Origin: a virus
Virus record (IMG/VR): IMGVR_UViG_3300042434_000613
Coordinates: 1-52,318 of that record
Strand: one strand, 5' to 3'
Length of the DNA: 52,318 nt
The position numbers and the translations under genes are program-made. Numbering within the stretch: the first letter of the stretch is position 1; each line of letters starts with the position of its first letter. The notes below the pieces were generated by a model. The model was given only the letters and a program-made list of their open reading frames with translations. It searched no databases and was not told the origin of the DNA. Shown here piece by piece: positions 1-52,318 of this stretch.

Positions 1-1318
1 TAATTAAACTGGTGATTGGTTGAGAATCATCTTCATATGCTGCCCAACCAACTCCATCGGGAGCATAATCAACACGAAAGTCTACAAGAGCACAGAGTTT
101 AAATTGAGGTAATGCCTCATTTCTTTCATTGTTTGCTTTTGTATATTGAACGGCAAACACATTAGGTGTCTCCATGAAGATTGCCGTTTGACTTAAATAA
201 GGTAAACTATTTATTTTAAACCAACGAATCATTTTACGAATTCTTAAAGAATCCTCAGCACTTCTCGGTGAAAGTTTCCAAGCACAATCAAATGATCTTA
301 GTTTAGGTCCTCTAAACAACAGCTCAGCATTATTATTTACAACACTACCAGTTGATCTTGCTAATGCAGCTAAAGGATCAACTTTAAAATCTGGTCCTAA
401 ACTAGCAAGAATGTCGCGGGTTAAATTGTTTAATACTTGAGTTCTTATTTGCCCACCATCTCCAGCACTTCCATATGCTGATGCTAATGATGCCCAAGCT
501 TCTAAATTTGAAGATTGTTTAAATCCAGATCTTAAGAGAGTCCCCATTCCTGTAGGATCCATTTCATACTTGTTCCGAATAGAACTGTAAAGACCAAGTG
601 CTAATGCATTTACAGTATCAATTCCCCACTCTGCACCTACAGCATCTCTTACTGCCAATGGCATTGGTAAGATAACCTCTCCACGTTGATCATAATTTTT
701 TATTAACGCATTTAATTGCTGATAACTATCAAACTCTTGATTATTTGATACTGTTCCTTCAGTAAACAAACTTCCAGTATTAAAAACACCTTCTAAGAAA
801 TCTTGTTGCGGAGGAACATATTTTAATGCTTTGATTCTTATGGTGTCTTGAGAATATTTTACTCCTCCAGATTCAGACTTTACAATCAAATCTGATGGGA
901 ACACTATTACACCAGATGTTTTTGGTTGACTTTTACCAACTAATGAATTAATATTTTGTAAATTTCTTCCTTGGAATTCAGCCCCATTAGATCTTTCTGT
1001 GGCGCTAACATTTGCAATTGCTTTATCAAGCTTAGTGCTTTCCGAATCAAACTGTGCCTGTGGAGCTAAAACATTATTTGCGCTTGTATATTCTTTATGA
1101 ACACCACCAGCAGCTCTAAACTGTTTATTTAAAGAATCACTAATTATTAAACTATTTAATAATGATGAACTTTGCTGTCTTGTTAAAGTTTCACTTGTTG
1201 AATTATTGATGACCGATACAACTTTACCAGATGTGTTTGAATCAGTATATACCGTATAGTATTGTCCTACCGCATCTCTAACAATAAATTGTTGTGTACC
1301 AGATTGTTGTACTGACAT
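1..1318 (-). CDS. 48: Baseplate tail tube cap, T4 gp48-like (partial)
   Basis: The reading frame is open from an ATG at 1318 to the left edge, giving at least 439 codons with no stop, so the C-terminus lies outside the window. In T4, gp48 caps the baseplate hub and starts tail-tube polymerisation. The recognisable part is the segment WKLSPRSAEDSLRIRKMIRW near residue 365, which matches the WDLTPRS...I..I..F pattern of gp48 and tube-fold relatives, followed by a T4-like LCALVDFRVDYAPDG stretch near the edge. It is longer than T4 gp48, with the extra length in a low-complexity N-terminal half. It lies 3 bases after the stop of the upstream minus-strand gene, so the two are probably cotranscribed with gp4. 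The assignment rests on remembered motif similarity. Confidence 0.7.
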   Translation of the reverse strand, partial: MSVQQSGTQQFIVRDAVGQYYTVYTDSNTSGKVVSVINNSTSETLTRQQSSSLLNSLIISDSLNKQFRAAGGVHKEYTSANNVLAPQAQFDSESTKLDKAIANVSATERSNGAEFQGRNLQNINSLVGKSQPKTSGVIVFPSDLIVKSESGGVKYSQDTIRIKALKYVPPQQDFLEGVFNTGSLFTEGTVSNNQEFDSYQQLNALIKNYDQRGEVILPMPLAVRDAVGAEWGIDTVNALALGLYSSIRNKYEMDPTGMGTLLRSGFKQSSNLEAWASLASAYGSAGDGGQIRTQVLNNLTRDILASLGPDFKVDPLAALARSTGSVVNNNAELLFRGPKLRSFDCAWKLSPRSAEDSLRIRKMIRWFKINSLPYLSQTAIFMETPNVFAVQYTKANNERNEALPQFKLCALVDFRVDYAPDGVGWAAYEDDSQPITSLI

Positions 1319-1321
1319 TAA

Positions 1322-1828
1322 TTATGCCGCCCAAACTCTACTATTTTTTACTTGTTGATTGTATTTATTGACAAAATACTCGGTTATAAACTCAGCACAT
1401 CCTTTCACATCTTCATCAGGAACTCTGTTAATATCATTGATACCTTGAGGGTAATATGAATGAAGACATTTATCTGGCAAAACGTTTGTTGCTTTTAATG
1501 CATTCAGTGCATATGTTCCACGAATAGATGGATTTAAATAATGAAAGTTTCCGCCTAGAATCAAACCAGTCTTAGTGTCAATACCTAAAATAATAGCTAA
1601 AGGAAATCTATCATAGTATGGATAACGATTTGGAAACTTTGCAACGTAATTAAAATAGTATACTTTACCAACTTCCAAACCAAAAGTATCTAGATTATCA
1701 CTAACATCATAATTTTTTTGAACAACATTTAACTCTTCAAACAATCTCATTCGATACCAATCTTGAGTTTGAAATTGTCCTTTTAATCTTTTTTTAACTT
1801 CATCTTTGATTATTTCTGATGGCTTCAT
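1322..1828 (-). CDS. Conserved T4-type structural-cluster protein, function unknown
   Basis: A 168-aa protein lying between gp4 and gp48 on the minus strand; its start overlaps the gp4 stop by 4 bases. The centre carries a motif around YPYYDRFPLAIILGID, then GNFHYLNPSIRGTYALNAL, a pattern I associate with small T4-type virion or assembly proteins. I cannot assign it to a named T4 gene; it does not resemble gp53, whose N-terminal signature is different. Position in a head-completion/baseplate operon suggests a role in virion assembly, but that is inference. No membrane segment or signal peptide is visible. Confidence 0.75.
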   Translation of the reverse strand: MKPSEIIKDEVKKRLKGQFQTQDWYRMRLFEELNVVQKNYDVSDNLDTFGLEVGKVYYFNYVAKFPNRYPYYDRFPLAIILGIDTKTGLILGGNFHYLNPSIRGTYALNALKATNVLPDKCLHSYYPQGINDINRVPDEDVKGCAEFITEYFVNKYNQQVKNSRVWAA

Positions 1829-2268
1829 AATCCAAGATCCTCTTCAGTCAAAATCTTGAATGTCATCATTCTGTCCTCACACCACTCTTTTGCAGCCTCC
1901 CATTTAGCAGTGTTCTTTGCATACTCAAAAACACTTTTTTTCCAGTGCTGAGTTTTTCTTTTAGGATTTTGGACAGGGCCAATAACTTGTTTCTTTGGTT
2001 TAATCTCAATCAAATATTTTTTTACAACTCCAGTTTTTTCTTTGACTTTAATATAAAAATCCACAAAGTACCTGTGATATCTATTGTCCAATGGAGAACG
2101 ATAAGGTATTACAATCTCTTCACTTCCCCACTCCAAAACATTTGAATTCTCATCACAGTATTTCATGAAAACTAACTCCCAGGAAGACCTATAAAATATA
2201 TTTGTAGGATCTCCTTTATACTTTTGATAATTCTTGGGCGAAAATTTCCCTTGATAATACATATACAT
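1825..2268 (-). CDS. 4: Head completion protein gp4
   Basis: This 147-aa protein matches T4 gp4 in length (about 150 aa) and along the chain: GKFSPKN...YKGDPTNIFYRSSWELVFMKYCD at the start, then the nuclease-fold segment ending VDFYIKV...LIEIKPKKQ, then KWEAAKEWC near the C-terminus. gp4 (also called gp50/65) is needed to finish the DNA-filled head before tail joining and has an endonuclease-like fold; D and ExK residues are present in VDF and EIKPK. Two in-frame starts exist (2268 and 2262) and no clear Shine-Dalgarno separates them. A CTAAATA octamer-like box sits about 18 bases upstream on this strand. Confidence 0.9.
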   Translation of the reverse strand: MYMYYQGKFSPKNYQKYKGDPTNIFYRSSWELVFMKYCDENSNVLEWGSEEIVIPYRSPLDNRYHRYFVDFYIKVKEKTGVVKKYLIEIKPKKQVIGPVQNPKRKTQHWKKSVFEYAKNTAKWEAAKEWCEDRMMTFKILTEEDLGL

Positions 2269-2270
2269 AG

Positions 2271-2278
2271 TATAGATA
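2271..2278 (+). promoter_or_regulatory. Possible late promoter box (TATAGATA)
   Basis: TATAGATA differs by one base from the T4 late promoter TATAAATA and lies 18 bases before the GTG start of gp54. It sits back to back with the minus-strand box for gp4. The single mismatch makes it a weak call. Confidence 0.35.
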
Positions 2279-2285
2279 CCCCAAA

Positions 2286-2292
2286 TATTTAG
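2286..2292 (-). promoter_or_regulatory. Late promoter box CTAAATA for the gp4 operon
   Basis: Read on the minus strand this is CTAAATA, the late-promoter form reported for T4-like cyanophages. It lies 18 bases upstream of the gp4 ATG and heads the minus-strand gp4, 168-aa and gp48 genes. Confidence 0.45.
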
Positions 2293-2295
2293 CTT

Positions 2296-3255
2296 GTGTC
2301 TAGTAATACAAGACTTTATTTTCCAATAGAAAGTGTAAAGAATACCTTTTCAAAGGTATCTCTTAATAGTTACTACAAGGTAGCATTTCCATTAAGCGAT
2401 AGAGCTGCAGGGAATGCTGGATTAGTTAGTTGGTTGCGAGCTGCTGGAATATATGATACTGCATCAACCAATGGTCTAGATCCGATTGAAGCAATTGAAC
2501 TGTTATGTGCTGGAACAGTTCTTCCTGGTCCTAATTTTAAAACAACAGATACGATTGGAAATAGGCAAGGAGTAATTGAAAAATATCCTATTCTTCGTCA
2601 GTATCCCGAATTGACGATGACTTTTTACGTTGACAATAATCATAGGATCATTAGATTTTTTGAAGAGTGGATTAATTTTATTAACCCATTGTATTCAGGC
2701 GATGGAGTTGTTACATCCTCAGAAGCAGGACAGGATTATCCTGTTGCTGGAAATGAAAATAATTTTATGAAGTTTAGATATCCAAATACTTATTGCCAAA
2801 GAATTCTTGTTACTAAGTTTGAGAAAGATTTAAATACAACAACACGAGTTAATGATACTACAATTCAAAGTTATAATAGTGGATATTTAAGCTATGAATT
2901 TATTCAAGCATATCCATCCAACATTATTGTTTCTCCTGTAAGCTATCAGGCAAGTGAAATTTTAACTTTTACTGTTAACTTTAACTATAGTAGATATATC
3001 ATTAGAAGAAACTTAAGCGCAGTTAAACAATATCATAGTGCTATCACAGTTCCTGATGTTCCAACTGGAAATGCATTGCAAGGTTTTGAAGAATTTTCTG
3101 GAGCACAGCCATTTGATACTAGTCCTTTTAGCAGAACATTGACAAATGAATATTATAATAATGGAATTATACGTGGAAATACACCATCACAACAAACACA
3201 AGGTCCTGGACAAAGATCACAAGATGCAACCAATTTTGGTCGTGGTAATGCCTAA
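2296..3255 (+). CDS. 54: Baseplate tail tube initiator gp54
   Basis: A 319-aa protein, the same length as T4 gp54, which sits on the gp48/gp27 hub and nucleates the tail tube. Like gp48 and gp19 it should have the tube fold; visible signatures are LTMTFYVDNNHRIIRFFEEW (residues about 108-127) and the C-terminal ILTFTVNFNYSRYIIRR. The last 60 residues are Gln/Gly/Asn-rich and look unstructured. The start must be the GTG at 2296, because an in-frame TAG lies one codon upstream at 2290. It opens the plus-strand baseplate operon and stands divergent from gp4. Confidence 0.8.
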   Translation: MSSNTRLYFPIESVKNTFSKVSLNSYYKVAFPLSDRAAGNAGLVSWLRAAGIYDTASTNGLDPIEAIELLCAGTVLPGPNFKTTDTIGNRQGVIEKYPILRQYPELTMTFYVDNNHRIIRFFEEWINFINPLYSGDGVVTSSEAGQDYPVAGNENNFMKFRYPNTYCQRILVTKFEKDLNTTTRVNDTTIQSYNSGYLSYEFIQAYPSNIIVSPVSYQASEILTFTVNFNYSRYIIRRNLSAVKQYHSAITVPDVPTGNALQGFEEFSGAQPFDTSPFSRTLTNEYYNNGIIRGNTPSQQTQGPGQRSQDATNFGRGNA

Positions 3256-3261
3256 TAAATA
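3254..3261 (+). promoter_or_regulatory. Late promoter box AATAAATA before gp26
   Basis: AATAAATA overlaps the gp54 stop codon and lies 20 bases before the gp26 ATG. It resembles the T4 late consensus with one mismatch, in a region where all genes are structural. Confidence 0.5.
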
Positions 3262-3281
3262 AATTTAACTGATCTTATAGT

Positions 3282-4007
3282 ATGCCATTACCAGAATATA
3301 CTGTTCCACAATATGATTTGACTCTTCCATCAAATAAAAAGAAGATCAAATATAGACCATTCCTTGTTAAGGAAGAAAAGGTTTTAATCATTGCATTAGA
3401 ATCTAGAAATCCAAAACAAATTACTGACGCAATTAAACAAGTATTGTCTAATTGTATTCTCACTAAAGGAATTAAAATTGAAGAACTTCCTTCGTTTGAT
3501 ATTGAATACTTGTTTTTAAATATTCGTGCTAAATCTATTGGCGAGTCTATTGAACTTGTAATCACTTGTGGTGATGATGGTGAAACAGAAGTTCCAGTTA
3601 CATTATTTGTAGATGAAATTCAAGTTCAATATCTAGAGGGACATACCAATAAAATTGATATGGAAAATGGATATCATTGGCAAATGAAATATCCATCTTT
3701 AAATCAATTTATTGAAAACAACTTTGATGTTTCAGAAAAGTCTTCAGAGAATGTAGAACGATCTGTAAAACTTATTGCATCATGTATGGAAAGCGTTTAT
3801 AATGAAGAAGATTGTTGGATGGCTTCTGACTGTACTGAAAAAGAACTGATTGATTATGTTGAGAAGTTAACTCCCAAGCAATATAAAAAAATTGAACAGT
3901 TCTTTAAAACAATGCCTAAGTTGAGTCATACATTACAAGTAGTCAATCCTAACACTGGAAAAGAGAATAGTATCGTTCTGGAGGGTTTAACTGATTTTTT
4001 CGGCTAG
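3282..4007 (+). CDS. 26: Baseplate hub assembly protein gp26-like (T4_baseplate family)
   Basis: The 241-aa product has the signatures of the T4 gp26/T4_baseplate family: a short Pro-rich head, KIKYRPFLVKEEKVLIIALE (residues about 21-40), a run ending SNCI followed by LPSFDIEYLFLNIRAKSIGE, and an acidic helical second half. In T4, gp26 is a hub assembly factor. Relatives in other tailed phages act as tail assembly chaperones, often made in two lengths by a -1 frameshift. This gene ends ...D-F-F-G-stop over the heptamer T TTT TTC, and a reading frame in the -1 register continues for 59 codons, so a longer form of 299 aa is predicted (see the next two entries). Confidence 0.85.
   Translation: MPLPEYTVPQYDLTLPSNKKKIKYRPFLVKEEKVLIIALESRNPKQITDAIKQVLSNCILTKGIKIEELPSFDIEYLFLNIRAKSIGESIELVITCGDDGETEVPVTLFVDEIQVQYLEGHTNKIDMENGYHWQMKYPSLNQFIENNFDVSEKSSENVERSVKLIASCMESVYNEEDCWMASDCTEKELIDYVEKLTPKQYKKIEQFFKTMPKLSHTLQVVNPNTGKENSIVLEGLTDFFG
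3995..4001 (+). promoter_or_regulatory. Probable -1 programmed frameshift slippery heptamer
   Basis: The sequence TTTTTTC is positioned so that the gp26 zero-frame codons are TTT (3996-3998) and TTC (3999-4001), fitting the canonical X XXY YYZ rule as T TTT TTC. The zero-frame stop TAG follows two codons later at 4005. Slipping back one base continues translation from CGG at 4001 through to TGA at 4178. I did not find an obvious strong stem-loop just downstream, so efficiency cannot be judged. Confidence 0.7.
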
Positions 4008-4180
4008 CCCTAGCCAAAGAAGATCTTGAAACATATTTCAGGATCAACTTTGCGCTAATGCAAGTTCATAAGTATTCTCTTACTGAAATAGAAAATATGA
4101 TTCCTTGGGAAAGAGAAACCTATCTTGAACTTCTAAAACAATACATAGAAGAAAAGGAAGCAGAAAAACAAAATGGATGA
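4001..4180 (+). CDS. -1 frame extension of gp26 (predicted tail-assembly chaperone long form)
   Basis: This frame is open for 59 codons in the -1 register relative to gp26 and then stops at TGA, with its end overlapping the next gene's ATG (4173) by 8 bases. The peptide is amphipathic and helical, with LETYFRINFALMQVHKYSLT and ENMIPWERETYLELLKQYIE as its core. That layout (a Met/His/aromatic stretch, then an ExxxM...ExxxYLxLL helix) is like the T-domain added by frameshifting in G/GT-type tail assembly chaperones. There is no good independent start near 4001; one internal ATG at 4058 would give only 40 aa. I therefore infer a gp26-extension fusion. Confidence 0.65.
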   Translation, partial: RLALAKEDLETYFRINFALMQVHKYSLTEIENMIPWERETYLELLKQYIEEKEAEKQNG

Positions 4181-5501
4181 AGAATCCCCAAAGGCTATAG
4201 ACGCAAGTAAGTTTTTTGGTGCTGGAGAAGCAGTAATTGAAGGTGCTGCATCTCCAGCTGCAAGTGTGCAAAGAACACGAGCTGTCTATTCTGGTGGAGA
4301 TGATTTATCTAGACTTCTTAGAATTATTAAAACTGAAATAGATATAAATGATGAGGAAGATCAATTAAAAGAAGATCCAGAAAAGATAAGATTGCAATCA
4401 TTAGTTGATGGATTAACTGGTAGAGTTGATTTATTAACTTCACAACTCTCAGGATTATTTTCTCTAATACTTGGTGATATAAAAGGTAGAAATATTGAAG
4501 CAAGACAATCAGTAAAAGAAGAACAACAAAGAAGCTCTGAGATTTCTAAAGCTACTAAATTGCAAGCATTGCAAGCAACAACACAAGACATAATTAAAGC
4601 AGCTGAAGAAAGAGGGCAGCAACGTCAAGCTGAAATGGAACAAGAGCGTCAAATGGGTACGCTAATTTCGGCTTTGGGTTTTGGTGTTGGAATATCTGGA
4701 ATGATGCGGGGGAAAGATGAAGAAGATTTAAATCAATTTATTGGTGGAGAGCCTATTTCTAATCCAGTACGAGCCCAAGAAATATATCATTATTTAATTT
4801 CAAAAGGCATTAGTCATACACATGCAGTTGGAATATTAAACAACATTGAACATGAATCTGGATTTGATTCTGGTGCAATGGGAGATTATGAAAATGGAAA
4901 ACCTAATTCTTTTGGATTGTTTCAATTTAATTTGGGTGGTGGACGTGCTCAAACAATGTTTAAATCTGTAGGCACAGATTGGGCAAAAGATTGGAAAGGT
5001 CAGGTTGATTATGCACTGTCTGAGCCAGCGATGAAAACATATTTGAAAAAATCTTTTGCAACACCAGCAGATGCATCAAAGGATTTTACAATAAATTTTG
5101 AAAACCCTGCAAACAAAGAAGAAAAATCATTAGAAAGATTAAACACAATTAATACGTTTGATAAATTTAAGGATCTTGGTAATCAATCAAGCAAAATGAA
5201 AGGCAGAGGGGCAACAGGTGATCCACCACAAGTAGCACAAATATCTTCCCCAGGAACTATGATTAGTGTTCAGCAAGAAAAATTAAATGCTCAAGTTTTA
5301 GCACAAGAAACTGGTGGCAAAGCCATGTCACCACAAATAGCATTATTAAATGCTCCAACTAAATCACCAACAATTCCTGAAGGAACTGGGGGAGCACCAA
5401 CAACATCTCATGCATCTGCTCCTATTCTTCCAGCAACAAATCCTAAAGATCCTTATCCAATTGCAACAGCAATCAATCTCAATGCTGTTAAGCAAGCGTA
5501 G
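4173..5501 (+). CDS. Tail-associated lysozyme-like protein with N-terminal coiled coil
   Basis: A 442-aa protein. Residues about 45-160 are charged and Gln-rich, with coiled-coil character; 160-178 form a short hydrophobic Gly-rich segment; residues about 197-335 match the phage tail lysozyme domain (AxEIYxYLISKGIS...HAVGILNNIEHESGF...SFGLFQF). E228 in HESGF is the likely catalytic glutamate. The C-terminal 100 residues are low-complexity Pro/Ala/Thr. T4 carries lysozyme inside gp5; here the hub protein downstream lacks it, so this protein probably supplies the wall-cutting activity during DNA injection. Its ATG overlaps the frameshift extension of gp26. A tape-measure role is conceivable but the chain is short for that. 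Confidence 0.75.
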   Translation: MDEESPKAIDASKFFGAGEAVIEGAASPAASVQRTRAVYSGGDDLSRLLRIIKTEIDINDEEDQLKEDPEKIRLQSLVDGLTGRVDLLTSQLSGLFSLILGDIKGRNIEARQSVKEEQQRSSEISKATKLQALQATTQDIIKAAEERGQQRQAEMEQERQMGTLISALGFGVGISGMMRGKDEEDLNQFIGGEPISNPVRAQEIYHYLISKGISHTHAVGILNNIEHESGFDSGAMGDYENGKPNSFGLFQFNLGGGRAQTMFKSVGTDWAKDWKGQVDYALSEPAMKTYLKKSFATPADASKDFTINFENPANKEEKSLERLNTINTFDKFKDLGNQSSKMKGRGATGDPPQVAQISSPGTMISVQQEKLNAQVLAQETGGKAMSPQIALLNAPTKSPTIPEGTGGAPTTSHASAPILPATNPKDPYPIATAINLNAVKQA

Positions 5502-5503
5502 AT

Positions 5504-6487
5504 ATGGCAAAAATAACTGCGGAAACCATTAGTAAAGATATTGATATTGTAAAAGATAGAGTACAAGATATCACTGTCTTTATTGATAAAACAAAGTATG
5601 ATTATATTAAAACATCTAAACTAATTAAAAGTAATTTATCTTTATTAAAACAATTAAAAAAACGTTCTCATGAACTTGAAAAGGAATTGCAAAGAACAAA
5701 TCAAATACAAAAAACTGATCTTGAAAGAATAGATGAAAGGAGACAACAGGAAGAAAAACAAAAGGCAGAAATTGCTCAAGAAACAAGTTTTAATAAAGAA
5801 ATTCTCCAGACATTTTTGGGAACTGGTGTTGCCTCAATGGTTATTAGTGAAGAGATACAGGAGCAGCAAGAAACTAAACCAGACGGTTCAAATGGAAGAT
5901 TAAAACCAGATCAATTAAGAGATGTAGGTGATGGGTTTAAACTATGGGCTCCAGCAGCAGAATCTTACTTGCAAATGAAAGCTGCCGCCGCCAGAAATAA
6001 AGTATATTTTAAATTGTCAAGTGCTTATAGAACTTATGAAGAACAGGCAAAGTTAGAGGAAGAACTTGGAACATGGAGTCCAACAAATCCAGGAGCTGCA
6101 CCACCAGGAACTTCTGCACATGGTTGGGGAATTGCAATTGATATTAGTTCACCAGGAGCACAACAATGGATCCGAAGATATGGTGGTCAGTATGGTTGGT
6201 ATTCAACAGTATCAAATGAACCTTGGCATTTTGAATGGAAAGGAAGTGCAATTAATACACCTCAAAGTAAAGTTGAACCAGTAACTAAAAAAACTAATAA
6301 TCAAAACAACAATCTTGTTTCATATAATACGAAAGAAGAACCTGAATCTTTATTACTAGCATTAGTTGCTCCACCAGATAATCCTAGTGTTTCACCACCA
6401 GTAAAGCAAAATGAACCCACGACACCTCCAAATCTGTCACTAAATAAGATTACGGCTAATCCTTTCTTCATCACCCCCACTGGTTAA
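5504..6487 (+). CDS. Tail-associated D-Ala-D-Ala carboxypeptidase/endopeptidase (VanY/M15)
   Basis: A 327-aa protein. Residues 1-100 form a long charged coiled coil, followed by a hydrophobic Gly-containing stretch (LGTGVASMVIS, about 105-117). Residues about 133-247 match a VanY-type M15 peptidase: SAYRTYEEQ, then GTSAHGWGIAIDIS and EPWHFEW. H206, D213 and H242 are the expected zinc ligands and E239 the catalytic base. The tail is Asn/Pro-rich. The architecture copies that of the lysozyme gene just upstream (2-base gap), so the two are likely paired virion hydrolases that cut glycan strands and peptide bridges respectively. The stop TAA overlaps the start of gp27. Confidence 0.8.
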   Translation: MAKITAETISKDIDIVKDRVQDITVFIDKTKYDYIKTSKLIKSNLSLLKQLKKRSHELEKELQRTNQIQKTDLERIDERRQQEEKQKAEIAQETSFNKEILQTFLGTGVASMVISEEIQEQQETKPDGSNGRLKPDQLRDVGDGFKLWAPAAESYLQMKAAAARNKVYFKLSSAYRTYEEQAKLEEELGTWSPTNPGAAPPGTSAHGWGIAIDISSPGAQQWIRRYGGQYGWYSTVSNEPWHFEWKGSAINTPQSKVEPVTKKTNNQNNNLVSYNTKEEPESLLLALVAPPDNPSVSPPVKQNEPTTPPNLSLNKITANPFFITPTG

Positions 6488-7767
6488 TGTCTGCAGAAAA
6501 TAGTTTTGAATATGGCAGCTTTAAAATAAAACCACTTAAATCAAGTTCTAATTTAAAGGAGATTGATTTAGGTGCAAAATCCATTGCGAGTTTTTCTTTT
6601 TATGAAAACGTATTATCGCCAGGGGTTACAGCAAGAATTAGTTTTGCTATAATTGATATTACTAAAAGTTCTGGACTTGAATTATATGGTGGAGAAGAAC
6701 TATTAGGATCAATTAATGTGCCAGATTTTCAAGGTGGAGAGATTAATTTTTCTACTCCAGGAAAAGGATTGAGAATTAGAACGATACAATCTTTAAGAGA
6801 ATCTACAAAAAGTGTTTACAATTTAGAGTTGACTAGTTATGAAACTCTAATGAATGAAATTGTTAGAGTTCCAAATCGATTTGATGGTAACGTAGGAGTC
6901 AGTGCAGAAAAAATATTCCGCCAATTAAAAAGTAATAAAACAATTGTAACCGAGAAGAGTTCTAATAATTATTCTTTTGTAGGAAATAATAAAAGACCAT
7001 TTGATTTACTTAACTTCTTATGTCCTAAAGCTGTAGCGCCTGACAAAAAATCACCAGGATATTTTTTCTTTGAAACACAAGATGGATTTGTATTTAAAAG
7101 TATTAACACACTATTAAAAGGCGGAACTAATGTTCCAATCTATACTCAGGAAGATGTTACAAATGCAAATCGTGTTGCTAACAAATACAGGATATTAAAT
7201 TCGTATATTGAAAAGAACAATGATGTATTGAATTCATTGCGTTTGGGAATGTATGCAAACAAAAGTTTGTTTTACAATCTGTATACAAATGAACCTAAGT
7301 TTGTTGACTTTCAATTAAAACAGAAGTATAATGGTGAGATTGTAACCTCATCAGGTAATCTTACAGATACATATCCACCACTGCCAGGGAACATGCAAGA
7401 TTTCCCATCTAGATATTTTGTTAGAACTTTAGATGTTGGTGCATTAGATAAGACTGGAAAGTTAAGCAAAGATTCTTTGTATCCAGACCTACCTAAATAT
7501 CAAGCAGAAGCTGTCGTAAGGTACAATCTTTTATTCTCTCAGATATTAAAAATTACTATTCCATGTAATCCTTCATTAAGAGCAGGTCAAATTATAGAGT
7601 GTAGAATACCCGAGACAGCTTCCCAAATGCAAAATAAAAATTACGAATCAATTAGTTCTGGTCGCTATATGATAACGGCATTACACCATGCGTTTTCTGG
7701 GAAGGATTGTTACACTGCGCTTGAATTGGTTAAAGATTCATATGACATTAAAACGCAATTAGCATAA
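6487..7767 (+). CDS. 27: Baseplate central hub protein gp27-like
   Basis: A 426-aa protein, somewhat longer than T4 gp27 (391 aa), which forms the trimeric torus holding gp5 under the tail tube. Visible hub features are the N-terminal beta segment FEYGSFKIKPLKSS, ISFAIIDITKSSGLELYGGE (a typical start of gp27/gpD hub domains), the YNLELTSYETLMNE segment, and a C-terminal VNC-like domain around LKITIPCNPSLRAGQIIECR with ISSGRYMITALHHAF. Its order, just upstream of the gp5-like gene, is the arrangement expected for an interacting hub pair. Confidence 0.85.
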   Translation: MSAENSFEYGSFKIKPLKSSSNLKEIDLGAKSIASFSFYENVLSPGVTARISFAIIDITKSSGLELYGGEELLGSINVPDFQGGEINFSTPGKGLRIRTIQSLRESTKSVYNLELTSYETLMNEIVRVPNRFDGNVGVSAEKIFRQLKSNKTIVTEKSSNNYSFVGNNKRPFDLLNFLCPKAVAPDKKSPGYFFFETQDGFVFKSINTLLKGGTNVPIYTQEDVTNANRVANKYRILNSYIEKNNDVLNSLRLGMYANKSLFYNLYTNEPKFVDFQLKQKYNGEIVTSSGNLTDTYPPLPGNMQDFPSRYFVRTLDVGALDKTGKLSKDSLYPDLPKYQAEAVVRYNLLFSQILKITIPCNPSLRAGQIIECRIPETASQMQNKNYESISSGRYMITALHHAFSGKDCYTALELVKDSYDIKTQLA

Positions 7768-7768
7768 A

Positions 7769-7981
7769 ATGGAAAACATTCAACAACATATCCAAAAGGA
7801 TAAAGAAATTTTAAGTGATCCCACAGTTTCCCCACAAATGCGCCGCCATATTGAGGGTGAATTAGAAGATCTTCAAAAATATCATGAGCGTCATCCTGAA
7901 GATGATCATGATCCAACCCCATTAGAATTATTTTGTGACGCTAATCCTAATGCTTTAGAGTGTAAAGTATACGAAGACTAA
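7769..7981 (+). CDS. Small acidic protein between hub genes
   Basis: A 70-aa, Asp/Glu/His-rich protein (IQKDKEILSDP, MRRHIEGELEDL, HPEDDHDPTPLEL, two cysteines near the end). This type of small protein recurs beside gp5 in T4-like cyanophages as I remember them, but no function is known to me. It starts 2 bases after gp27 and its stop shares a base with the gp5 ATG, so it is translated within the hub operon. Confidence 0.7.
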   Translation: MENIQQHIQKDKEILSDPTVSPQMRRHIEGELEDLQKYHERHPEDDHDPTPLELFCDANPNALECKVYED

Positions 7982-10086
7982 TGTTTCTTGATCAATCATC
8001 CAACCAACTAATTAGAACACACTACCTTGGAAGGGATGGTTTCGTGTGGTGGCTTGGCGTGGTTGTTTTACCTACCACTGGTAAGTGGTCTGGTCAAGAC
8101 ATCATCAACGGCAAAAAACCACCAGAATATTATAACAGAGTAAAGGTAAGAATATTTGGTTATCATACTAAAGAAGGTGGTCAACTACCAGATGCTGATT
8201 TACCTTGGGCACATGTATTAGTTCCACCTGGAGTTGCCAATGGGGTATTGTCTCAAGGTGATTCTCATGAGTATCAAGGTGGAGAGACTGTATTTGGCTT
8301 CTTTTTAGATGGTGATGATGGTCAGCAACCAGTTATCATTGGATCTTTGTATAAAGGATCTAACATTAGTGACTTAATTACATCTGCACAAGTAGCGTCC
8401 AAAAATAGTTCTGAATTTTTACCAGTATCTCCTGGAGAATTAGGTGCTCATCAAATTCCAGTTCCACCTGCCAATGGTGGACAGAATGTAGGAACTGGTG
8501 TAGGAAATCCTGCTAACGTTGGTGTTTCCACGAGCGTATCTAAGTCTGGTATAGAAAAAATCTCCAGAACCACTGATAAAAATGTTGACCAGGCAGCAGG
8601 AAGTTTTGCCAAGAGGAGTGATATTAAATCTAATCCACCTAATCCATGTAAGTCAGATAAGATTTCTAAGATTACAGATAAGTTGGAAGATTTCCTAGCA
8701 AGATTAGAAGGCTATCAGGCTTATGCAAATCTTTATGTTGGTGGTATTGCAAATAAGTTAGGCAACATTGAAAGTGAAATTAGAGAGACAGGAATGGAGA
8801 TTGCTTCTCTATTCACTGACATGGTTAAGCTTGGAATGAAATGGTTATTTGATGAGTATTCCAAGAAAATGGATAAGTTGATTGCAGATCTGTTTCCAAA
8901 ACCAAAACAAAATGCTGCTGGACAAGTCATCAGAACATACATGTCCACAATATATTGTTTGTTCAAAAAGTTTATCAAAAAGATATTTACTTATGTTGTC
9001 AATCAATTAAAGTCGTTGGTTGGTCAAGTCTTAGGAACTGCAACTTGCTTAGTAGAAAATTTTGTCGGACAAATGCTAAACAGCATGTTCAATTCTTTAG
9101 CAGATGCAGTTGGCCCTACACTTCAACAGTTAAGTAATTTCTTAGGTGGAGCACTAGGTAATGCAAATGATATTCTTGCCAAGGCAATGAATGTTGTTGG
9201 GTTCATTAAAAATCTATTTAATTGTGAACCAAGAAATTGCACACCTCCACAAAGCTATACCACTAGATATGGCCCCTCACAAAAAGAAATTGATAACTTC
9301 AACAAGATATTAAAGCAAGCAGGTGTTGGTGGTCTTAAGAATTTAAAGAGTGATCTTTATAAGGATCTTGGGCTTGAGGATGTTGACTTAAGCTTTGGAA
9401 GCTGCACTCCAGATGTTTTAAGATGCGGGCCTCCATCAATTGCAATCTTAGGTGGCGGTGGTAATGGTGCATCAGCAACTGCGATTGTAAACAATCTTGG
9501 GCAAGTTATTGGTGCTAATATTCTTAATGGCGGCGGTGGTTATTTTGAACCTCCTTATGTTTCGTTCATTGATTCATGTAATAATGGACAAAATGCTAGA
9601 GGAAGAGCGATTATTAATGGTGGGCAGGTAACAAGTATTGTTATCGATGAACCTGGATCTGGTTATTTAAATACTCAAACCGTACAAACCTATGGATCGG
9701 AGCCTGCACCTGCACCTTCTGATGGCAGTACAGATGCTAACGCCAATTCTTATGTAACACAATTCAATGGTGTTAATGTAGATAATATTGGTGTTGGTTA
9801 TGGTGAGGATACTTCAATCGTAGTTATTCCTGGTGATAACGATATTGGTTTAGTCACCTTACCTGAGTTCCAAATTACTTACGGGCCTAATGGATCTATT
9901 TTAAACATTGATGTTGTTGCACCTGGATCAGGATTTACTGAACTGCCAGAACTATTATTAGTAAGTCTGACTGGTGCTGGTGCAAAGGTCAAACCAACCT
10001 TTGATTTTATTGAGGTAAATAAAGAAGATGCTGGTGCATTAGGAGTTGGAAGAGTGATTCAAGTTGTTGATTGTGTACAGAGATGA
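7981..10086 (+). CDS. 5: Baseplate hub protein gp5-like: OB-fold without lysozyme domain
   Basis: A 701-aa protein. Residues about 5-125 form the gp5 OB-fold: GFVWWLGVVV, YYNRVKVRIFGYH, LPWAHVLVPPG, VFGFFLDGDDGQQPVIIGSL. Residues about 200-400 are helical and include several Cys. From about residue 480 there are Gly-rich beta repeats of the form GGGYxxPPxVxxID...GxAxxxGGxVTSIVI, repeated about three times. T4 gp5 instead has lysozyme and a beta-helical needle after the OB domain; neither is present here. The lysozyme is encoded separately upstream, and a beta-helical protein follows directly with a 4-base ATGA overlap. It should bind the gp27-like trimer at the tail tip. Confidence 0.85.
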   Translation: MFLDQSSNQLIRTHYLGRDGFVWWLGVVVLPTTGKWSGQDIINGKKPPEYYNRVKVRIFGYHTKEGGQLPDADLPWAHVLVPPGVANGVLSQGDSHEYQGGETVFGFFLDGDDGQQPVIIGSLYKGSNISDLITSAQVASKNSSEFLPVSPGELGAHQIPVPPANGGQNVGTGVGNPANVGVSTSVSKSGIEKISRTTDKNVDQAAGSFAKRSDIKSNPPNPCKSDKISKITDKLEDFLARLEGYQAYANLYVGGIANKLGNIESEIRETGMEIASLFTDMVKLGMKWLFDEYSKKMDKLIADLFPKPKQNAAGQVIRTYMSTIYCLFKKFIKKIFTYVVNQLKSLVGQVLGTATCLVENFVGQMLNSMFNSLADAVGPTLQQLSNFLGGALGNANDILAKAMNVVGFIKNLFNCEPRNCTPPQSYTTRYGPSQKEIDNFNKILKQAGVGGLKNLKSDLYKDLGLEDVDLSFGSCTPDVLRCGPPSIAILGGGGNGASATAIVNNLGQVIGANILNGGGGYFEPPYVSFIDSCNNGQNARGRAIINGGQVTSIVIDEPGSGYLNTQTVQTYGSEPAPAPSDGSTDANANSYVTQFNGVNVDNIGVGYGEDTSIVVIPGDNDIGLVTLPEFQITYGPNGSILNIDVVAPGSGFTELPELLLVSLTGAGAKVKPTFDFIEVNKEDAGALGVGRVIQVVDCVQR

Positions 10087-10661
10087 GTAAAGTAAAAACT
10101 ACAATAAAAAAGCGTTACAGAATAGACAGTGGTAATACCATGCCTATTCATGGTAAAGTAAATTATGCACTGATCTGTGAAAATGGTGATGGTGAAATTT
10201 ACGGGATGGATGATGGTAGAAATGTTAAAGTTGTCAGTGGTGTTTCTGTTGAAGTTGTTGGAACAGAGCTGCAAGCTAATGCCGATGCTAAACAGCCACA
10301 CATTCCAGCCAAATGGATTTGCGCTAAGAAAGGTGATGTAGTTATTGAAGCGCCACAGGGAACACTATATTTGTCTGGTAGAAACGTAGTCATTTCTGCA
10401 TCAGGTCCTGAAACAGAAGATCAATCAAATGGCAACATAGATATACTTGCAACAAATGATATCAATATATCATCTTATGATACAATTAAAATTTCAGGTA
10501 CAAATGTGACAATGAATGCTAGTCTTGCAATGGATATTGCTGGGCAAACATTTTTAAATATTGCAGGCAGTATGTCCACTGGCGGATCGACTTTAGATTT
10601 ATCTAAGGGAATACTTGGAGCCACTGGAACATTATTAAAAAGTTTAACTGGAATCGGATAA
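10083..10661 (+). CDS. Baseplate spike/needle beta-helix protein
   Basis: I choose the ATG at 10083, which overlaps the gp5-like stop (ATGA), over a TTG 12 bases earlier; the product is 192 aa. Residues about 80-190 are short beta-strand repeats: GDVVIEAPQGTLYLSG, NVVISAS, NIDILATNDINIS, DTIKISGTNVTMN, MDIAGQTFLNIAG. This is the pattern of an intertwined beta-helix like the needle of T4 gp5 or the P2 gpV spike. It probably forms the trimeric membrane-piercing spike docked on the OB-fold protein. No metal-binding HxH tip motif is seen. Confidence 0.65.
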   Translation: MSKVKTTIKKRYRIDSGNTMPIHGKVNYALICENGDGEIYGMDDGRNVKVVSGVSVEVVGTELQANADAKQPHIPAKWICAKKGDVVIEAPQGTLYLSGRNVVISASGPETEDQSNGNIDILATNDINISSYDTIKISGTNVTMNASLAMDIAGQTFLNIAGSMSTGGSTLDLSKGILGATGTLLKSLTGIG

Positions 10662-10665
10662 CATT

Positions 10666-11631
10666 ATGAATTTTCCTTCGATAGCAGCAGAAAATACTTT
10701 GCATGTTGGACTTTCAGATCCAACTTTTATTCCTAAGAATCCTACAGTTCTTCCAGGTCTTGCAACCATTAACGGGCCTTTGATTGTTGGTGGAACTTTG
10801 ATTGATGGAATTATGGGGCCTGCATTCCCTAAGACTGCAGTTGTTAATATTATTCCATCAACGAATACACCAGGAGGAGCTGCATTAAAAATCAGCGCCT
10901 TAGGTGATGGAGTTGCTCCGTTTCCTGGAATTGGTTTGCAAGCCAGTGCCATCAACCACAACATCTTAGCCACAACAGCAACAACATTAACAAGTCCTTT
11001 AACAACAATCAAAGGAAGTCTTGTTGACGTTCTTGCTCCAACTTACATTAAGACTTTATTGAATGTTAATGGCGTAGCTTTTGTTGAGAAGTTTGCAACA
11101 TTTAAGGATGCAATTTTTACAGGCACAATTACTTCAAATGGTGCGATTACTGCTAACGCTAGAATCACAGCTAACACTGGTATTACAATTACTGGACTTG
11201 GTGATGTAACAACAGAAGTTAATCTGGCAAAAGCATTACCAGCAAAGCCTTTTGATATTCCACACCCATCAAAACCAAATCATCGTCTTAGACATGTTGC
11301 GATTGAGGGGCCAGAGATTGCTGTATTTTATAGAGGGAAACTTGAAGGTGAACACATCATCTATCTTCCTGAGTATTGGAAAGATCTTGTAGATGAAAAT
11401 TCTATCACAGTTCAATTAACCGCATGGAAACATTCCGACGCAACTTTACACGTTAAGGATATTACATCAGAAAAAATTGTAGTTGGGTCGGAGAAACTAA
11501 CAAAAGTTTATTGTCATTATACAGTATTTGCTGAAAGAAAAGATCTAGATAAATTAGTAGTAGAGTATGAAGGTACTTCGGTTAAAGATTATCCAGGACA
11601 AGACTTTATAGGTATTAATAATGGCAACTGA
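10666..11631 (+). CDS. Virion fibre-like protein with conserved IPHPSKPNHRLRH domain
   Basis: A 321-aa protein. The N-terminal half is Gly/Pro/Thr-rich beta sequence with repeated TxxGPLIVGGTLIDGI-type turns; residues about 140-185 form short repeats (ITSNGAITANARITANTGIT). The C-terminal 120 residues hold a domain recurrent in marine phage fibres: FDIPHPSKPNHRLRHVAIEG, then FYRGKLEG and YLPEYWKDLVD. It may be a short fibre or spike accessory. It follows the spike gene by 4 bases and overlaps the next gene by 11. It has no S74 motif. Confidence 0.65.
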   Translation: MNFPSIAAENTLHVGLSDPTFIPKNPTVLPGLATINGPLIVGGTLIDGIMGPAFPKTAVVNIIPSTNTPGGAALKISALGDGVAPFPGIGLQASAINHNILATTATTLTSPLTTIKGSLVDVLAPTYIKTLLNVNGVAFVEKFATFKDAIFTGTITSNGAITANARITANTGITITGLGDVTTEVNLAKALPAKPFDIPHPSKPNHRLRHVAIEGPEIAVFYRGKLEGEHIIYLPEYWKDLVDENSITVQLTAWKHSDATLHVKDITSEKIVVGSEKLTKVYCHYTVFAERKDLDKLVVEYEGTSVKDYPGQDFIGINNGN

Positions 11632-12358
11632 AAAATCAAAACGTGTAATTAAATATCTAAATGATAAGATTGGCGAAAACGCAGATGCTGTAAGTGCAAT
11701 CACACCACTCATTGCGCCAACCGAAGATAGAATTGATGATTTTTTGCCATCTATTCAAGCGTTTGATAATCAAATCATTTCTATCACTGCACAGATTGTT
11801 GCAAAACAACAGCAAATCATAAGCATCGGATCCACGGCACAAAACGTGGTAGGTTGTGGAACCACAACAACTACAACTGTCAATCAAGATGTTGCACAAG
11901 CAAACACTTGGAATATAAACACAGCATCTTATAATGGAGATCAGCCTTACGGAAATATAACAAGCAATACTTTATCTTCTGCAACAAGTGGCATTGGATC
12001 GTTCAATGTTTATTCAAATAATGGCGGAGCTTCTTTAGGAACTTACTATTCTCTTACAGGGCCTGGTTATTTGACAGGTACAAATGGTATTACAACTGTC
12101 ACACCTACAGCAGGAGATAATGCAACTTGCACCGCATGTAAAGCTGCTATCGCAACTTTGGAAAGTGAAATTACTGCGTTGAGATCACAAGTATCTACAA
12201 TAATTACAACTGCAAATACTTTAAAGTCGGAAAGAACTGAAGCAGAAGTTAGAAGATATAGTTTAAGGAAAGGAATAGAACGTATGCAAGCAGACAGCAC
12301 TAGAATGAGTTCTATTCTCACTATCTTGACAGACCCAACAAACGATGCTATAATATAA
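11621..12358 (+). CDS. Structural-operon protein with coiled coils, function unknown
   Basis: A 245-aa protein ending the plus-strand baseplate operon. Two helical, coiled-coil-like ends (residues about 1-70 and 165-235) flank a Thr/Ser/Gly-rich beta region that contains a run of six threonines and a CTAC pair. It overlaps the preceding fibre-like gene by 11 bases. No family recognised. The shape suggests an oligomeric virion component, which is inference only. Confidence 0.65.
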   Translation: MATEKSKRVIKYLNDKIGENADAVSAITPLIAPTEDRIDDFLPSIQAFDNQIISITAQIVAKQQQIISIGSTAQNVVGCGTTTTTTVNQDVAQANTWNINTASYNGDQPYGNITSNTLSSATSGIGSFNVYSNNGGASLGTYYSLTGPGYLTGTNGITTVTPTAGDNATCTACKAAIATLESEITALRSQVSTIITTANTLKSERTEAEVRRYSLRKGIERMQADSTRMSSILTILTDPTNDAII

Positions 12359-12381
12359 TAGTCCGTGTGAAGGAAGTTGCT

Positions 12382-12401
12382 GGAGGAGAGAAATCTCCTC
12401 C
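12382..12401 (+). terminator. Strong GAAA-tetraloop hairpin after the baseplate operon
   Basis: Two perfect 8-base arms (GGAGGAGA and TCTCCTCC) enclose a GAAA loop 24 bases after the last baseplate gene. There is no clear T-run after it, so it may be an RNA-stabilising end or a weak terminator. The left arm is itself a strong Shine-Dalgarno sequence that the hairpin would hide. Confidence 0.45.
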
Positions 12402-12420
12402 TCACCAATTTTGAAACTTT

Positions 12421-12585
12421 ATGAGACCAGAAACTAGACAAGCAATGGAAATGCTGTTCCATGCAAAATGGAACCTACCAAAAGCAGCAGCACATGCTAG
12501 ATTGACTAACAAAGAAATGAAAATTACTTTTAACGAGTATTGTAATTTTCACCCACCAATTTACACAAATGAATATAATCGATAA
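12421..12585 (+). CDS. Small conserved cyanophage-type protein
   Basis: A 54-aa protein (starts MRPETRQAMEML, then HAKWNLPKAAAHARLTN and a C-terminal YCNFHPP). I recognise this sort of short protein as recurrent in T4-like cyanophages but know no function. The central NLPKAAAHARL could be a helix-turn-helix-like element. It overlaps the next gene by 17 bases. Confidence 0.7.
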   Translation: MRPETRQAMEMLFHAKWNLPKAAAHARLTNKEMKITFNEYCNFHPPIYTNEYNR

Positions 12586-13063
12586 TTTTTTATCCAAAAA
12601 AGATTTTTTACAATTGCAACAAGGAATAACATCAGATAGTTTTCCTTGGCATTACAGTAAAGTTCTTGACGATTATCACGAAAAATTTTGTAACCCAAAT
12701 TATAACTTTCAATTTTATCATGGGTTTTATCATGGATTTAGACCAACTAGTGATTACATTGAGTTGTTGACACCTTTTATTGATAACTTAAAACCCAAAG
12801 CTTTAGTTAGAATAAAATGTAATCTGACAACCAGAACTCATGAAATAATAGAACATGGTTACCATACAGACCAACCATTTTCAAATTTTAAGACTGGAAT
12901 ATATTACTTAAATGATAATAACGGCTACACAAAATTTGAAGATGGTTCTAAAGTGGAAAGTGTTGCAAATAGGTATGTCGAATTTGATGGTAACATACTA
13001 CATACAGGAACCACTTGTACAAATTCAAATTATCGGATAGTAATAAACTTTAATTATTTTTGA
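12569..13063 (+). CDS. 2OG-Fe(II) oxygenase family protein
   Basis: A 164-aa protein with the full facial triad of 2-oxoglutarate/Fe(II) oxygenases: H99 and D101 in GYHTDQ, H145 in LHTGT, and R156 in YRIVINF for 2OG binding. The core strands YLNDNNGYTKFEDG and the C-terminal IVINFNYF match the jelly-roll of this family in cyanophages. The substrate is unknown. It sits between the baseplate operon and the tRNAs, and its start overlaps the preceding small gene. Confidence 0.8.
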   Translation: MNIIDNFLSKKDFLQLQQGITSDSFPWHYSKVLDDYHEKFCNPNYNFQFYHGFYHGFRPTSDYIELLTPFIDNLKPKALVRIKCNLTTRTHEIIEHGYHTDQPFSNFKTGIYYLNDNNGYTKFEDGSKVESVANRYVEFDGNILHTGTTCTNSNYRIVINFNYF

Positions 13064-13072
13064 TCTGACCTA

Positions 13073-13101
13073 TTGACAGCCTATAACCTCCATGCTATAA
13101 T
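13073..13101 (+). promoter_or_regulatory. Consensus sigma70 promoter for the tRNA cluster
   Basis: TTGACA (13073-13078) and TATAAT (13096-13101) are both perfect and are separated by exactly 17 bases. The predicted start falls just before tRNA-Leu at 13115. The host RNA polymerase should read it without phage factors, which fits early, strong tRNA expression. Confidence 0.88.
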
Positions 13102-13114
13102 TACTGCATACCAC

Positions 13115-13198
13115 GGGGCGGTGGTGGAATCGGTAGACACACCAGACTTAAAATCTGTTGGGCTTATGCCCGTGGGAGTTCAAGTCTCCCTCGCCCTA
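13115..13198 (+). tRNA. tRNA-Leu (UAA)
   Basis: The sequence folds as a class II tRNA. The acceptor arms are GGGGCGG and TCGCCCT, the D-arm contains TGGAATCGGTAGAC, and the anticodon loop CTTAAAA gives UAA. There is a long variable arm (GGGCTTATGCCC) and a T-arm GGGAGTTCAAGTCTCCC. The 3' CCA is not encoded (ACC then T). Confidence 0.93.
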
Positions 13199-13202
13199 CC
13201 TA

Positions 13203-13277
13203 AACCAAAATTGACTTTTGGTTACAAAAAAGGTCGGAAAAAAATCCCGCCAAAAAAATGCCAAAAAGGTTTTTTGG
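13203..13277 (+). repeat. Two A/T hairpins between tRNA-Leu and the 89-aa gene
   Basis: AACCAAAA/TTTTGGTT (13203-13210 with 13216-13223) and CCAAAAA/TTTTTGG (13261-13267 with 13271-13277) are perfect inverted repeats in an A-rich spacer. They may help end or process the tRNA transcript. They lack the GC stem of a standard terminator. Confidence 0.4.
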
Positions 13278-13280
13278 TAT

Positions 13281-13287
13281 CTAAATA
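13281..13287 (+). promoter_or_regulatory. Late promoter box CTAAATA
   Basis: CTAAATA, the cyanophage-type late box, lies 20 bases upstream of the ATG at 13308. Its spacing matches that of other late boxes in this window. Confidence 0.45.
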
Positions 13288-13307
13288 AACAAAAGAAAAG
13301 ATCGTCA

Positions 13308-13577
13308 ATGAAATATCGTATTGACGCTAGATATGTTTGGTACAACAAGGGAATGCAAATTGTCTTGATGTACTTTATAGAAGGCATTCCTTTTACTTTT
13401 GACGAACTTCCAGATGAGTCAATTACTGATCTGGAATTGATAGAAGTGGCAGACAAAGAAAGAAGGTACGAACCAGAGGATTTATACAGAACATCATTTT
13501 ATTTAATTGATGAGCAGTGTCATCCAATGTTGTTTGAACTGGAACTGGAAAATCCAGAAATGTTGCCACAAGATTAA
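13308..13577 (+). CDS. Small acidic protein between tRNA genes
   Basis: An 89-aa protein. I take the ATG at 13308, because the longer frame upstream consists of Lys-rich spacer sequence. It is acidic (DELPDES, ELELENPEM) with a YRIDARYVWYNKG start. It ends one base before tRNA-Thr. No family recognised beyond similarity in style to small cyanophage proteins. Confidence 0.65.
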   Translation: MKYRIDARYVWYNKGMQIVLMYFIEGIPFTFDELPDESITDLELIEVADKERRYEPEDLYRTSFYLIDEQCHPMLFELELENPEMLPQD

Positions 13578-13578
13578 T

Positions 13579-13650
13579 GCCTCTGTAGCTCAGTGGTAGA
13601 GCAATGGTTTTGTAAACCATTGGTCGCTGGTTCAAATCCAGTCGGGGGCT
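13579..13650 (+). tRNA. tRNA-Thr (UGU)
   Basis: A standard cloverleaf: acceptor GCCTCTG/CGGGGGC, D-arm with AGCTCAGTGGTAGAGC, anticodon stem ATGGT/ACCAT around TTTGTAA (anticodon UGU), and T-arm CTGGTTCAAATCCAG. The 3' CCA is not encoded. It begins immediately after the stop of the 89-aa gene. Confidence 0.93.
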
Positions 13651-13703
13651 TGGAAGATCCAGAAGTGCTTCATTAGGTGACATGTCTGGTTCTTCCTACA
13701 AAC

Positions 13704-13728
13704 AGAATAAGAGTCCAAATCTTATTCT
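13704..13728 (+). repeat. 9-bp hairpin in the tRNA spacer
   Basis: AGAATAAGA and TCTTATTCT are perfect arms around GTCCAAA in the 123-base spacer between tRNA-Thr and tRNA-Ala. The loop resembles a T-loop, so this could be a decayed tRNA, but I could not fold the flanks into a full cloverleaf. No gene is otherwise visible in the spacer. Confidence 0.4.
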
Positions 13729-13773
13729 TATAGTGGGGATCGGCTACTCCTCCGTTAAACAAAAGGGCCGCCA

Positions 13774-13846
13774 GGGGAATTAACTCAGTTGGTAGAGTGG
13801 CAGCTTTGCAAGCTGCAAGTCAGGGGTTCAAGTCCCCTATTCTCCA
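13774..13846 (+). tRNA. tRNA-Ala (UGC)
   Basis: The cloverleaf has acceptor GGGGAAT/ATTCTCC, a D-arm with AACTCAGTTGGTAGAGT, an anticodon stem GCAGC/GCTGC around TTTGCAA (anticodon UGC), and a T-arm GGGGTTCAAGTCCCC. The discriminator is A and CCA is not encoded. Confidence 0.93.
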
Positions 13847-13849
13847 TGA

Positions 13850-13857
13850 TATAAATA
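13850..13857 (+). promoter_or_regulatory. T4 late promoter TATAAATA for the first giant fibre gene
   Basis: A perfect T4 late octamer lies 33 bases before the ATG at 13890, immediately after tRNA-Ala. It would be read by the phage late sigma factor with the sliding clamp. Confidence 0.75.
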
Positions 13858-13889
13858 AACCATAATAGCTCCTTTATGGTTATATTTCC

Positions 13890-16800
13890 ATGCCTTTAAG
13901 CAGATTAGAAAATTTCTTAAAGAACACTGATGGTAACATTCTATACGTCAATCCATCAGATTTAGACGCAACCGATAGTATTGAAAACCAAGGTAATTCG
14001 TTAACCAGACCTTTCAAAACGATTCAAAGGGCGTTAATTGAAGCAGCAAGATTTTCGTATAATATTGGTCAAAATAACGATAAGTTTGACAAAACTACAG
14101 TTTTAGTTTATCCAGGTACTTATAATGTTGATAACAGACCTGGATTATCTGTTGCAAACGTTGGTGGTAATGTTCAATATAGAGATATTAATGGTAATTT
14201 AGCATCATTAACAGAATTAACAAATACCTCTAATTATGACATTGAAGATCCTTCCAACGTTCTTTATAAGTTTAACTCTACCATTGGTGGTGTAATTGTT
14301 CCAAGAGGAACATCAATTGTTGGTTTAGATCTTCGTAAAACAAAAATTAGACCAAAATTTGTTCCTGATCCAGCAAATGCAGGAATTACCAGTACAGCAA
14401 TGTTTAAGCTTACTGGTGGTTGTTATTTTTGGCAGTTTTCTGCCTTTGATGGTGATCTAAACAATTCGGTTTATTATGACTACAATGGCAATACTAAAAC
14501 ACCTACCTTCTCTCACCACAAATTAGCAGTATTTGAGTATGCTGATGGTGTAAATGGTGTTGGTGTTGGAACATCATCTGCATTATCTGATTTGCAGATG
14601 TATTATTATAAAGTTGCTCAAGCTTACGGTGATAGTTCGGGTAGAGCAATTGGTGATTTCCCATCAACATTGGATTTTGAACCAAATACTCCAGAATTTA
14701 AAATTGTTGGTGCTGTCAACGCAAATGATATTGGCATTTCTAGTGCTGCAGCAGTAGGAAATCTTATAACTGTCGATAGCGCACTAGATCATGGTTTAAA
14801 CATTGATGATTCTGTTAGAATTAGTGGATTTACATCTACAGTCTTCAATGGTTCTTATTATGTTGTTGGTGTATCCAGTGCTAGAAGATTCCAGTATCGA
14901 GCAAGTGCAACTCCAGGTGCTTTAAATCCTTCTTTAACTGGTGGAGAAACTCTTATTGTTGAACCTGATAGCGTAAGTGGTGCTTCCCCATATATTTTCA
15001 ACTGCAGCTTAAGATCAGCCTATGGCATGAGCGGTCTTAATGCTGATGGTGCAAGCGCAACAGGATTCAAATCTATTGTTGTTGCACAGTTTACTGGTAT
15101 TGGTCTACAAAAAGATGATGATGCGTTTGTAATTTATGATAAGACTACGGGGCAATATCAAGACAATAATACAACTTCAAACGCAAATAAGCCTTTACAT
15201 TTAAACTCAAAGGCAATTTACAAGCCAGCATATAATAATTATCATATTCGTGCTGCTAATGGAGCATTCATTCAGTGCGTATCAATCTTTGCTATTGGAT
15301 TTGCTAATCACTTCTTAGCAGAGTCTGGTGGTGACATGTCAATCACCAACTCCAACTCCAACTTTGGTGCAAAATCTTTAGTATCAAGAGGTTATCAACT
15401 TCAATCGTTTGATCGTGATGATGTTGGTTATATTACTCACGTCATTCCACCAAAAGAAATTGATAAATCTGAAGAAAGCGTAAGTTGGGTATCTTTAGAT
15501 GTTGGACTGTCAACATCAACAGCTGGCGTAGGTACAACTTCTAGACTATATCTCTACGATTTCAATGATCCTGATAATCCACCACCAAACATTCTAAGTT
15601 CTTATAGAATTGGTGCTAAGTCTGGAGAACTCTTAAAAGTTGTTGTTTCTACAGCATCTTCAGAAGTAACTGTATCATCACCAATTTTGATGCAGGTTCC
15701 TTCGGGAGAAAGCACTACATCGGCAGAAAAGTCTTATAAAGTAATTCGTGTTGGCGCTGCTAATAGCATTACATCAAATACCACATTTAACCTTGAAAGA
15801 AACCATGAACTTTTTACTGGAGAATCTGTAAGAGTATTCAGTGATAATGCTGCAATGCCAGATGGCTTATCTGCAGATGTCATTTATTATGCAATTGTTA
15901 GTGGATTGTCTGCTAATCAAGTACAACTTGCAAAGAGCTTTAATGATGCAATCACAGGCACACCTGTTCCTCTAACATTATCAAATACTTCTGGTGGTTT
16001 GCTTACGATTGTAAGTAGAGTATCTGATAAGATTCCTGGTGATTTTGGTCACCCAATTCAATATGATACTGCAAGAAAAAATTGGTATGTTGTTGGTGCT
16101 GCAACGACCTCACAAAATACAATTTATCCAGCATTCATTCAATATAAATCATCCTTAACAGATGCTAGCTCTAAGTCTTATATTACCCGTCAGTCTGACA
16201 CTAGAGCTGTAGAAGATAGAATTTATAGATTTAGATACATCATTCCAAAAGAATATGGCACAACTGCAGCAAATGCTAAGCCACCTTCAATTGGTTATGT
16301 TATTCAAGAAAGTAAAACTGTTGGAGTTGGAAACGCTGCTGAGTTTGCAACTGTAACTGATCCAACAGATCAAAGAAATCTTAGAATTATTCACAGTGTT
16401 GTTCACGATCAATCTGCTGGAATCTGTACAGTTGTTACAGAAAGACCACATAGTTTAAATGCGGGTGACCGAGTAAAAATTAATAAAATTAAGAGTGTAA
16501 ACAACCCTGTTGGCGCAGCTAATTCTGGATTTAATGGCGTATTCCCAATCGTAGGAATTACCAGCAGCAAAGGATTTACTGTCAATCTTTCTTCAAATCC
16601 TGGTGCTTATATTAATGTTTCATCCAGCCGTGATGAAAATCTGCCAACAGTTTCTAGAGATGCATATAGAAACACCTACACAATTTACAGAATTAATACG
16701 GTTCAAGAACAAGAATTTAATAAAGCAGATGGTATTTACCATCTAACATGCTTACTTAATAATGTTTCTCCTAATGATGCTTATTTTATCGGCGATGAAT

Positions 16801-19800
16801 ACCCACAAAACATTGCAAATCTATATCCTACCAGAGATAGAGATAATTATGATACCGATCCAATTGCTGCAGTTAGCTATGCGTCTAATGAAAAGTTAGG
16901 AAAAGTTCATGTAAATGATAGAGAAAACAGCATTACTAAAGAAGTTGTAGAGACTTTCTTCAAAGACAATAGAGTTGGTGTTGCAATTACAAATGCAATT
17001 CATACTTCTGGTGTTACCACTTACTATACTGATGTGCAACATAACTTAAATTCTATTAGAAGACTTTCTATTAGTGGTTTTGGTACAAACTATGGTTATA
17101 GTGGTATTGCAACGGTTCTTTATAATGCATCTCTAATTGGTATTGGAATTACTGGTGAAGGCGCTACAGCAAACATTTCAGTCAGTGCTGCTGGTACTAT
17201 CAATGGTGTAACTCTGGTTGATGGTGGTTCTGGTTATGGCATTGGCGTAACCATGGCTGTTGTTGGTGTTACCACTCGTGCTGGTTGGCAACAGGCAATT
17301 GTCAGAGTTCAAGAACTCAATAATAATGTTGGAGATTGTATTCAAGTTGTTGGTGTTGGTACAACAGGAAATAGATTCTATAGCGGATATAATGGTTTAT
17401 TCAGAATCTCTGGCATTACCAGTACAAGATCAGTAACTGTAACTTCATCAGTAAATCCTGGCATTTACACTAGCGCGAATACTGGATTCTTATATCTTTC
17501 GGATGAAACTAAAGGAATCACCGATATTCAATATACAGATACAACCACTGGTATTGTAACTGTAATTACTTCACAATCTCATGGTCTTGCAGTAGGTAAT
17601 AAGTTTACTATTGTAGGATCGGCGCAAACAGTTTACAATGGAACCTTTACATTAAAAGAAAGACTGGGAATTACTAGCTTTACTTTCTATGTTGGCGCTG
17701 GATTTAATACCGCTGCATTTACTGGGGGAAGTGTATTTCTTCTTAGAAATGCTATTGCATCACAAAATGAAAATACCAGCCAAATTAATGAAAAACTTGG
17801 CGGTAGAATGATTCCATTCTATGCAGGTATTGGTACAATTTCTTCTGCAGGTTTAACCACAACTGCTAGCACAATTACTTTAGCAAGTATTGTTGGATTT
17901 AATACTGGTGATTATGTACAGGTTGACCATGAGGTTATGAGAATCTCTGGTGGTATCAGCACTGCAACTAATACTGCAAATATTCTTAGAGGACAGTTTG
18001 GCACAAAGGCAGAATCTCATGATGCTAACTCTACATTAAGAAGAATCCGAGTAGTTCCAACTGAACTAAGAAGACACAGTATTCTTCGTGCATCTGGTCA
18101 TACATTTGAATATGTTGGTTTTGGTCATGGTAACTATTCTGTTGCTTTACCACAAAGACAAAATAGAAACCTTACCAGAGAGGAGCAGTTATTAACCCAA
18201 TCTATTTCACAAAATGGTGGTACAGTAGCTTACACTGGTACAAATGATACTGGTGAGTTCTACATTGGTAACAAGATTATTGATCCTGTTAGTGGCGAGG
18301 AAGTCTCTGTTAATATTCCTACTCAAACATTTGTTGGCGAAGCAGACTCCAGCCTCTCTGTAAGTTATGATGATGTTACGATTGCCAATACTTTACAGGT
18401 TAATGGTGGTAGTGGTAACGTACAATCCTCTGAATTCAGAGGTCCTTTAAACTTCTATAATAAAGTAACTTCAAACTCTGCATCTGGTATTGAGGCAGTT
18501 CAATTCTTAATGAAGGGAAATGCTGCACAGACTAGATCACTAACCGTTGGAATTTCTACACCAGCTTATAGTGGAACGCAAGGAGATATTGTATTCAGTT
18601 CTTCATCTACTACAGGTGGTTATCTTGGTTGGGTAAACGTTGGTGCTAGCAACTGGAAGAGATTTGGTTTAGTTAGCCAAGAAACCAATCTTACTGTAAT
18701 TACACCAGATAAGATTGGTATTAATACATCAATTCCAAGAGACGTTCTTGATATTAGAAATGGTGGTGCTATTGTTCAGCAACTTAGAGTTACAGGTATT
18801 GTTACCTTTGATAATGGTGGTTTATTCAATGACATTACATTTGGTACAATTGATTGTTTAGGTGTTTCAACATTCCGTGGAAATATTGAACAAACAGTAG
18901 GAGTTGCAACGTTCCCTAATTTAAGAACAGCAGGTATTGGATTAACCAATTTAAGTGTAACTGGTATTGCTACATTTAGTGGTAGTGCTAATAATATCCA
19001 ACAAACTGCAGGAACCGCAGAACTTAATAGATTGAGAGTTTCTGGTGTAACCACATTTGTTCAAAATGTTGTTGCTAACACTTTAAATCCAACAACATTA
19101 AATGTAAGTGGTATTTCTACATTACCATTCCTGAATAATACTAACACTGTTCATACAGGAATCACCACATTTAATAATAGTGGCAATAATATTGTACAAA
19201 GTGCAGGTACTGCGGCACTTAATCGTCTTACAGTTGCTGGAGTCTCCACCTTCACTGGTCAATTAAATGCTGGTACAGTCAGTGCAACACAATATAACGG
19301 AGCACTTCAGTATAGCATTGGTGTTTCTGGTGCATTAACAATCACAAATAGCACTGCATTTAATAACAGCGAAAGTAAGACAATTAATCTTAATGCGACA
19401 TCAGCCAATACGGCAAATTATGTTGTTCAACGTAATGCTTCTGGAAACTTCAGTGCTGGAACTATTACCGCAACGTCTTTCAGTGGTCCATTAACAGGCA
19501 GTGTTAGTGGTAATGTCACTGGAAATGTTACTGGTAATGCTGATTCTGCAACTCTGATTAAAACTAACGCCATTGCAACTAATGCTAATTTCTACCTAAC
19601 CTTTGTAAATGGTAACAATGTTTCTGCAACCAATGAAAATCTTTATACTGATGCTGGAATTTATTACAATCCATCATCTAATAACTTATCAGTAACTGGT
19701 GATATTACAGCATTTGCTTCTGACATTAGACTGAAAACAAATATTGAACCAATTGAAAATGCTCTTGATAAAGTTTGCAAGTTGCATGGATTTACTTACA

Positions 19801-20015
19801 ACTTTAATGATCTTGCATATAGCCTAGGATTTACTTCAAATCAAAGAATTGCTGGTGTATCTGCTCAAGATGTTCAAGCAGTTCTTCCTGAAGCTGTTAA
19901 ACCAGCACCTGCAAATCCTGATTACTTGACGGTTCAGTATGAAAAACTGGTTCCTCTTCTTATTGAAGCGATCAAAGAACTATCTAATAGACTAGATAAA
20001 CTAGAAAATAAGTAA
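13890..20015 (+). CDS. Giant tail fibre/structural protein with S74 C-terminal chaperone
   Basis: A 2041-aa protein. The N-terminal region (about 1-120) holds a beta-helix start (TRPFKTIQRALIEAARFS, VLVYPGTYNV). Most of the chain is Gly/Ser/Thr/Asn-rich beta sequence with phrases such as GGSGYGIGVTMAVVG, and residues about 1640-1810 are repeats of the type GVTTF/GNNIxQxAGTAxLNRLxVxG. The C-terminus is a Peptidase_S74 intramolecular chaperone. S1944 in SDIRLK and K1949 form the expected Ser/Lys dyad spaced five residues apart, and cleavage should occur just before S1944 after trimer folding. A coiled coil follows (EAIKELSNRLDKLE). It is probably a host-binding side or long fibre component. Confidence 0.85.
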   Translation: MPLSRLENFLKNTDGNILYVNPSDLDATDSIENQGNSLTRPFKTIQRALIEAARFSYNIGQNNDKFDKTTVLVYPGTYNVDNRPGLSVANVGGNVQYRDINGNLASLTELTNTSNYDIEDPSNVLYKFNSTIGGVIVPRGTSIVGLDLRKTKIRPKFVPDPANAGITSTAMFKLTGGCYFWQFSAFDGDLNNSVYYDYNGNTKTPTFSHHKLAVFEYADGVNGVGVGTSSALSDLQMYYYKVAQAYGDSSGRAIGDFPSTLDFEPNTPEFKIVGAVNANDIGISSAAAVGNLITVDSALDHGLNIDDSVRISGFTSTVFNGSYYVVGVSSARRFQYRASATPGALNPSLTGGETLIVEPDSVSGASPYIFNCSLRSAYGMSGLNADGASATGFKSIVVAQFTGIGLQKDDDAFVIYDKTTGQYQDNNTTSNANKPLHLNSKAIYKPAYNNYHIRAANGAFIQCVSIFAIGFANHFLAESGGDMSITNSNSNFGAKSLVSRGYQLQSFDRDDVGYITHVIPPKEIDKSEESVSWVSLDVGLSTSTAGVGTTSRLYLYDFNDPDNPPPNILSSYRIGAKSGELLKVVVSTASSEVTVSSPILMQVPSGESTTSAEKSYKVIRVGAANSITSNTTFNLERNHELFTGESVRVFSDNAAMPDGLSADVIYYAIVSGLSANQVQLAKSFNDAITGTPVPLTLSNTSGGLLTIVSRVSDKIPGDFGHPIQYDTARKNWYVVGAATTSQNTIYPAFIQYKSSLTDASSKSYITRQSDTRAVEDRIYRFRYIIPKEYGTTAANAKPPSIGYVIQESKTVGVGNAAEFATVTDPTDQRNLRIIHSVVHDQSAGICTVVTERPHSLNAGDRVKINKIKSVNNPVGAANSGFNGVFPIVGITSSKGFTVNLSSNPGAYINVSSSRDENLPTVSRDAYRNTYTIYRINTVQEQEFNKADGIYHLTCLLNNVSPNDAYFIGDEYPQNIANLYPTRDRDNYDTDPIAAVSYASNEKLGKVHVNDRENSITKEVVETFFKDNRVGVAITNAIHTSGVTTYYTDVQHNLNSIRRLSISGFGTNYGYSGIATVLYNASLIGIGITGEGATANISVSAAGTINGVTLVDGGSGYGIGVTMAVVGVTTRAGWQQAIVRVQELNNNVGDCIQVVGVGTTGNRFYSGYNGLFRISGITSTRSVTVTSSVNPGIYTSANTGFLYLSDETKGITDIQYTDTTTGIVTVITSQSHGLAVGNKFTIVGSAQTVYNGTFTLKERLGITSFTFYVGAGFNTAAFTGGSVFLLRNAIASQNENTSQINEKLGGRMIPFYAGIGTISSAGLTTTASTITLASIVGFNTGDYVQVDHEVMRISGGISTATNTANILRGQFGTKAESHDANSTLRRIRVVPTELRRHSILRASGHTFEYVGFGHGNYSVALPQRQNRNLTREEQLLTQSISQNGGTVAYTGTNDTGEFYIGNKIIDPVSGEEVSVNIPTQTFVGEADSSLSVSYDDVTIANTLQVNGGSGNVQSSEFRGPLNFYNKVTSNSASGIEAVQFLMKGNAAQTRSLTVGISTPAYSGTQGDIVFSSSSTTGGYLGWVNVGASNWKRFGLVSQETNLTVITPDKIGINTSIPRDVLDIRNGGAIVQQLRVTGIVTFDNGGLFNDITFGTIDCLGVSTFRGNIEQTVGVATFPNLRTAGIGLTNLSVTGIATFSGSANNIQQTAGTAELNRLRVSGVTTFVQNVVANTLNPTTLNVSGISTLPFLNNTNTVHTGITTFNNSGNNIVQSAGTAALNRLTVAGVSTFTGQLNAGTVSATQYNGALQYSIGVSGALTITNSTAFNNSESKTINLNATSANTANYVVQRNASGNFSAGTITATSFSGPLTGSVSGNVTGNVTGNADSATLIKTNAIATNANFYLTFVNGNNVSATNENLYTDAGIYYNPSSNNLSVTGDITAFASDIRLKTNIEPIENALDKVCKLHGFTYNFNDLAYSLGFTSNQRIAGVSAQDVQAVLPEAVKPAPANPDYLTVQYEKLVPLLIEAIKELSNRLDKLENK

Positions 20016-20024
20016 TTTAAAGAA

Positions 20025-21059
20025 ATGACCATACAGATTGTCACCAACCCAGTTACATCTTCGGGATCAGTTTCTTTTAGTGAACTTAGAACTAAAATAA
20101 AAGAAACTGGTTCAGGATCAGTTTCTATGAGTGAACTGTATAGGAATGGAACTTATGTCCCCACTGCTTCAACAAATGGTTCCGTTCCTACAAGCGGAAC
20201 TATTTCTGCAAGTAATATGTATGGAGTAAACGTTTCAATAACTGCTAACATTACAAATGTAGAGGAAAATTTAAACGCCAGCACAAGTTTATTTGGATCT
20301 GATTATACACAACCAATTAGAAAAACCATTAATGTAAATGGCTCTATTATCTCACAAAATTCAAATCCAGCATTAACTATTCCATCAGGTGCTGGCTCTA
20401 CTATTAAAATTCAATTAACATCTGGAGGTATTTTTGGTCATCGTGCAACTTCTGTTGGCGCAGGTGGTGGTGGAAATGGGGGAACAGGAGGTAGTGGAAG
20501 TTCTGGTAATTTATCATTAAGAACATTATCAAATATTCAAATTGTTGGAACTGGTGCTGGAATTTATGGCGGCGGCGGATCTGGCGGTGGTGGTGGTGGT
20601 GGTGGACAAGAAGGTGGGGGAGGTAGAAATAAACGAGGTTTTTCTTGTGATTTTGCTGGTTGGCAATATTGTGAATCTTGTGATAGCGGCGTTGGTGGTG
20701 GAAGTGACAGCGGTGGATCTGGTGGAAATGGTGGCGTGGGTCAAGGATATAGCTGGAATGGCTCTACACTTACTTTAGTGACTGCTGCAGGAGGAGATGC
20801 TGGGAATAATCCAGGCAACGGTGGCGGCGCTGGCGGATCTGGTGGATCTGGTGGAGGTTGGGGTTCTGCAGGAGCTAGGGGTAATGATGGTAGTAGTGGC
20901 AGTCAAGGTCCTGGTGGAAACTGCCAAGCAGGAGGTGGAGGCAGCGGCGGCGGCTCTGGCGGAGGCGGAGGAGGTGGTGGCGGCTCTATTGAAGGTTACA
21001 ATAGAGTTGTTTCTATTGAAAGCACGTCAGTTTTAGCTGGAGCTACAAGCAATAATTAA
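20025..21059 (+). CDS. Polyglycine-rich tail-fibre adhesin (gp38-like organisation)
   Basis: A 344-aa protein. The first 75 residues contain a repeated attachment motif (SGSVSFSELRT, then SGSVSMSELYRNGTYVP). Residues about 75-140 are beta-rich. Residues about 146-330 alternate long glycine runs (up to nine Gly) with short variable loops, one containing four-Cys-type spacing (FSCDFAGWQYCESCDSG). T-even gp38 adhesins bind receptors through variable loops held by polyglycine helices, and this layout is alike although sequence homology is not shown. The gene follows a giant fibre by 9 bases and its stop overlaps that of the convergent gene by 4 bases. Likely the receptor-contacting tip. Confidence 0.65.
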   Translation: MTIQIVTNPVTSSGSVSFSELRTKIKETGSGSVSMSELYRNGTYVPTASTNGSVPTSGTISASNMYGVNVSITANITNVEENLNASTSLFGSDYTQPIRKTINVNGSIISQNSNPALTIPSGAGSTIKIQLTSGGIFGHRATSVGAGGGGNGGTGGSGSSGNLSLRTLSNIQIVGTGAGIYGGGGSGGGGGGGGQEGGGGRNKRGFSCDFAGWQYCESCDSGVGGGSDSGGSGGNGGVGQGYSWNGSTLTLVTAAGGDAGNNPGNGGGAGGSGGSGGGWGSAGARGNDGSSGSQGPGGNCQAGGGGSGGGSGGGGGGGGGSIEGYNRVVSIESTSVLAGATSNN

Positions 21060-21955
21060 AACACCCCATAAGAAGCTAAAACTTCTAATCTTATACGATC
21101 TTGTTTGATTATTTTTAAAGAAATATGTCCAAATTTTCTACGATCAGACTCCCAATTTTTTAATTCTTCTACTACTGTAAAGTTTAATAATTCTATATTT
21201 TTTAAATGATCTAGGGTAAAATAAAATATATCATTTCTTGCATCATGTACCATGGGATAAATCATAATTTCAAATTCTTGAAATTGATTTTTAGACTGTA
21301 TTAATCTATAATTTAATTTTAAATTTTCTTTTGCCAATATTGGCTGCAATTTATGAATGATTTCATTTAAATCAAACTTATCTTGATTTGTTTCTGTAAT
21401 TTTATATAATTCACATAGTTGTTCGATTATATTTTTGTCACGATCAAATTGAGCATCTGGATATTCATGACAAATTAAACGATTATATAATTTGTTTGTG
21501 CTAGAATAGAGACCGTTTAAATAATTGTCACTTTCTCCATCAAAACAATTAAAACAAGAATCTAAAAATCTTTTATAGTATGGACTCCAAGCATCAAATG
21601 CTAATTTAACCTCTTTCCTAATCGTTAAATCTTCATCGTAACTATTTTCTAAATTTAAAGTATTAAAGCTATATCCTTTCTCTATTTGAATTTTATCTTC
21701 ATATACGTCTAATACTGTTTGAGCTTTTTTTTGAAATATTTCACTGTACAATGTTGACACATCAAAATGACCGTTATCAGGAAAAGTTATAAAAACAACT
21801 TTGTGAGTGTTGTTTGTTAGATTATTTTCAAGTAAAATTGCAGATGGAGCATTTTGTGATTCTTCCAATGCCCTAACTTCATCTACAATTTCATTGTTTA
21901 TCAATGTATTGTATTGATTAGTCTCTAAGCTAGATATAAAACTGTCTACAAACAT
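21056..21955 (-). CDS. Uncharacterised protein within the fibre cluster
   Basis: A 299-aa protein with no recognised family. It is mixed alpha/beta and acidic, with features such as FITFPDNGHFDVSTLY, AFDAWSPYYKRFLDSCFNCF and a C-terminal FGHISLKIIKQDRIRLE. There is no signal peptide or membrane segment. It is convergent with the adhesin gene and lies downstream of a minus-strand oxygenase, with a CTAAATA box 24 bases before its ATG, so it is probably expressed late. A role in fibre assembly or modification is possible from position only. Confidence 0.7.
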   Translation of the reverse strand: MFVDSFISSLETNQYNTLINNEIVDEVRALEESQNAPSAILLENNLTNNTHKVVFITFPDNGHFDVSTLYSEIFQKKAQTVLDVYEDKIQIEKGYSFNTLNLENSYDEDLTIRKEVKLAFDAWSPYYKRFLDSCFNCFDGESDNYLNGLYSSTNKLYNRLICHEYPDAQFDRDKNIIEQLCELYKITETNQDKFDLNEIIHKLQPILAKENLKLNYRLIQSKNQFQEFEIMIYPMVHDARNDIFYFTLDHLKNIELLNFTVVEELKNWESDRRKFGHISLKIIKQDRIRLEVLASYGVF

Positions 21956-21978
21956 CTTATAAATCTATGACTGTGTAA

Positions 21979-21985
21979 TATTTAG
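21979..21985 (-). promoter_or_regulatory. Late promoter box CTAAATA (minus strand)
   Basis: On the minus strand this reads ACTAAATATTAC and overlaps the stop codon of the upstream oxygenase gene. It lies 24 bases before the ATG at 21955. Confidence 0.5.
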
Positions 21986-22704
21986 TTTAGGAACCCAACC
22001 AAACCAATTCTTTTAGTGTCTTGATACCATTCTTTTTCAATATATGCACTGTGTAAAATGTATGATGGATATACTACTAGTCGATTATACTTCATTTCTA
22101 CGTGATGAATTAACTCCCACTCTGAATTATCAATTTGCCTAGAATCTAAAATTGTATTATAATTATTTTGATTTATTTCACTAAAATAATCTTTAAATTT
22201 TAAATATGATTCTGTTTCTTTAAAGTTTGAATCTAGATACTCTACGTTAACTTCTAACCCAGATTTTTTATGTCGATAGAAATTTGTACCACCATAACAA
22301 TCTTCAGGGTTGTTTAAATATATTTGAAACGCACACAAAGATTGGTCAACGTGTGGAAGAACAGAAGTATATTTACAAGGCATTCCACCTTCAAACAAAT
22401 TAAATTGTAAACTTATTTTGTTACTGTGAAAAAAATCAAAATAATTGTCGCTTAGATATGTTGCTGTCGTTGTAATTTGATTAAATTTTAAATTAGTAAT
22501 TGAAATCCATCCAGGACTGCCATTTTTATTATTTACTTCCTTTTCAAATAATTGCTGGCTAGCAATTTCCTGTAAAGCTTCAGGATTTTTAAGAAAATTA
22601 TCTATTGTTAAGATCTTATGATTTGTGTTTGGAATAGTGGATATTTCTAACTCTAAATTATCATTAATATGAATTGAGTCAGTATCAATAAAATTGAAAT
22701 TCAT
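21982..22704 (-). CDS. 2OG-Fe(II) oxygenase-like protein (DUF6445 type)
   Basis: A 240-aa protein. It carries a facial triad typical of the fold: H118 and D120 in LPHVDQSL, H218 in YILHSAY, and R232 in KRIGLVGFLN. The linking strands CAFQIYLNNPEDCYGGTNFY and NRLVVYPSYILH are characteristic of the DUF6445-like 2OG oxygenases found in cyanophages. Substrate unknown. It lies antisense to the fibre genes, which raises the possibility that it acts on virion proteins or on cell-surface sugars; this is inference. Confidence 0.7.
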   Translation of the reverse strand: MNFNFIDTDSIHINDNLELEISTIPNTNHKILTIDNFLKNPEALQEIASQQLFEKEVNNKNGSPGWISITNLKFNQITTTATYLSDNYFDFFHSNKISLQFNLFEGGMPCKYTSVLPHVDQSLCAFQIYLNNPEDCYGGTNFYRHKKSGLEVNVEYLDSNFKETESYLKFKDYFSEINQNNYNTILDSRQIDNSEWELIHHVEMKYNRLVVYPSYILHSAYIEKEWYQDTKRIGLVGFLN

Positions 22705-22747
22705 GTTAAAATGCTTGTTTAACTATATAGAGCCAAAGTTAGTATAA

Positions 22748-22755
22748 GATAAATA
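22748..22755 (+). promoter_or_regulatory. Late promoter box GATAAATA for the second giant fibre
   Basis: GATAAATA (with AGATAAATAACT around it) lies 61 bases before the ATG at 22817. The leader between them contains two palindromes and a good Shine-Dalgarno-like GGAGA at 22802. Confidence 0.55.
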
Positions 22756-22769
22756 ACTCATAGCATAGT

Positions 22770-22799
22770 GACAGTACATACTGTCCTACGGTATATACC
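22770..22799 (+). repeat. Two palindromes in the leader of the second giant fibre gene
   Basis: GACAGTA-CA-TACTGTC (22770-22785) is a perfect 16-base dyad, followed at 22790-22799 by the 10-base palindrome GGTATATACC. They lie between the late box and the ATG and could be a protein binding site or an RNA structure in the leader. Confidence 0.45.
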
Positions 22800-22816
22800 A
22801 CGGAGAAATAAGGCAC

Positions 22817-25800
22817 ATGTCCACGCCAATCAGAATTAAAAGATCTGCAGTACCTGGCAAAATCCCTACAACCAGTGATCTTCAATTAGGCGAATTAGCG
22901 ATTAATACATATGATGGTAAAGCCTACTTAAAAAAAGACGTAAGTGGTGTTGAAACTGTTATTAACGTTGGCGGTGGATATCCTGGTCAAACCTATTATG
23001 TAACAAAAACTGGATTAGATACAAACGACGGTCAAAATATTTCAGCGGCATTCGCAACTGTTAAAAAAGCGTTAACAGTTGCGACAGCCAACGATACAAT
23101 TTTAATTGGTTCTGGTACTTATACCGAAATCTTCCCATTAACCGTACCACAAGGGGTTATTGTACGTGGTAATGGTTTAAGATCTACTTTCATTCAACCA
23201 ACAGCAGGAACAGAAAGATTAGATGCTTTTCTCTTGAATGGTGAAAATACCATTCAAGATCTTTCGATTGGTAATTTTTATTATAATTCATCAACTGATA
23301 CTGGTTATGGATTTAAATTTGCTTCTAACATGGTCACTACCACTAGAAGCCCATATATTGAAAGAGTAACTGTTTTAAACAGAGGTTCAACACAAACAGC
23401 TTCAGATCCTTATGGTTTTGATACTGTAGATAATTATCCCACAACAAAGATTGCTGGTCGTGGTGCTTTAATTGACGGTAGTGTGGTTCAATCTAACACT
23501 CTAGAGCCAGCAATGCTCTTCAATGAGTGTACTTTCATTACACCAAATCAAACTGCCCTGAAGATGACCAACGGGGCAAGATCTGAATGGGTTAATAGCT
23601 TTTCTTATTTCTCTAGCGTTAGTATTGATGGTGTCTCTGGTAGCGTAGGTTTAGGTAGCACAGCTAATGCTACTTTAAAACTTGCTGGTGTTACAACATC
23701 AATCTCCACTAATTATGTTATTAAGTATTATCAAGGTGGCCCCGCAGTTGCTATTGGTACTGTTACATCTGTTGATGGTGCTTATGTAACCATTAGTGGA
23801 AAAGGATCTGGAATCTTTAATGCTGTTGGTATTGGATCAACACAAGATGTTAGAATTTTCCAATCTGACGGTAGCACACAAGTTGGTACTGCTAGCACAA
23901 TTCTTTGGGCAGACTATCAAAAATTTGGTGCAGATTTAAGAGCAATCGGTGCTGCTTCTAATTTTGGTACGATTGGTGTTCGTGGTGATGGCGCTGGTGT
24001 ACAGTTAAGATTATTTGGTTATAACTTTGGTTGTGTTGGTTCTGGAAAAACATTTACACAAGATCCCACATTAACAGTTAGATCTAATGAAGCTGTACAA
24101 TTAAATGGTGGTCGTGTATTCTTCCAATCTGTAGACCAGTTAGGTAACTTTAGAGTTGGTAATATTTTTGAAATTAGTCAAGAGACTGGAGCTGTTTCTC
24201 TTGCAAGTACAAGTGATATCAATATTGCAGGCACAGCCACAATTCAAAATCTTAATGTAACTGGTGTATCTACTTTTAGTGATCCTATTTTACACAGTGA
24301 TTCTAATTTTAATACTGATCAAACAACTTATAACTTAATCAATAGTGCTGCTGGTGCTGTTAACTTTGCAGGTGCTGGTACGAGTATTGTTATTGGTGCA
24401 ACTACAGGCATCACTACAATTAGAAATTATAGAGTTAATTTAAGTGGTGGTCAAGATTCTTTTACCACAACAGATGGAACATTAGTTGTTGCTGGTGGTG
24501 TTGGAATTAGCAGCAATTTAAATGTTGGTAAAGATTTCAAAGTAACTGGAGTTTCGACATTTGTATCTCCAGTCAGATTAGATTCTTCATTAAGAGTTGC
24601 TGGAGTTTCAACATTTGTTCAAAGCATCAATGCTAATAGCACATTAAATGTTACGGGTGTATCTACACTAACTGGCAATGTTAGATTGGGTGGTCAACTA
24701 AATGTTGCTGGAATTTCAACATTAGTTGGCGATTCTATGCTTAGCAGCAATTTAAGAGTTGCTGGAGTTTCTACATTTGTTCAAAGCATTGATGCTAATA
24801 GCACATTAAATGTTACGGGTGTATCTACACTAACTGGCAATGTTAGATTGGGTGGACAATTAAGAGTTGCTGGAATTTCTACTTTTGTTGACGATGTAGA
24901 ATTAGGTGATCATTTAAGAGTTGCTGGAGTATCTACTTTTGTAAGTAGTACTATGATTAACAGTAACTTAAATGTTACTGGAATTACAACGACTGGAAAT
25001 TTTAGAGTTACTGGAGTTTCTACATTAACTGGAGATACAAATTTAACAAATAATTTAAACGTTGGAGGTATCACCACAACCTCAACATTCAGAGTCACTG
25101 GAATTTCAACATTAACTGGTAATGTTGAGATGAGTAATGCTCTAAGAGTTTCTGGAGTATCTACATTTGTAGGCGATTCCATGTTTAGTGCAAACATGAG
25201 AGTTGCTGGAGTATCTACTTTTGTAAGTAGTGCTATGATTAATAGTAACTTAAGTGTTACTGGAATCACCACAACTGAAAACTTTAGGGTCACTGGTGTT
25301 TCTACATTAACTGGTAATACAAATTTAACAAACAACTTAAACGTTGGTGGTATCACTACAACTTCAACATTTAGAGTTACTGGGATATCTACTTTAACAG
25401 GTAATGTTGAATTAAGTAATGCATTAAGAGTTGCTGGAGTATCTACATTTAACAACCCAGCAATGATTAACAGTAACTTAAATGTTACTGGCATCACTAC
25501 AACAGGAAACTTTAGAGTTACAGGAATTTCTACATTAACAGGTGATGTAAGATTAGATAATAATTTAACAGTTGCTGGTATCGGTACAATTTCTGATTTT
25601 ACAATTAGCAGTGGAATTATTACAGGTCCTTCTGCGATTGTAATTGACCCAGCTACTGTTGGTAATAATACAGGATCTGTAAGAATTAAAGGCGATTTTT
25701 ATGTTGATGGAACTACAACAACGATTAATTCTACAGCTATAGAAGTAGCTGATCCCTTAATTGGAATTGGAACTACTGCCATAAACTTATCCTATGTTAA

Positions 25801-28800
25801 GCTTGGTGGTAATGTAACTGAAAATTTACCAACTATTACTGGAATTAATACTGATAATCTCGTTGTTGGTTATGCGATTAGTGCAACTTACATAGGATCT
25901 GGATCAACAATTGTATCAATCGGGGCAAGTTCTGTAACTTCTAGCAGTAACTTTACAGTTAATAGTGCCCTTGGAATTGGTACAAATATAACAATTGGAA
26001 TTGGTACAAACACCATTCTTGTAGATGGTGATTATACTACAGCAAATATTGTTGGTGCTGGTTTATCTAACGGAAACTTAGCTGGAAATACAGTAATCAC
26101 TGGTGTTACAACAAATACAATTACTTTTACGCCAGTATCTCTTAATATTGCGGTTGAAACTGGAAATACAATTTACATTATCAACAATGCAGCATTTACT
26201 TTTGTCAATGAAATCGGTGGTGACGTAATTGCAGATGGCGGCGGTCTTTTACTTTATGGATCAACAACTAGATCTTTAACTTGGGATAGAATAGACAATG
26301 CTTGGGAATCAAGCGTTAACTTCAATGTTCCAAATGGATATTCATATAAAGCAAATGGTGTTAATGTATTAGATCAAGATGCGTTAAGAATTCAAAATGC
26401 AAACATCACTGGCATTGCCACGATTAATAATTTAAATGTTACTGGTATTGGTACATTTGAAAGATTAAATGTCATTAGCGGTATTGTTACTGGAATGACC
26501 GTTGGTGTACAGACAGTCACAACTTTAAATGCAACAACGGCTTCTGTACAAACAATCTTAAATGCTAATGTAACTGGCATTGCTACATTACCAAGTACAA
26601 TCATTCAAGATTTAGAAATACCAGCTGGCGTTGGAACGGTTAATACTTTAAGAGTTAACGCAGGATTTGTAACTTCTTTAACTGTTACCACAGAAACAGT
26701 CACAGACTCCACAGTTGGTACTTCTACAATCACCACTGGTAGAATTGAAAATCTATTTGGTTTTGTTGGTGTTGTAACAAGTTTATCTGGAACTAACATA
26801 ACATATTCTGGTATTGGATCATTTGGACAAATAGACAATGTTTATTCAATTGGCATATCCACGATTGATACCTTAAATGGTGTGGTTGCTAATTATAATT
26901 CAATGATTAGCACCAGTTTCTACAACAGTGGTGTTGGAACATTTGGAAATGATGTATACATTAACAGTGGATTTGCAACCAACTTTACAATTACAAATGG
27001 AACACTTACAAACGCTAATATCACAAATGAAGTTGTAGGTTTAAGCACCATTACGATTGCTGGAATTAGTACATTAAATGTAACTAATCTTTTTGGAACA
27101 ACAAATAATCTTTCAACATTATATGTCAACACTGGGTTTGCAACAGTTTTCAATATCTTATCGGGAATCGTAACTTCTTTATATTCAAGTGGAATTGGAA
27201 GTATTCAAACATTATATGTTAATTCGGGCATAACAACAAGATCTACCATTACTGATTTAGATGTAATTGGAGTAGGTTCTTTTGCAACAATTGCTAATGT
27301 CAATACTCCATTAGGTCTTTCTACGATTGGTTACTTAACTGGTATAGACCTTAATTATAGCGGAATTGGTACAATTCAAGTATTAAATGTTGGTGTATCT
27401 ACATTTACAAACTTAACTGTAACTGGAATTGCTTCTCTTGCAAATCTTTATGGTTCTGATATACAATATACTGGAATTAGCACATTAACTGAATTAAGAG
27501 GTAATAATTTATATTACAGTGGATTATCAACTGCTGTTAACTTTAGAAGCACTGATACAATCGTTTCAGGCGCAGCTTCTATTAGTACATTACGAGCTGA
27601 TGTTGGTATAACAACGAATGCTGTCTGGACTGATGGTTATTCTGCTGGAATCACTTCTGTTGCAACGTTTAGAGCAAATAGTGGAATTATTACTACGTTA
27701 ACAGTATCCAATTCAACCCAAGGATATCTTATTGGTACTGACATTTACTACAGTGGCATTGGTAGCATTAGCACACTTAGAGTTAATGTTGGCTTTACCA
27801 CGTTCTTAAGTGGAACAAACTTAAGTTACACAGGAGTATCTACAGTAGTTTCATTGAATGCTACAGATGTAAATGTATCTGGAACTACCACAATTACTAC
27901 ATTATTAATTTCACCTAATAATCAACTTACTCATTTAAGCAATGGTACAAATCTTGCTTTTAGTGGGATTGGTACAATTGATACACTAAGATCAAATGTA
28001 GGTTTCGTCACATCTTTATCAGGATCTAATTTAAATTATTCTGGCGTTGGTACAATTGGCTCCATACAAAATATTAACATCAATAGCACTGGAATTGGAA
28101 CGTTTGGAGATATTAATGCTAATAATTTAAATGTTAGTGGAGTTGGAACTGTTGGTACGCTTAATATTACTTCTGCAAATCTTACAAGATTATCTACGGT
28201 AGATGCCATTGTAAGTGGAGCATCTTCAATTTCAATTTTAAGAGCCGATATTGGTATTACTACTAATGCTACCGCAACTAATATTAATGTTACAGGAATT
28301 GCTACTGCTGTAACTTTGGTAGCTACAAATGCAAATATTACTGGTTATGGAACAATAACTCAACTTAGAGGTACAGATTCTTACTTTACTGGAATATCGA
28401 CATTTGGTTCAATCTTTGGTGATTCTTTACAAGTAGCTACATTAGATCTTTCTGGAACAAATTTATATTATACGGGCATTGCTACGTTCTTAACATTATA
28501 CTCCTCTAATTCTTATATAACCAATATTACTGGTACAAATTTACAATATACTGGAATTAGCACTATTTCAACAATTTATAATGTTGATACAAATAGCACT
28601 GGATTTACCACTACTGGTGGATTGCATGTTGGAGCTGGCGGAACAATTATATCGGCAACTGCAGTTTCTGGAATTGGATCTGTTGGTATTAATACTTCTG
28701 ATGCTAAAGCAGCACTGCACGTTTACGGCAATTTCCAACAAGACGGTACAACTTTAACTGGTACAATTTCTACAACAAGAAACAATAATTCAGCAGTTAA

Positions 28801-29083
28801 AGTACACACTGAACTTGGAAGATTTGATTATAGATCAGTTGAGTATGTTGTTCAAGTATCTTGTGGAAATACACATCAAATTGCTAAGATTCTTTCAATT
28901 CATGATGGAAACACTGCATATAATTCTGAATACTCAAATATTACAACAGGAGTTGAAATTGCAACATTTGATGTACAAATTGATAATACAGTTCCGCCAG
29001 GATCCATTGCCTTAGTCGTTACTCCAGTTTCTAACACTGGAGTTACAACAATTGTTGCCAACTTCCAAGCAACTAGGATATAA
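22817..29083 (+). CDS. Giant repetitive tail fibre protein without S74 domain
   Basis: A 2088-aa protein. The N-terminus has the fibre signature LQLGELAINTYDGKAYLKK (about 23-41). A DUF1565-like beta-helix entry (YYVTKTGLDTNDG..., GVIVRGNGLRSTFIQP) lies at about 55-135. From about residue 475 to 2000 the chain is short beta repeats of the form LRVAGVSTF / LNVTGITTTGNFRVTG / GIGTFxxLNV. The C-terminal 100 residues are a compact non-repetitive domain (KVHTELGRFDYRSVEYVVQV...), distinct from S74. Between about 24.5 and 25.6 kb the repeats are nearly identical at DNA level. Probably a long fibre shaft in the adhesion apparatus. Confidence 0.8.
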   Translation: MSTPIRIKRSAVPGKIPTTSDLQLGELAINTYDGKAYLKKDVSGVETVINVGGGYPGQTYYVTKTGLDTNDGQNISAAFATVKKALTVATANDTILIGSGTYTEIFPLTVPQGVIVRGNGLRSTFIQPTAGTERLDAFLLNGENTIQDLSIGNFYYNSSTDTGYGFKFASNMVTTTRSPYIERVTVLNRGSTQTASDPYGFDTVDNYPTTKIAGRGALIDGSVVQSNTLEPAMLFNECTFITPNQTALKMTNGARSEWVNSFSYFSSVSIDGVSGSVGLGSTANATLKLAGVTTSISTNYVIKYYQGGPAVAIGTVTSVDGAYVTISGKGSGIFNAVGIGSTQDVRIFQSDGSTQVGTASTILWADYQKFGADLRAIGAASNFGTIGVRGDGAGVQLRLFGYNFGCVGSGKTFTQDPTLTVRSNEAVQLNGGRVFFQSVDQLGNFRVGNIFEISQETGAVSLASTSDINIAGTATIQNLNVTGVSTFSDPILHSDSNFNTDQTTYNLINSAAGAVNFAGAGTSIVIGATTGITTIRNYRVNLSGGQDSFTTTDGTLVVAGGVGISSNLNVGKDFKVTGVSTFVSPVRLDSSLRVAGVSTFVQSINANSTLNVTGVSTLTGNVRLGGQLNVAGISTLVGDSMLSSNLRVAGVSTFVQSIDANSTLNVTGVSTLTGNVRLGGQLRVAGISTFVDDVELGDHLRVAGVSTFVSSTMINSNLNVTGITTTGNFRVTGVSTLTGDTNLTNNLNVGGITTTSTFRVTGISTLTGNVEMSNALRVSGVSTFVGDSMFSANMRVAGVSTFVSSAMINSNLSVTGITTTENFRVTGVSTLTGNTNLTNNLNVGGITTTSTFRVTGISTLTGNVELSNALRVAGVSTFNNPAMINSNLNVTGITTTGNFRVTGISTLTGDVRLDNNLTVAGIGTISDFTISSGIITGPSAIVIDPATVGNNTGSVRIKGDFYVDGTTTTINSTAIEVADPLIGIGTTAINLSYVKLGGNVTENLPTITGINTDNLVVGYAISATYIGSGSTIVSIGASSVTSSSNFTVNSALGIGTNITIGIGTNTILVDGDYTTANIVGAGLSNGNLAGNTVITGVTTNTITFTPVSLNIAVETGNTIYIINNAAFTFVNEIGGDVIADGGGLLLYGSTTRSLTWDRIDNAWESSVNFNVPNGYSYKANGVNVLDQDALRIQNANITGIATINNLNVTGIGTFERLNVISGIVTGMTVGVQTVTTLNATTASVQTILNANVTGIATLPSTIIQDLEIPAGVGTVNTLRVNAGFVTSLTVTTETVTDSTVGTSTITTGRIENLFGFVGVVTSLSGTNITYSGIGSFGQIDNVYSIGISTIDTLNGVVANYNSMISTSFYNSGVGTFGNDVYINSGFATNFTITNGTLTNANITNEVVGLSTITIAGISTLNVTNLFGTTNNLSTLYVNTGFATVFNILSGIVTSLYSSGIGSIQTLYVNSGITTRSTITDLDVIGVGSFATIANVNTPLGLSTIGYLTGIDLNYSGIGTIQVLNVGVSTFTNLTVTGIASLANLYGSDIQYTGISTLTELRGNNLYYSGLSTAVNFRSTDTIVSGAASISTLRADVGITTNAVWTDGYSAGITSVATFRANSGIITTLTVSNSTQGYLIGTDIYYSGIGSISTLRVNVGFTTFLSGTNLSYTGVSTVVSLNATDVNVSGTTTITTLLISPNNQLTHLSNGTNLAFSGIGTIDTLRSNVGFVTSLSGSNLNYSGVGTIGSIQNININSTGIGTFGDINANNLNVSGVGTVGTLNITSANLTRLSTVDAIVSGASSISILRADIGITTNATATNINVTGIATAVTLVATNANITGYGTITQLRGTDSYFTGISTFGSIFGDSLQVATLDLSGTNLYYTGIATFLTLYSSNSYITNITGTNLQYTGISTISTIYNVDTNSTGFTTTGGLHVGAGGTIISATAVSGIGSVGINTSDAKAALHVYGNFQQDGTTLTGTISTTRNNNSAVKVHTELGRFDYRSVEYVVQVSCGNTHQIAKILSIHDGNTAYNSEYSNITTGVEIATFDVQIDNTVPPGSIALVVTPVSNTGVTTIVANFQATRI
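24589..25560 (+). repeat. Near-identical tandem repeats inside the fibre gene
   Basis: A 63-base block at 24631-24693 recurs exactly at 24793-24855, a shift of 162 bases (54 codons). Its flanks (LRVAGVSTFVQS) are nearly identical too. Further on, the block encoding INSNLNVTGITTT...LTNNLNVGGITTTSTFRVTG recurs in larger units of about 100 codons around 24950-25130 and 25240-25430. Confidence 0.8.
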
Positions 29084-29086
29084 ATA
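29079..29086 (+). promoter_or_regulatory. T4 late promoter TATAAATA for the third giant fibre
   Basis: A perfect late octamer embedded in the stop of the preceding fibre gene (ATA TAA ATA). It lies 36 bases before the TTG start at 29122. Confidence 0.75.
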
Positions 29087-29121
29087 ACTGAAGAAAAATA
29101 ACGCAAAGGGGATAGTGAACC

Positions 29122-32100
29122 TTGGCTGATCAGAACTTTAGAGTTAAGCATGGTATCTCTATTGATACCAATCGATTAGTAGACGTAAACAGAAATATTA
29201 ATGCTGGTGTAACCACATTTGCACATACTAAAGTAACAGGAATTACCACTGTTGGTATTATTTCTGCCACCAATGGTGCTGGTGGAATGGGGATTGTTAC
29301 TTTCCAATCCCAAGTTGCAATTGAAAGTGGAGCGCAAAGAATTACAATTGCTCCACCTAGTCAAAACGCTGGATTTGTTTCTTCTTATAACTTAACTCTA
29401 CCAGCAAAAGCTGGTACTGATGGTCAAGTTTTAACATATGGGCCTAATGGCATCCTTGGATTTAATACCAATGGTCTTTATGAAAACCGCTATTATGTTT
29501 CATCTGCAAATGGTGACGATTCCTTTGACGGACGTTCAAAACCATTTGCTACAATTAAGAAAGCAGCTCAAGCAGCATCATTCAGGTCATTTCAACTTCC
29601 TGGTGGTAGATATTTAGATGCTGGTAATTTACTTGCGTTAAATAAATCATTTATTCAACACGAGGTTGTTTCATACTTAGAATTTAATTATCCAAATATT
29701 ACCACTGATAAACCAGATTATGATCGTGCAACTTGCATTAGAGACGTAGGATATATTGTAGATGCAATTGTTTATGACCTTTCATTTGGTGGTAACTCAA
29801 AAACTGTTGAAGCTGCATTAGCATATTGGGTTGGCGGAGTTTCTTATGTTGCTGGTGAGGAAGAGGAAGCGTTACACGCATACAACTATATTAATTTCTT
29901 AGGACAATATGTAATTAATAATCAAACACCACCTACATTATACCAGACTTCAATTTCTCAACAGTTTGATTTTACTGTTATTGATGATCCTGCAAATGTA
30001 AATTCTAATTATTTTCATAGAAGAAAAGACGCTAGAAATAGAATTGTAGCAAATAGACAGGAGATTATTGACAAGTCTCTTGCTGCAGTTGCCATTGCAC
30101 ATTCAGACTTCTATTTCCCTGGAGAGCAGTCAACCAATACTCGTTCAAGATTCTATGATTCTTATCGTTTGATTCAACAAAATCGTCAAACAATTATTAA
30201 CTATGCATATGCAGGTATTGCTACTGCATATCCATCTTTTGTTCAGCCAAATCCAGCAAAATGTCAGAGAGATTTGGGATATTTTGTTGATGCAGTTTCA
30301 ACAGACGTATTTACTGGCGGCAACAGTTATTCTAGAGAATTTGTATTTAAGTATTTCACTGGTGTAGGTATCGGCAGCCTTGCTGGTGAAGAACAGCAAA
30401 CAATTTATGCGTTCCGTTATGCTGGAACCTTAATGAAGGAAGCTCTGACAAACCAACTTCCAATTAAAGATCTTACCATTACCGCAGATCCTGCAACTGG
30501 TTCAAACACCAGTGCAGCTTCTTGTGCTAACGTACAATCAAACGTCGATAACCTTGTAGGCATTGTTACAACAACAATTGGTGCTGGTAGCACAGCTGGT
30601 ATTGCAACTGCAAATAATGGTTATTTTGCAGGCATCACTACATCATGTAATGTAGTTTGCGGTAGTATTGGTATTGGTTCAACTAACATTATTGGTGGTC
30701 GTAAGTGTGCCAGAGACCTTGGCTACATTGTTGATGCTATTGCTCAAGATATTTCTTATGGTTCTAACCAGCACATTGTTTATGCAACTAAAAAATACTT
30801 CAATGGAGCTGGAGCTGCCTTAACAACTGGGCTGCTTGGTGAAGAAGCTCAATCTATTACTGCCTTTGTAGCTGCCAGAGAATATGCTAAAAAGGCAATT
30901 ACAAATCAATTAAACTCTCAAGATTTAACTATTATTGCCGATGCAGCAACTGGATTTAACACTGATCCAGCCTCTTGTGCAAATATTCAAACAAACATTG
31001 ATAATATTGTTGGCATTCTTACTGTAGCTATTGGTAATAGTAGTCTCGCCACAGTTCCAGCACCAGGAATCGGAACAATCACTGATTGTGCTGATGTAAG
31101 ATCTGCTGTTGCTAGCTATGTTGGAATTATTACAAGTGTCATTGGTATTGGAACAACTGCTGCACCTGCAGTAAGTCTACCAACAACACTATCAAAACCA
31201 ATTGCAATTATTGTTGAAGCTGGTGATTATGTTGAAGATAATCCAATTATTCTTTATGAAGATGTTGCTGTATTAGGTGATAACCTTAGAAATACAATTA
31301 TTCGTCCTCAAAATGCTGGTAAAGACTTATTCCGTGTAAGGAATGGTTGTTATATTACCAACTTTGCGATGAAAGATAATGTGGATGCTGCTGGTGTTCC
31401 ACAATTTACATTTGATAACGCAGTTGCATTTGATGATCCTAGTGATCCATTTACAAGCAGAACTGGTTATGCAACCAAAACAACGAAGTCAGTAATGACT
31501 CGTTCTCCATATGTTCAAAACGCATCTATTCTGTCATTCTTAGGTGCAAATGGTATTCTTGTAGATGGTAGTAAAGTTGCCACACCAAACGTTCCTATTG
31601 TTTCTGAAGAAGTTGAAACACCAGTTTTAGGAGCACAGCCTGAACAAGGTAAATCCATGGTTGCTGCCGCCTTTACTATGGTTTCGTTTGGTGGTATTGG
31701 TTGGCGTGTTATTAACGACGGATATTCTCAGGTTGTTTCTTGCTTCCAAATCTTCTGTCGTTATGGATCTCTTGCACAGTCTGGTGGATACTTATCGATT
31801 ACAAACTCTGCAACCAACTTCGGATTCTATGCTCTAAGATCTACTGGATTTAGTCAAAATTCATTTTTCTTTGACCGTGGTAGAATTGCTGCTACGGGTA
31901 CTTCGGGCGGTCTTCAAACACTAAGAGTTGTTGGCTTAGGTAGGACAGATCAAGACTTATATGTTACTAGATTTTTCAATAATTCATTAAGTGATTTAAC
32001 ATCAAACTTTAAACCAGTTGTTACACAAGCAACCGTTAGTGTAGCTGTAGGTGTTAATACTGTTACCGATAGAATTACAATTGTGTCTCATCCATTTACA

Positions 32101-35100
32101 CAAGGAGACACAGTACTTTATCTTGGTGATGAAAATGCAACACCTAAAGTTGTAATTGAGGGACTTGTTAGCGGTAACCAATATTATTTAAATTACATTG
32201 ATAATAATACATTTACTCTCTATGAAGATGATAGTTTTACTCGATTAGTTGATTTAAAATCCGCACCAGTTGGTATTAATACTTTCCAAAAAGGTAATAT
32301 TGAATTTTTTGCAAATGAAATTATTGATACACACAACTCTTATCAAGTTATTGGTATTGCAACAACTGGTGGAACACCACAGTTTACTTCTGGAAGACAG
32401 GTTACTCAAACTGTAAGTGGAGGAACAGCTGTTGGCTATGCAGTTACTTATAATAATACATCAAGAGAACTATTAGTTTCTGTAGAAACTTCTGGAGGAA
32501 TTAGAAGATTCTTTGGTGTTTCTGGTGGAGCAAATGGTCAAATTGCAGATCACCAAGGATCGCCAGTTAATTTCTACACCACAACAGTTACAGGAGTAAG
32601 TACATATTATACAATTGAAACAACAATCGCCTCAACACCAGCTGGAACTACAATTTCTGGTATTGCAAGTCTTCCTCAAACATATTATTGCCATTTCCAC
32701 AGACCATCTATTGTTAACTCTTCAGGTCATACTTGGGAATATTCTGGTTCTGGTATTGACTATAATGCATTACCACAAAACGGAGGAAAAACCAACGTAG
32801 CAACTGAACAAACATTTTCTCTTGGTGGTCGTGTTTACTCTTCAGGTACTAACGAACTTGGAGACTTTAAAGTTGGTAACTTTATTACTGCATACAACAG
32901 AACTGGTAACATTATTTTCAATAACAAAGTTACAATTGGTCAGTTAGACTCTCTTAGATTAAGTCTTTCTGGTGGTGTTGCTGTTGAAGAATTCTCAACT
33001 GATGTTGGACTTGGTGATAATGAAACTGGTGGTGCTAAGAACTCCAGAGTTTCGACACAGCTTGCAGTTAGAACATTCCTGAACAATAGATTAGGAAACG
33101 TTATTGATAAAACTGTTTCTACAAACGCTGTTCCTAGTGCGATTGTTCAGTTAAACGCAACTGGTCAAATTAACGCAGACCTTATTCCACCTAAAGTTGT
33201 TAATTACTATAGATCAAATGTCAGTGGTGGTAGAACGGAACTTGTTGATCAAATTCCACCGATTAATGTTTTAAGTGGGGATACAGTTCTTGAACCAGGA
33301 CAAGGTTATGTTCTTACACAAGATGTATTTGGTCAATTCTTAAAATTATCAAGCAACACAGCCAACTATAATTTCCCAAATGGATTTACTGTAACTAGTG
33401 CTGGTAGTGCTGGTGGAGCAATTGGTGTTGTTACCGCTCCAACTTCCGTTGGTTATGGTACAACTGGTTTAGTTAAAGGTGTTCTATTAAGTGTAAGTAT
33501 TACTTCTGGTGGTTCTGGATATACCAATCCAGGTGTTTATACTTGTGTTCTTGACAGAAGCACAGGAATTGGAACCAGTGCAAGAGCATCAATTACTGTT
33601 AGTGGATCTGGAACAGTAACTGGAATTGATATTGATTATGGTGGTAGATATTATGCATCTGGAGACGTACTTACAATTAATAATGATAGTTTACTTGGTG
33701 GAAGAAGTGGCGGCGCAAGATTTAATGCTACTGTAGGGGGAAGTGGAGTTGAAACTCGATTATATTTAAGATTAACAAATAATCAAAAATTCACTGGTTC
33801 TTCAACTACTCCAGATTACATTGAAGACGGAGATGCTGTTGGTGTTTCGACAAGTTTAACTTCAACATATACTGTAAACTTTGATCCTACTGATATTTCT
33901 ACAGGCGGTAATGTAGATTTTGCGAATGATAGAATTGTTGTCGGTGTAACCACACTTACTGATGGCGATCCAATTGTATATACTGCAAATGGTGGTAACG
34001 TTGTTCAAGATCTGACTGGAGGGGAAACATATTTTATCAAGAGAGTTGGCATTTCTTCTGTTGAATTATATACAACATATGCACTTTCTACTAAGTTAAC
34101 TTTAAGCAGCAGTGGTACTGGTACACACAGTATAGTAAGATCTGGTATTAACACCGCTGAAAATGCGATTGTCTTTGAAAAGCATGTATTTAGCACTGGA
34201 GATGCTGTAAGAGTTACTGGTTCTGTTCCAGTAGGTGTAACAACAGGAAATTACTATTACATTGGATCAAAAACAACCAACTCCTTTACATTGCATGAGG
34301 CAAGAGCAGATGCCATTGCTTCTATTAACGGTTCTACTTTTAATGCTGTAGGACTTGCAACAGCTTCAGGAACAATGACGTTTACTAAACAAAACGTTAC
34401 ATATAATGGTCAAACAAATACTTCTTCTAACCTGATTGATAATTATACGGTTCTCGCCTCTGGTGTTATTGATGCTGCTAATATTACTTCAGGAACTGTA
34501 TCTCCATCAAGACTCGGTAGTGGAACAGCTAACTCTGATACTTTCTTAAGAGGTGATTCTGTATTTGAAAAGGTTGTTAAATCTGTAGGTATTGCGACCA
34601 CAGAACCAGTAACTGTTACAGGTTCATCTTTTGATGCGGCTCCTGGTGGTGTTGGTGTTAATACTTATTATGGAAAAGTTAATATTTCAATAAATCGTGT
34701 TGCTTCTACACTTGAAAACTTCTCAACCCTTGGTGTTGCTAAATTTAGAACATCAACATTTAGTATTACATCTAATGGTGAAGTCAGCATTAAAAGTTCT
34801 GCTACTGGAGATGTTGATGCGGCAACATTGGGAGGACAAGCTGGAGCATATTACCTCAATCCTGTAAACTTTACAGGATCTGTTCCTATTTCAAAAGGTG
34901 GTACTGGTTTATCGGCTCTTCCATCTGCAGGTTCAATCTTACAAGGAAATGGAACTGGTTATGATCTTGTAACTTCTCCAACACTTTCTGGTAATTTAAC
35001 ATTAACTGCTGGTGGTAATTTTATAGCCGTTGGTGCTGCAATTACTAATGCCAACATCAGTGGTTTTGGTACAGTTGCTAATTTAGGTTCTACAAATGCT

Positions 35101-38100
35101 ACAATAAGTGGCATTGCAACTTATAGTGGTTCAGGCAATAACATCAATCAAACTGCAGGTACAGCAGCACTGAATAGATTAACTGTTACTGGTATCACCA
35201 CATTTACAGGTCAAGCAAATTATGGAACAATTTCTGGAACTACATTAACTAACACTGGAACTGCAAATATTACTAACATTAATGCTACTGGTGTGGTTAC
35301 ATTCAGTGGTTCTGGAAATCATATTAACTGTCAAAATGGTACTGCAGTTTTCAACAGAGCAGTATTCTCTGGTATCTCAACATTCCTTGGACTTGTTAAT
35401 GTTGGTTCTGCTAACTACACCACTGTTGATGTTGGTGGAACTTTAACAACACAGAATTTTGTTGTTACTGGTGTTTCAACATTAGGAAGATTGCAAGTTT
35501 CAAATACAACTGCAGGAAATACCTTAACCATGTCTGGTGTTTCCACATTTACTGGAACAGTTAATACCAATACTTTAACTATGAGTGCCACTTCAACGGC
35601 AACTCTTCCAAATATAACAAATACAAATACCGTAACTAGTGGTATTACTACATTTAGTGGTTCCGCAAATAACATTAACCAGACTGCTGGTACTGCAGCT
35701 ATTAATAGATTAACTGTTGCTGGTATTTCTACCTTTACTGGATTGGTAAATTATGGTTCAATTAGTGGAACTACAATAACCAATAGCGGAACTGCAGCAT
35801 TAACAAATCAAACTGTTTCTGGTATCACTACATTTAGTGGTTCCGCAAATAACATTAACCAGACTGCTGGTACTGCCGCTCTCAATAGACTTACCGTTGC
35901 TGGTGTTTCCACACTCTCAGGCAATCTTACTCTTGCATCTGGTTCTGTATTAACGATTAGTAATACTGGAAATAGCATCAATCAAACTGCTGGTACTGCA
36001 CAGTTAAACAATGTTAATGTTGTTGGCGTTACTACAGTACAATCTCTATTCTTCACTTCTTTAGGCGGTTCTGCTGGCGCAACATTACCATCTATTGCAA
36101 ACACAAACATTACGATTTCAGGTGTAGCCACATATAGTGGTGCTGGTAATAATATTAACCAAACTGCAGGTACTGCTGCTCTGAATAGACTTACCGTTGC
36201 TGGTGTTTCTACCTTCACTGGTCAATTAAATGCTGGTACAATTTCTGCTACTTCATTAGCAGGTACATTAAACAATACATTAACAATTTCTTCTCCTCTT
36301 ACAGGAACTTCTTACAATAACTCTGCCGCTGTTACCTTAGGTATTAATGCTACCAGTGCCAATACAGCAAACTTTGTTGTTCAGCGTGGTGCATCTGGCG
36401 AATTTACCGCTGGAGCAATCACAGCAACTGGATTAACACTCAATGGGGGTGGTTCTACAACTTCTGCACAATTAACCTTTAGTGGCACAACAAACAACTG
36501 GATTAATTTTGGTACAACTGGTGTTGCTGCTCCTGCGTTTACAACTAGAAGTGTAGGCACAAAAGTTGTTTACTACACTAATCTCAGCGGATCTAGTGCA
36601 GACTATGCAGCAGGTATTGAAGGTAGTACATTATGGCATTCAGTTCCAACTACCTCCGAACAATTTAGATGGTACGGAGGAACAACTCTTGCAGCTACCT
36701 TAACAGGTGCTGGCGTATTCACTGCAGTTGGAACAGTTCAAGGTACAAGATTAATTTCCACCATTGCAACAGGAACTGCTCCATTAACAGTTACTTCAAC
36801 CACTCAAGTTTCCAATCTTAACGCTTCACTTCTTGAAGGTTATGCAACAGCAACCGCAAATACTGGAAATACTATTGTAAGACGTGATGCTTCTGGTAAC
36901 TTTACTGCTGGTACTATTACTTCTTCACAATTAACATGCACTGGAAACATATTACAAACTACGGGAGGGTCTTTCCATAGAATTGCATATACCTCGGCAG
37001 ATAATAGTTATTCTGCAACAATGTGGTGGAATGGACTTGTTCTTGGAAATAACGGAACCAATTTTATTGTTGCTGGCAGAACAAATGGAGGTGGTTCACT
37101 TGCTTTCTATGTTAATAATACATCAGATCTTACAAGTAATACAACTCCAGGTGGAACACTTGCATTAACATTAGCAAGTACAGGAGCTGCTACATTTGGT
37201 TCCACGGTTTCTGCTACTACTTATACTTCTACAGTTGCAACAGGCACTGCTCCATTAACGGTTACCTCCACAACTCAGGTTACAAACCTAAATGCACAAT
37301 ATCTTAATGGGTTGTTATCAGCAACAGCAAATACGGCAAATACAATTGTTTCTCGTGATGCTTCTGGTAACTTTAGTGCTGGTACAATTACTGCTACATC
37401 ATTCTCTGGCTCTCTTGCCAACACATTAACTTTAAATACATCTGGAACTGGTCTTTCTGGTTCTACTACATTTAATAACTCTGGAGCTGCTACATTTACT
37501 GTAACATCCAATGCAACTTCAGCAAATACTGGTTCAGCGATTGTTGCTCGTGATGCTTCTGGAAACTTTAGTGCTGGTACAATCACTGCGTCTTTAACTG
37601 GTAATGTAACTGGTAATGTATCTGGTACTGCCGCCAATATTTCAAATGCAGGAACAGTAACTCTTGCAACAGCAATTGAATCTAACTCAATTACTATTAC
37701 ACAACCTACATATACTACTGATCAACCAGTTAAATTATTAAACTTTGACTGGTATGGAAATACTTGGTCTTTGGGAAATATTAGAAGTGGAGCTACACCT
37801 TCAAATGGATTTGGTGTTTATTCTAGTGGCACTGAAAGAGCAAGATTTACTACTAGTGGATTAACAGTCGGTGGAACAGTAACTGCAAATTCCGACATTA
37901 AACTTAAGGCAAATATTAAGACTATTTCTGATGCTCTTAATAAAGTTTTAAGTTTACGTGGAGTTGAATATGATCGTGTTGATATGAATAATGAACATCA
38001 AATTGGTGTTATTGCTCAAGAAATCGAATCAGTAATACCTGAAGTTGTTGTTGAAAATTCAAATGGCATTAAATCAGTTGCTTATGGAAACATTACTGCA

Positions 38101-38190
38101 GTGTTGATTGAGGCAATTAAAGAACAACAACAAACTATAAATATGTTAAGAAATGAAATTGAAGAATTAAAAATAAAACTAAACGGCTAA
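29122..38190 (+). CDS. Giant tail fibre/structural protein (3022 aa) with S74 C-terminus
   Basis: At 3022 aa this is the largest gene in the window. The start is TTG (MADQNFRVKHGISID), preceded by an AAAGGGGA ribosome site. Residues about 125-155 are a DUF1565-like beta-helix entry (YYVSSANGDDSFDGRSKPFATIKKAA). Residues about 200-680 contain three copies of a domain headed by CxRDxGYxVDA (Cys at about 205, 381 and 529), with associated CANxQxNxDNxVGI segments. The middle is Gly/Thr-rich; residues about 2000-2380 repeat GSxNNINQTAGTAALNRLTVAGVSTF. The C-terminal S74 chaperone begins at S2924 in SDIKLKAN with K2929 five residues on, then a terminal coiled coil (KEQQQTINMLRNEIEELK). Confidence 0.85.
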   Translation: MADQNFRVKHGISIDTNRLVDVNRNINAGVTTFAHTKVTGITTVGIISATNGAGGMGIVTFQSQVAIESGAQRITIAPPSQNAGFVSSYNLTLPAKAGTDGQVLTYGPNGILGFNTNGLYENRYYVSSANGDDSFDGRSKPFATIKKAAQAASFRSFQLPGGRYLDAGNLLALNKSFIQHEVVSYLEFNYPNITTDKPDYDRATCIRDVGYIVDAIVYDLSFGGNSKTVEAALAYWVGGVSYVAGEEEEALHAYNYINFLGQYVINNQTPPTLYQTSISQQFDFTVIDDPANVNSNYFHRRKDARNRIVANRQEIIDKSLAAVAIAHSDFYFPGEQSTNTRSRFYDSYRLIQQNRQTIINYAYAGIATAYPSFVQPNPAKCQRDLGYFVDAVSTDVFTGGNSYSREFVFKYFTGVGIGSLAGEEQQTIYAFRYAGTLMKEALTNQLPIKDLTITADPATGSNTSAASCANVQSNVDNLVGIVTTTIGAGSTAGIATANNGYFAGITTSCNVVCGSIGIGSTNIIGGRKCARDLGYIVDAIAQDISYGSNQHIVYATKKYFNGAGAALTTGLLGEEAQSITAFVAAREYAKKAITNQLNSQDLTIIADAATGFNTDPASCANIQTNIDNIVGILTVAIGNSSLATVPAPGIGTITDCADVRSAVASYVGIITSVIGIGTTAAPAVSLPTTLSKPIAIIVEAGDYVEDNPIILYEDVAVLGDNLRNTIIRPQNAGKDLFRVRNGCYITNFAMKDNVDAAGVPQFTFDNAVAFDDPSDPFTSRTGYATKTTKSVMTRSPYVQNASILSFLGANGILVDGSKVATPNVPIVSEEVETPVLGAQPEQGKSMVAAAFTMVSFGGIGWRVINDGYSQVVSCFQIFCRYGSLAQSGGYLSITNSATNFGFYALRSTGFSQNSFFFDRGRIAATGTSGGLQTLRVVGLGRTDQDLYVTRFFNNSLSDLTSNFKPVVTQATVSVAVGVNTVTDRITIVSHPFTQGDTVLYLGDENATPKVVIEGLVSGNQYYLNYIDNNTFTLYEDDSFTRLVDLKSAPVGINTFQKGNIEFFANEIIDTHNSYQVIGIATTGGTPQFTSGRQVTQTVSGGTAVGYAVTYNNTSRELLVSVETSGGIRRFFGVSGGANGQIADHQGSPVNFYTTTVTGVSTYYTIETTIASTPAGTTISGIASLPQTYYCHFHRPSIVNSSGHTWEYSGSGIDYNALPQNGGKTNVATEQTFSLGGRVYSSGTNELGDFKVGNFITAYNRTGNIIFNNKVTIGQLDSLRLSLSGGVAVEEFSTDVGLGDNETGGAKNSRVSTQLAVRTFLNNRLGNVIDKTVSTNAVPSAIVQLNATGQINADLIPPKVVNYYRSNVSGGRTELVDQIPPINVLSGDTVLEPGQGYVLTQDVFGQFLKLSSNTANYNFPNGFTVTSAGSAGGAIGVVTAPTSVGYGTTGLVKGVLLSVSITSGGSGYTNPGVYTCVLDRSTGIGTSARASITVSGSGTVTGIDIDYGGRYYASGDVLTINNDSLLGGRSGGARFNATVGGSGVETRLYLRLTNNQKFTGSSTTPDYIEDGDAVGVSTSLTSTYTVNFDPTDISTGGNVDFANDRIVVGVTTLTDGDPIVYTANGGNVVQDLTGGETYFIKRVGISSVELYTTYALSTKLTLSSSGTGTHSIVRSGINTAENAIVFEKHVFSTGDAVRVTGSVPVGVTTGNYYYIGSKTTNSFTLHEARADAIASINGSTFNAVGLATASGTMTFTKQNVTYNGQTNTSSNLIDNYTVLASGVIDAANITSGTVSPSRLGSGTANSDTFLRGDSVFEKVVKSVGIATTEPVTVTGSSFDAAPGGVGVNTYYGKVNISINRVASTLENFSTLGVAKFRTSTFSITSNGEVSIKSSATGDVDAATLGGQAGAYYLNPVNFTGSVPISKGGTGLSALPSAGSILQGNGTGYDLVTSPTLSGNLTLTAGGNFIAVGAAITNANISGFGTVANLGSTNATISGIATYSGSGNNINQTAGTAALNRLTVTGITTFTGQANYGTISGTTLTNTGTANITNINATGVVTFSGSGNHINCQNGTAVFNRAVFSGISTFLGLVNVGSANYTTVDVGGTLTTQNFVVTGVSTLGRLQVSNTTAGNTLTMSGVSTFTGTVNTNTLTMSATSTATLPNITNTNTVTSGITTFSGSANNINQTAGTAAINRLTVAGISTFTGLVNYGSISGTTITNSGTAALTNQTVSGITTFSGSANNINQTAGTAALNRLTVAGVSTLSGNLTLASGSVLTISNTGNSINQTAGTAQLNNVNVVGVTTVQSLFFTSLGGSAGATLPSIANTNITISGVATYSGAGNNINQTAGTAALNRLTVAGVSTFTGQLNAGTISATSLAGTLNNTLTISSPLTGTSYNNSAAVTLGINATSANTANFVVQRGASGEFTAGAITATGLTLNGGGSTTSAQLTFSGTTNNWINFGTTGVAAPAFTTRSVGTKVVYYTNLSGSSADYAAGIEGSTLWHSVPTTSEQFRWYGGTTLAATLTGAGVFTAVGTVQGTRLISTIATGTAPLTVTSTTQVSNLNASLLEGYATATANTGNTIVRRDASGNFTAGTITSSQLTCTGNILQTTGGSFHRIAYTSADNSYSATMWWNGLVLGNNGTNFIVAGRTNGGGSLAFYVNNTSDLTSNTTPGGTLALTLASTGAATFGSTVSATTYTSTVATGTAPLTVTSTTQVTNLNAQYLNGLLSATANTANTIVSRDASGNFSAGTITATSFSGSLANTLTLNTSGTGLSGSTTFNNSGAATFTVTSNATSANTGSAIVARDASGNFSAGTITASLTGNVTGNVSGTAANISNAGTVTLATAIESNSITITQPTYTTDQPVKLLNFDWYGNTWSLGNIRSGATPSNGFGVYSSGTERARFTTSGLTVGGTVTANSDIKLKANIKTISDALNKVLSLRGVEYDRVDMNNEHQIGVIAQEIESVIPEVVVENSNGIKSVAYGNITAVLIEAIKEQQQTINMLRNEIEELKIKLNG
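35649..36240 (+). repeat. NINQTAGTAALNRLTVAG module repeats
   Basis: The DNA block encoding TTFSGSANNINQTAGTAA occurs nearly identically at about 35649 and 35820, and again in modified form near 36140. The 30-base stretch at 36211-36240 is identical to 19248-19277 in the first giant fibre gene, showing shared modules between paralogous fibres. Confidence 0.7.
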
Positions 38191-38210
38191 TTTTTCTGGA
38201 GTAACTGTAA

Positions 38211-39224
38211 ATGGCAAAACTAAATGCAAATTCTATTGTTTTAGGATCAAGAACTTTAGCGCAAAGAGATGCTCTAACACCTGAAGTTGGTGAAATTGTC
38301 TATAATTCAACAGATCAATCTATTGATCTTTATAGAAACGATGCAACTTGGGTAACTTTGAATCCAAACCGAATTACTTGGAATACCGCTGCAGGTTCAT
38401 TGGGTTCTGCATTTGAAGGACAAGCTGTTAGTGTTACGGTATCGGCAACTCTTTTAATTGGAACTATTAACTATGCAGTTCTAAGCGGAACTCTTCCAAC
38501 TGGATTGTCATTAAATGCAAATACAGGTGTTATTAGCGGAACATTATCACAGCAAGGAACAAGTACGTTTACCTTTACAATACGAGCATCTAATGCAGGT
38601 GGTGCTCCAAGAGCTGACAGAACATTTACTTATACAGTAACTACAACTACAGTTGCTTGGACTACTGCATCAGGTTCATTGGGTTCTGGTTATACTGAAC
38701 AAAGCACAACTTTTAATGCTGTTGCAACCACAACGACGGGATCTTTATCGTTTGCCGTTGTTTCTGGTTCAATTAACGGTAGCCAAACTTTATCTACCGT
38801 AAGTAACACTACAGCAAGAATTAGTGGAACAGCAGCTGGTATATCAGATTTTAATAGTGCAACTTATAGTTTTACTTTAAGAGCTACAAATCAAGCTGGA
38901 AGAACTGCAGATCGAGCATTTTCTTATCTAATTACATCTCGTAAAGTAGGATTTCGTTGTGCTACTGCCAACGAAGGTGGTGGCGTAAGCGATACTGCTC
39001 CTGGAGCATTTATTTTTATCCGAAGAGATTTTATGTCTTACGGAACACCAAATGGCTCTTGTGGAGCTTTTGGATTTGGTGGATGTAATAATGGTGCATC
39101 AAATAACTGGAATCCAACTCCTACAAAATCTTATTCCGTTGGATGTAATAACGGAACTTGGGGAGATCCTTGTGGTGGTGTAGGTAAAAGATGTTATTGT
39201 CAGATGACTTACGGGCCTTTCTAA
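38211..39224 (+). CDS. Ig-like, Cys-rich fibre tip protein
   Basis: A 337-aa protein. The N-terminus has a virion-attachment-like segment (LAQRDALTPEVGEIVYNST). Two putative-Ig (He_PIG-type) domains follow at about 54-142 and 146-241; the first contains the hallmark GTLPTGLSLNANTGVISGTL and the second is a degenerate copy (VAWTTASGSLGSG at its start). The last 95 residues are a Gly/Asn/Cys-rich domain with seven cysteines (GSCGAFGFGGCNNG, VGCNNGTWGDPCGG, RCYCQMTYGPF). It follows the 3022-aa fibre by 20 bases with a CTGGAGTAAC ribosome site. I infer a host-recognition tip; it might also be a head decoration protein. Confidence 0.65.
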   Translation: MAKLNANSIVLGSRTLAQRDALTPEVGEIVYNSTDQSIDLYRNDATWVTLNPNRITWNTAAGSLGSAFEGQAVSVTVSATLLIGTINYAVLSGTLPTGLSLNANTGVISGTLSQQGTSTFTFTIRASNAGGAPRADRTFTYTVTTTTVAWTTASGSLGSGYTEQSTTFNAVATTTTGSLSFAVVSGSINGSQTLSTVSNTTARISGTAAGISDFNSATYSFTLRATNQAGRTADRAFSYLITSRKVGFRCATANEGGGVSDTAPGAFIFIRRDFMSYGTPNGSCGAFGFGGCNNGASNNWNPTPTKSYSVGCNNGTWGDPCGGVGKRCYCQMTYGPF

Positions 39225-39862
39225 TCAACAACAACCACTTTATCATATTCCATATCTGTAAGATCTCTTTGAATATAATTTACCCAACCAGTTATAATAT
39301 ATTTTTCCTCAGTTAAACTTGGATGACCCTTATGTGTATGAGTCCAATCTGCGGGCCAAATTATAGTTAATCCTTTTCTTGGTTTAACTTTTAATTTTTG
39401 ATAATAAAATTCTGTTTCACCACCGTCATTAACATCATTTAAATATGTCATCCAGGCTAAATGGCGTGTCGTTGTTGGGAAAAATACATCTGATCGTTCA
39501 CAATGAAATTTATGAAATGCCATTCCTGGTTTATAATATTGAATGTTTCCAGGTTGTTTAAACCCAAATGGGCACATTAATGAATATTCGTATTTTTCAA
39601 TATATTGCTTAATTGCGTTGTTTAATGCCTTACCATAATACCTATTTCTAAGTTCATCAGTTAGATGTTTATCTACTAAATCAATTGATTCTTTAATATA
39701 TGGTCTTACTGTGCCAACATTGCGAACTTCACCATTAACAACTTTAAAATCAGATACACGTCCAGGTTTGTGATGTTGTGGGTTTTTTTTAAAAAACTCA
39801 ATTAAATCATCACACAAACTTAGATCTTCAATGTAAGATTGCATTATAAAACTTTCAGACAT
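39221..39862 (-). CDS. Prolyl-4-hydroxylase-type 2OG-Fe(II) oxygenase
   Basis: A 213-aa protein with a P4H-like core: FHKFHCERS supplies H120 and, in place of the usual Asp, E122; WMTYLNDVNDGGETEFYY is the diagnostic loop; H175 or H177 in WTHTHKG is the distal ligand; and K187 in EEKYIITGWVNY binds 2-oxoglutarate, as Lys does in P4H enzymes. It overlaps the stop of the Cys-rich tip gene by 4 bases on the opposite strand. The target is unknown; peptidyl-proline of a virion or host protein is the usual substrate class. Confidence 0.85.
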   Translation of the reverse strand: MSESFIMQSYIEDLSLCDDLIEFFKKNPQHHKPGRVSDFKVVNGEVRNVGTVRPYIKESIDLVDKHLTDELRNRYYGKALNNAIKQYIEKYEYSLMCPFGFKQPGNIQYYKPGMAFHKFHCERSDVFFPTTTRHLAWMTYLNDVNDGGETEFYYQKLKVKPRKGLTIIWPADWTHTHKGHPSLTEEKYIITGWVNYIQRDLTDMEYDKVVVVD

Positions 39863-39907
39863 AACTTTAATTTTCGGTTCTTTCTATATATTCCAGAATT
39901 AACTAGT

Positions 39908-39915
39908 CATAAATA
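39908..39915 (+). promoter_or_regulatory. Late promoter box CATAAATA
   Basis: CATAAATA has one mismatch to TATAAATA and lies 25 bases before the ATG at 39941. It lies upstream of a gene whose relatives accompany tail-fibre genes. Confidence 0.55.
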
Positions 39916-39940
39916 CTTCAAAAGAGTGCAAAAAAACGAA

Positions 39941-40411
39941 ATGACAATAAAAATAACTATTGCCGATGCAGTACGCTCTTTATTGTACAAGGCAAATGTT
40001 GGTGTTTCTACAGCACCTCTTAGTGCCCATTGGACTATTGAAGAAACAGATAATTATGATACTCTTGTTTGGGAAGATAAAGATATTCCCAAACCAACAA
40101 AAGAAGAAATCGATGCTGAAATAGATCGTTTAACTAAAGAACATAATTATAAAGAATTTCGTTCTGAAAATTATCCATCAATTTCAGAGCAATTAGATAT
40201 GCTTTGGCATTCTATGGATAAAGGAGAAATACCAAAATCAGAATCATTTTACAAAAAACTAGCAGATGTAAAAGAAAATTACATTAAACCATCAATGGAA
40301 ATTTTACCTGAAAGACAAGATGCATTAGGTGATGGTTTAGTATTTACTGAAGGAACACCACCTGAAAATCCATTAACTGAAGAAGATTATAAAAAGATGT
40401 TAGAAGGCTAA
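39941..40411 (+). CDS. XkdW/tail-fibre-associated protein
   Basis: I take the ATG at 39941 (MTIKITIADAV); a longer in-frame extension upstream would run into the divergent oxygenase gene and past the late promoter. The 156-aa product ends with YPSISEQLDMLWHSMDKG, the hallmark of the small XkdW-like proteins that sit at the end of fibre clusters in many phages and may act in fibre assembly. The middle is acidic (KPTKEEIDAEIDRLTKEH). A strong terminator follows immediately. Confidence 0.7.
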   Translation: MTIKITIADAVRSLLYKANVGVSTAPLSAHWTIEETDNYDTLVWEDKDIPKPTKEEIDAEIDRLTKEHNYKEFRSENYPSISEQLDMLWHSMDKGEIPKSESFYKKLADVKENYIKPSMEILPERQDALGDGLVFTEGTPPENPLTEEDYKKMLEG

Positions 40412-40414
40412 CAA

Positions 40415-40440
40415 AAAAGCCCCTCATAAGAGGGGCTTTT
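40415..40440 (+). terminator. Bidirectional rho-independent terminator
   Basis: AAAAGCCCCTC and GAGGGGCTTTT are perfect 11-base arms around ATAA. A T-tract follows on the plus strand and, because of the A-run, on the minus strand too. It separates the late fibre operon from the convergent 53-aa gene. Confidence 0.93.
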
Positions 40441-40442
40441 AA

Positions 40443-40604
40443 TTACCAGTTAGAGTCATCCAATTCTTTGATTGTTGCATGTAGCTCTTCTCCACCTTCA
40501 ATCTTTAAAAGTTCGTGCCAATCGATCTGTTTAGGATCAAAATCGTCATAAACTTCCAGATCGAGGACGATCTGATACCGAGTTTTTTGAGCGATGGTTG
40601 ACAT
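40443..40604 (-). CDS. Small protein, 53 aa
   Basis: ATG at 40604, stop at 40443-40445. The product (starts MSTIAQKTRYQIVLDLEVYD; ends KELDDSNW) has a DFDPKQIDWHELLKIEG segment of the kind seen in short cyanophage proteins, with no known function. It converges on the bidirectional terminator and has a sigma70-like promoter upstream. Confidence 0.7.
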   Translation of the reverse strand: MSTIAQKTRYQIVLDLEVYDDFDPKQIDWHELLKIEGGEELHATIKELDDSNW

Positions 40605-40631
40605 TGTGGTAATCGTGCGACTTACCCTTAT

Positions 40632-40660
40632 ATAGTAGCAGAAGGGCTTCAGTCTGTCAA
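40632..40660 (-). promoter_or_regulatory. Sigma70-like promoter (minus strand)
   Basis: On the minus strand TTGACA (40655-40660) is followed after 17 bases by TACTAT (40632-40637), with an alternative -10 TATATA a few bases on. It drives the 53-aa gene. The -10 match is only partial. Confidence 0.45.
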
Positions 40661-40834
40661 GTCTTTTTGCAAACCAAGTTTTTGAAGCACTTCCTGCTGC
40701 TTGATGTATAGTTTTAAATAGCTTTTGGCAAAGTTCAATGCCTGATCGTGATCCAATTGGTCTATAATTCTTGCTTGAGACTCATATTGAAACATCTTGT
40801 CGATTGTCTCTAACTGTATATTGTCAGGGTTCAT
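40649..40834 (-). CDS. Small helical protein, 61 aa
   Basis: A 61-aa, helix-rich protein (starts MNPDNIQLETIDKMFQYE; ends KQQEVLQKLGLQKDL) that I recognise as a recurrent small early protein of T4-like cyanophages. Function unknown. It is transcribed from the perfect minus-strand promoter at 40879-40907. Confidence 0.7.
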   Translation of the reverse strand: MNPDNIQLETIDKMFQYESQARIIDQLDHDQALNFAKSYLKLYIKQQEVLQKLGLQKDLTD

Positions 40835-40837
40835 GGG

Positions 40838-40866
40838 TTGACAATCTCCTTAGAGTATGGTATATT
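40838..40866 (+). promoter_or_regulatory. Sigma70 promoter of the rightward early operon
   Basis: TTGACA (40838-40843), a spacer of exactly 17 bases, and TATATT (40861-40866). The ATG of the first early gene follows 22 bases later at 40889. It faces away from the minus-strand promoter just to its right, and the two overlap in reach. Confidence 0.8.
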
Positions 40867-40878
40867 TAGAATGTTCAC

Positions 40879-40907
40879 AGTATAACATATGGACGGATTT
40901 GTGTCAA
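40879..40907 (-). promoter_or_regulatory. Sigma70 promoter of the leftward early genes
   Basis: On the minus strand TTGACA (40902-40907), a 17-base spacer, and TATACT (40879-40884). Its -35 box lies inside the first codons of the rightward 71-aa gene. Confidence 0.77.
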
Positions 40908-41104
40908 CTAACGGCGAATGGGCTGTTGTACCCTTTGGTAAGGAGTACATGATTATTCACAACGGCAAACAAGATTCTGTGCATAAGACCATTGAAGAAG
41001 CAAAGAACCAAATTAAACTAGCCAAATCAAAAACTGGCACAAAAGGAAAGCGAGTCGTAAGACGCGCTTCTAAGATAAAAGGATTAGAAGAATTTATGGA
41101 ATGA
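40889..41104 (+). CDS. Small basic protein, first gene of the rightward early operon
   Basis: A 71-aa protein with a beta-rich N-terminal half (WAVVPFGKEYMIIHNGKQD) and a Lys/Arg-rich C-terminal half (KSKTGTKGKRVVRRASKIKG), a layout compatible with nucleic acid or ribosome binding. No family recognised. The ATG lies 22 bases after the -10 box, leaving a leader of about 15 bases. Confidence 0.7.
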   Translation: MDGFVSTNGEWAVVPFGKEYMIIHNGKQDSVHKTIEEAKNQIKLAKSKTGTKGKRVVRRASKIKGLEEFME

Positions 41105-41108
41105 TGCA

Positions 41109-41282
41109 ATGGATTTTACTGAACAGGAATGCGATTATTTACTTGATGCATTAAAAGGGTACATTAGAACTTGTAAAGATTGGAATTGTGGAGACGAATT
41201 TGATGTTGACACAAAACCATACTCTGCACTGGTAAGAAAAATTGCTGCTCACGTCCTTGACAAATATTATGAATCAAACTGA
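41109..41282 (+). CDS. Small protein, 57 aa
   Basis: ATG at 41109, four bases after the previous stop; starts MDFTEQECDYLLDAL and ends VLDKYYESN. It is helical and acidic with three Cys. It overlaps the next gene (ATG 41269) by 14 bases. Function unknown. Confidence 0.65.
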   Translation: MDFTEQECDYLLDALKGYIRTCKDWNCGDEFDVDTKPYSALVRKIAAHVLDKYYESN

Positions 41283-41835
41283 TGCTCTCTTAATTGAATC
41301 AATTTTAGAGCCAATCAAACAAAAAACTGTCATGAAGATTTACTCTAATCTTCATTCAAATAATCTTAATATCATCAAAGAAGCAGTACCAGAAGTAAAC
41401 ATCTGGGCTACTTTTGAGAAAACATTTACCACCTGCCTTGGTTATGCACTACAAGAAATTGCAGAAACTTGTGGTACTAATGTCAAAAACACTGATAAGA
41501 AACAGCGTAAAGTTTTAGGTATTGATCTTCGTGTCAATGATGAATGGGAAGGTCAACTTAAAGCAAACAAAAACACACAAACTGGGACTCATAAAAGTGA
41601 TTCTATTGAAAAACTCCTTGAAACTACAACACAACATGAAGCGAAAGCTTTTTTTGCGGTTGCTTTCGGCAATTCTTTTGATTACATCGATAATGATATC
41701 CGCTACATCGGAGGAGAAGCCTTCTGGTCATGGATCGGTATTGATTACACCCAGCTACGTGATATAATTATTAAAACTGCCAGAGATACTGCCAATGAAG
41801 TCAAACATGCTTATGGACATGTTTTACGGGGATGA
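41269..41835 (+). CDS. Candidate PD-(D/E)XK nuclease (type II restriction enzyme-like)
   Basis: I choose the ATG at 41269 (188 aa) over an earlier TTG. The N-terminal 80 residues are helical. The segment GIDLRVNDEWEGQLKANKNT gives D86 followed by Q96-L-K98, which fits the D...(E/Q)xK arrangement of PD-(D/E)XK nucleases, with E94 as a further acidic candidate. It is followed by a beta strand AFFAVAFGNSFDYID and GGEAFWSWIGIDY. This is the size and layout of small type II restriction enzymes, but I did not recognise a named family. Its end overlaps a Mom-like modification gene by up to 41 bases, which strongly suggests that the two act together. Confidence 0.55.
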   Translation: MNQTDALLIESILEPIKQKTVMKIYSNLHSNNLNIIKEAVPEVNIWATFEKTFTTCLGYALQEIAETCGTNVKNTDKKQRKVLGIDLRVNDEWEGQLKANKNTQTGTHKSDSIEKLLETTTQHEAKAFFAVAFGNSFDYIDNDIRYIGGEAFWSWIGIDYTQLRDIIIKTARDTANEVKHAYGHVLRG

Positions 41836-42442
41836 GGATTACACCAATCATTCTGTAAAACAGTTTGTTGTTACACCCACCACACTACAAAATGTTCGTG
41901 ATTTTATTGAGACTTGGCATTATTCTGGCAATGTGAATGGTCTGCGTGTTTCCAATGCATTTGCTCTCCTTGCCGATAATAATATTATTGGTGGTATGAT
42001 TTATGGATCCATGGGCATGGCAAATGTGTGGAAGAAATATGTTTCATCTGAAGACAAGATTGTAGAACTTCGCAGACTGTGTTGCATTGATAAAACACCA
42101 AGAAATACTGAAAGTTATTTTATTGGCAAGACTCTTCGGTGGATGAAGAAGAACACTAATTATGAAGTTGTCATTTCTTATGCAGACAGTTATCATGGAC
42201 ATTGTGGGACAATCTACAAAGCATCCAACTTTGAATATCACGGCATGACTGCTAAAGGTCGATTGATTGAATACAATGGAAAGACATTCCATGACAAATC
42301 AATTAGAACTTATCATGAAAACAAGTTTGGTGTTAAGAAATTGAAACCTTTCGCACAAAATCTTAAAGATGCTTTGGAGAGAGGTGATGCTAAGTACATA
42401 GATACACCAGGCAAACACATCTACATCTACAATCTCAAATGA
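41795..42442 (+). CDS. Mom-like DNA adenine modification acyltransferase
   Basis: A 215-aa protein from the first ATG; ATGs at 41807, 41813 and 41819 are also possible. It has the features of phage Mu Mom, a GNAT-fold enzyme that converts DNA adenine to the methylcarbamoyl form to evade restriction: HYSG (42-45), a beta hairpin with GGMIYGSMG, KIVELRRLCC (88-97), NTESYFIGKTLRWMKK (104-119) and the diagnostic SYADSYHGHCGTIYKASNF (128-146). The last 65 residues are basic. It overlaps the candidate nuclease and is followed by a 4-base overlap with the next gene. The exact chemistry of the modification here is not known. Confidence 0.75.
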   Translation: MKSNMLMDMFYGDEDYTNHSVKQFVVTPTTLQNVRDFIETWHYSGNVNGLRVSNAFALLADNNIIGGMIYGSMGMANVWKKYVSSEDKIVELRRLCCIDKTPRNTESYFIGKTLRWMKKNTNYEVVISYADSYHGHCGTIYKASNFEYHGMTAKGRLIEYNGKTFHDKSIRTYHENKFGVKKLKPFAQNLKDALERGDAKYIDTPGKHIYIYNLK

Positions 42443-42603
42443 CTGATTCAATTTCCAAACGTACTGATGCAATTGATCTTATGATTCTGGATCTTCTTAC
42501 TCGTCATTCTGACATTCGCAACAGTGCTAAAAAACTTGGTTGTGAAAAAGAATTAGATAAACTTAAAGAACAACTATTAACTTACTTGCAGGAGTTACGG
42601 TAA
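42439..42603 (+). CDS. Small helical protein, 54 aa
   Basis: ATG overlaps the Mom-like stop (ATGA) and the stop overlaps the next ATG (TAATG). The product is helical throughout (IDLMILDLLTRHSDIR, KELDKLKEQLLTYLQELR). Function unknown; it is translationally coupled to its neighbours. Confidence 0.65.
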   Translation: MTDSISKRTDAIDLMILDLLTRHSDIRNSAKKLGCEKELDKLKEQLLTYLQELR

Positions 42604-42839
42604 TGGAAATTTATTACTATTTTTTGTTTACGATTTTTGCAGTAATTTGCATAATGATGGTCATTGATCCCAATGTAAGCATTTACATTGATTTACTTGC
42701 AAAATTCGTTAAAACTAGATTCACACGAGCATATATGCTCATCTGGATGCATCCTAAAAATCCAATTTTTAGATATAAAGTTTGGCGTAGATCGATGAAG
42801 ATTGCAGAGGAACTTAGAAAAGAATATGACAGTAAATGA
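42603..42839 (+). CDS. Small membrane protein with one helix
   Basis: A 78-aa protein. Residues 4-22 (YYYFLFTIFAVICIMMVID) form a membrane helix, followed by a basic region (RRSMKIAEELRKEY). It probably sits in the host inner membrane with its C-terminus in the cytoplasm. Function unknown. Confidence 0.65.
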   Translation: MEIYYYFLFTIFAVICIMMVIDPNVSIYIDLLAKFVKTRFTRAYMLIWMHPKNPIFRYKVWRRSMKIAEELRKEYDSK

Positions 42840-43413
42840 TTATTGTGAATACATGTTCAAAATTCCTTTACTTCATCTTTCGGTAAGAAATTGGAGTGAA
42901 AAGAAATCTATCTTGCTGGAGATGTTAAAAAAATCCAACATGGATGTCCGTGAAGATGAAGAAGTAATATCAGATTATCATACACAAAAAGGAACAGTTT
43001 ATTCTGGTCAACACAATAAACCATTAGAACATTTATTTAAAGAAGAGATAAATCTTTTTTGTAATCATTTTAGTTTTGCATCTTATAAGATTGTGATGTC
43101 CTGGTTTGAGACTGCTAAACCAGGACATTATCATGGCGTTCATAACCATGGTTCAGTAGGATATAGTGCAGTATGTTATATTGATTACAATAATGACATA
43201 CATACACCAACACAGTTTGTAGCGCCATTCAATAATTTTATAGATGGATTAACATTAGATTATGTGCCTAATGTAAAAGAGGGTTCGTTAATATTTTTTC
43301 CCTCCGTTATTTTACATTGTACTGAACCAAATAAATCAGATATTGAAAGAACAGTGGTTTCTTTTAATATTGATGTCAAGGAGAATCATGATCAACGTCC
43401 AAGATATTCATAA
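42826..43413 (+). CDS. 2OG-Fe(II) oxygenase-like protein
   Basis: I choose the ATG at 42826 (195 aa), which overlaps the previous gene by 14 bases. The core matches the putative 2OG-Fe(II) oxygenase family: W93 and KPGHYHGVHNHGSVGYSAVCYIDY with H106 and H108, EGSLIFFPSVILHCTEP with H164 as distal ligand, and ERTVVSFNID with R175 for 2-oxoglutarate. An HxH rather than HxD pair is seen. It overlaps the next gene, also an oxygenase-like cupin, by 26 bases. Confidence 0.75.
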   Translation: MTVNDYCEYMFKIPLLHLSVRNWSEKKSILLEMLKKSNMDVREDEEVISDYHTQKGTVYSGQHNKPLEHLFKEEINLFCNHFSFASYKIVMSWFETAKPGHYHGVHNHGSVGYSAVCYIDYNNDIHTPTQFVAPFNNFIDGLTLDYVPNVKEGSLIFFPSVILHCTEPNKSDIERTVVSFNIDVKENHDQRPRYS

Positions 43414-43861
43414 ACACCAATTCTTAGGTAAAATAGATTTCCCTACATTAACATGGGATGAAGTTATCTTCAACTTTAATAAGAATGTTACTGAGGATAG
43501 AGACTATAAAATTATGAATAACTTTGGGTTTGTAACACACAATACCAGGCATAATAAAAAAGTGTGTGCTGTAGGAGAAGAGTTACAAAAACTATTTCCA
43601 ACTAATAATATATCAGCACATTTGTACACCAGTTTCCTTGAAGTTAGCGAAACATTTGGCAGGCACAATGATTATCAACATGTGTTCTTCTGGCAGTGCA
43701 TTGGCATTACTCGTTGGTCTGTGTGGGAGAATGATAAAGAACATATCTATCGTTTAATGCCTGGGGAAATGCTTTATGTTCCTGTTGGTATAGATCATGA
43801 TACTAAACCAGTCACCCCGAGAGCTGGTATATCTTTTGGGATAGAGCTTGACGATTTGTAA
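43388..43861 (+). CDS. JmjC/cupin-like dioxygenase
   Basis: The ATG at 43388 has a good AAGGAGAA ribosome site; the 157-aa product contains a cupin core. H93 and D95 in FGRHNDYQHVFFWQ and H137 in VPVGIDHDTKP form a plausible metal site, and WSVWENDKEHIYRLMPGEMLYVP is a typical JmjC-like stretch. It is small for a full JmjC enzyme. It overlaps the preceding oxygenase gene, so the pair probably act in one pathway of unknown substrate. Confidence 0.7.
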   Translation: MINVQDIHKHQFLGKIDFPTLTWDEVIFNFNKNVTEDRDYKIMNNFGFVTHNTRHNKKVCAVGEELQKLFPTNNISAHLYTSFLEVSETFGRHNDYQHVFFWQCIGITRWSVWENDKEHIYRLMPGEMLYVPVGIDHDTKPVTPRAGISFGIELDDL

Positions 43862-43876
43862 AAACTATGCTATGCT
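43848..43876 (+). promoter_or_regulatory. Sigma70-like promoter
   Basis: TTGACG (43848-43853), a 17-base spacer, and TATGCT (43871-43876), overlapping the end of the cupin gene. It is well placed for the small-gene run that begins at 43898. Confidence 0.55.
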
Positions 43877-43897
43877 GCTAAAAGCCATTTAAACTAA

Positions 43898-44068
43898 ATG
43901 ACAGATTACCAAATGATCATCGACACCCTTGCATCTAGACTGTTTAAAGTCTGGCAAGAAGGCTATCGCCAAGAATCTTGGAATGAAGAAAATGCTAAAG
44001 AATTGGCTAATACAATTCTTCGTGATGTTGAAATCTTCAAAATCAAAAAGGTTGGAGGTAATTCTTGA
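43898..44068 (+). CDS. Small helical protein, 56 aa
   Basis: Starts MTDYQMIIDTLASRLF and ends FKIKKVGGNS; helical and charged. Function unknown. Its stop overlaps the TTG start of the next gene by 4 bases. Confidence 0.65.
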   Translation: MTDYQMIIDTLASRLFKVWQEGYRQESWNEENAKELANTILRDVEIFKIKKVGGNS

Positions 44069-44280
44069 AAACTGACACTAAGTTCCCATATGATAAGTTT
44101 TCCTATCGTTTGGAATTAAAAGAAACACCAATTCGTATTTGTTGGTTTGAGTGTGAGGAACATTTGGAAAGGTATATTGAAAAGCACAAACTTAAAGCAC
44201 GAGATTATGTCAAAGAGACAAAAACTGTGGAGACTGTGGGCAAAAAGCCTAGGAGAAAAAGCAAGCAAAAAGGATCATGA
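44065..44280 (+). CDS. Small basic protein, 71 aa (TTG start)
   Basis: The start is TTG at 44065, preceded by a strong GGAGG site at 44054. The product contains RICWFECEEHLERYIEKHKL, a recurrent cyanophage motif, and a Lys/Arg-rich tail (GKKPRRKSKQKGS). Function unknown. Confidence 0.65.
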   Translation: MKTDTKFPYDKFSYRLELKETPIRICWFECEEHLERYIEKHKLKARDYVKETKTVETVGKKPRRKSKQKGS

Positions 44281-44363
44281 AGCGGATCGAGTGGCTGTTG
44301 TACGGTCTTTTATATTTTTCACTTATCTCATTACTAATCTATTCATTATCGCGGGGGTCATAA
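44277..44363 (+). CDS. Tiny membrane protein, 28 aa
   Basis: ATG overlaps the previous stop (ATGA). MKRIEWLLYG followed by LLYFSLISLLIYSL forms a single membrane helix. Its length makes the call tentative; the coupling supports it. Confidence 0.45.
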   Translation: MKRIEWLLYGLLYFSLISLLIYSLSRGS

Positions 44364-44372
44364 GACACTGGA

Positions 44373-44555
44373 ATGACAATGGAATTGAAATTTACATCGA
44401 TAATCAACGACTCCCCATATCCAACCCTAGATCCAACAACTCCATGGTTTGAGTTCTTGTCATACCAAGAGTGTTGTGCTAGTTTGGATCGTCCATGTCG
44501 TTTAGGCTCTTTTATGAGGTATCACGCTTATTTAAATGAGGTTGGAGTAAAGTGA
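44373..44555 (+). CDS. Small protein, 60 aa
   Basis: Starts MTMELKFTSIINDSPYPT and contains SYQECCASLDRPCR, with three closely spaced Cys. Its stop overlaps the GTG start of the next gene. Function unknown. Confidence 0.6.
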   Translation: MTMELKFTSIINDSPYPTLDPTTPWFEFLSYQECCASLDRPCRLGSFMRYHAYLNEVGVK

Positions 44556-44818
44556 TTAAGTATTTTAGAAGAATATGGAATAACATGGTGACTGATTATA
44601 TGGATCAGCACCGTGCCTTTATCATTGATGACAATGATCATGCAAAGTATTCATTGACTGATGTTATCATTGATATGCGTATGCGTATTGATAAGTTAGA
44701 ACATGAAAACATTGAAACTACCAACTGCCTGTATGAAATGCAGAATCGGCTTGACATGCTGAGCAGTTGCCAGTATAATATGCTTGAAAACCCTTGCATC
44801 ATTGACAAAGATGTATGA
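44552..44818 (+). CDS. Small coiled-coil protein, 88 aa (GTG start)
   Basis: GTG at 44552 overlaps the previous TGA and has a GGTTGGAG site upstream. The start MIKYFRRIWNNMVTDYMDQHR and the leucine-rich MRMRIDKLEHENIETT stretch are of a type I know from T4-like cyanophages. A short coiled coil is likely. Function unknown. Confidence 0.65.
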   Translation: MIKYFRRIWNNMVTDYMDQHRAFIIDDNDHAKYSLTDVIIDMRMRIDKLEHENIETTNCLYEMQNRLDMLSSCQYNMLENPCIIDKDV

Positions 44819-44987
44819 CCTTGATGATTTTGAAAAAGCACTCGCTCACTTCGGCACGAGAGTGGACATCATTATTGCTCTTGAAATGGGCGATAAAATT
44901 GATGGGGCAGCAGCATATAAACAAATTAAAGAAGAACTTAAAGAACTCAAACGAGCCAAAAAGCAGTACGGAAAGGACTTGCAGTAA
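44811..44987 (+). CDS. Small helical protein, 58 aa
   Basis: The ATG at 44811 overlaps the previous stop. The product (MYDLDDFEKALAHFG, then VDIIIALEMGDKID and a Lys/Glu-rich tail) is a recurrent cyanophage small protein with no known function. A second reading frame overlaps its 3' half. Confidence 0.7.
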   Translation: MYDLDDFEKALAHFGTRVDIIIALEMGDKIDGAAAYKQIKEELKELKRAKKQYGKDLQ

Positions 44988-45105
44988 ATGTGGTGAAACC
45001 AAGCCACTTGACAGTAATCACTACCAAGTGATAAAATACTTTCGTAGTGGACTCTCTTACTATTGTAATGAGTGCAACAAACCTAAACCCAAAGAAGACC
45101 AATGA
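44902..45105 (+). CDS. Zinc-ribbon-like small protein, start uncertain
   Basis: The C-terminal 42 residues carry a convincing CxxC...CxxC zinc ribbon (TCSKCGETKPLDSNHYQ ... YYCNECNK), encoded at about 44975-45105. The only upstream ATG in this frame is 44902, which would make the first 28 residues overlap the 58-aa gene out of frame. Either this overlap is real, or the ribbon gene has lost its own start, or a frameshift from the upstream gene supplies it. Its end overlaps the next ATG by 4 bases. Confidence 0.55.
   Translation: MGQQHINKLKKNLKNSNEPKSSTERTCSKCGETKPLDSNHYQVIKYFRSGLSYYCNECNKPKPKEDQ
45008..45037 (+). promoter_or_regulatory. Weak sigma70-like promoter
   Basis: TTGACA (45008-45013), an 18-base spacer and TAAAAT (45032-45037), inside the zinc-ribbon frame and 65 bases before the AbrB-tailed gene. 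The coding context makes chance likely. Confidence 0.3.
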
Positions 45106-45770
45106 CTGTTGAGTATCAAAAAGTTTGGACAACGATGAATGACCTTGAATCGGTCACATCTAAGATTTGTTCTGCCCGTGAAATTATTGACAATGCAGTA
45201 GATAAAATTCAAGGACATGAATATGATAAAGCAGAACTCTTAATGAATGCTGCTTATGAATTCCTTGAGTATTATCTGCAAGACTTTGATGATAAGTTCA
45301 GACTTGCCTGGCAGGCAACTGTAGGTGATTTGCGTGATGCTGATGTAAAACTATATGATGCTGTGATGAAAGAGAGGGAATACTATGAAAGTGTTGATGA
45401 TTATTGTGATGCATCAGGATTGACAGAACCTATTGTTAAATATAGTGACGAAGAACTGAATGCGATGTGTGATGCAGCAGAAGAACAACAAGAAAAGAAA
45501 ACTCTCAACTATCAAGAAGCAGTTGCTGCTGGTTGGTCAATGACTGATGATGGTATTTGGATGCCTCCACAAGAAAAAAAGAAGTGGGTTCTTCCTGTTG
45601 AAGAGGTCAGAGATGAAGACACTGATGAAGATATTTACTGCGTAACATTCCCCGATGATCTTCTAGAAGCAACAAACCTGAAAGAAGGTGATGAAATTGA
45701 ATGGATAGATAATAAGGATGGTTCTTATACCATTCGTAAAGTAACTAAACCAGTTACATCTGATGTTTGA
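45102..45770 (+). CDS. Protein with C-terminal AbrB/SpoVT-like domain
   Basis: A 222-aa acidic protein. The first 130 residues are helical. Residues about 164-215 (WVLPVEEVRDED, IYCVTFPDDLLEATNLKEGDEI, SYTIRKV) have the swapped-hairpin pattern of AbrB/MazE DNA-binding domains: beta strand, FPDDLL.A..L..GD, beta strand. The Lys-poor, acidic body is unusual for a DNA binder, so it may bind a host AbrB-type regulator instead; cyanobacteria use such regulators. That is inference. Confidence 0.6.
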   Translation: MTVEYQKVWTTMNDLESVTSKICSAREIIDNAVDKIQGHEYDKAELLMNAAYEFLEYYLQDFDDKFRLAWQATVGDLRDADVKLYDAVMKEREYYESVDDYCDASGLTEPIVKYSDEELNAMCDAAEEQQEKKTLNYQEAVAAGWSMTDDGIWMPPQEKKKWVLPVEEVRDEDTDEDIYCVTFPDDLLEATNLKEGDEIEWIDNKDGSYTIRKVTKPVTSDV

Positions 45771-45927
45771 AGCACTTACTATTCTGCAACTTTGCATTAA
45801 AGGAAACTTTATATGTGAAAGAGATCCAGACCCACCAAAAATAAAATACTTTGAACCAGACATGGCTTGTTATGTTAAAGGTGTATTTTACTCTAAATGT
45901 AGTGATTTTAAAGGAGATCCATTCTAA
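45763..45927 (+). CDS. Small protein, 54 aa
   Basis: Starts 5 bases before the AbrB-tailed gene ends and shares its last base with the next ATG. Contents: MFEALTILQLCIKGNF, then PDPPKIKYFEPDMACYVKG, four Cys in all. Function unknown. Confidence 0.6.
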   Translation: MFEALTILQLCIKGNFICERDPDPPKIKYFEPDMACYVKGVFYSKCSDFKGDPF

Positions 45928-46136
45928 TGATTAAAAGACTTAAAAGAAAAGTATCCGCAACTCGCATGACATTTTTGTCTGTTGCCGCAGTGGTTGCCCT
46001 TGGTAATACTCTGACTGGTTGGGGAGTAGTCAGTTGGGTTCTTTATATTCCACCAATTGCATTGTCTCTTGCTGCAATTACTGGTGTGTGTCCCTTCAAG
46101 ATTATCTTTGAAAAACTAGGATTTGCAAACGACTGA
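45927..46136 (+). CDS. Small two-helix membrane protein (DUF2892-like)
   Basis: A 69-aa protein with a basic head (MIKRLKRKVSATRM), two hydrophobic helices (FLSVAAVVALGNTLTG and WVLYIPPIALSLAAITG) and the closing motif GVCPFKIIFEKLGF, the arrangement of DUF2892/YgaP-type membrane hairpins. AAGGAG precedes the ATG. Its stop overlaps the halogenase ATG (TGATG), so the pair is coupled. Location: host inner membrane. Confidence 0.6.
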   Translation: MIKRLKRKVSATRMTFLSVAAVVALGNTLTGWGVVSWVLYIPPIALSLAAITGVCPFKIIFEKLGFAND

Positions 46137-47662
46137 TGCATATTTGTGTAATAGGGGATGGTGCTGCTGGTCTCATGGCTGCAAACTTTTTTGCATCCAG
46201 AGACTATGTTAAAAAATTAACGCACATTGGCTCATCTAAAATACCTTCTATTGGTGTAGGTGAGTCAACCACTTTACTATTTGAAGAACTGCATCGAGCC
46301 TTTGATCCTGATTTTGATTCATTTATAAGAGAATCAGATGCCTGTGTTAAAACAGGTGTCATGTATTCTAATTGGAGTAAAAATGAGTTTTTACATTATT
46401 TTAAAGTTCCAAATACTTATGAGAGATTTGGTATAAGTTTTTTAGAATATTGTAATACATTGGGCAATAAAGATCCTGATATGTTTATTCATGATCTAAT
46501 TGCTCATAAATTATATCATGATGTAAAGCAAAATAGAATACCTACACGAAAGAAAAACTCCTTTTATGGTGCTGCGTGGCATTTTGACGCAGGCAAATAT
46601 ATTTCATATCTTAAAAAGATATTAAAGACTAGATGGAATAATGTCACAGTTTTAGATGATGTTGTAGTTGATTGTAAATTTAAAGATGATGGAGTAATTG
46701 ATTCAATTCTATTAGAATCAAATCATACTGTTGAAGCTGATTACTATATTATTGCCACTGGAAAATCAAAGAAAACTGCTGACATATTTAAAATAGAATA
46801 TGAAGATTTGAGTAATGTTCTTTTAACTGATAAGGCTTTGTTTTTTCCAAAACCTTACATTAATAAAAGAGAAGAAATGCATCCATATACCATTGCTAAA
46901 ACAATGAAAAATGGATGGAGATGGATCACTCCAACTTGGTCTAGAATTGGAACAGGATATGTGTTTAGTTCTAATCATATTACTGTAGAAGAGGTGATAG
47001 AAGAATTCCGAGAAGACATTGGCGATAATACTATTACACCAAATGTTGTTGATTTCCATCCAAAATATAGTAAAAGGTCATTTAATAAAAATTATGTGAC
47101 AATGGGAATGTGTAATGGTTTCTTAGAACCTTTGGATGCACCTGGATTGTCTATCTCATGTTCTTTATCAATCATTTTAGATACAATGTTTGATGGTGGT
47201 CGATACTATCATAGCATTGTCGATAAAACATATGATTACAATCTTGATAATTTGAATGATTTTGCACAACATTTCTACAAAGGATGGGCTGCATTTATCT
47301 TAACTCAATATAAAACTTGTTATAGATCTGATACACAATTTTGGATTGATCATAAAAATGTAAAGTTTGATTATCTTGAAGATGTATTAATTGATTTAAA
47401 CTCTGACATAAATTACAGTCGTGGAATTGTTCCTGCAATGGATCATTTTGATTGTAATGATAACATTAGTGATATGCTTGATGCATTTAAAATTAATTTA
47501 ATTACAATGCTTCAAAATACAATTGCATCAAAAGATGTGCAATGGCAAACAAAAACCACGGCAATGCCATATCAATACGACGATCCATGGTATAATAGTG
47601 TGGATCATTATGAGTTCTTGCAAAACATTCGTAATTTTAATGGAGATTTAACATGGCACTAG
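46136..47662 (+). CDS. Flavin-dependent halogenase (tryptophan halogenase family)
   Basis: A 508-aa protein of normal family length. It has the FAD site GDGAAG (residues 7-12) and IGVGEST (39-45), then K72 in CVKTGVMYSNW, aligned with the catalytic lysine of Trp halogenases. The WxWxIP signature appears as WRWITP (261-266), with Thr for Ile. NGFLEPLDAPG near residue 325 matches the flavin/chloride-site segment. These enzymes use reduced FAD, oxygen and halide to make lysyl-haloamine and halogenate a substrate. A halogenase (VirX1) has been characterised from cyanophage Syn10, and this is probably its relative. The substrate is unknown; it lies among early-type accessory genes. Confidence 0.87.
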   Translation: MHICVIGDGAAGLMAANFFASRDYVKKLTHIGSSKIPSIGVGESTTLLFEELHRAFDPDFDSFIRESDACVKTGVMYSNWSKNEFLHYFKVPNTYERFGISFLEYCNTLGNKDPDMFIHDLIAHKLYHDVKQNRIPTRKKNSFYGAAWHFDAGKYISYLKKILKTRWNNVTVLDDVVVDCKFKDDGVIDSILLESNHTVEADYYIIATGKSKKTADIFKIEYEDLSNVLLTDKALFFPKPYINKREEMHPYTIAKTMKNGWRWITPTWSRIGTGYVFSSNHITVEEVIEEFREDIGDNTITPNVVDFHPKYSKRSFNKNYVTMGMCNGFLEPLDAPGLSISCSLSIILDTMFDGGRYYHSIVDKTYDYNLDNLNDFAQHFYKGWAAFILTQYKTCYRSDTQFWIDHKNVKFDYLEDVLIDLNSDINYSRGIVPAMDHFDCNDNISDMLDAFKINLITMLQNTIASKDVQWQTKTTAMPYQYDDPWYNSVDHYEFLQNIRNFNGDLTWH

Positions 47663-47880
47663 GCAAGCAAGTAGAAGAATCACTGAAAGAAGCAGAAGCT
47701 AATCTTAGAAATGCTCTGGCATTTGCAGCCAGAACCGAACGTCCTATGGTAGTATCTGTTATTGCAGACCTGATCACACGGATTGAGTCTGTCATGTCCA
47801 CTGACTCATTGTTAGACAAACTTGAGAATCGTAAGCCAGGTGACTCTGGTTTTATGGGTACATTCTTTGGAGACAAATGA
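47653..47880 (+). CDS. Small conserved protein, 75 aa
   Basis: Overlaps the halogenase end by 10 bases. MALGKQVEESLKEAEANLRN and ERPMVVSVIADLITRIESV form two helices, with a Gly-rich tail GFMGTFFGDK. A recurrent early cyanophage protein type; function unknown. Confidence 0.7.
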   Translation: MALGKQVEESLKEAEANLRNALAFAARTERPMVVSVIADLITRIESVMSTDSLLDKLENRKPGDSGFMGTFFGDK

Positions 47881-48326
47881 CTGAGGAACTTAAGAAAAAA
47901 TTATCGGAATGGTGGGATTCTGATGCTTTTAAAGAACTTCAGAAAGCAAATAAAGAAGCACAAGAACGTGCTGTAGGCAAATACTTTATGCTTTCTGAAG
48001 AAGAAAGAATTGAAATGGTAGAAGCAATCACTTACATTATGTGTAAGGCAGAACAAGAAGGATGTAGTCATCGTGGACTACAATCTGCACTTGGAATCTA
48101 TCCTGGTGGTTTTTGGGTACATTATCTGATGGATGTTCACAACGCACTGTGGACATATTATCATGATAAGAACCGAGAGAATGAACTGAATGATAATTTA
48201 GACTCATTAGACAACTTCTTGACAGATGAAACCTTAAAACAAAAAAAAGAATTGTTGACAGACCTAGATAGTAATGTAAAGTTAGGAAGTCCTAACACGG
48301 AGGTCAACAATGACTCTGAACAATGA
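47877..48326 (+). CDS. Conserved protein, 149 aa
   Basis: Starts with an ATGA overlap. The core CKAEQEGCSHRGLQSALGIY, then FWVHYLMDVHNALW, is typical of a cyanophage family of unknown function. The ends are acidic and Lys/Asp/Asn-rich. It overlaps the next gene by 17 bases. Confidence 0.7.
   Translation: MTEELKKKLSEWWDSDAFKELQKANKEAQERAVGKYFMLSEEERIEMVEAITYIMCKAEQEGCSHRGLQSALGIYPGGFWVHYLMDVHNALWTYYHDKNRENELNDNLDSLDNFLTDETLKQKKELLTDLDSNVKLGSPNTEVNNDSEQ
48254..48295 (+). promoter_or_regulatory. Weak promoter with an operator-like palindrome
   Basis: TTGACA (48254-48259), a 16-base spacer and TAAAGT (48276-48281), followed at once by the 16-base palindrome GTTAGGA-AG-TCCTAAC (48280-48295) at the expected start site. 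A GGAGG ribosome site and the ATG at 48310 come next. It lies within the end of the 149-aa gene. Confidence 0.4.
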
Positions 48327-48471
48327 AGAATGGAAAGAAATGGATGTGCTTAGACAAGCCATCAATGACTATCCTGCAGCAGTACACCCAGAAAAGATGG
48401 AAAGGTTTACTGAACTCTTTGTTCGTTCACTGGAAGGCAAATCCGATCTGCCTGTTGACAAGCTGGCATGA
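48310..48471 (+). CDS. Small conserved protein, 53 aa
   Basis: ATG after GGAGGTCAACA. The product (MTLNNEEWKEMDVLRQAI, then HPEKMERFTELFVRSLEGKS) is a recurrent small cyanophage protein of unknown function. A longer frame overlapping it in another register was rejected. Confidence 0.7.
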   Translation: MTLNNEEWKEMDVLRQAINDYPAAVHPEKMERFTELFVRSLEGKSDLPVDKLA

Positions 48472-48483
48472 CCATGCTATGAT
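48455..48483 (+). promoter_or_regulatory. Sigma70 promoter
   Basis: TTGACA (48455-48460), a 17-base spacer and TATGAT (48478-48483). It overlaps the end of the 53-aa gene and precedes the ATG at 48504. Confidence 0.72.
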
Positions 48484-48503
48484 CTCTTTGTTGCTTTTCA
48501 ACC

Positions 48504-48638
48504 ATGCATGATTCAACCCTAGACCTGTTCTGCGACCATGAGGCAGAACAATTTGCTATGATGATTGAGGCAGCTGCAGCCAAGGCTGAGGTTACCGTTG
48601 ATTACTACCTGGAGGAATTCTTTCTCGACAATGATTGA
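48504..48638 (+). CDS. Small acidic protein, 44 aa
   Basis: MHDSTLDLFCDHEAEQFAMM followed by Ala-rich and acidic sequence; a type recurrent in T4-like cyanophages. Too short for a domain call. It overlaps the next ATG by 8 bases. Confidence 0.65.
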   Translation: MHDSTLDLFCDHEAEQFAMMIEAAAAKAEVTVDYYLEEFFLDND

Positions 48639-48756
48639 CACTTACACGTTTACTGGTGACGCTACCACCTTTCTTGGTCTTATTGGTGTAGCATCTACTG
48701 GTATTATCATTATCACTGCTTTTCGTCGTTTCTTTAACTCCCCTTTGAACAAATGA
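48631..48756 (+). CDS. Small membrane protein, 41 aa
   Basis: ATG at 48631; FLGLIGVASTGIIIITAF forms one membrane helix, followed by RRFFNSPLNK. The stop overlaps the next ATG (ATGA). Function unknown. Confidence 0.6.
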   Translation: MIDTYTFTGDATTFLGLIGVASTGIIIITAFRRFFNSPLNK

Positions 48757-48986
48757 AGTATCTGTACATCATTAATTACTGGGTTCCTTTCCCTGCTTCT
48801 GAATACGGTGGCGTAGTGTCTGTCATTGCTGAAAATGACAACGAATGCTATAACCTTATTGTGGATTGGGACGATGAATATTACGCTGAATATTATCCAC
48901 AAGCTATGGAGAATATTCAAAAGGCTCAAAAGTTTGCGCTCGCAAATGAAGAGGCAAGCCGTGTCGTTGATTCATTCACGACCTGA
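48753..48986 (+). CDS. Small conserved protein, 77 aa
   Basis: MKYLYIINYWVPFPASEYGG, then VVSVIAENDNECYNLIVDW: a beta-rich, acidic small protein of the recurrent cyanophage type. Function unknown. Confidence 0.7.
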   Translation: MKYLYIINYWVPFPASEYGGVVSVIAENDNECYNLIVDWDDEYYAEYYPQAMENIQKAQKFALANEEASRVVDSFTT

Positions 48987-48987
48987 T

Positions 48988-49194
48988 ATGGAGAATGACA
49001 ATCTAGTTGACATGACAGACTATGTAACCGAATGTCTTAAGTGGGCACAAGGTCGCATGGTAGATCTCATGACTGATGATCGTGCAGAGGATGCACTTGC
49101 ATTGGGTGCAGAGTTCCTTGCATGGGCAGATGAGAGTGAATCTAAGGTCTTTTGCTCTCCAGATTTTAGTGACTATTATGAAAATGAAACTTAA
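48988..49194 (+). CDS. Small acidic protein, 68 aa
   Basis: I choose the ATG at 48988, just after the previous stop, over a longer out-of-frame overlap upstream. MENDNLVDMTDYVTECLKWAQ and EDALALGAEFLAWADES are acidic helices. It overlaps the next gene by 17 bases. Function unknown. Confidence 0.65.
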   Translation: MENDNLVDMTDYVTECLKWAQGRMVDLMTDDRAEDALALGAEFLAWADESESKVFCSPDFSDYYENET

Positions 49195-49348
49195 AAGTCT
49201 AATCGAACATCTGCAAATGTGTGATCCTGATGTTGATTTAATCATCAACATGTATCAGGATAATAATCAACTGATCATCGAGAACAACATTGATGGTCGT
49301 ATTAGCATCCCACTGAAGACGGTGGGGCAATGGCGAGCCAGTGATTGA
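49178..49348 (+). CDS. Small protein, 56 aa
   Basis: ATG at 49178 (or 49184); MKMKLKSLIEHLQMCDPDVD, then IINMYQDNNQLIIENN. It ends just before a hairpin and promoter. Function unknown. Confidence 0.65.
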   Translation: MKMKLKSLIEHLQMCDPDVDLIINMYQDNNQLIIENNIDGRISIPLKTVGQWRASD

Positions 49349-49356
49349 ACTGGCAC

Positions 49357-49393
49357 AAGGGGTGTTGCAGAGATCTGCTCCACCCCTTATATT
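49357..49393 (+). promoter_or_regulatory. Hairpin-embedded sigma70-like promoter
   Basis: AAGGGGTG (49357-49364) and CACCCCTT (49381-49388) form a perfect 8-bp stem. The -35-like TTGCAG (49365-49370) sits in the loop and TATATT (49388-49393) follows 17 bases later at the foot of the stem. It lies between the 56-aa and 154-aa genes; GGAGG precedes the next ATG at 49420. Confidence 0.5.
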
Positions 49394-49419
49394 ATGGAGG
49401 TCAAACACGGAGATCCCTC

Positions 49420-49884
49420 ATGGGTACTCGCTCTCGCATCGGCTACGAACTCTCTGATCACACCGTTGTTTCTGTCTACTGCCACTGGGATGGTTATGTT
49501 GAGAACAATGGTAAAATCCTTGTGGAGCACTATCAAGATCGTGATGCTGTCAAGGAACTGATTGACGGTGGTTCCATGTCTTCTCTTCGTACCACACATC
49601 TGTGGGAGACTACAGCTGTGCGTAACGATGATGGTAGCATCATTGAAGATGAGAATGGTCAGTGGAATTATTTCCCCACCCGTGATCCTCAGCCTCTTTA
49701 TCACACCGAACGTGGTGAAGAGTTGGATGTTGATCACACCAGCTTTGATGAGTTTGTTTCTGGTAAGCTTGGTGGTGAGGAGTATGCTTACCTGTATGAC
49801 CTGAATGGCAACTGGAAAGCCTACAAGATTGGTTGGCAAACTCCTGTTGAACAGGTTGACATCCCTGGCTATGTGACTGTATAA
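49420..49884 (+). CDS. Conserved MGTRSRIG-type protein, 154 aa
   Basis: The ATG at 49420 gives MGTRSRIGYELSDHTVVSVY, then CHWDGYVENNGKIL, a signature I know from many cyanophage early proteins of unknown function; the longer in-frame start runs through the promoter hairpin. The body is acidic and Tyr/Trp-rich. The following promoter overlaps its last codons. A single-domain cytoplasmic protein is likely. Confidence 0.7.
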   Translation: MGTRSRIGYELSDHTVVSVYCHWDGYVENNGKILVEHYQDRDAVKELIDGGSMSSLRTTHLWETTAVRNDDGSIIEDENGQWNYFPTRDPQPLYHTERGEELDVDHTSFDEFVSGKLGGEEYAYLYDLNGNWKAYKIGWQTPVEQVDIPGYVTV

Positions 49885-49885
49885 T
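49856..49885 (+). promoter_or_regulatory. Sigma70 promoter
   Basis: Perfect TTGACA (49856-49861) and TATAAT (49880-49885) with an 18-base spacer, overlapping the stop of the 154-aa gene. The next gene starts at 49950. Confidence 0.75.
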
Positions 49886-49949
49886 ATCAATATGGGAACG
49901 GCAGCGCCCTAAAAGACTCCATTTCTCTGTTCATTTGTTGTTTTTTACT

Positions 49950-50183
49950 ATGCGTACCTTTACCTTTACTGGTTCTTCTGCTATCGTTGACAACGGTATC
50001 ACTGTGACCGACAACCGTGCTAACATTGTCTTCAAGGGCAATCGTGAGTATGTCTACGAAATCACCGATCCTGCATCTTTCATGATGCAACTGGAAGGTG
50101 AAATCGCTGATCAAAACGGTTCTGTGGGTCGTTTTGTGAACGCCGCTGTTAAGAACGAGCTGCTGAAGCCCGTCATCGTGTGA
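49950..50183 (+). CDS. Small protein, 77 aa
   Basis: ATG at 49950; an in-frame upstream TTG-type extension was rejected because it lies in the leader. MRTFTFTGSSAIVDNGITVT, then YVYEITDPASFMMQLEGEIA and GRFVNAAVKNELLK resemble a beta-hairpin plus helices. Relatively high G+C. A terminator hairpin follows within 7 bases. Confidence 0.7.
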   Translation: MRTFTFTGSSAIVDNGITVTDNRANIVFKGNREYVYEITDPASFMMQLEGEIADQNGSVGRFVNAAVKNELLKPVIV

Positions 50184-50189
50184 CTTGGT

Positions 50190-50209
50190 GGGGGGCTTTG
50201 CCCCCCTTT
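50190..50209 (+). terminator. Rho-independent terminator
   Basis: GGGGGGC and GCCCCCC form a 7-bp GC stem around TTT, followed by a short T run (TTTA). It ends the 77-aa transcription unit. Confidence 0.75.
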
Positions 50210-50230
50210 ACAACCTATCCCCGCATTCTT

Positions 50231-50371
50231 ATGAACGCAAAACAAATTAAAGCGGAAATGTCCCGCATTCAAACTCTCCTTAAGCACAATCTTTCCGCAC
50301 ATGAACGTGAAATGCTTGAGGAAGATTATGAAGATCTTCGTCAAGAACTGATTGAACTTACTTGTTATTGA
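50231..50371 (+). CDS. Small helical protein, 46 aa
   Basis: ATG at 50231; MNAKQIKAEMSRIQTLLKHN, then AHEREMLEEDYEDLRQELIE: a helical hairpin or coiled coil. Function unknown. The next gene starts one base after its stop. Confidence 0.6.
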   Translation: MNAKQIKAEMSRIQTLLKHNLSAHEREMLEEDYEDLRQELIELTCY

Positions 50372-50372
50372 C

Positions 50373-50537
50373 ATGACACACTTCACTGACCGTCCTAACA
50401 TTGAAGAAATGCCTGAAATGATGTTCCGTGATGAAATTGAAGAACTCCTGCAATCTGACGATTCACAGTGGGATCTGAACATGGATGATGAATCAAATGA
50501 TTTTGAATCATATCTTGGGTCAACCTACGACTACTGA
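50373..50537 (+). CDS. Small very acidic protein, 54 aa
   Basis: ATG at 50373; about a third of residues are Asp or Glu (NIEEMPEMMFRDEIEELLQ, DLNMDDESNDFES). The composition recalls DNA-mimic or inhibitor proteins, but no family is recognised. Confidence 0.6.
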   Translation: MTHFTDRPNIEEMPEMMFRDEIEELLQSDDSQWDLNMDDESNDFESYLGSTYDY

Positions 50538-50562
50538 TGTGACACTTATATAACTGTCCACT

Positions 50563-50589
50563 GACCCCTAGGCAGCCTGTTTAGGGGTC
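50563..50589 (+). terminator. Hairpin, possible terminator
   Basis: GACCCCTA (50563-50570) and TAGGGGTC (50582-50589) are perfect arms with an 11-base loop. TTATAGTATCTT follows, so the T tract is weak and a -10-like TATAGT overlaps it. Confidence 0.45.
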
Positions 50590-50621
50590 TTATAGTATCT
50601 TCAGTTGATTCCCAACCAACC

Positions 50622-51029
50622 ATGCAAAACACCACCCTCACAGCTGAAAAGATCGCAGATTACGCTGTAATGCTGTGTGACGCACTGTACATGAACCTGA
50701 AAGATTATCAGATTCGTGCTCATAAGCGTTCAATTCAAAATGACATCAACATGGATTATCATCAACAAAAGATTGATGAAATCAAGAACAATGGTGTTGA
50801 TGTAGAGTATTATATTGTAACTGGTAAAAAGTATTTTAAGATTGTGATGCGTGATTCTGGCGGTCAAAAGTCGGCTCATGCTTTTGTGGACAAGACCACT
50901 GGAGAGGTCTACAAGCCCGCCAGCTGGCGAGCACCTGCCAAGCATGTACGCTACAACCTGCTCAACCAGAAGCAGCGTGAATGGCTGTATGAGAACGCTG
51001 ACTGGTCTGGAGGCTATCTTTACATGTAG
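50622..51029 (+). CDS. Conserved protein, 135 aa
   Basis: MQNTTLTAEKIADYAVMLCD, a charged helical middle, then YYIVTGKKYFKIVM and the phage-typical FVDKTTGEVYKPASWRAP. The last motif is widespread in small proteins of large myoviruses; function unknown to me. A promoter/hairpin follows its stop. Confidence 0.7.
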   Translation: MQNTTLTAEKIADYAVMLCDALYMNLKDYQIRAHKRSIQNDINMDYHQQKIDEIKNNGVDVEYYIVTGKKYFKIVMRDSGGQKSAHAFVDKTTGEVYKPASWRAPAKHVRYNLLNQKQREWLYENADWSGGYLYM

Positions 51030-51031
51030 GC

Positions 51032-51061
51032 TTGACAGGGGGGCTTCCAGCCCCCTATAAT
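51032..51061 (+). promoter_or_regulatory. Sigma70 promoter whose spacer is a hairpin
   Basis: TTGACA (51032-51037) and TATAAT (51056-51061) are perfect. The 18-base spacer contains GGGGGC-TTCCA-GCCCCC (51039-51055), a 6-bp GC stem with a 5-base loop. As RNA from upstream the stem could act as a terminator or processing site; as DNA it sits between the promoter elements. Confidence 0.75.
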
Positions 51062-51086
51062 GACGTTGTTCACCACTGAACCAACC

Positions 51087-51308
51087 ATGGACACCTTTCA
51101 CTACGTCACCAACTGGAAAGAGGGTAAAGTCTGTCAAATGTGGATTCAACAGGTCACACCTGAGTATCAAGAGTGTGATCACAAATATGTCGCTGTTGCT
51201 TACAATCCTGAAAAGGAGACTAGCATGGTTATGTCTCACCCTCGTAGCCACTATGATACGCTACAATGGGTTCGTCGCTTTTGTGGTTCCTTCTCTCTGC
51301 TGTACTGA
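51087..51308 (+). CDS. Small protein, 73 aa
   Basis: ATG at 51087, 25 bases after the -10 box; the longer frame would begin inside the promoter. MDTFHYVTNWKEGKVCQMWI is followed by Tyr/His-rich sequence. Function unknown. Overlaps the next ATG. Confidence 0.65.
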   Translation: MDTFHYVTNWKEGKVCQMWIQQVTPEYQECDHKYVAVAYNPEKETSMVMSHPRSHYDTLQWVRRFCGSFSLLY

Positions 51309-51394
51309 TGAACATTGTTGATCTGTCCATGCTTGCCACCTTTCTACTTTTGGTAGGTGGCATTGTATTCTTCTTCAAAGCAATTTACCGCTGA
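51308..51394 (+). CDS. Tiny membrane protein, 28 aa
   Basis: ATG at 51308 overlaps the previous TGA. MLATFLLLVGGIVFFF is one membrane helix with a basic end (KAIYR). Its size keeps the call tentative. Confidence 0.5.
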   Translation: MNIVDLSMLATFLLLVGGIVFFFKAIYR

Positions 51395-51397
51395 ATC

Positions 51398-51574
51398 ATG
51401 AAACCCTACCCTCTTGGTTACGACAATCCTTATGTGATTCGTGGCATTGTAGGCACATCACGTTGGGGATTGTATGATCGGCAATCTTATCAAAAGATCG
51501 CTGAATTTCCTAATCAATTTCTTGCCTATGATGCTCGTCGTGCTATTTTGAAAACACAGGGTTACAACGCATGA
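51398..51574 (+). CDS. Small protein, 58 aa
   Basis: MKPYPLGYDNPYVIRGIVG, then YDRQSYQKIAEFPNQFLAYD and a basic tail. Function unknown. Overlaps the next gene by 4 bases (ATGA). Confidence 0.6.
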   Translation: MKPYPLGYDNPYVIRGIVGTSRWGLYDRQSYQKIAEFPNQFLAYDARRAILKTQGYNA

Positions 51575-51720
51575 AAACTTACCACTGGTTCTTTCTTGTG
51601 ATTGCCATTCTTATGTGGAATGGCATATTGATCAAACGTGATCAAGAAATGTTCAAGGCATATGATAAAGTCTGTGCCGAACTTCATACATCTCATCCTG
51701 ATTGCCGTCACGCCAAATGA
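51571..51720 (+). CDS. Small exported or membrane-anchored protein, 49 aa
   Basis: MKTYHWFFLVIAILMWNGIL forms a signal-anchor helix, followed by a periplasmic-looking domain with two Cys (KVCAELHTSHPDCRHAK). No cleavage site is obvious. Overlaps the next gene by 4 bases. Confidence 0.6.
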   Translation: MKTYHWFFLVIAILMWNGILIKRDQEMFKAYDKVCAELHTSHPDCRHAK

Positions 51721-51800
51721 CAATCTCTCCTGAAAAGCAAAAACAACTTGAAGAAATGGGCATCCGCCCTGATGGTTGGAAACTCTACCCTGAGGACTGA
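51717..51800 (+). CDS. 27-aa peptide sharing its N-terminus with a downstream gene
   Basis: MTISPEKQKQLEEMGIRPDG and seven more residues. Its first 13 residues are identical to the start of the membrane protein at 51969, with near-identical DNA. It overlaps the previous stop (ATGA). It may be a remnant of a duplication or a real small peptide. Confidence 0.45.
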   Translation: MTISPEKQKQLEEMGIRPDGWKLYPED

Positions 51801-51804
51801 AACA

Positions 51805-51972
51805 ATGAATTACATCAGCAAAGAACATTGGGATTCTCTTTATACCAAACTGTATGATGCTTATGAAGAATGTAGCAAGAATTATGATGAAACATACAGA
51901 CAAAAAATTGGCATGATTCTTGACCACATGATCTACAATCAACCTTATCTTGCCATTCAGGAAAACAAATGA
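51805..51972 (+). CDS. Small helical protein, 55 aa
   Basis: ATG at 51805; MNYISKEHWDSLYTKLYDAY followed by helical sequence with one Cys. It lies between the two copies of the MTISPEKQ start. Function unknown. Confidence 0.65.
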   Translation: MNYISKEHWDSLYTKLYDAYEECSKNYDETYRQKIGMILDHMIYNQPYLAIQENK

Positions 51973-52187
51973 CAATTTCTCCTGAAAAACAAAAACAACT
52001 TGAAGAAACCGCAGTAATGATCGGTCAGATTTTGGGTAAGTTGATCGGCGGCATTGTTGCAAATGCGATCATTGCTGGTATCATCTATGCAATTCTTGCA
52101 CTGATGATCGGTCTTTCTGTCACCTATCTGCAAGTGTTTGGTGCAATTCTTCTTCTTGACTTTATCAAAGCATTTATTAAAAAATGA
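51969..52187 (+). CDS. Small membrane protein, 72 aa
   Basis: MTISPEKQKQLEETAVMIGQ leads into a Gly-rich helix (LGKLIGGIVANAIIAGIIYA) and a second hydrophobic stretch (ILALMIGLSVTYLQVFGAIL), ending in basic residues. It is probably a two-helix inner-membrane protein. Holin-like size and shape are suggestive but unproven. Confidence 0.65.
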   Translation: MTISPEKQKQLEETAVMIGQILGKLIGGIVANAIIAGIIYAILALMIGLSVTYLQVFGAILLLDFIKAFIKK

Positions 52188-52318
52188 AAAAGTTTCTGAT
52201 TCTTGCATCTCTTCTGCTAACCACACCTGCATTTGCAACACCAGAAAAACAAAAAGATTATCGTCCGTTTCGATATGAAACCCCATGTATGTTGGAACAA
52301 GGTCTAGCAACTTATCCC
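52184..52318 (+). CDS. Exported small protein (cut by right edge)
   Basis: ATG at 52184 overlaps the previous stop. MKKFLILASLLLTTPAFATP is a classical signal peptide with an AFA cleavage motif; the mature part begins near TPEKQKDYRPF and contains one Cys before the window ends. The protein should go to the periplasm. Family unknown. Confidence 0.65.
   Translation, partial: MKKFLILASLLLTTPAFATPEKQKDYRPFRYETPCMLEQGLATYP

Follow-up and report, generated by a model that had tools for sequence, protein, structure and literature searches.

Overlapping genes for a predicted EcoO109I-like nuclease and a Mom enzyme as a candidate restriction-modification-like module of cyanophage-like viruses

We found that, in uncultured cyanobacterial or cyanophage-like viruses, a gene for a predicted EcoO109I-like type II restriction endonuclease is followed and overlapped by a gene for the DNA-modifying enzyme Mom, and we estimate a probability of roughly 0.64 that the two form a phage-borne restriction-modification-like module. 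The computed results are the Mom family assignment, the EcoO109I-like fold, a strict linkage, a constant overlap, purifying selection, and exchange of the nuclease gene. The locus comes from a 52-kb virus record that was analysed over its whole length (52,318 nt; hereafter the window) and shows the following features:

40838 to 40866, + strand: sigma70-like promoter match TTGACA-N17-TATATT (11/12), upstream of the ORF at 40889; a consensus match only
40889 to 41104, + strand: 71-aa ORF, the first 3' of the promoter match; phrog_33194, a function-unknown family
41109 to 41282, + strand: 57-aa ORF, overlapping the nuclease start by 14 nt; function unassigned
41269 to 41835, + strand: family-A nuclease, 188 aa, ATG start; predicted EcoO109I-like PD-(D/E)XK fold with E50, D86 and Q96-L-K98
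41795 to 41835, + strand: overlap of the nuclease 3' end with the mom 5' end, 41 nt, in two different frames
41795 to 42442, + strand: Mom-family DNA-modifying enzyme (GNAT fold), 215 aa; NTESYF and SYADSYHGHCGTIYKASNF present

An earlier note on this DNA had described a 188-aa protein with D86...QLK98 that overlaps a Mom-like protein by up to 41 bases downstream of a sigma70-type promoter. The protein is present at 41269-41835 with D86 and G95-Q96-L97-K98, both Mom signatures are found in the 215-aa ORF, and the overlap of 41 nt (41795-41835) was a correct observation that the note even understated. The start that it assigned to the feature, 41109, belongs instead to the separate 57-aa ORF (41109-41282), which had no match in Pfam and PHROG searches and probably lies outside the nuclease-mom module. 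The promoter match exists at 40838-40866 with 11 of 12 positions, but it precedes the ORF at 40889 and not directly the pair; it is a possible promoter of the transcript, and promoter-like matches in the whole scan were at chance level (11 found versus 10.2 expected). Close 3' of the pair, the window also carries a tryptophan halogenase-like gene (46136-47662; PF04820, E 7.7e-66), which is an unusual phage auxiliary gene.

Judged from its sequence, the product of 41795-42442 is certainly a Mom. It matched Pfam PF25680 with an E value of 1.5e-35 and 123 bits (cut-off 27.1), phrog_1384 with 8e-59, and the solved Mom in the PDB (8bv8, 'Methylcarbamoylase mom') with 8.1e-9, and upon alignment with the solved Mom the HYS, (S)xAD, G-x-x-Y and NF positions were all retained.

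Other Mom loci displayed neighbours of several kinds. A marine clade (L074:2000-2752 and L083:3301-4005, also L219-L224 and L230-L231) carries a tandem of two Moms, in which the gene 5' of mom encodes a second, distant Mom-like enzyme (phrog_1384, E 4e-29), and a frame with the DNA methyltransferase motif TSPPY is located 5' of mom at L081:1-1299 (also in L082). HNH or endonuclease VII-like genes immediately precede mom in S-SSM7-type viruses and in Geobacillus phage PK3.6 (L112:3201-4004; L003:2514-3023), and in the latter the annotated HNH/endonuclease VII-like gene and mom overlap. A Paludibacteraceae genome (L161:3989-5384) shows two HsdS-like frames and then mom, which overlaps a methyltransferase (TSPPYADQRKNTYGG) resembling the one that adjoins EcoO109I-type enzymes in other Bacteroidota; an EcoO109I relative was looked for in this genome and none was found.

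Direct searches with the nuclease (41269-41835) gave only a weak Pfam match (PF10107, E 0.046) and nothing useful in the PDB, PADLOC, NCBIfam, plasmids, or bacterial genomes, where the best PDB sequence matches, an adhesin and a sorting protein, were regarded as chance. Simple searches returned relatives at ~78% identity or higher only; these came from 12 viral contigs and a single named record (DSL-LC03). As such searches reached only close relatives, we assembled a set of Mom loci and ran a nuclease profile over the reading frames in them, which located diverse nuclease relatives immediately 5' of mom. They constitute two distant families: A, with the window nuclease and relatives down to 46% identity, and B, which is ~20% identical to A and tied to it by profile comparison (E 1.7e-4, probability 49%, with the QxK of A set on the ExK of B) and by architecture. 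Over 17 family-A sequences (down to 46% identity), D86, G95, Q96, K98, TQTGTH103-108 and D111-S112 are invariant, as is E50. Together with a dN/dS of 0.08-0.23, this invariance indicates that the D..QLK motif is not a chance occurrence; with Mom at a dN/dS of 0.02-0.14, both genes are under purifying selection. Family A thereby carries a motif variant, with Q at the (D/E)xK position where classical enzymes have D/E, a position that is variable in Bacteroidota EcoO109I relatives too, while family B keeps the canonical motif with invariant D68 and E77-x-K79 (E77-Q-K79).

Structure prediction pointed to a type II restriction enzyme. Using AlphaFold2 with 31 family-A and family-B sequences, we obtained a model with a pLDDT of 90.5 and a pTM of 0.86, from an alignment that thus mixes two families, since a good model emerged only once both were combined (nine close relatives alone gave a pLDDT of 41, and that model was discarded). 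The nuclease is predicted to have an alpha-beta PD-(D/E)XK core, with strands 87-89 and 93-98, helix 106-122 and strand 126-131, and with D86 and Q96-L-K98 in place. In a Foldseek search, the sole PDB match with E < 0.001 was the type II restriction enzyme EcoO109I (1wtd; E 5.8e-5, probability 1.00, TM 0.59 on the query), and no homing enzyme appeared among the best 50 PDB fold matches. One family-A member (L057) exceeded the cut-off of Pfam RE_EcoO109I (PF14511) with 24.8 versus 22.5 bits (E 2.1e-5), and 4 other members matched it more weakly, whereas the window nuclease itself gave no match at E up to 1. As profile-profile comparison with EcoO109I was weak (E 0.009, probability 4%), the homology rests on the fold and this one family member. 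Upon alignment with Bacteroidota EcoO109I relatives, the GIDL, x-x-K strand and G-x-x-FW-x-x-I segments line up, with weak statistics. Enzymes of the EcoO109I/AvaII type can have a metal-binding acid in the core helix (PMC7337904), and the invariant E50 sits at that place in the core helix. Hence, the model predicts an EcoO109I-like type II restriction endonuclease, and the call of a candidate restriction nuclease in the earlier note has held, with a PD-(D/E)XK core predicted. The Bacteroidota EcoO109I genes whose loci we read adjoin DNA methyltransferases, not Mom.

The nuclease was never found without Mom in the data searched. Nuclease-led scans with the A and B alignments yielded 24 and 28 loci, and mom overlaps the nuclease end in 51/51 of the contigs that continue past the nuclease (contig L128 stops inside it and was left out of the count); many contigs are near-identical, and the distinct nuclease sequences number ~35. 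Three further overlapping pairs are those of the window, DSL-LC03, and L160. In all relatives of both nuclease families the overlap measures 29-41 nt, usually 38, and its length varies in steps of three, which leaves the relative frame of the two genes unchanged. The converse fails, so that the co-occurrence envisaged earlier stands in one direction only: Mom frequently occurs on its own, the nuclease is absent from most phages with Mom (among them every isolate examined), and no A or B nuclease was present beside Mom in phages of the S-SSM7 type, RaK2, ICP1, those of Enterococcus, Corynebacterium, Listeria and Salmonella, or other phages. Among 50,697 phage records, DSL-LC03 was the only one with a relative of the nuclease, and as it is a metagenome assembly, no isolate phage in that set was found to carry the gene; the carriers of the pair are uncultured cyanobacterial or cyanophage-like viruses. 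One contig in a Formosa MAG (L160:1454-2705), in which small heat-shock and T4-like DNA polymerase genes flank a family-B pair, most likely belongs to a cyanophage and was misassigned to the bacterial bin.

The nuclease gene has been exchanged while Mom stayed nearly constant. On a tree of 63 Mom sequences, in which many inner branches are poorly supported, families A and B intermix beside near-identical Moms, with four labels needing 13 changes versus a minimum of 3 and label A needing 7 (5-9 over bootstraps); because A and B interleave on the tree, the nucleases must have been exchanged beside the Moms. For example, the Moms of L060, L064 and L079 (family A) are ~84-90% DNA-identical to those of L063, L068, L080, L085 and L092 (family B), whereas the respective nucleases do not align. 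Several A-versus-B comparisons also show homologous DNA 5' of the pair, and most of them share a leader of ~40-45 bp that reaches the start codon. On the 3' side, the switch point lies inside the nuclease-mom overlap or where mom begins; between homologous flanks, the nuclease alone differs. Read by eye, the leader shows in most compared contigs a hairpin and T-run overlapping a TTGAC-N17-TATAAT-like promoter, so that the pair may have its own promoter there; by contrast, the window pair is internal to a gene cluster. The pair occurs near a DNA polymerase gene (L085, L160), psbA (L050, L053, L061), a DprA-like gene (L051) or a regA-type translation repressor gene (L067), and 3' of tail-fibre genes (window, DSL-LC03). 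These several settings indicate that it moves as a unit, arguing for a functional tie. At L050:2322-5758, a family-B pair is flanked by two genes matching the photosystem II D1 family, the second of which might be psbD.

From these results we infer an active nuclease with its own site, protection by Mom, translational coupling, and a set of targets, in the following scheme. The upstream gene would encode the EcoO109I-like restriction endonuclease, which presumably dimerizes and recognizes a short site, and the downstream gene Mom, which would put an acyl-type group on adenines of the phage DNA (the group is methylcarbamoyl for Mu Mom). Modified virion and progeny DNA would escape the nuclease, while unmodified DNA, that is, the host chromosome, co-infecting phages, and plasmids, would be cleaved after infection, aiding host takeover and excluding rivals. 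Through the gene overlap, Mom would be translated in step with the nuclease, and we propose that protection is therefore always produced together with the cutter. We further propose that a single Mom can work alongside quite dissimilar nucleases, which makes the nuclease gene exchangeable as a cassette. In a bolder version, to which we would give somewhat less than even odds, Mom is one broad non-methyl shield against whichever nuclease sits beside it, such that specificities need not match and cyanophages swap cutters freely against hosts or rivals. The proposal of a restriction-modification-like pair, as put forward earlier, is thus partly supported, by the predicted EcoO109I-like fold and the one-way linkage, while the independent occurrence of Mom speaks against it.

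The exchange of nuclease genes between homologous flanks beside mom would also be expected of a homing-like, selfish endonuclease encoded by a free-standing gene. It would cleave the mom region of co-infecting phages that do not have the gene, whereupon repair would copy the nuclease along with mom (intronless homing), making Mom a carrier rather than a partner. PD-(D/E)XK homing endonucleases are known in cyanobacteria and cyanophages (I-Ssp6803I and F-CphI), and HNH or endonuclease VII-like genes occur 5' of mom in other phages. We nevertheless consider this explanation unlikely, since the fold match is a short-site type II restriction enzyme, the pair is always together across several different genomic settings, and two distant nuclease families have both retained the 29-41-nt overlap.

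T4-like phages break down host DNA, and the nuclease could, as T4 endonucleases do, serve only to degrade host DNA for nucleotides, with Mom as an independent anti-restriction function and the linkage reflecting shared timing. Mom occurs alone in many phages, and, according to PMC6483171, Mom alone shields Mu from host restriction. We regard this explanation as quite improbable, because Mom adjoins and overlaps the nuclease in every nuclease case and across several settings, and because a sequence-specific host-degrading nuclease would still need a means of sparing the phage DNA. Very unlikely is a catalytically dead or modification-sensing EcoO109I relative that guides or regulates Mom on DNA as a specificity subunit, which would suit the Q of family A and the co-encoding of both proteins but is at odds with the invariant D, Q, K and helix glutamate of family A, the canonical E-x-K of family B, and the pairing of closely similar Moms with different nucleases.

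For the restriction-modification-like module, the recognition site is where the chief difficulty lies. EcoO109I recognizes RGGNCCY and its relative AvaII GGWCC, neither with a fixed adenine, and the window holds 8 RGGNCCY sites, so that an enzyme of exactly that specificity would need protected phage DNA. If such a site was kept, it is hard to see how Mom, acting on adenine, would block every one; the site of the nuclease may differ from EcoO109I-type sites. Tests for site avoidance gave no clean signal tied to the nuclease, with GGWCC weakly depleted in genomes carrying the pair. The sequence CCGG is missing from the window (0 seen versus 28 expected) and from 50 kb each of DSL-LC03 and S-SSM7; its absence in S-SSM7, a Mom-only phage, ruled out CCGG avoidance as a nuclease signature, and it probably reflects host-driven avoidance. 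In 50 kb of DSL-LC02 (L240:1-50000), GGTC and its complement GACC are wholly absent, which is striking for a non-palindromic 4-mer.

The pair shares traits with several known systems. Mu Mom belongs to the same enzyme family, with its core signatures retained here, and Mu controls mom through Com and Dam; to our knowledge, Mu has no nuclease linked to mom, whereas here mom overlaps and follows one. As in type II restriction-modification systems, the restriction gene is genetically linked to the modification gene (51/51 testable nuclease-led contigs), and as in viral systems such as those of Chlorella viruses, both reside in one virus. Unlike in these, the mark would be of acyl type on adenine and not methylation, the nuclease was exchanged without a matching change of modifier, and the modifier is the GNAT-fold Mom in place of the classical methyltransferase of the same specificity. 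With EcoO109I/AvaII (1wtd; PF14511; PMC7337904) the nuclease shares the predicted fold, the motif order GID...xxK...GG/CGQxFW and the helix glutamate, but it is shorter (188 versus ~270 aa), has Q for D/E, and is partnered by Mom instead of a methyltransferase. The same pair is present in DSL-LC03 (OR003938, Kyanoviridae, Dishui Lake; nuclease 83% and Mom 82% identical), whose record annotates a 'type II restriction endonuclease' adjoining a 'Mom-like DNA modification protein'; a search for 'Mom' in the main text of its paper (PMC10611076) found the word nowhere.

According to section 3.4.7 of Iyer et al. 2021 (PMC7824862), Mom domains of jumbo phages are typically fused to REase-fold nucleases, for which a phage-owned restriction-modification role was predicted. 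The idea that other phages have a partner that Mu lacks is thus already published, in that section, as a prediction for fused REase-Mom proteins. Both cases couple Mom to a restriction-fold nuclease in phages as a proposed restriction-modification pair; likened by description, they differ in that here two overlapping frames, each with its own stop, occur in cyanophage-like viruses. Within the literature searched, which lacked most subscription journals, several features appear to be new: the separate overlapping genes with an EcoO109I-like nuclease, the strictness of their linkage, the exchange of nuclease cassettes, and the occurrence of two interchangeable nuclease families across cyanophage-like viruses.

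If the module reading is true, the pair provides a compact two-gene case in which to test the prediction that Mom acts as one half of a restriction system belonging to the phage. The strict linkage and the nuclease exchange beside a near-constant Mom show evolutionary selection on the coupling. The notion of a broad non-methyl mark that frees a virus from matching its cutter to its shield becomes testable, and the nucleases of families A and B would be a source of new restriction enzymes.
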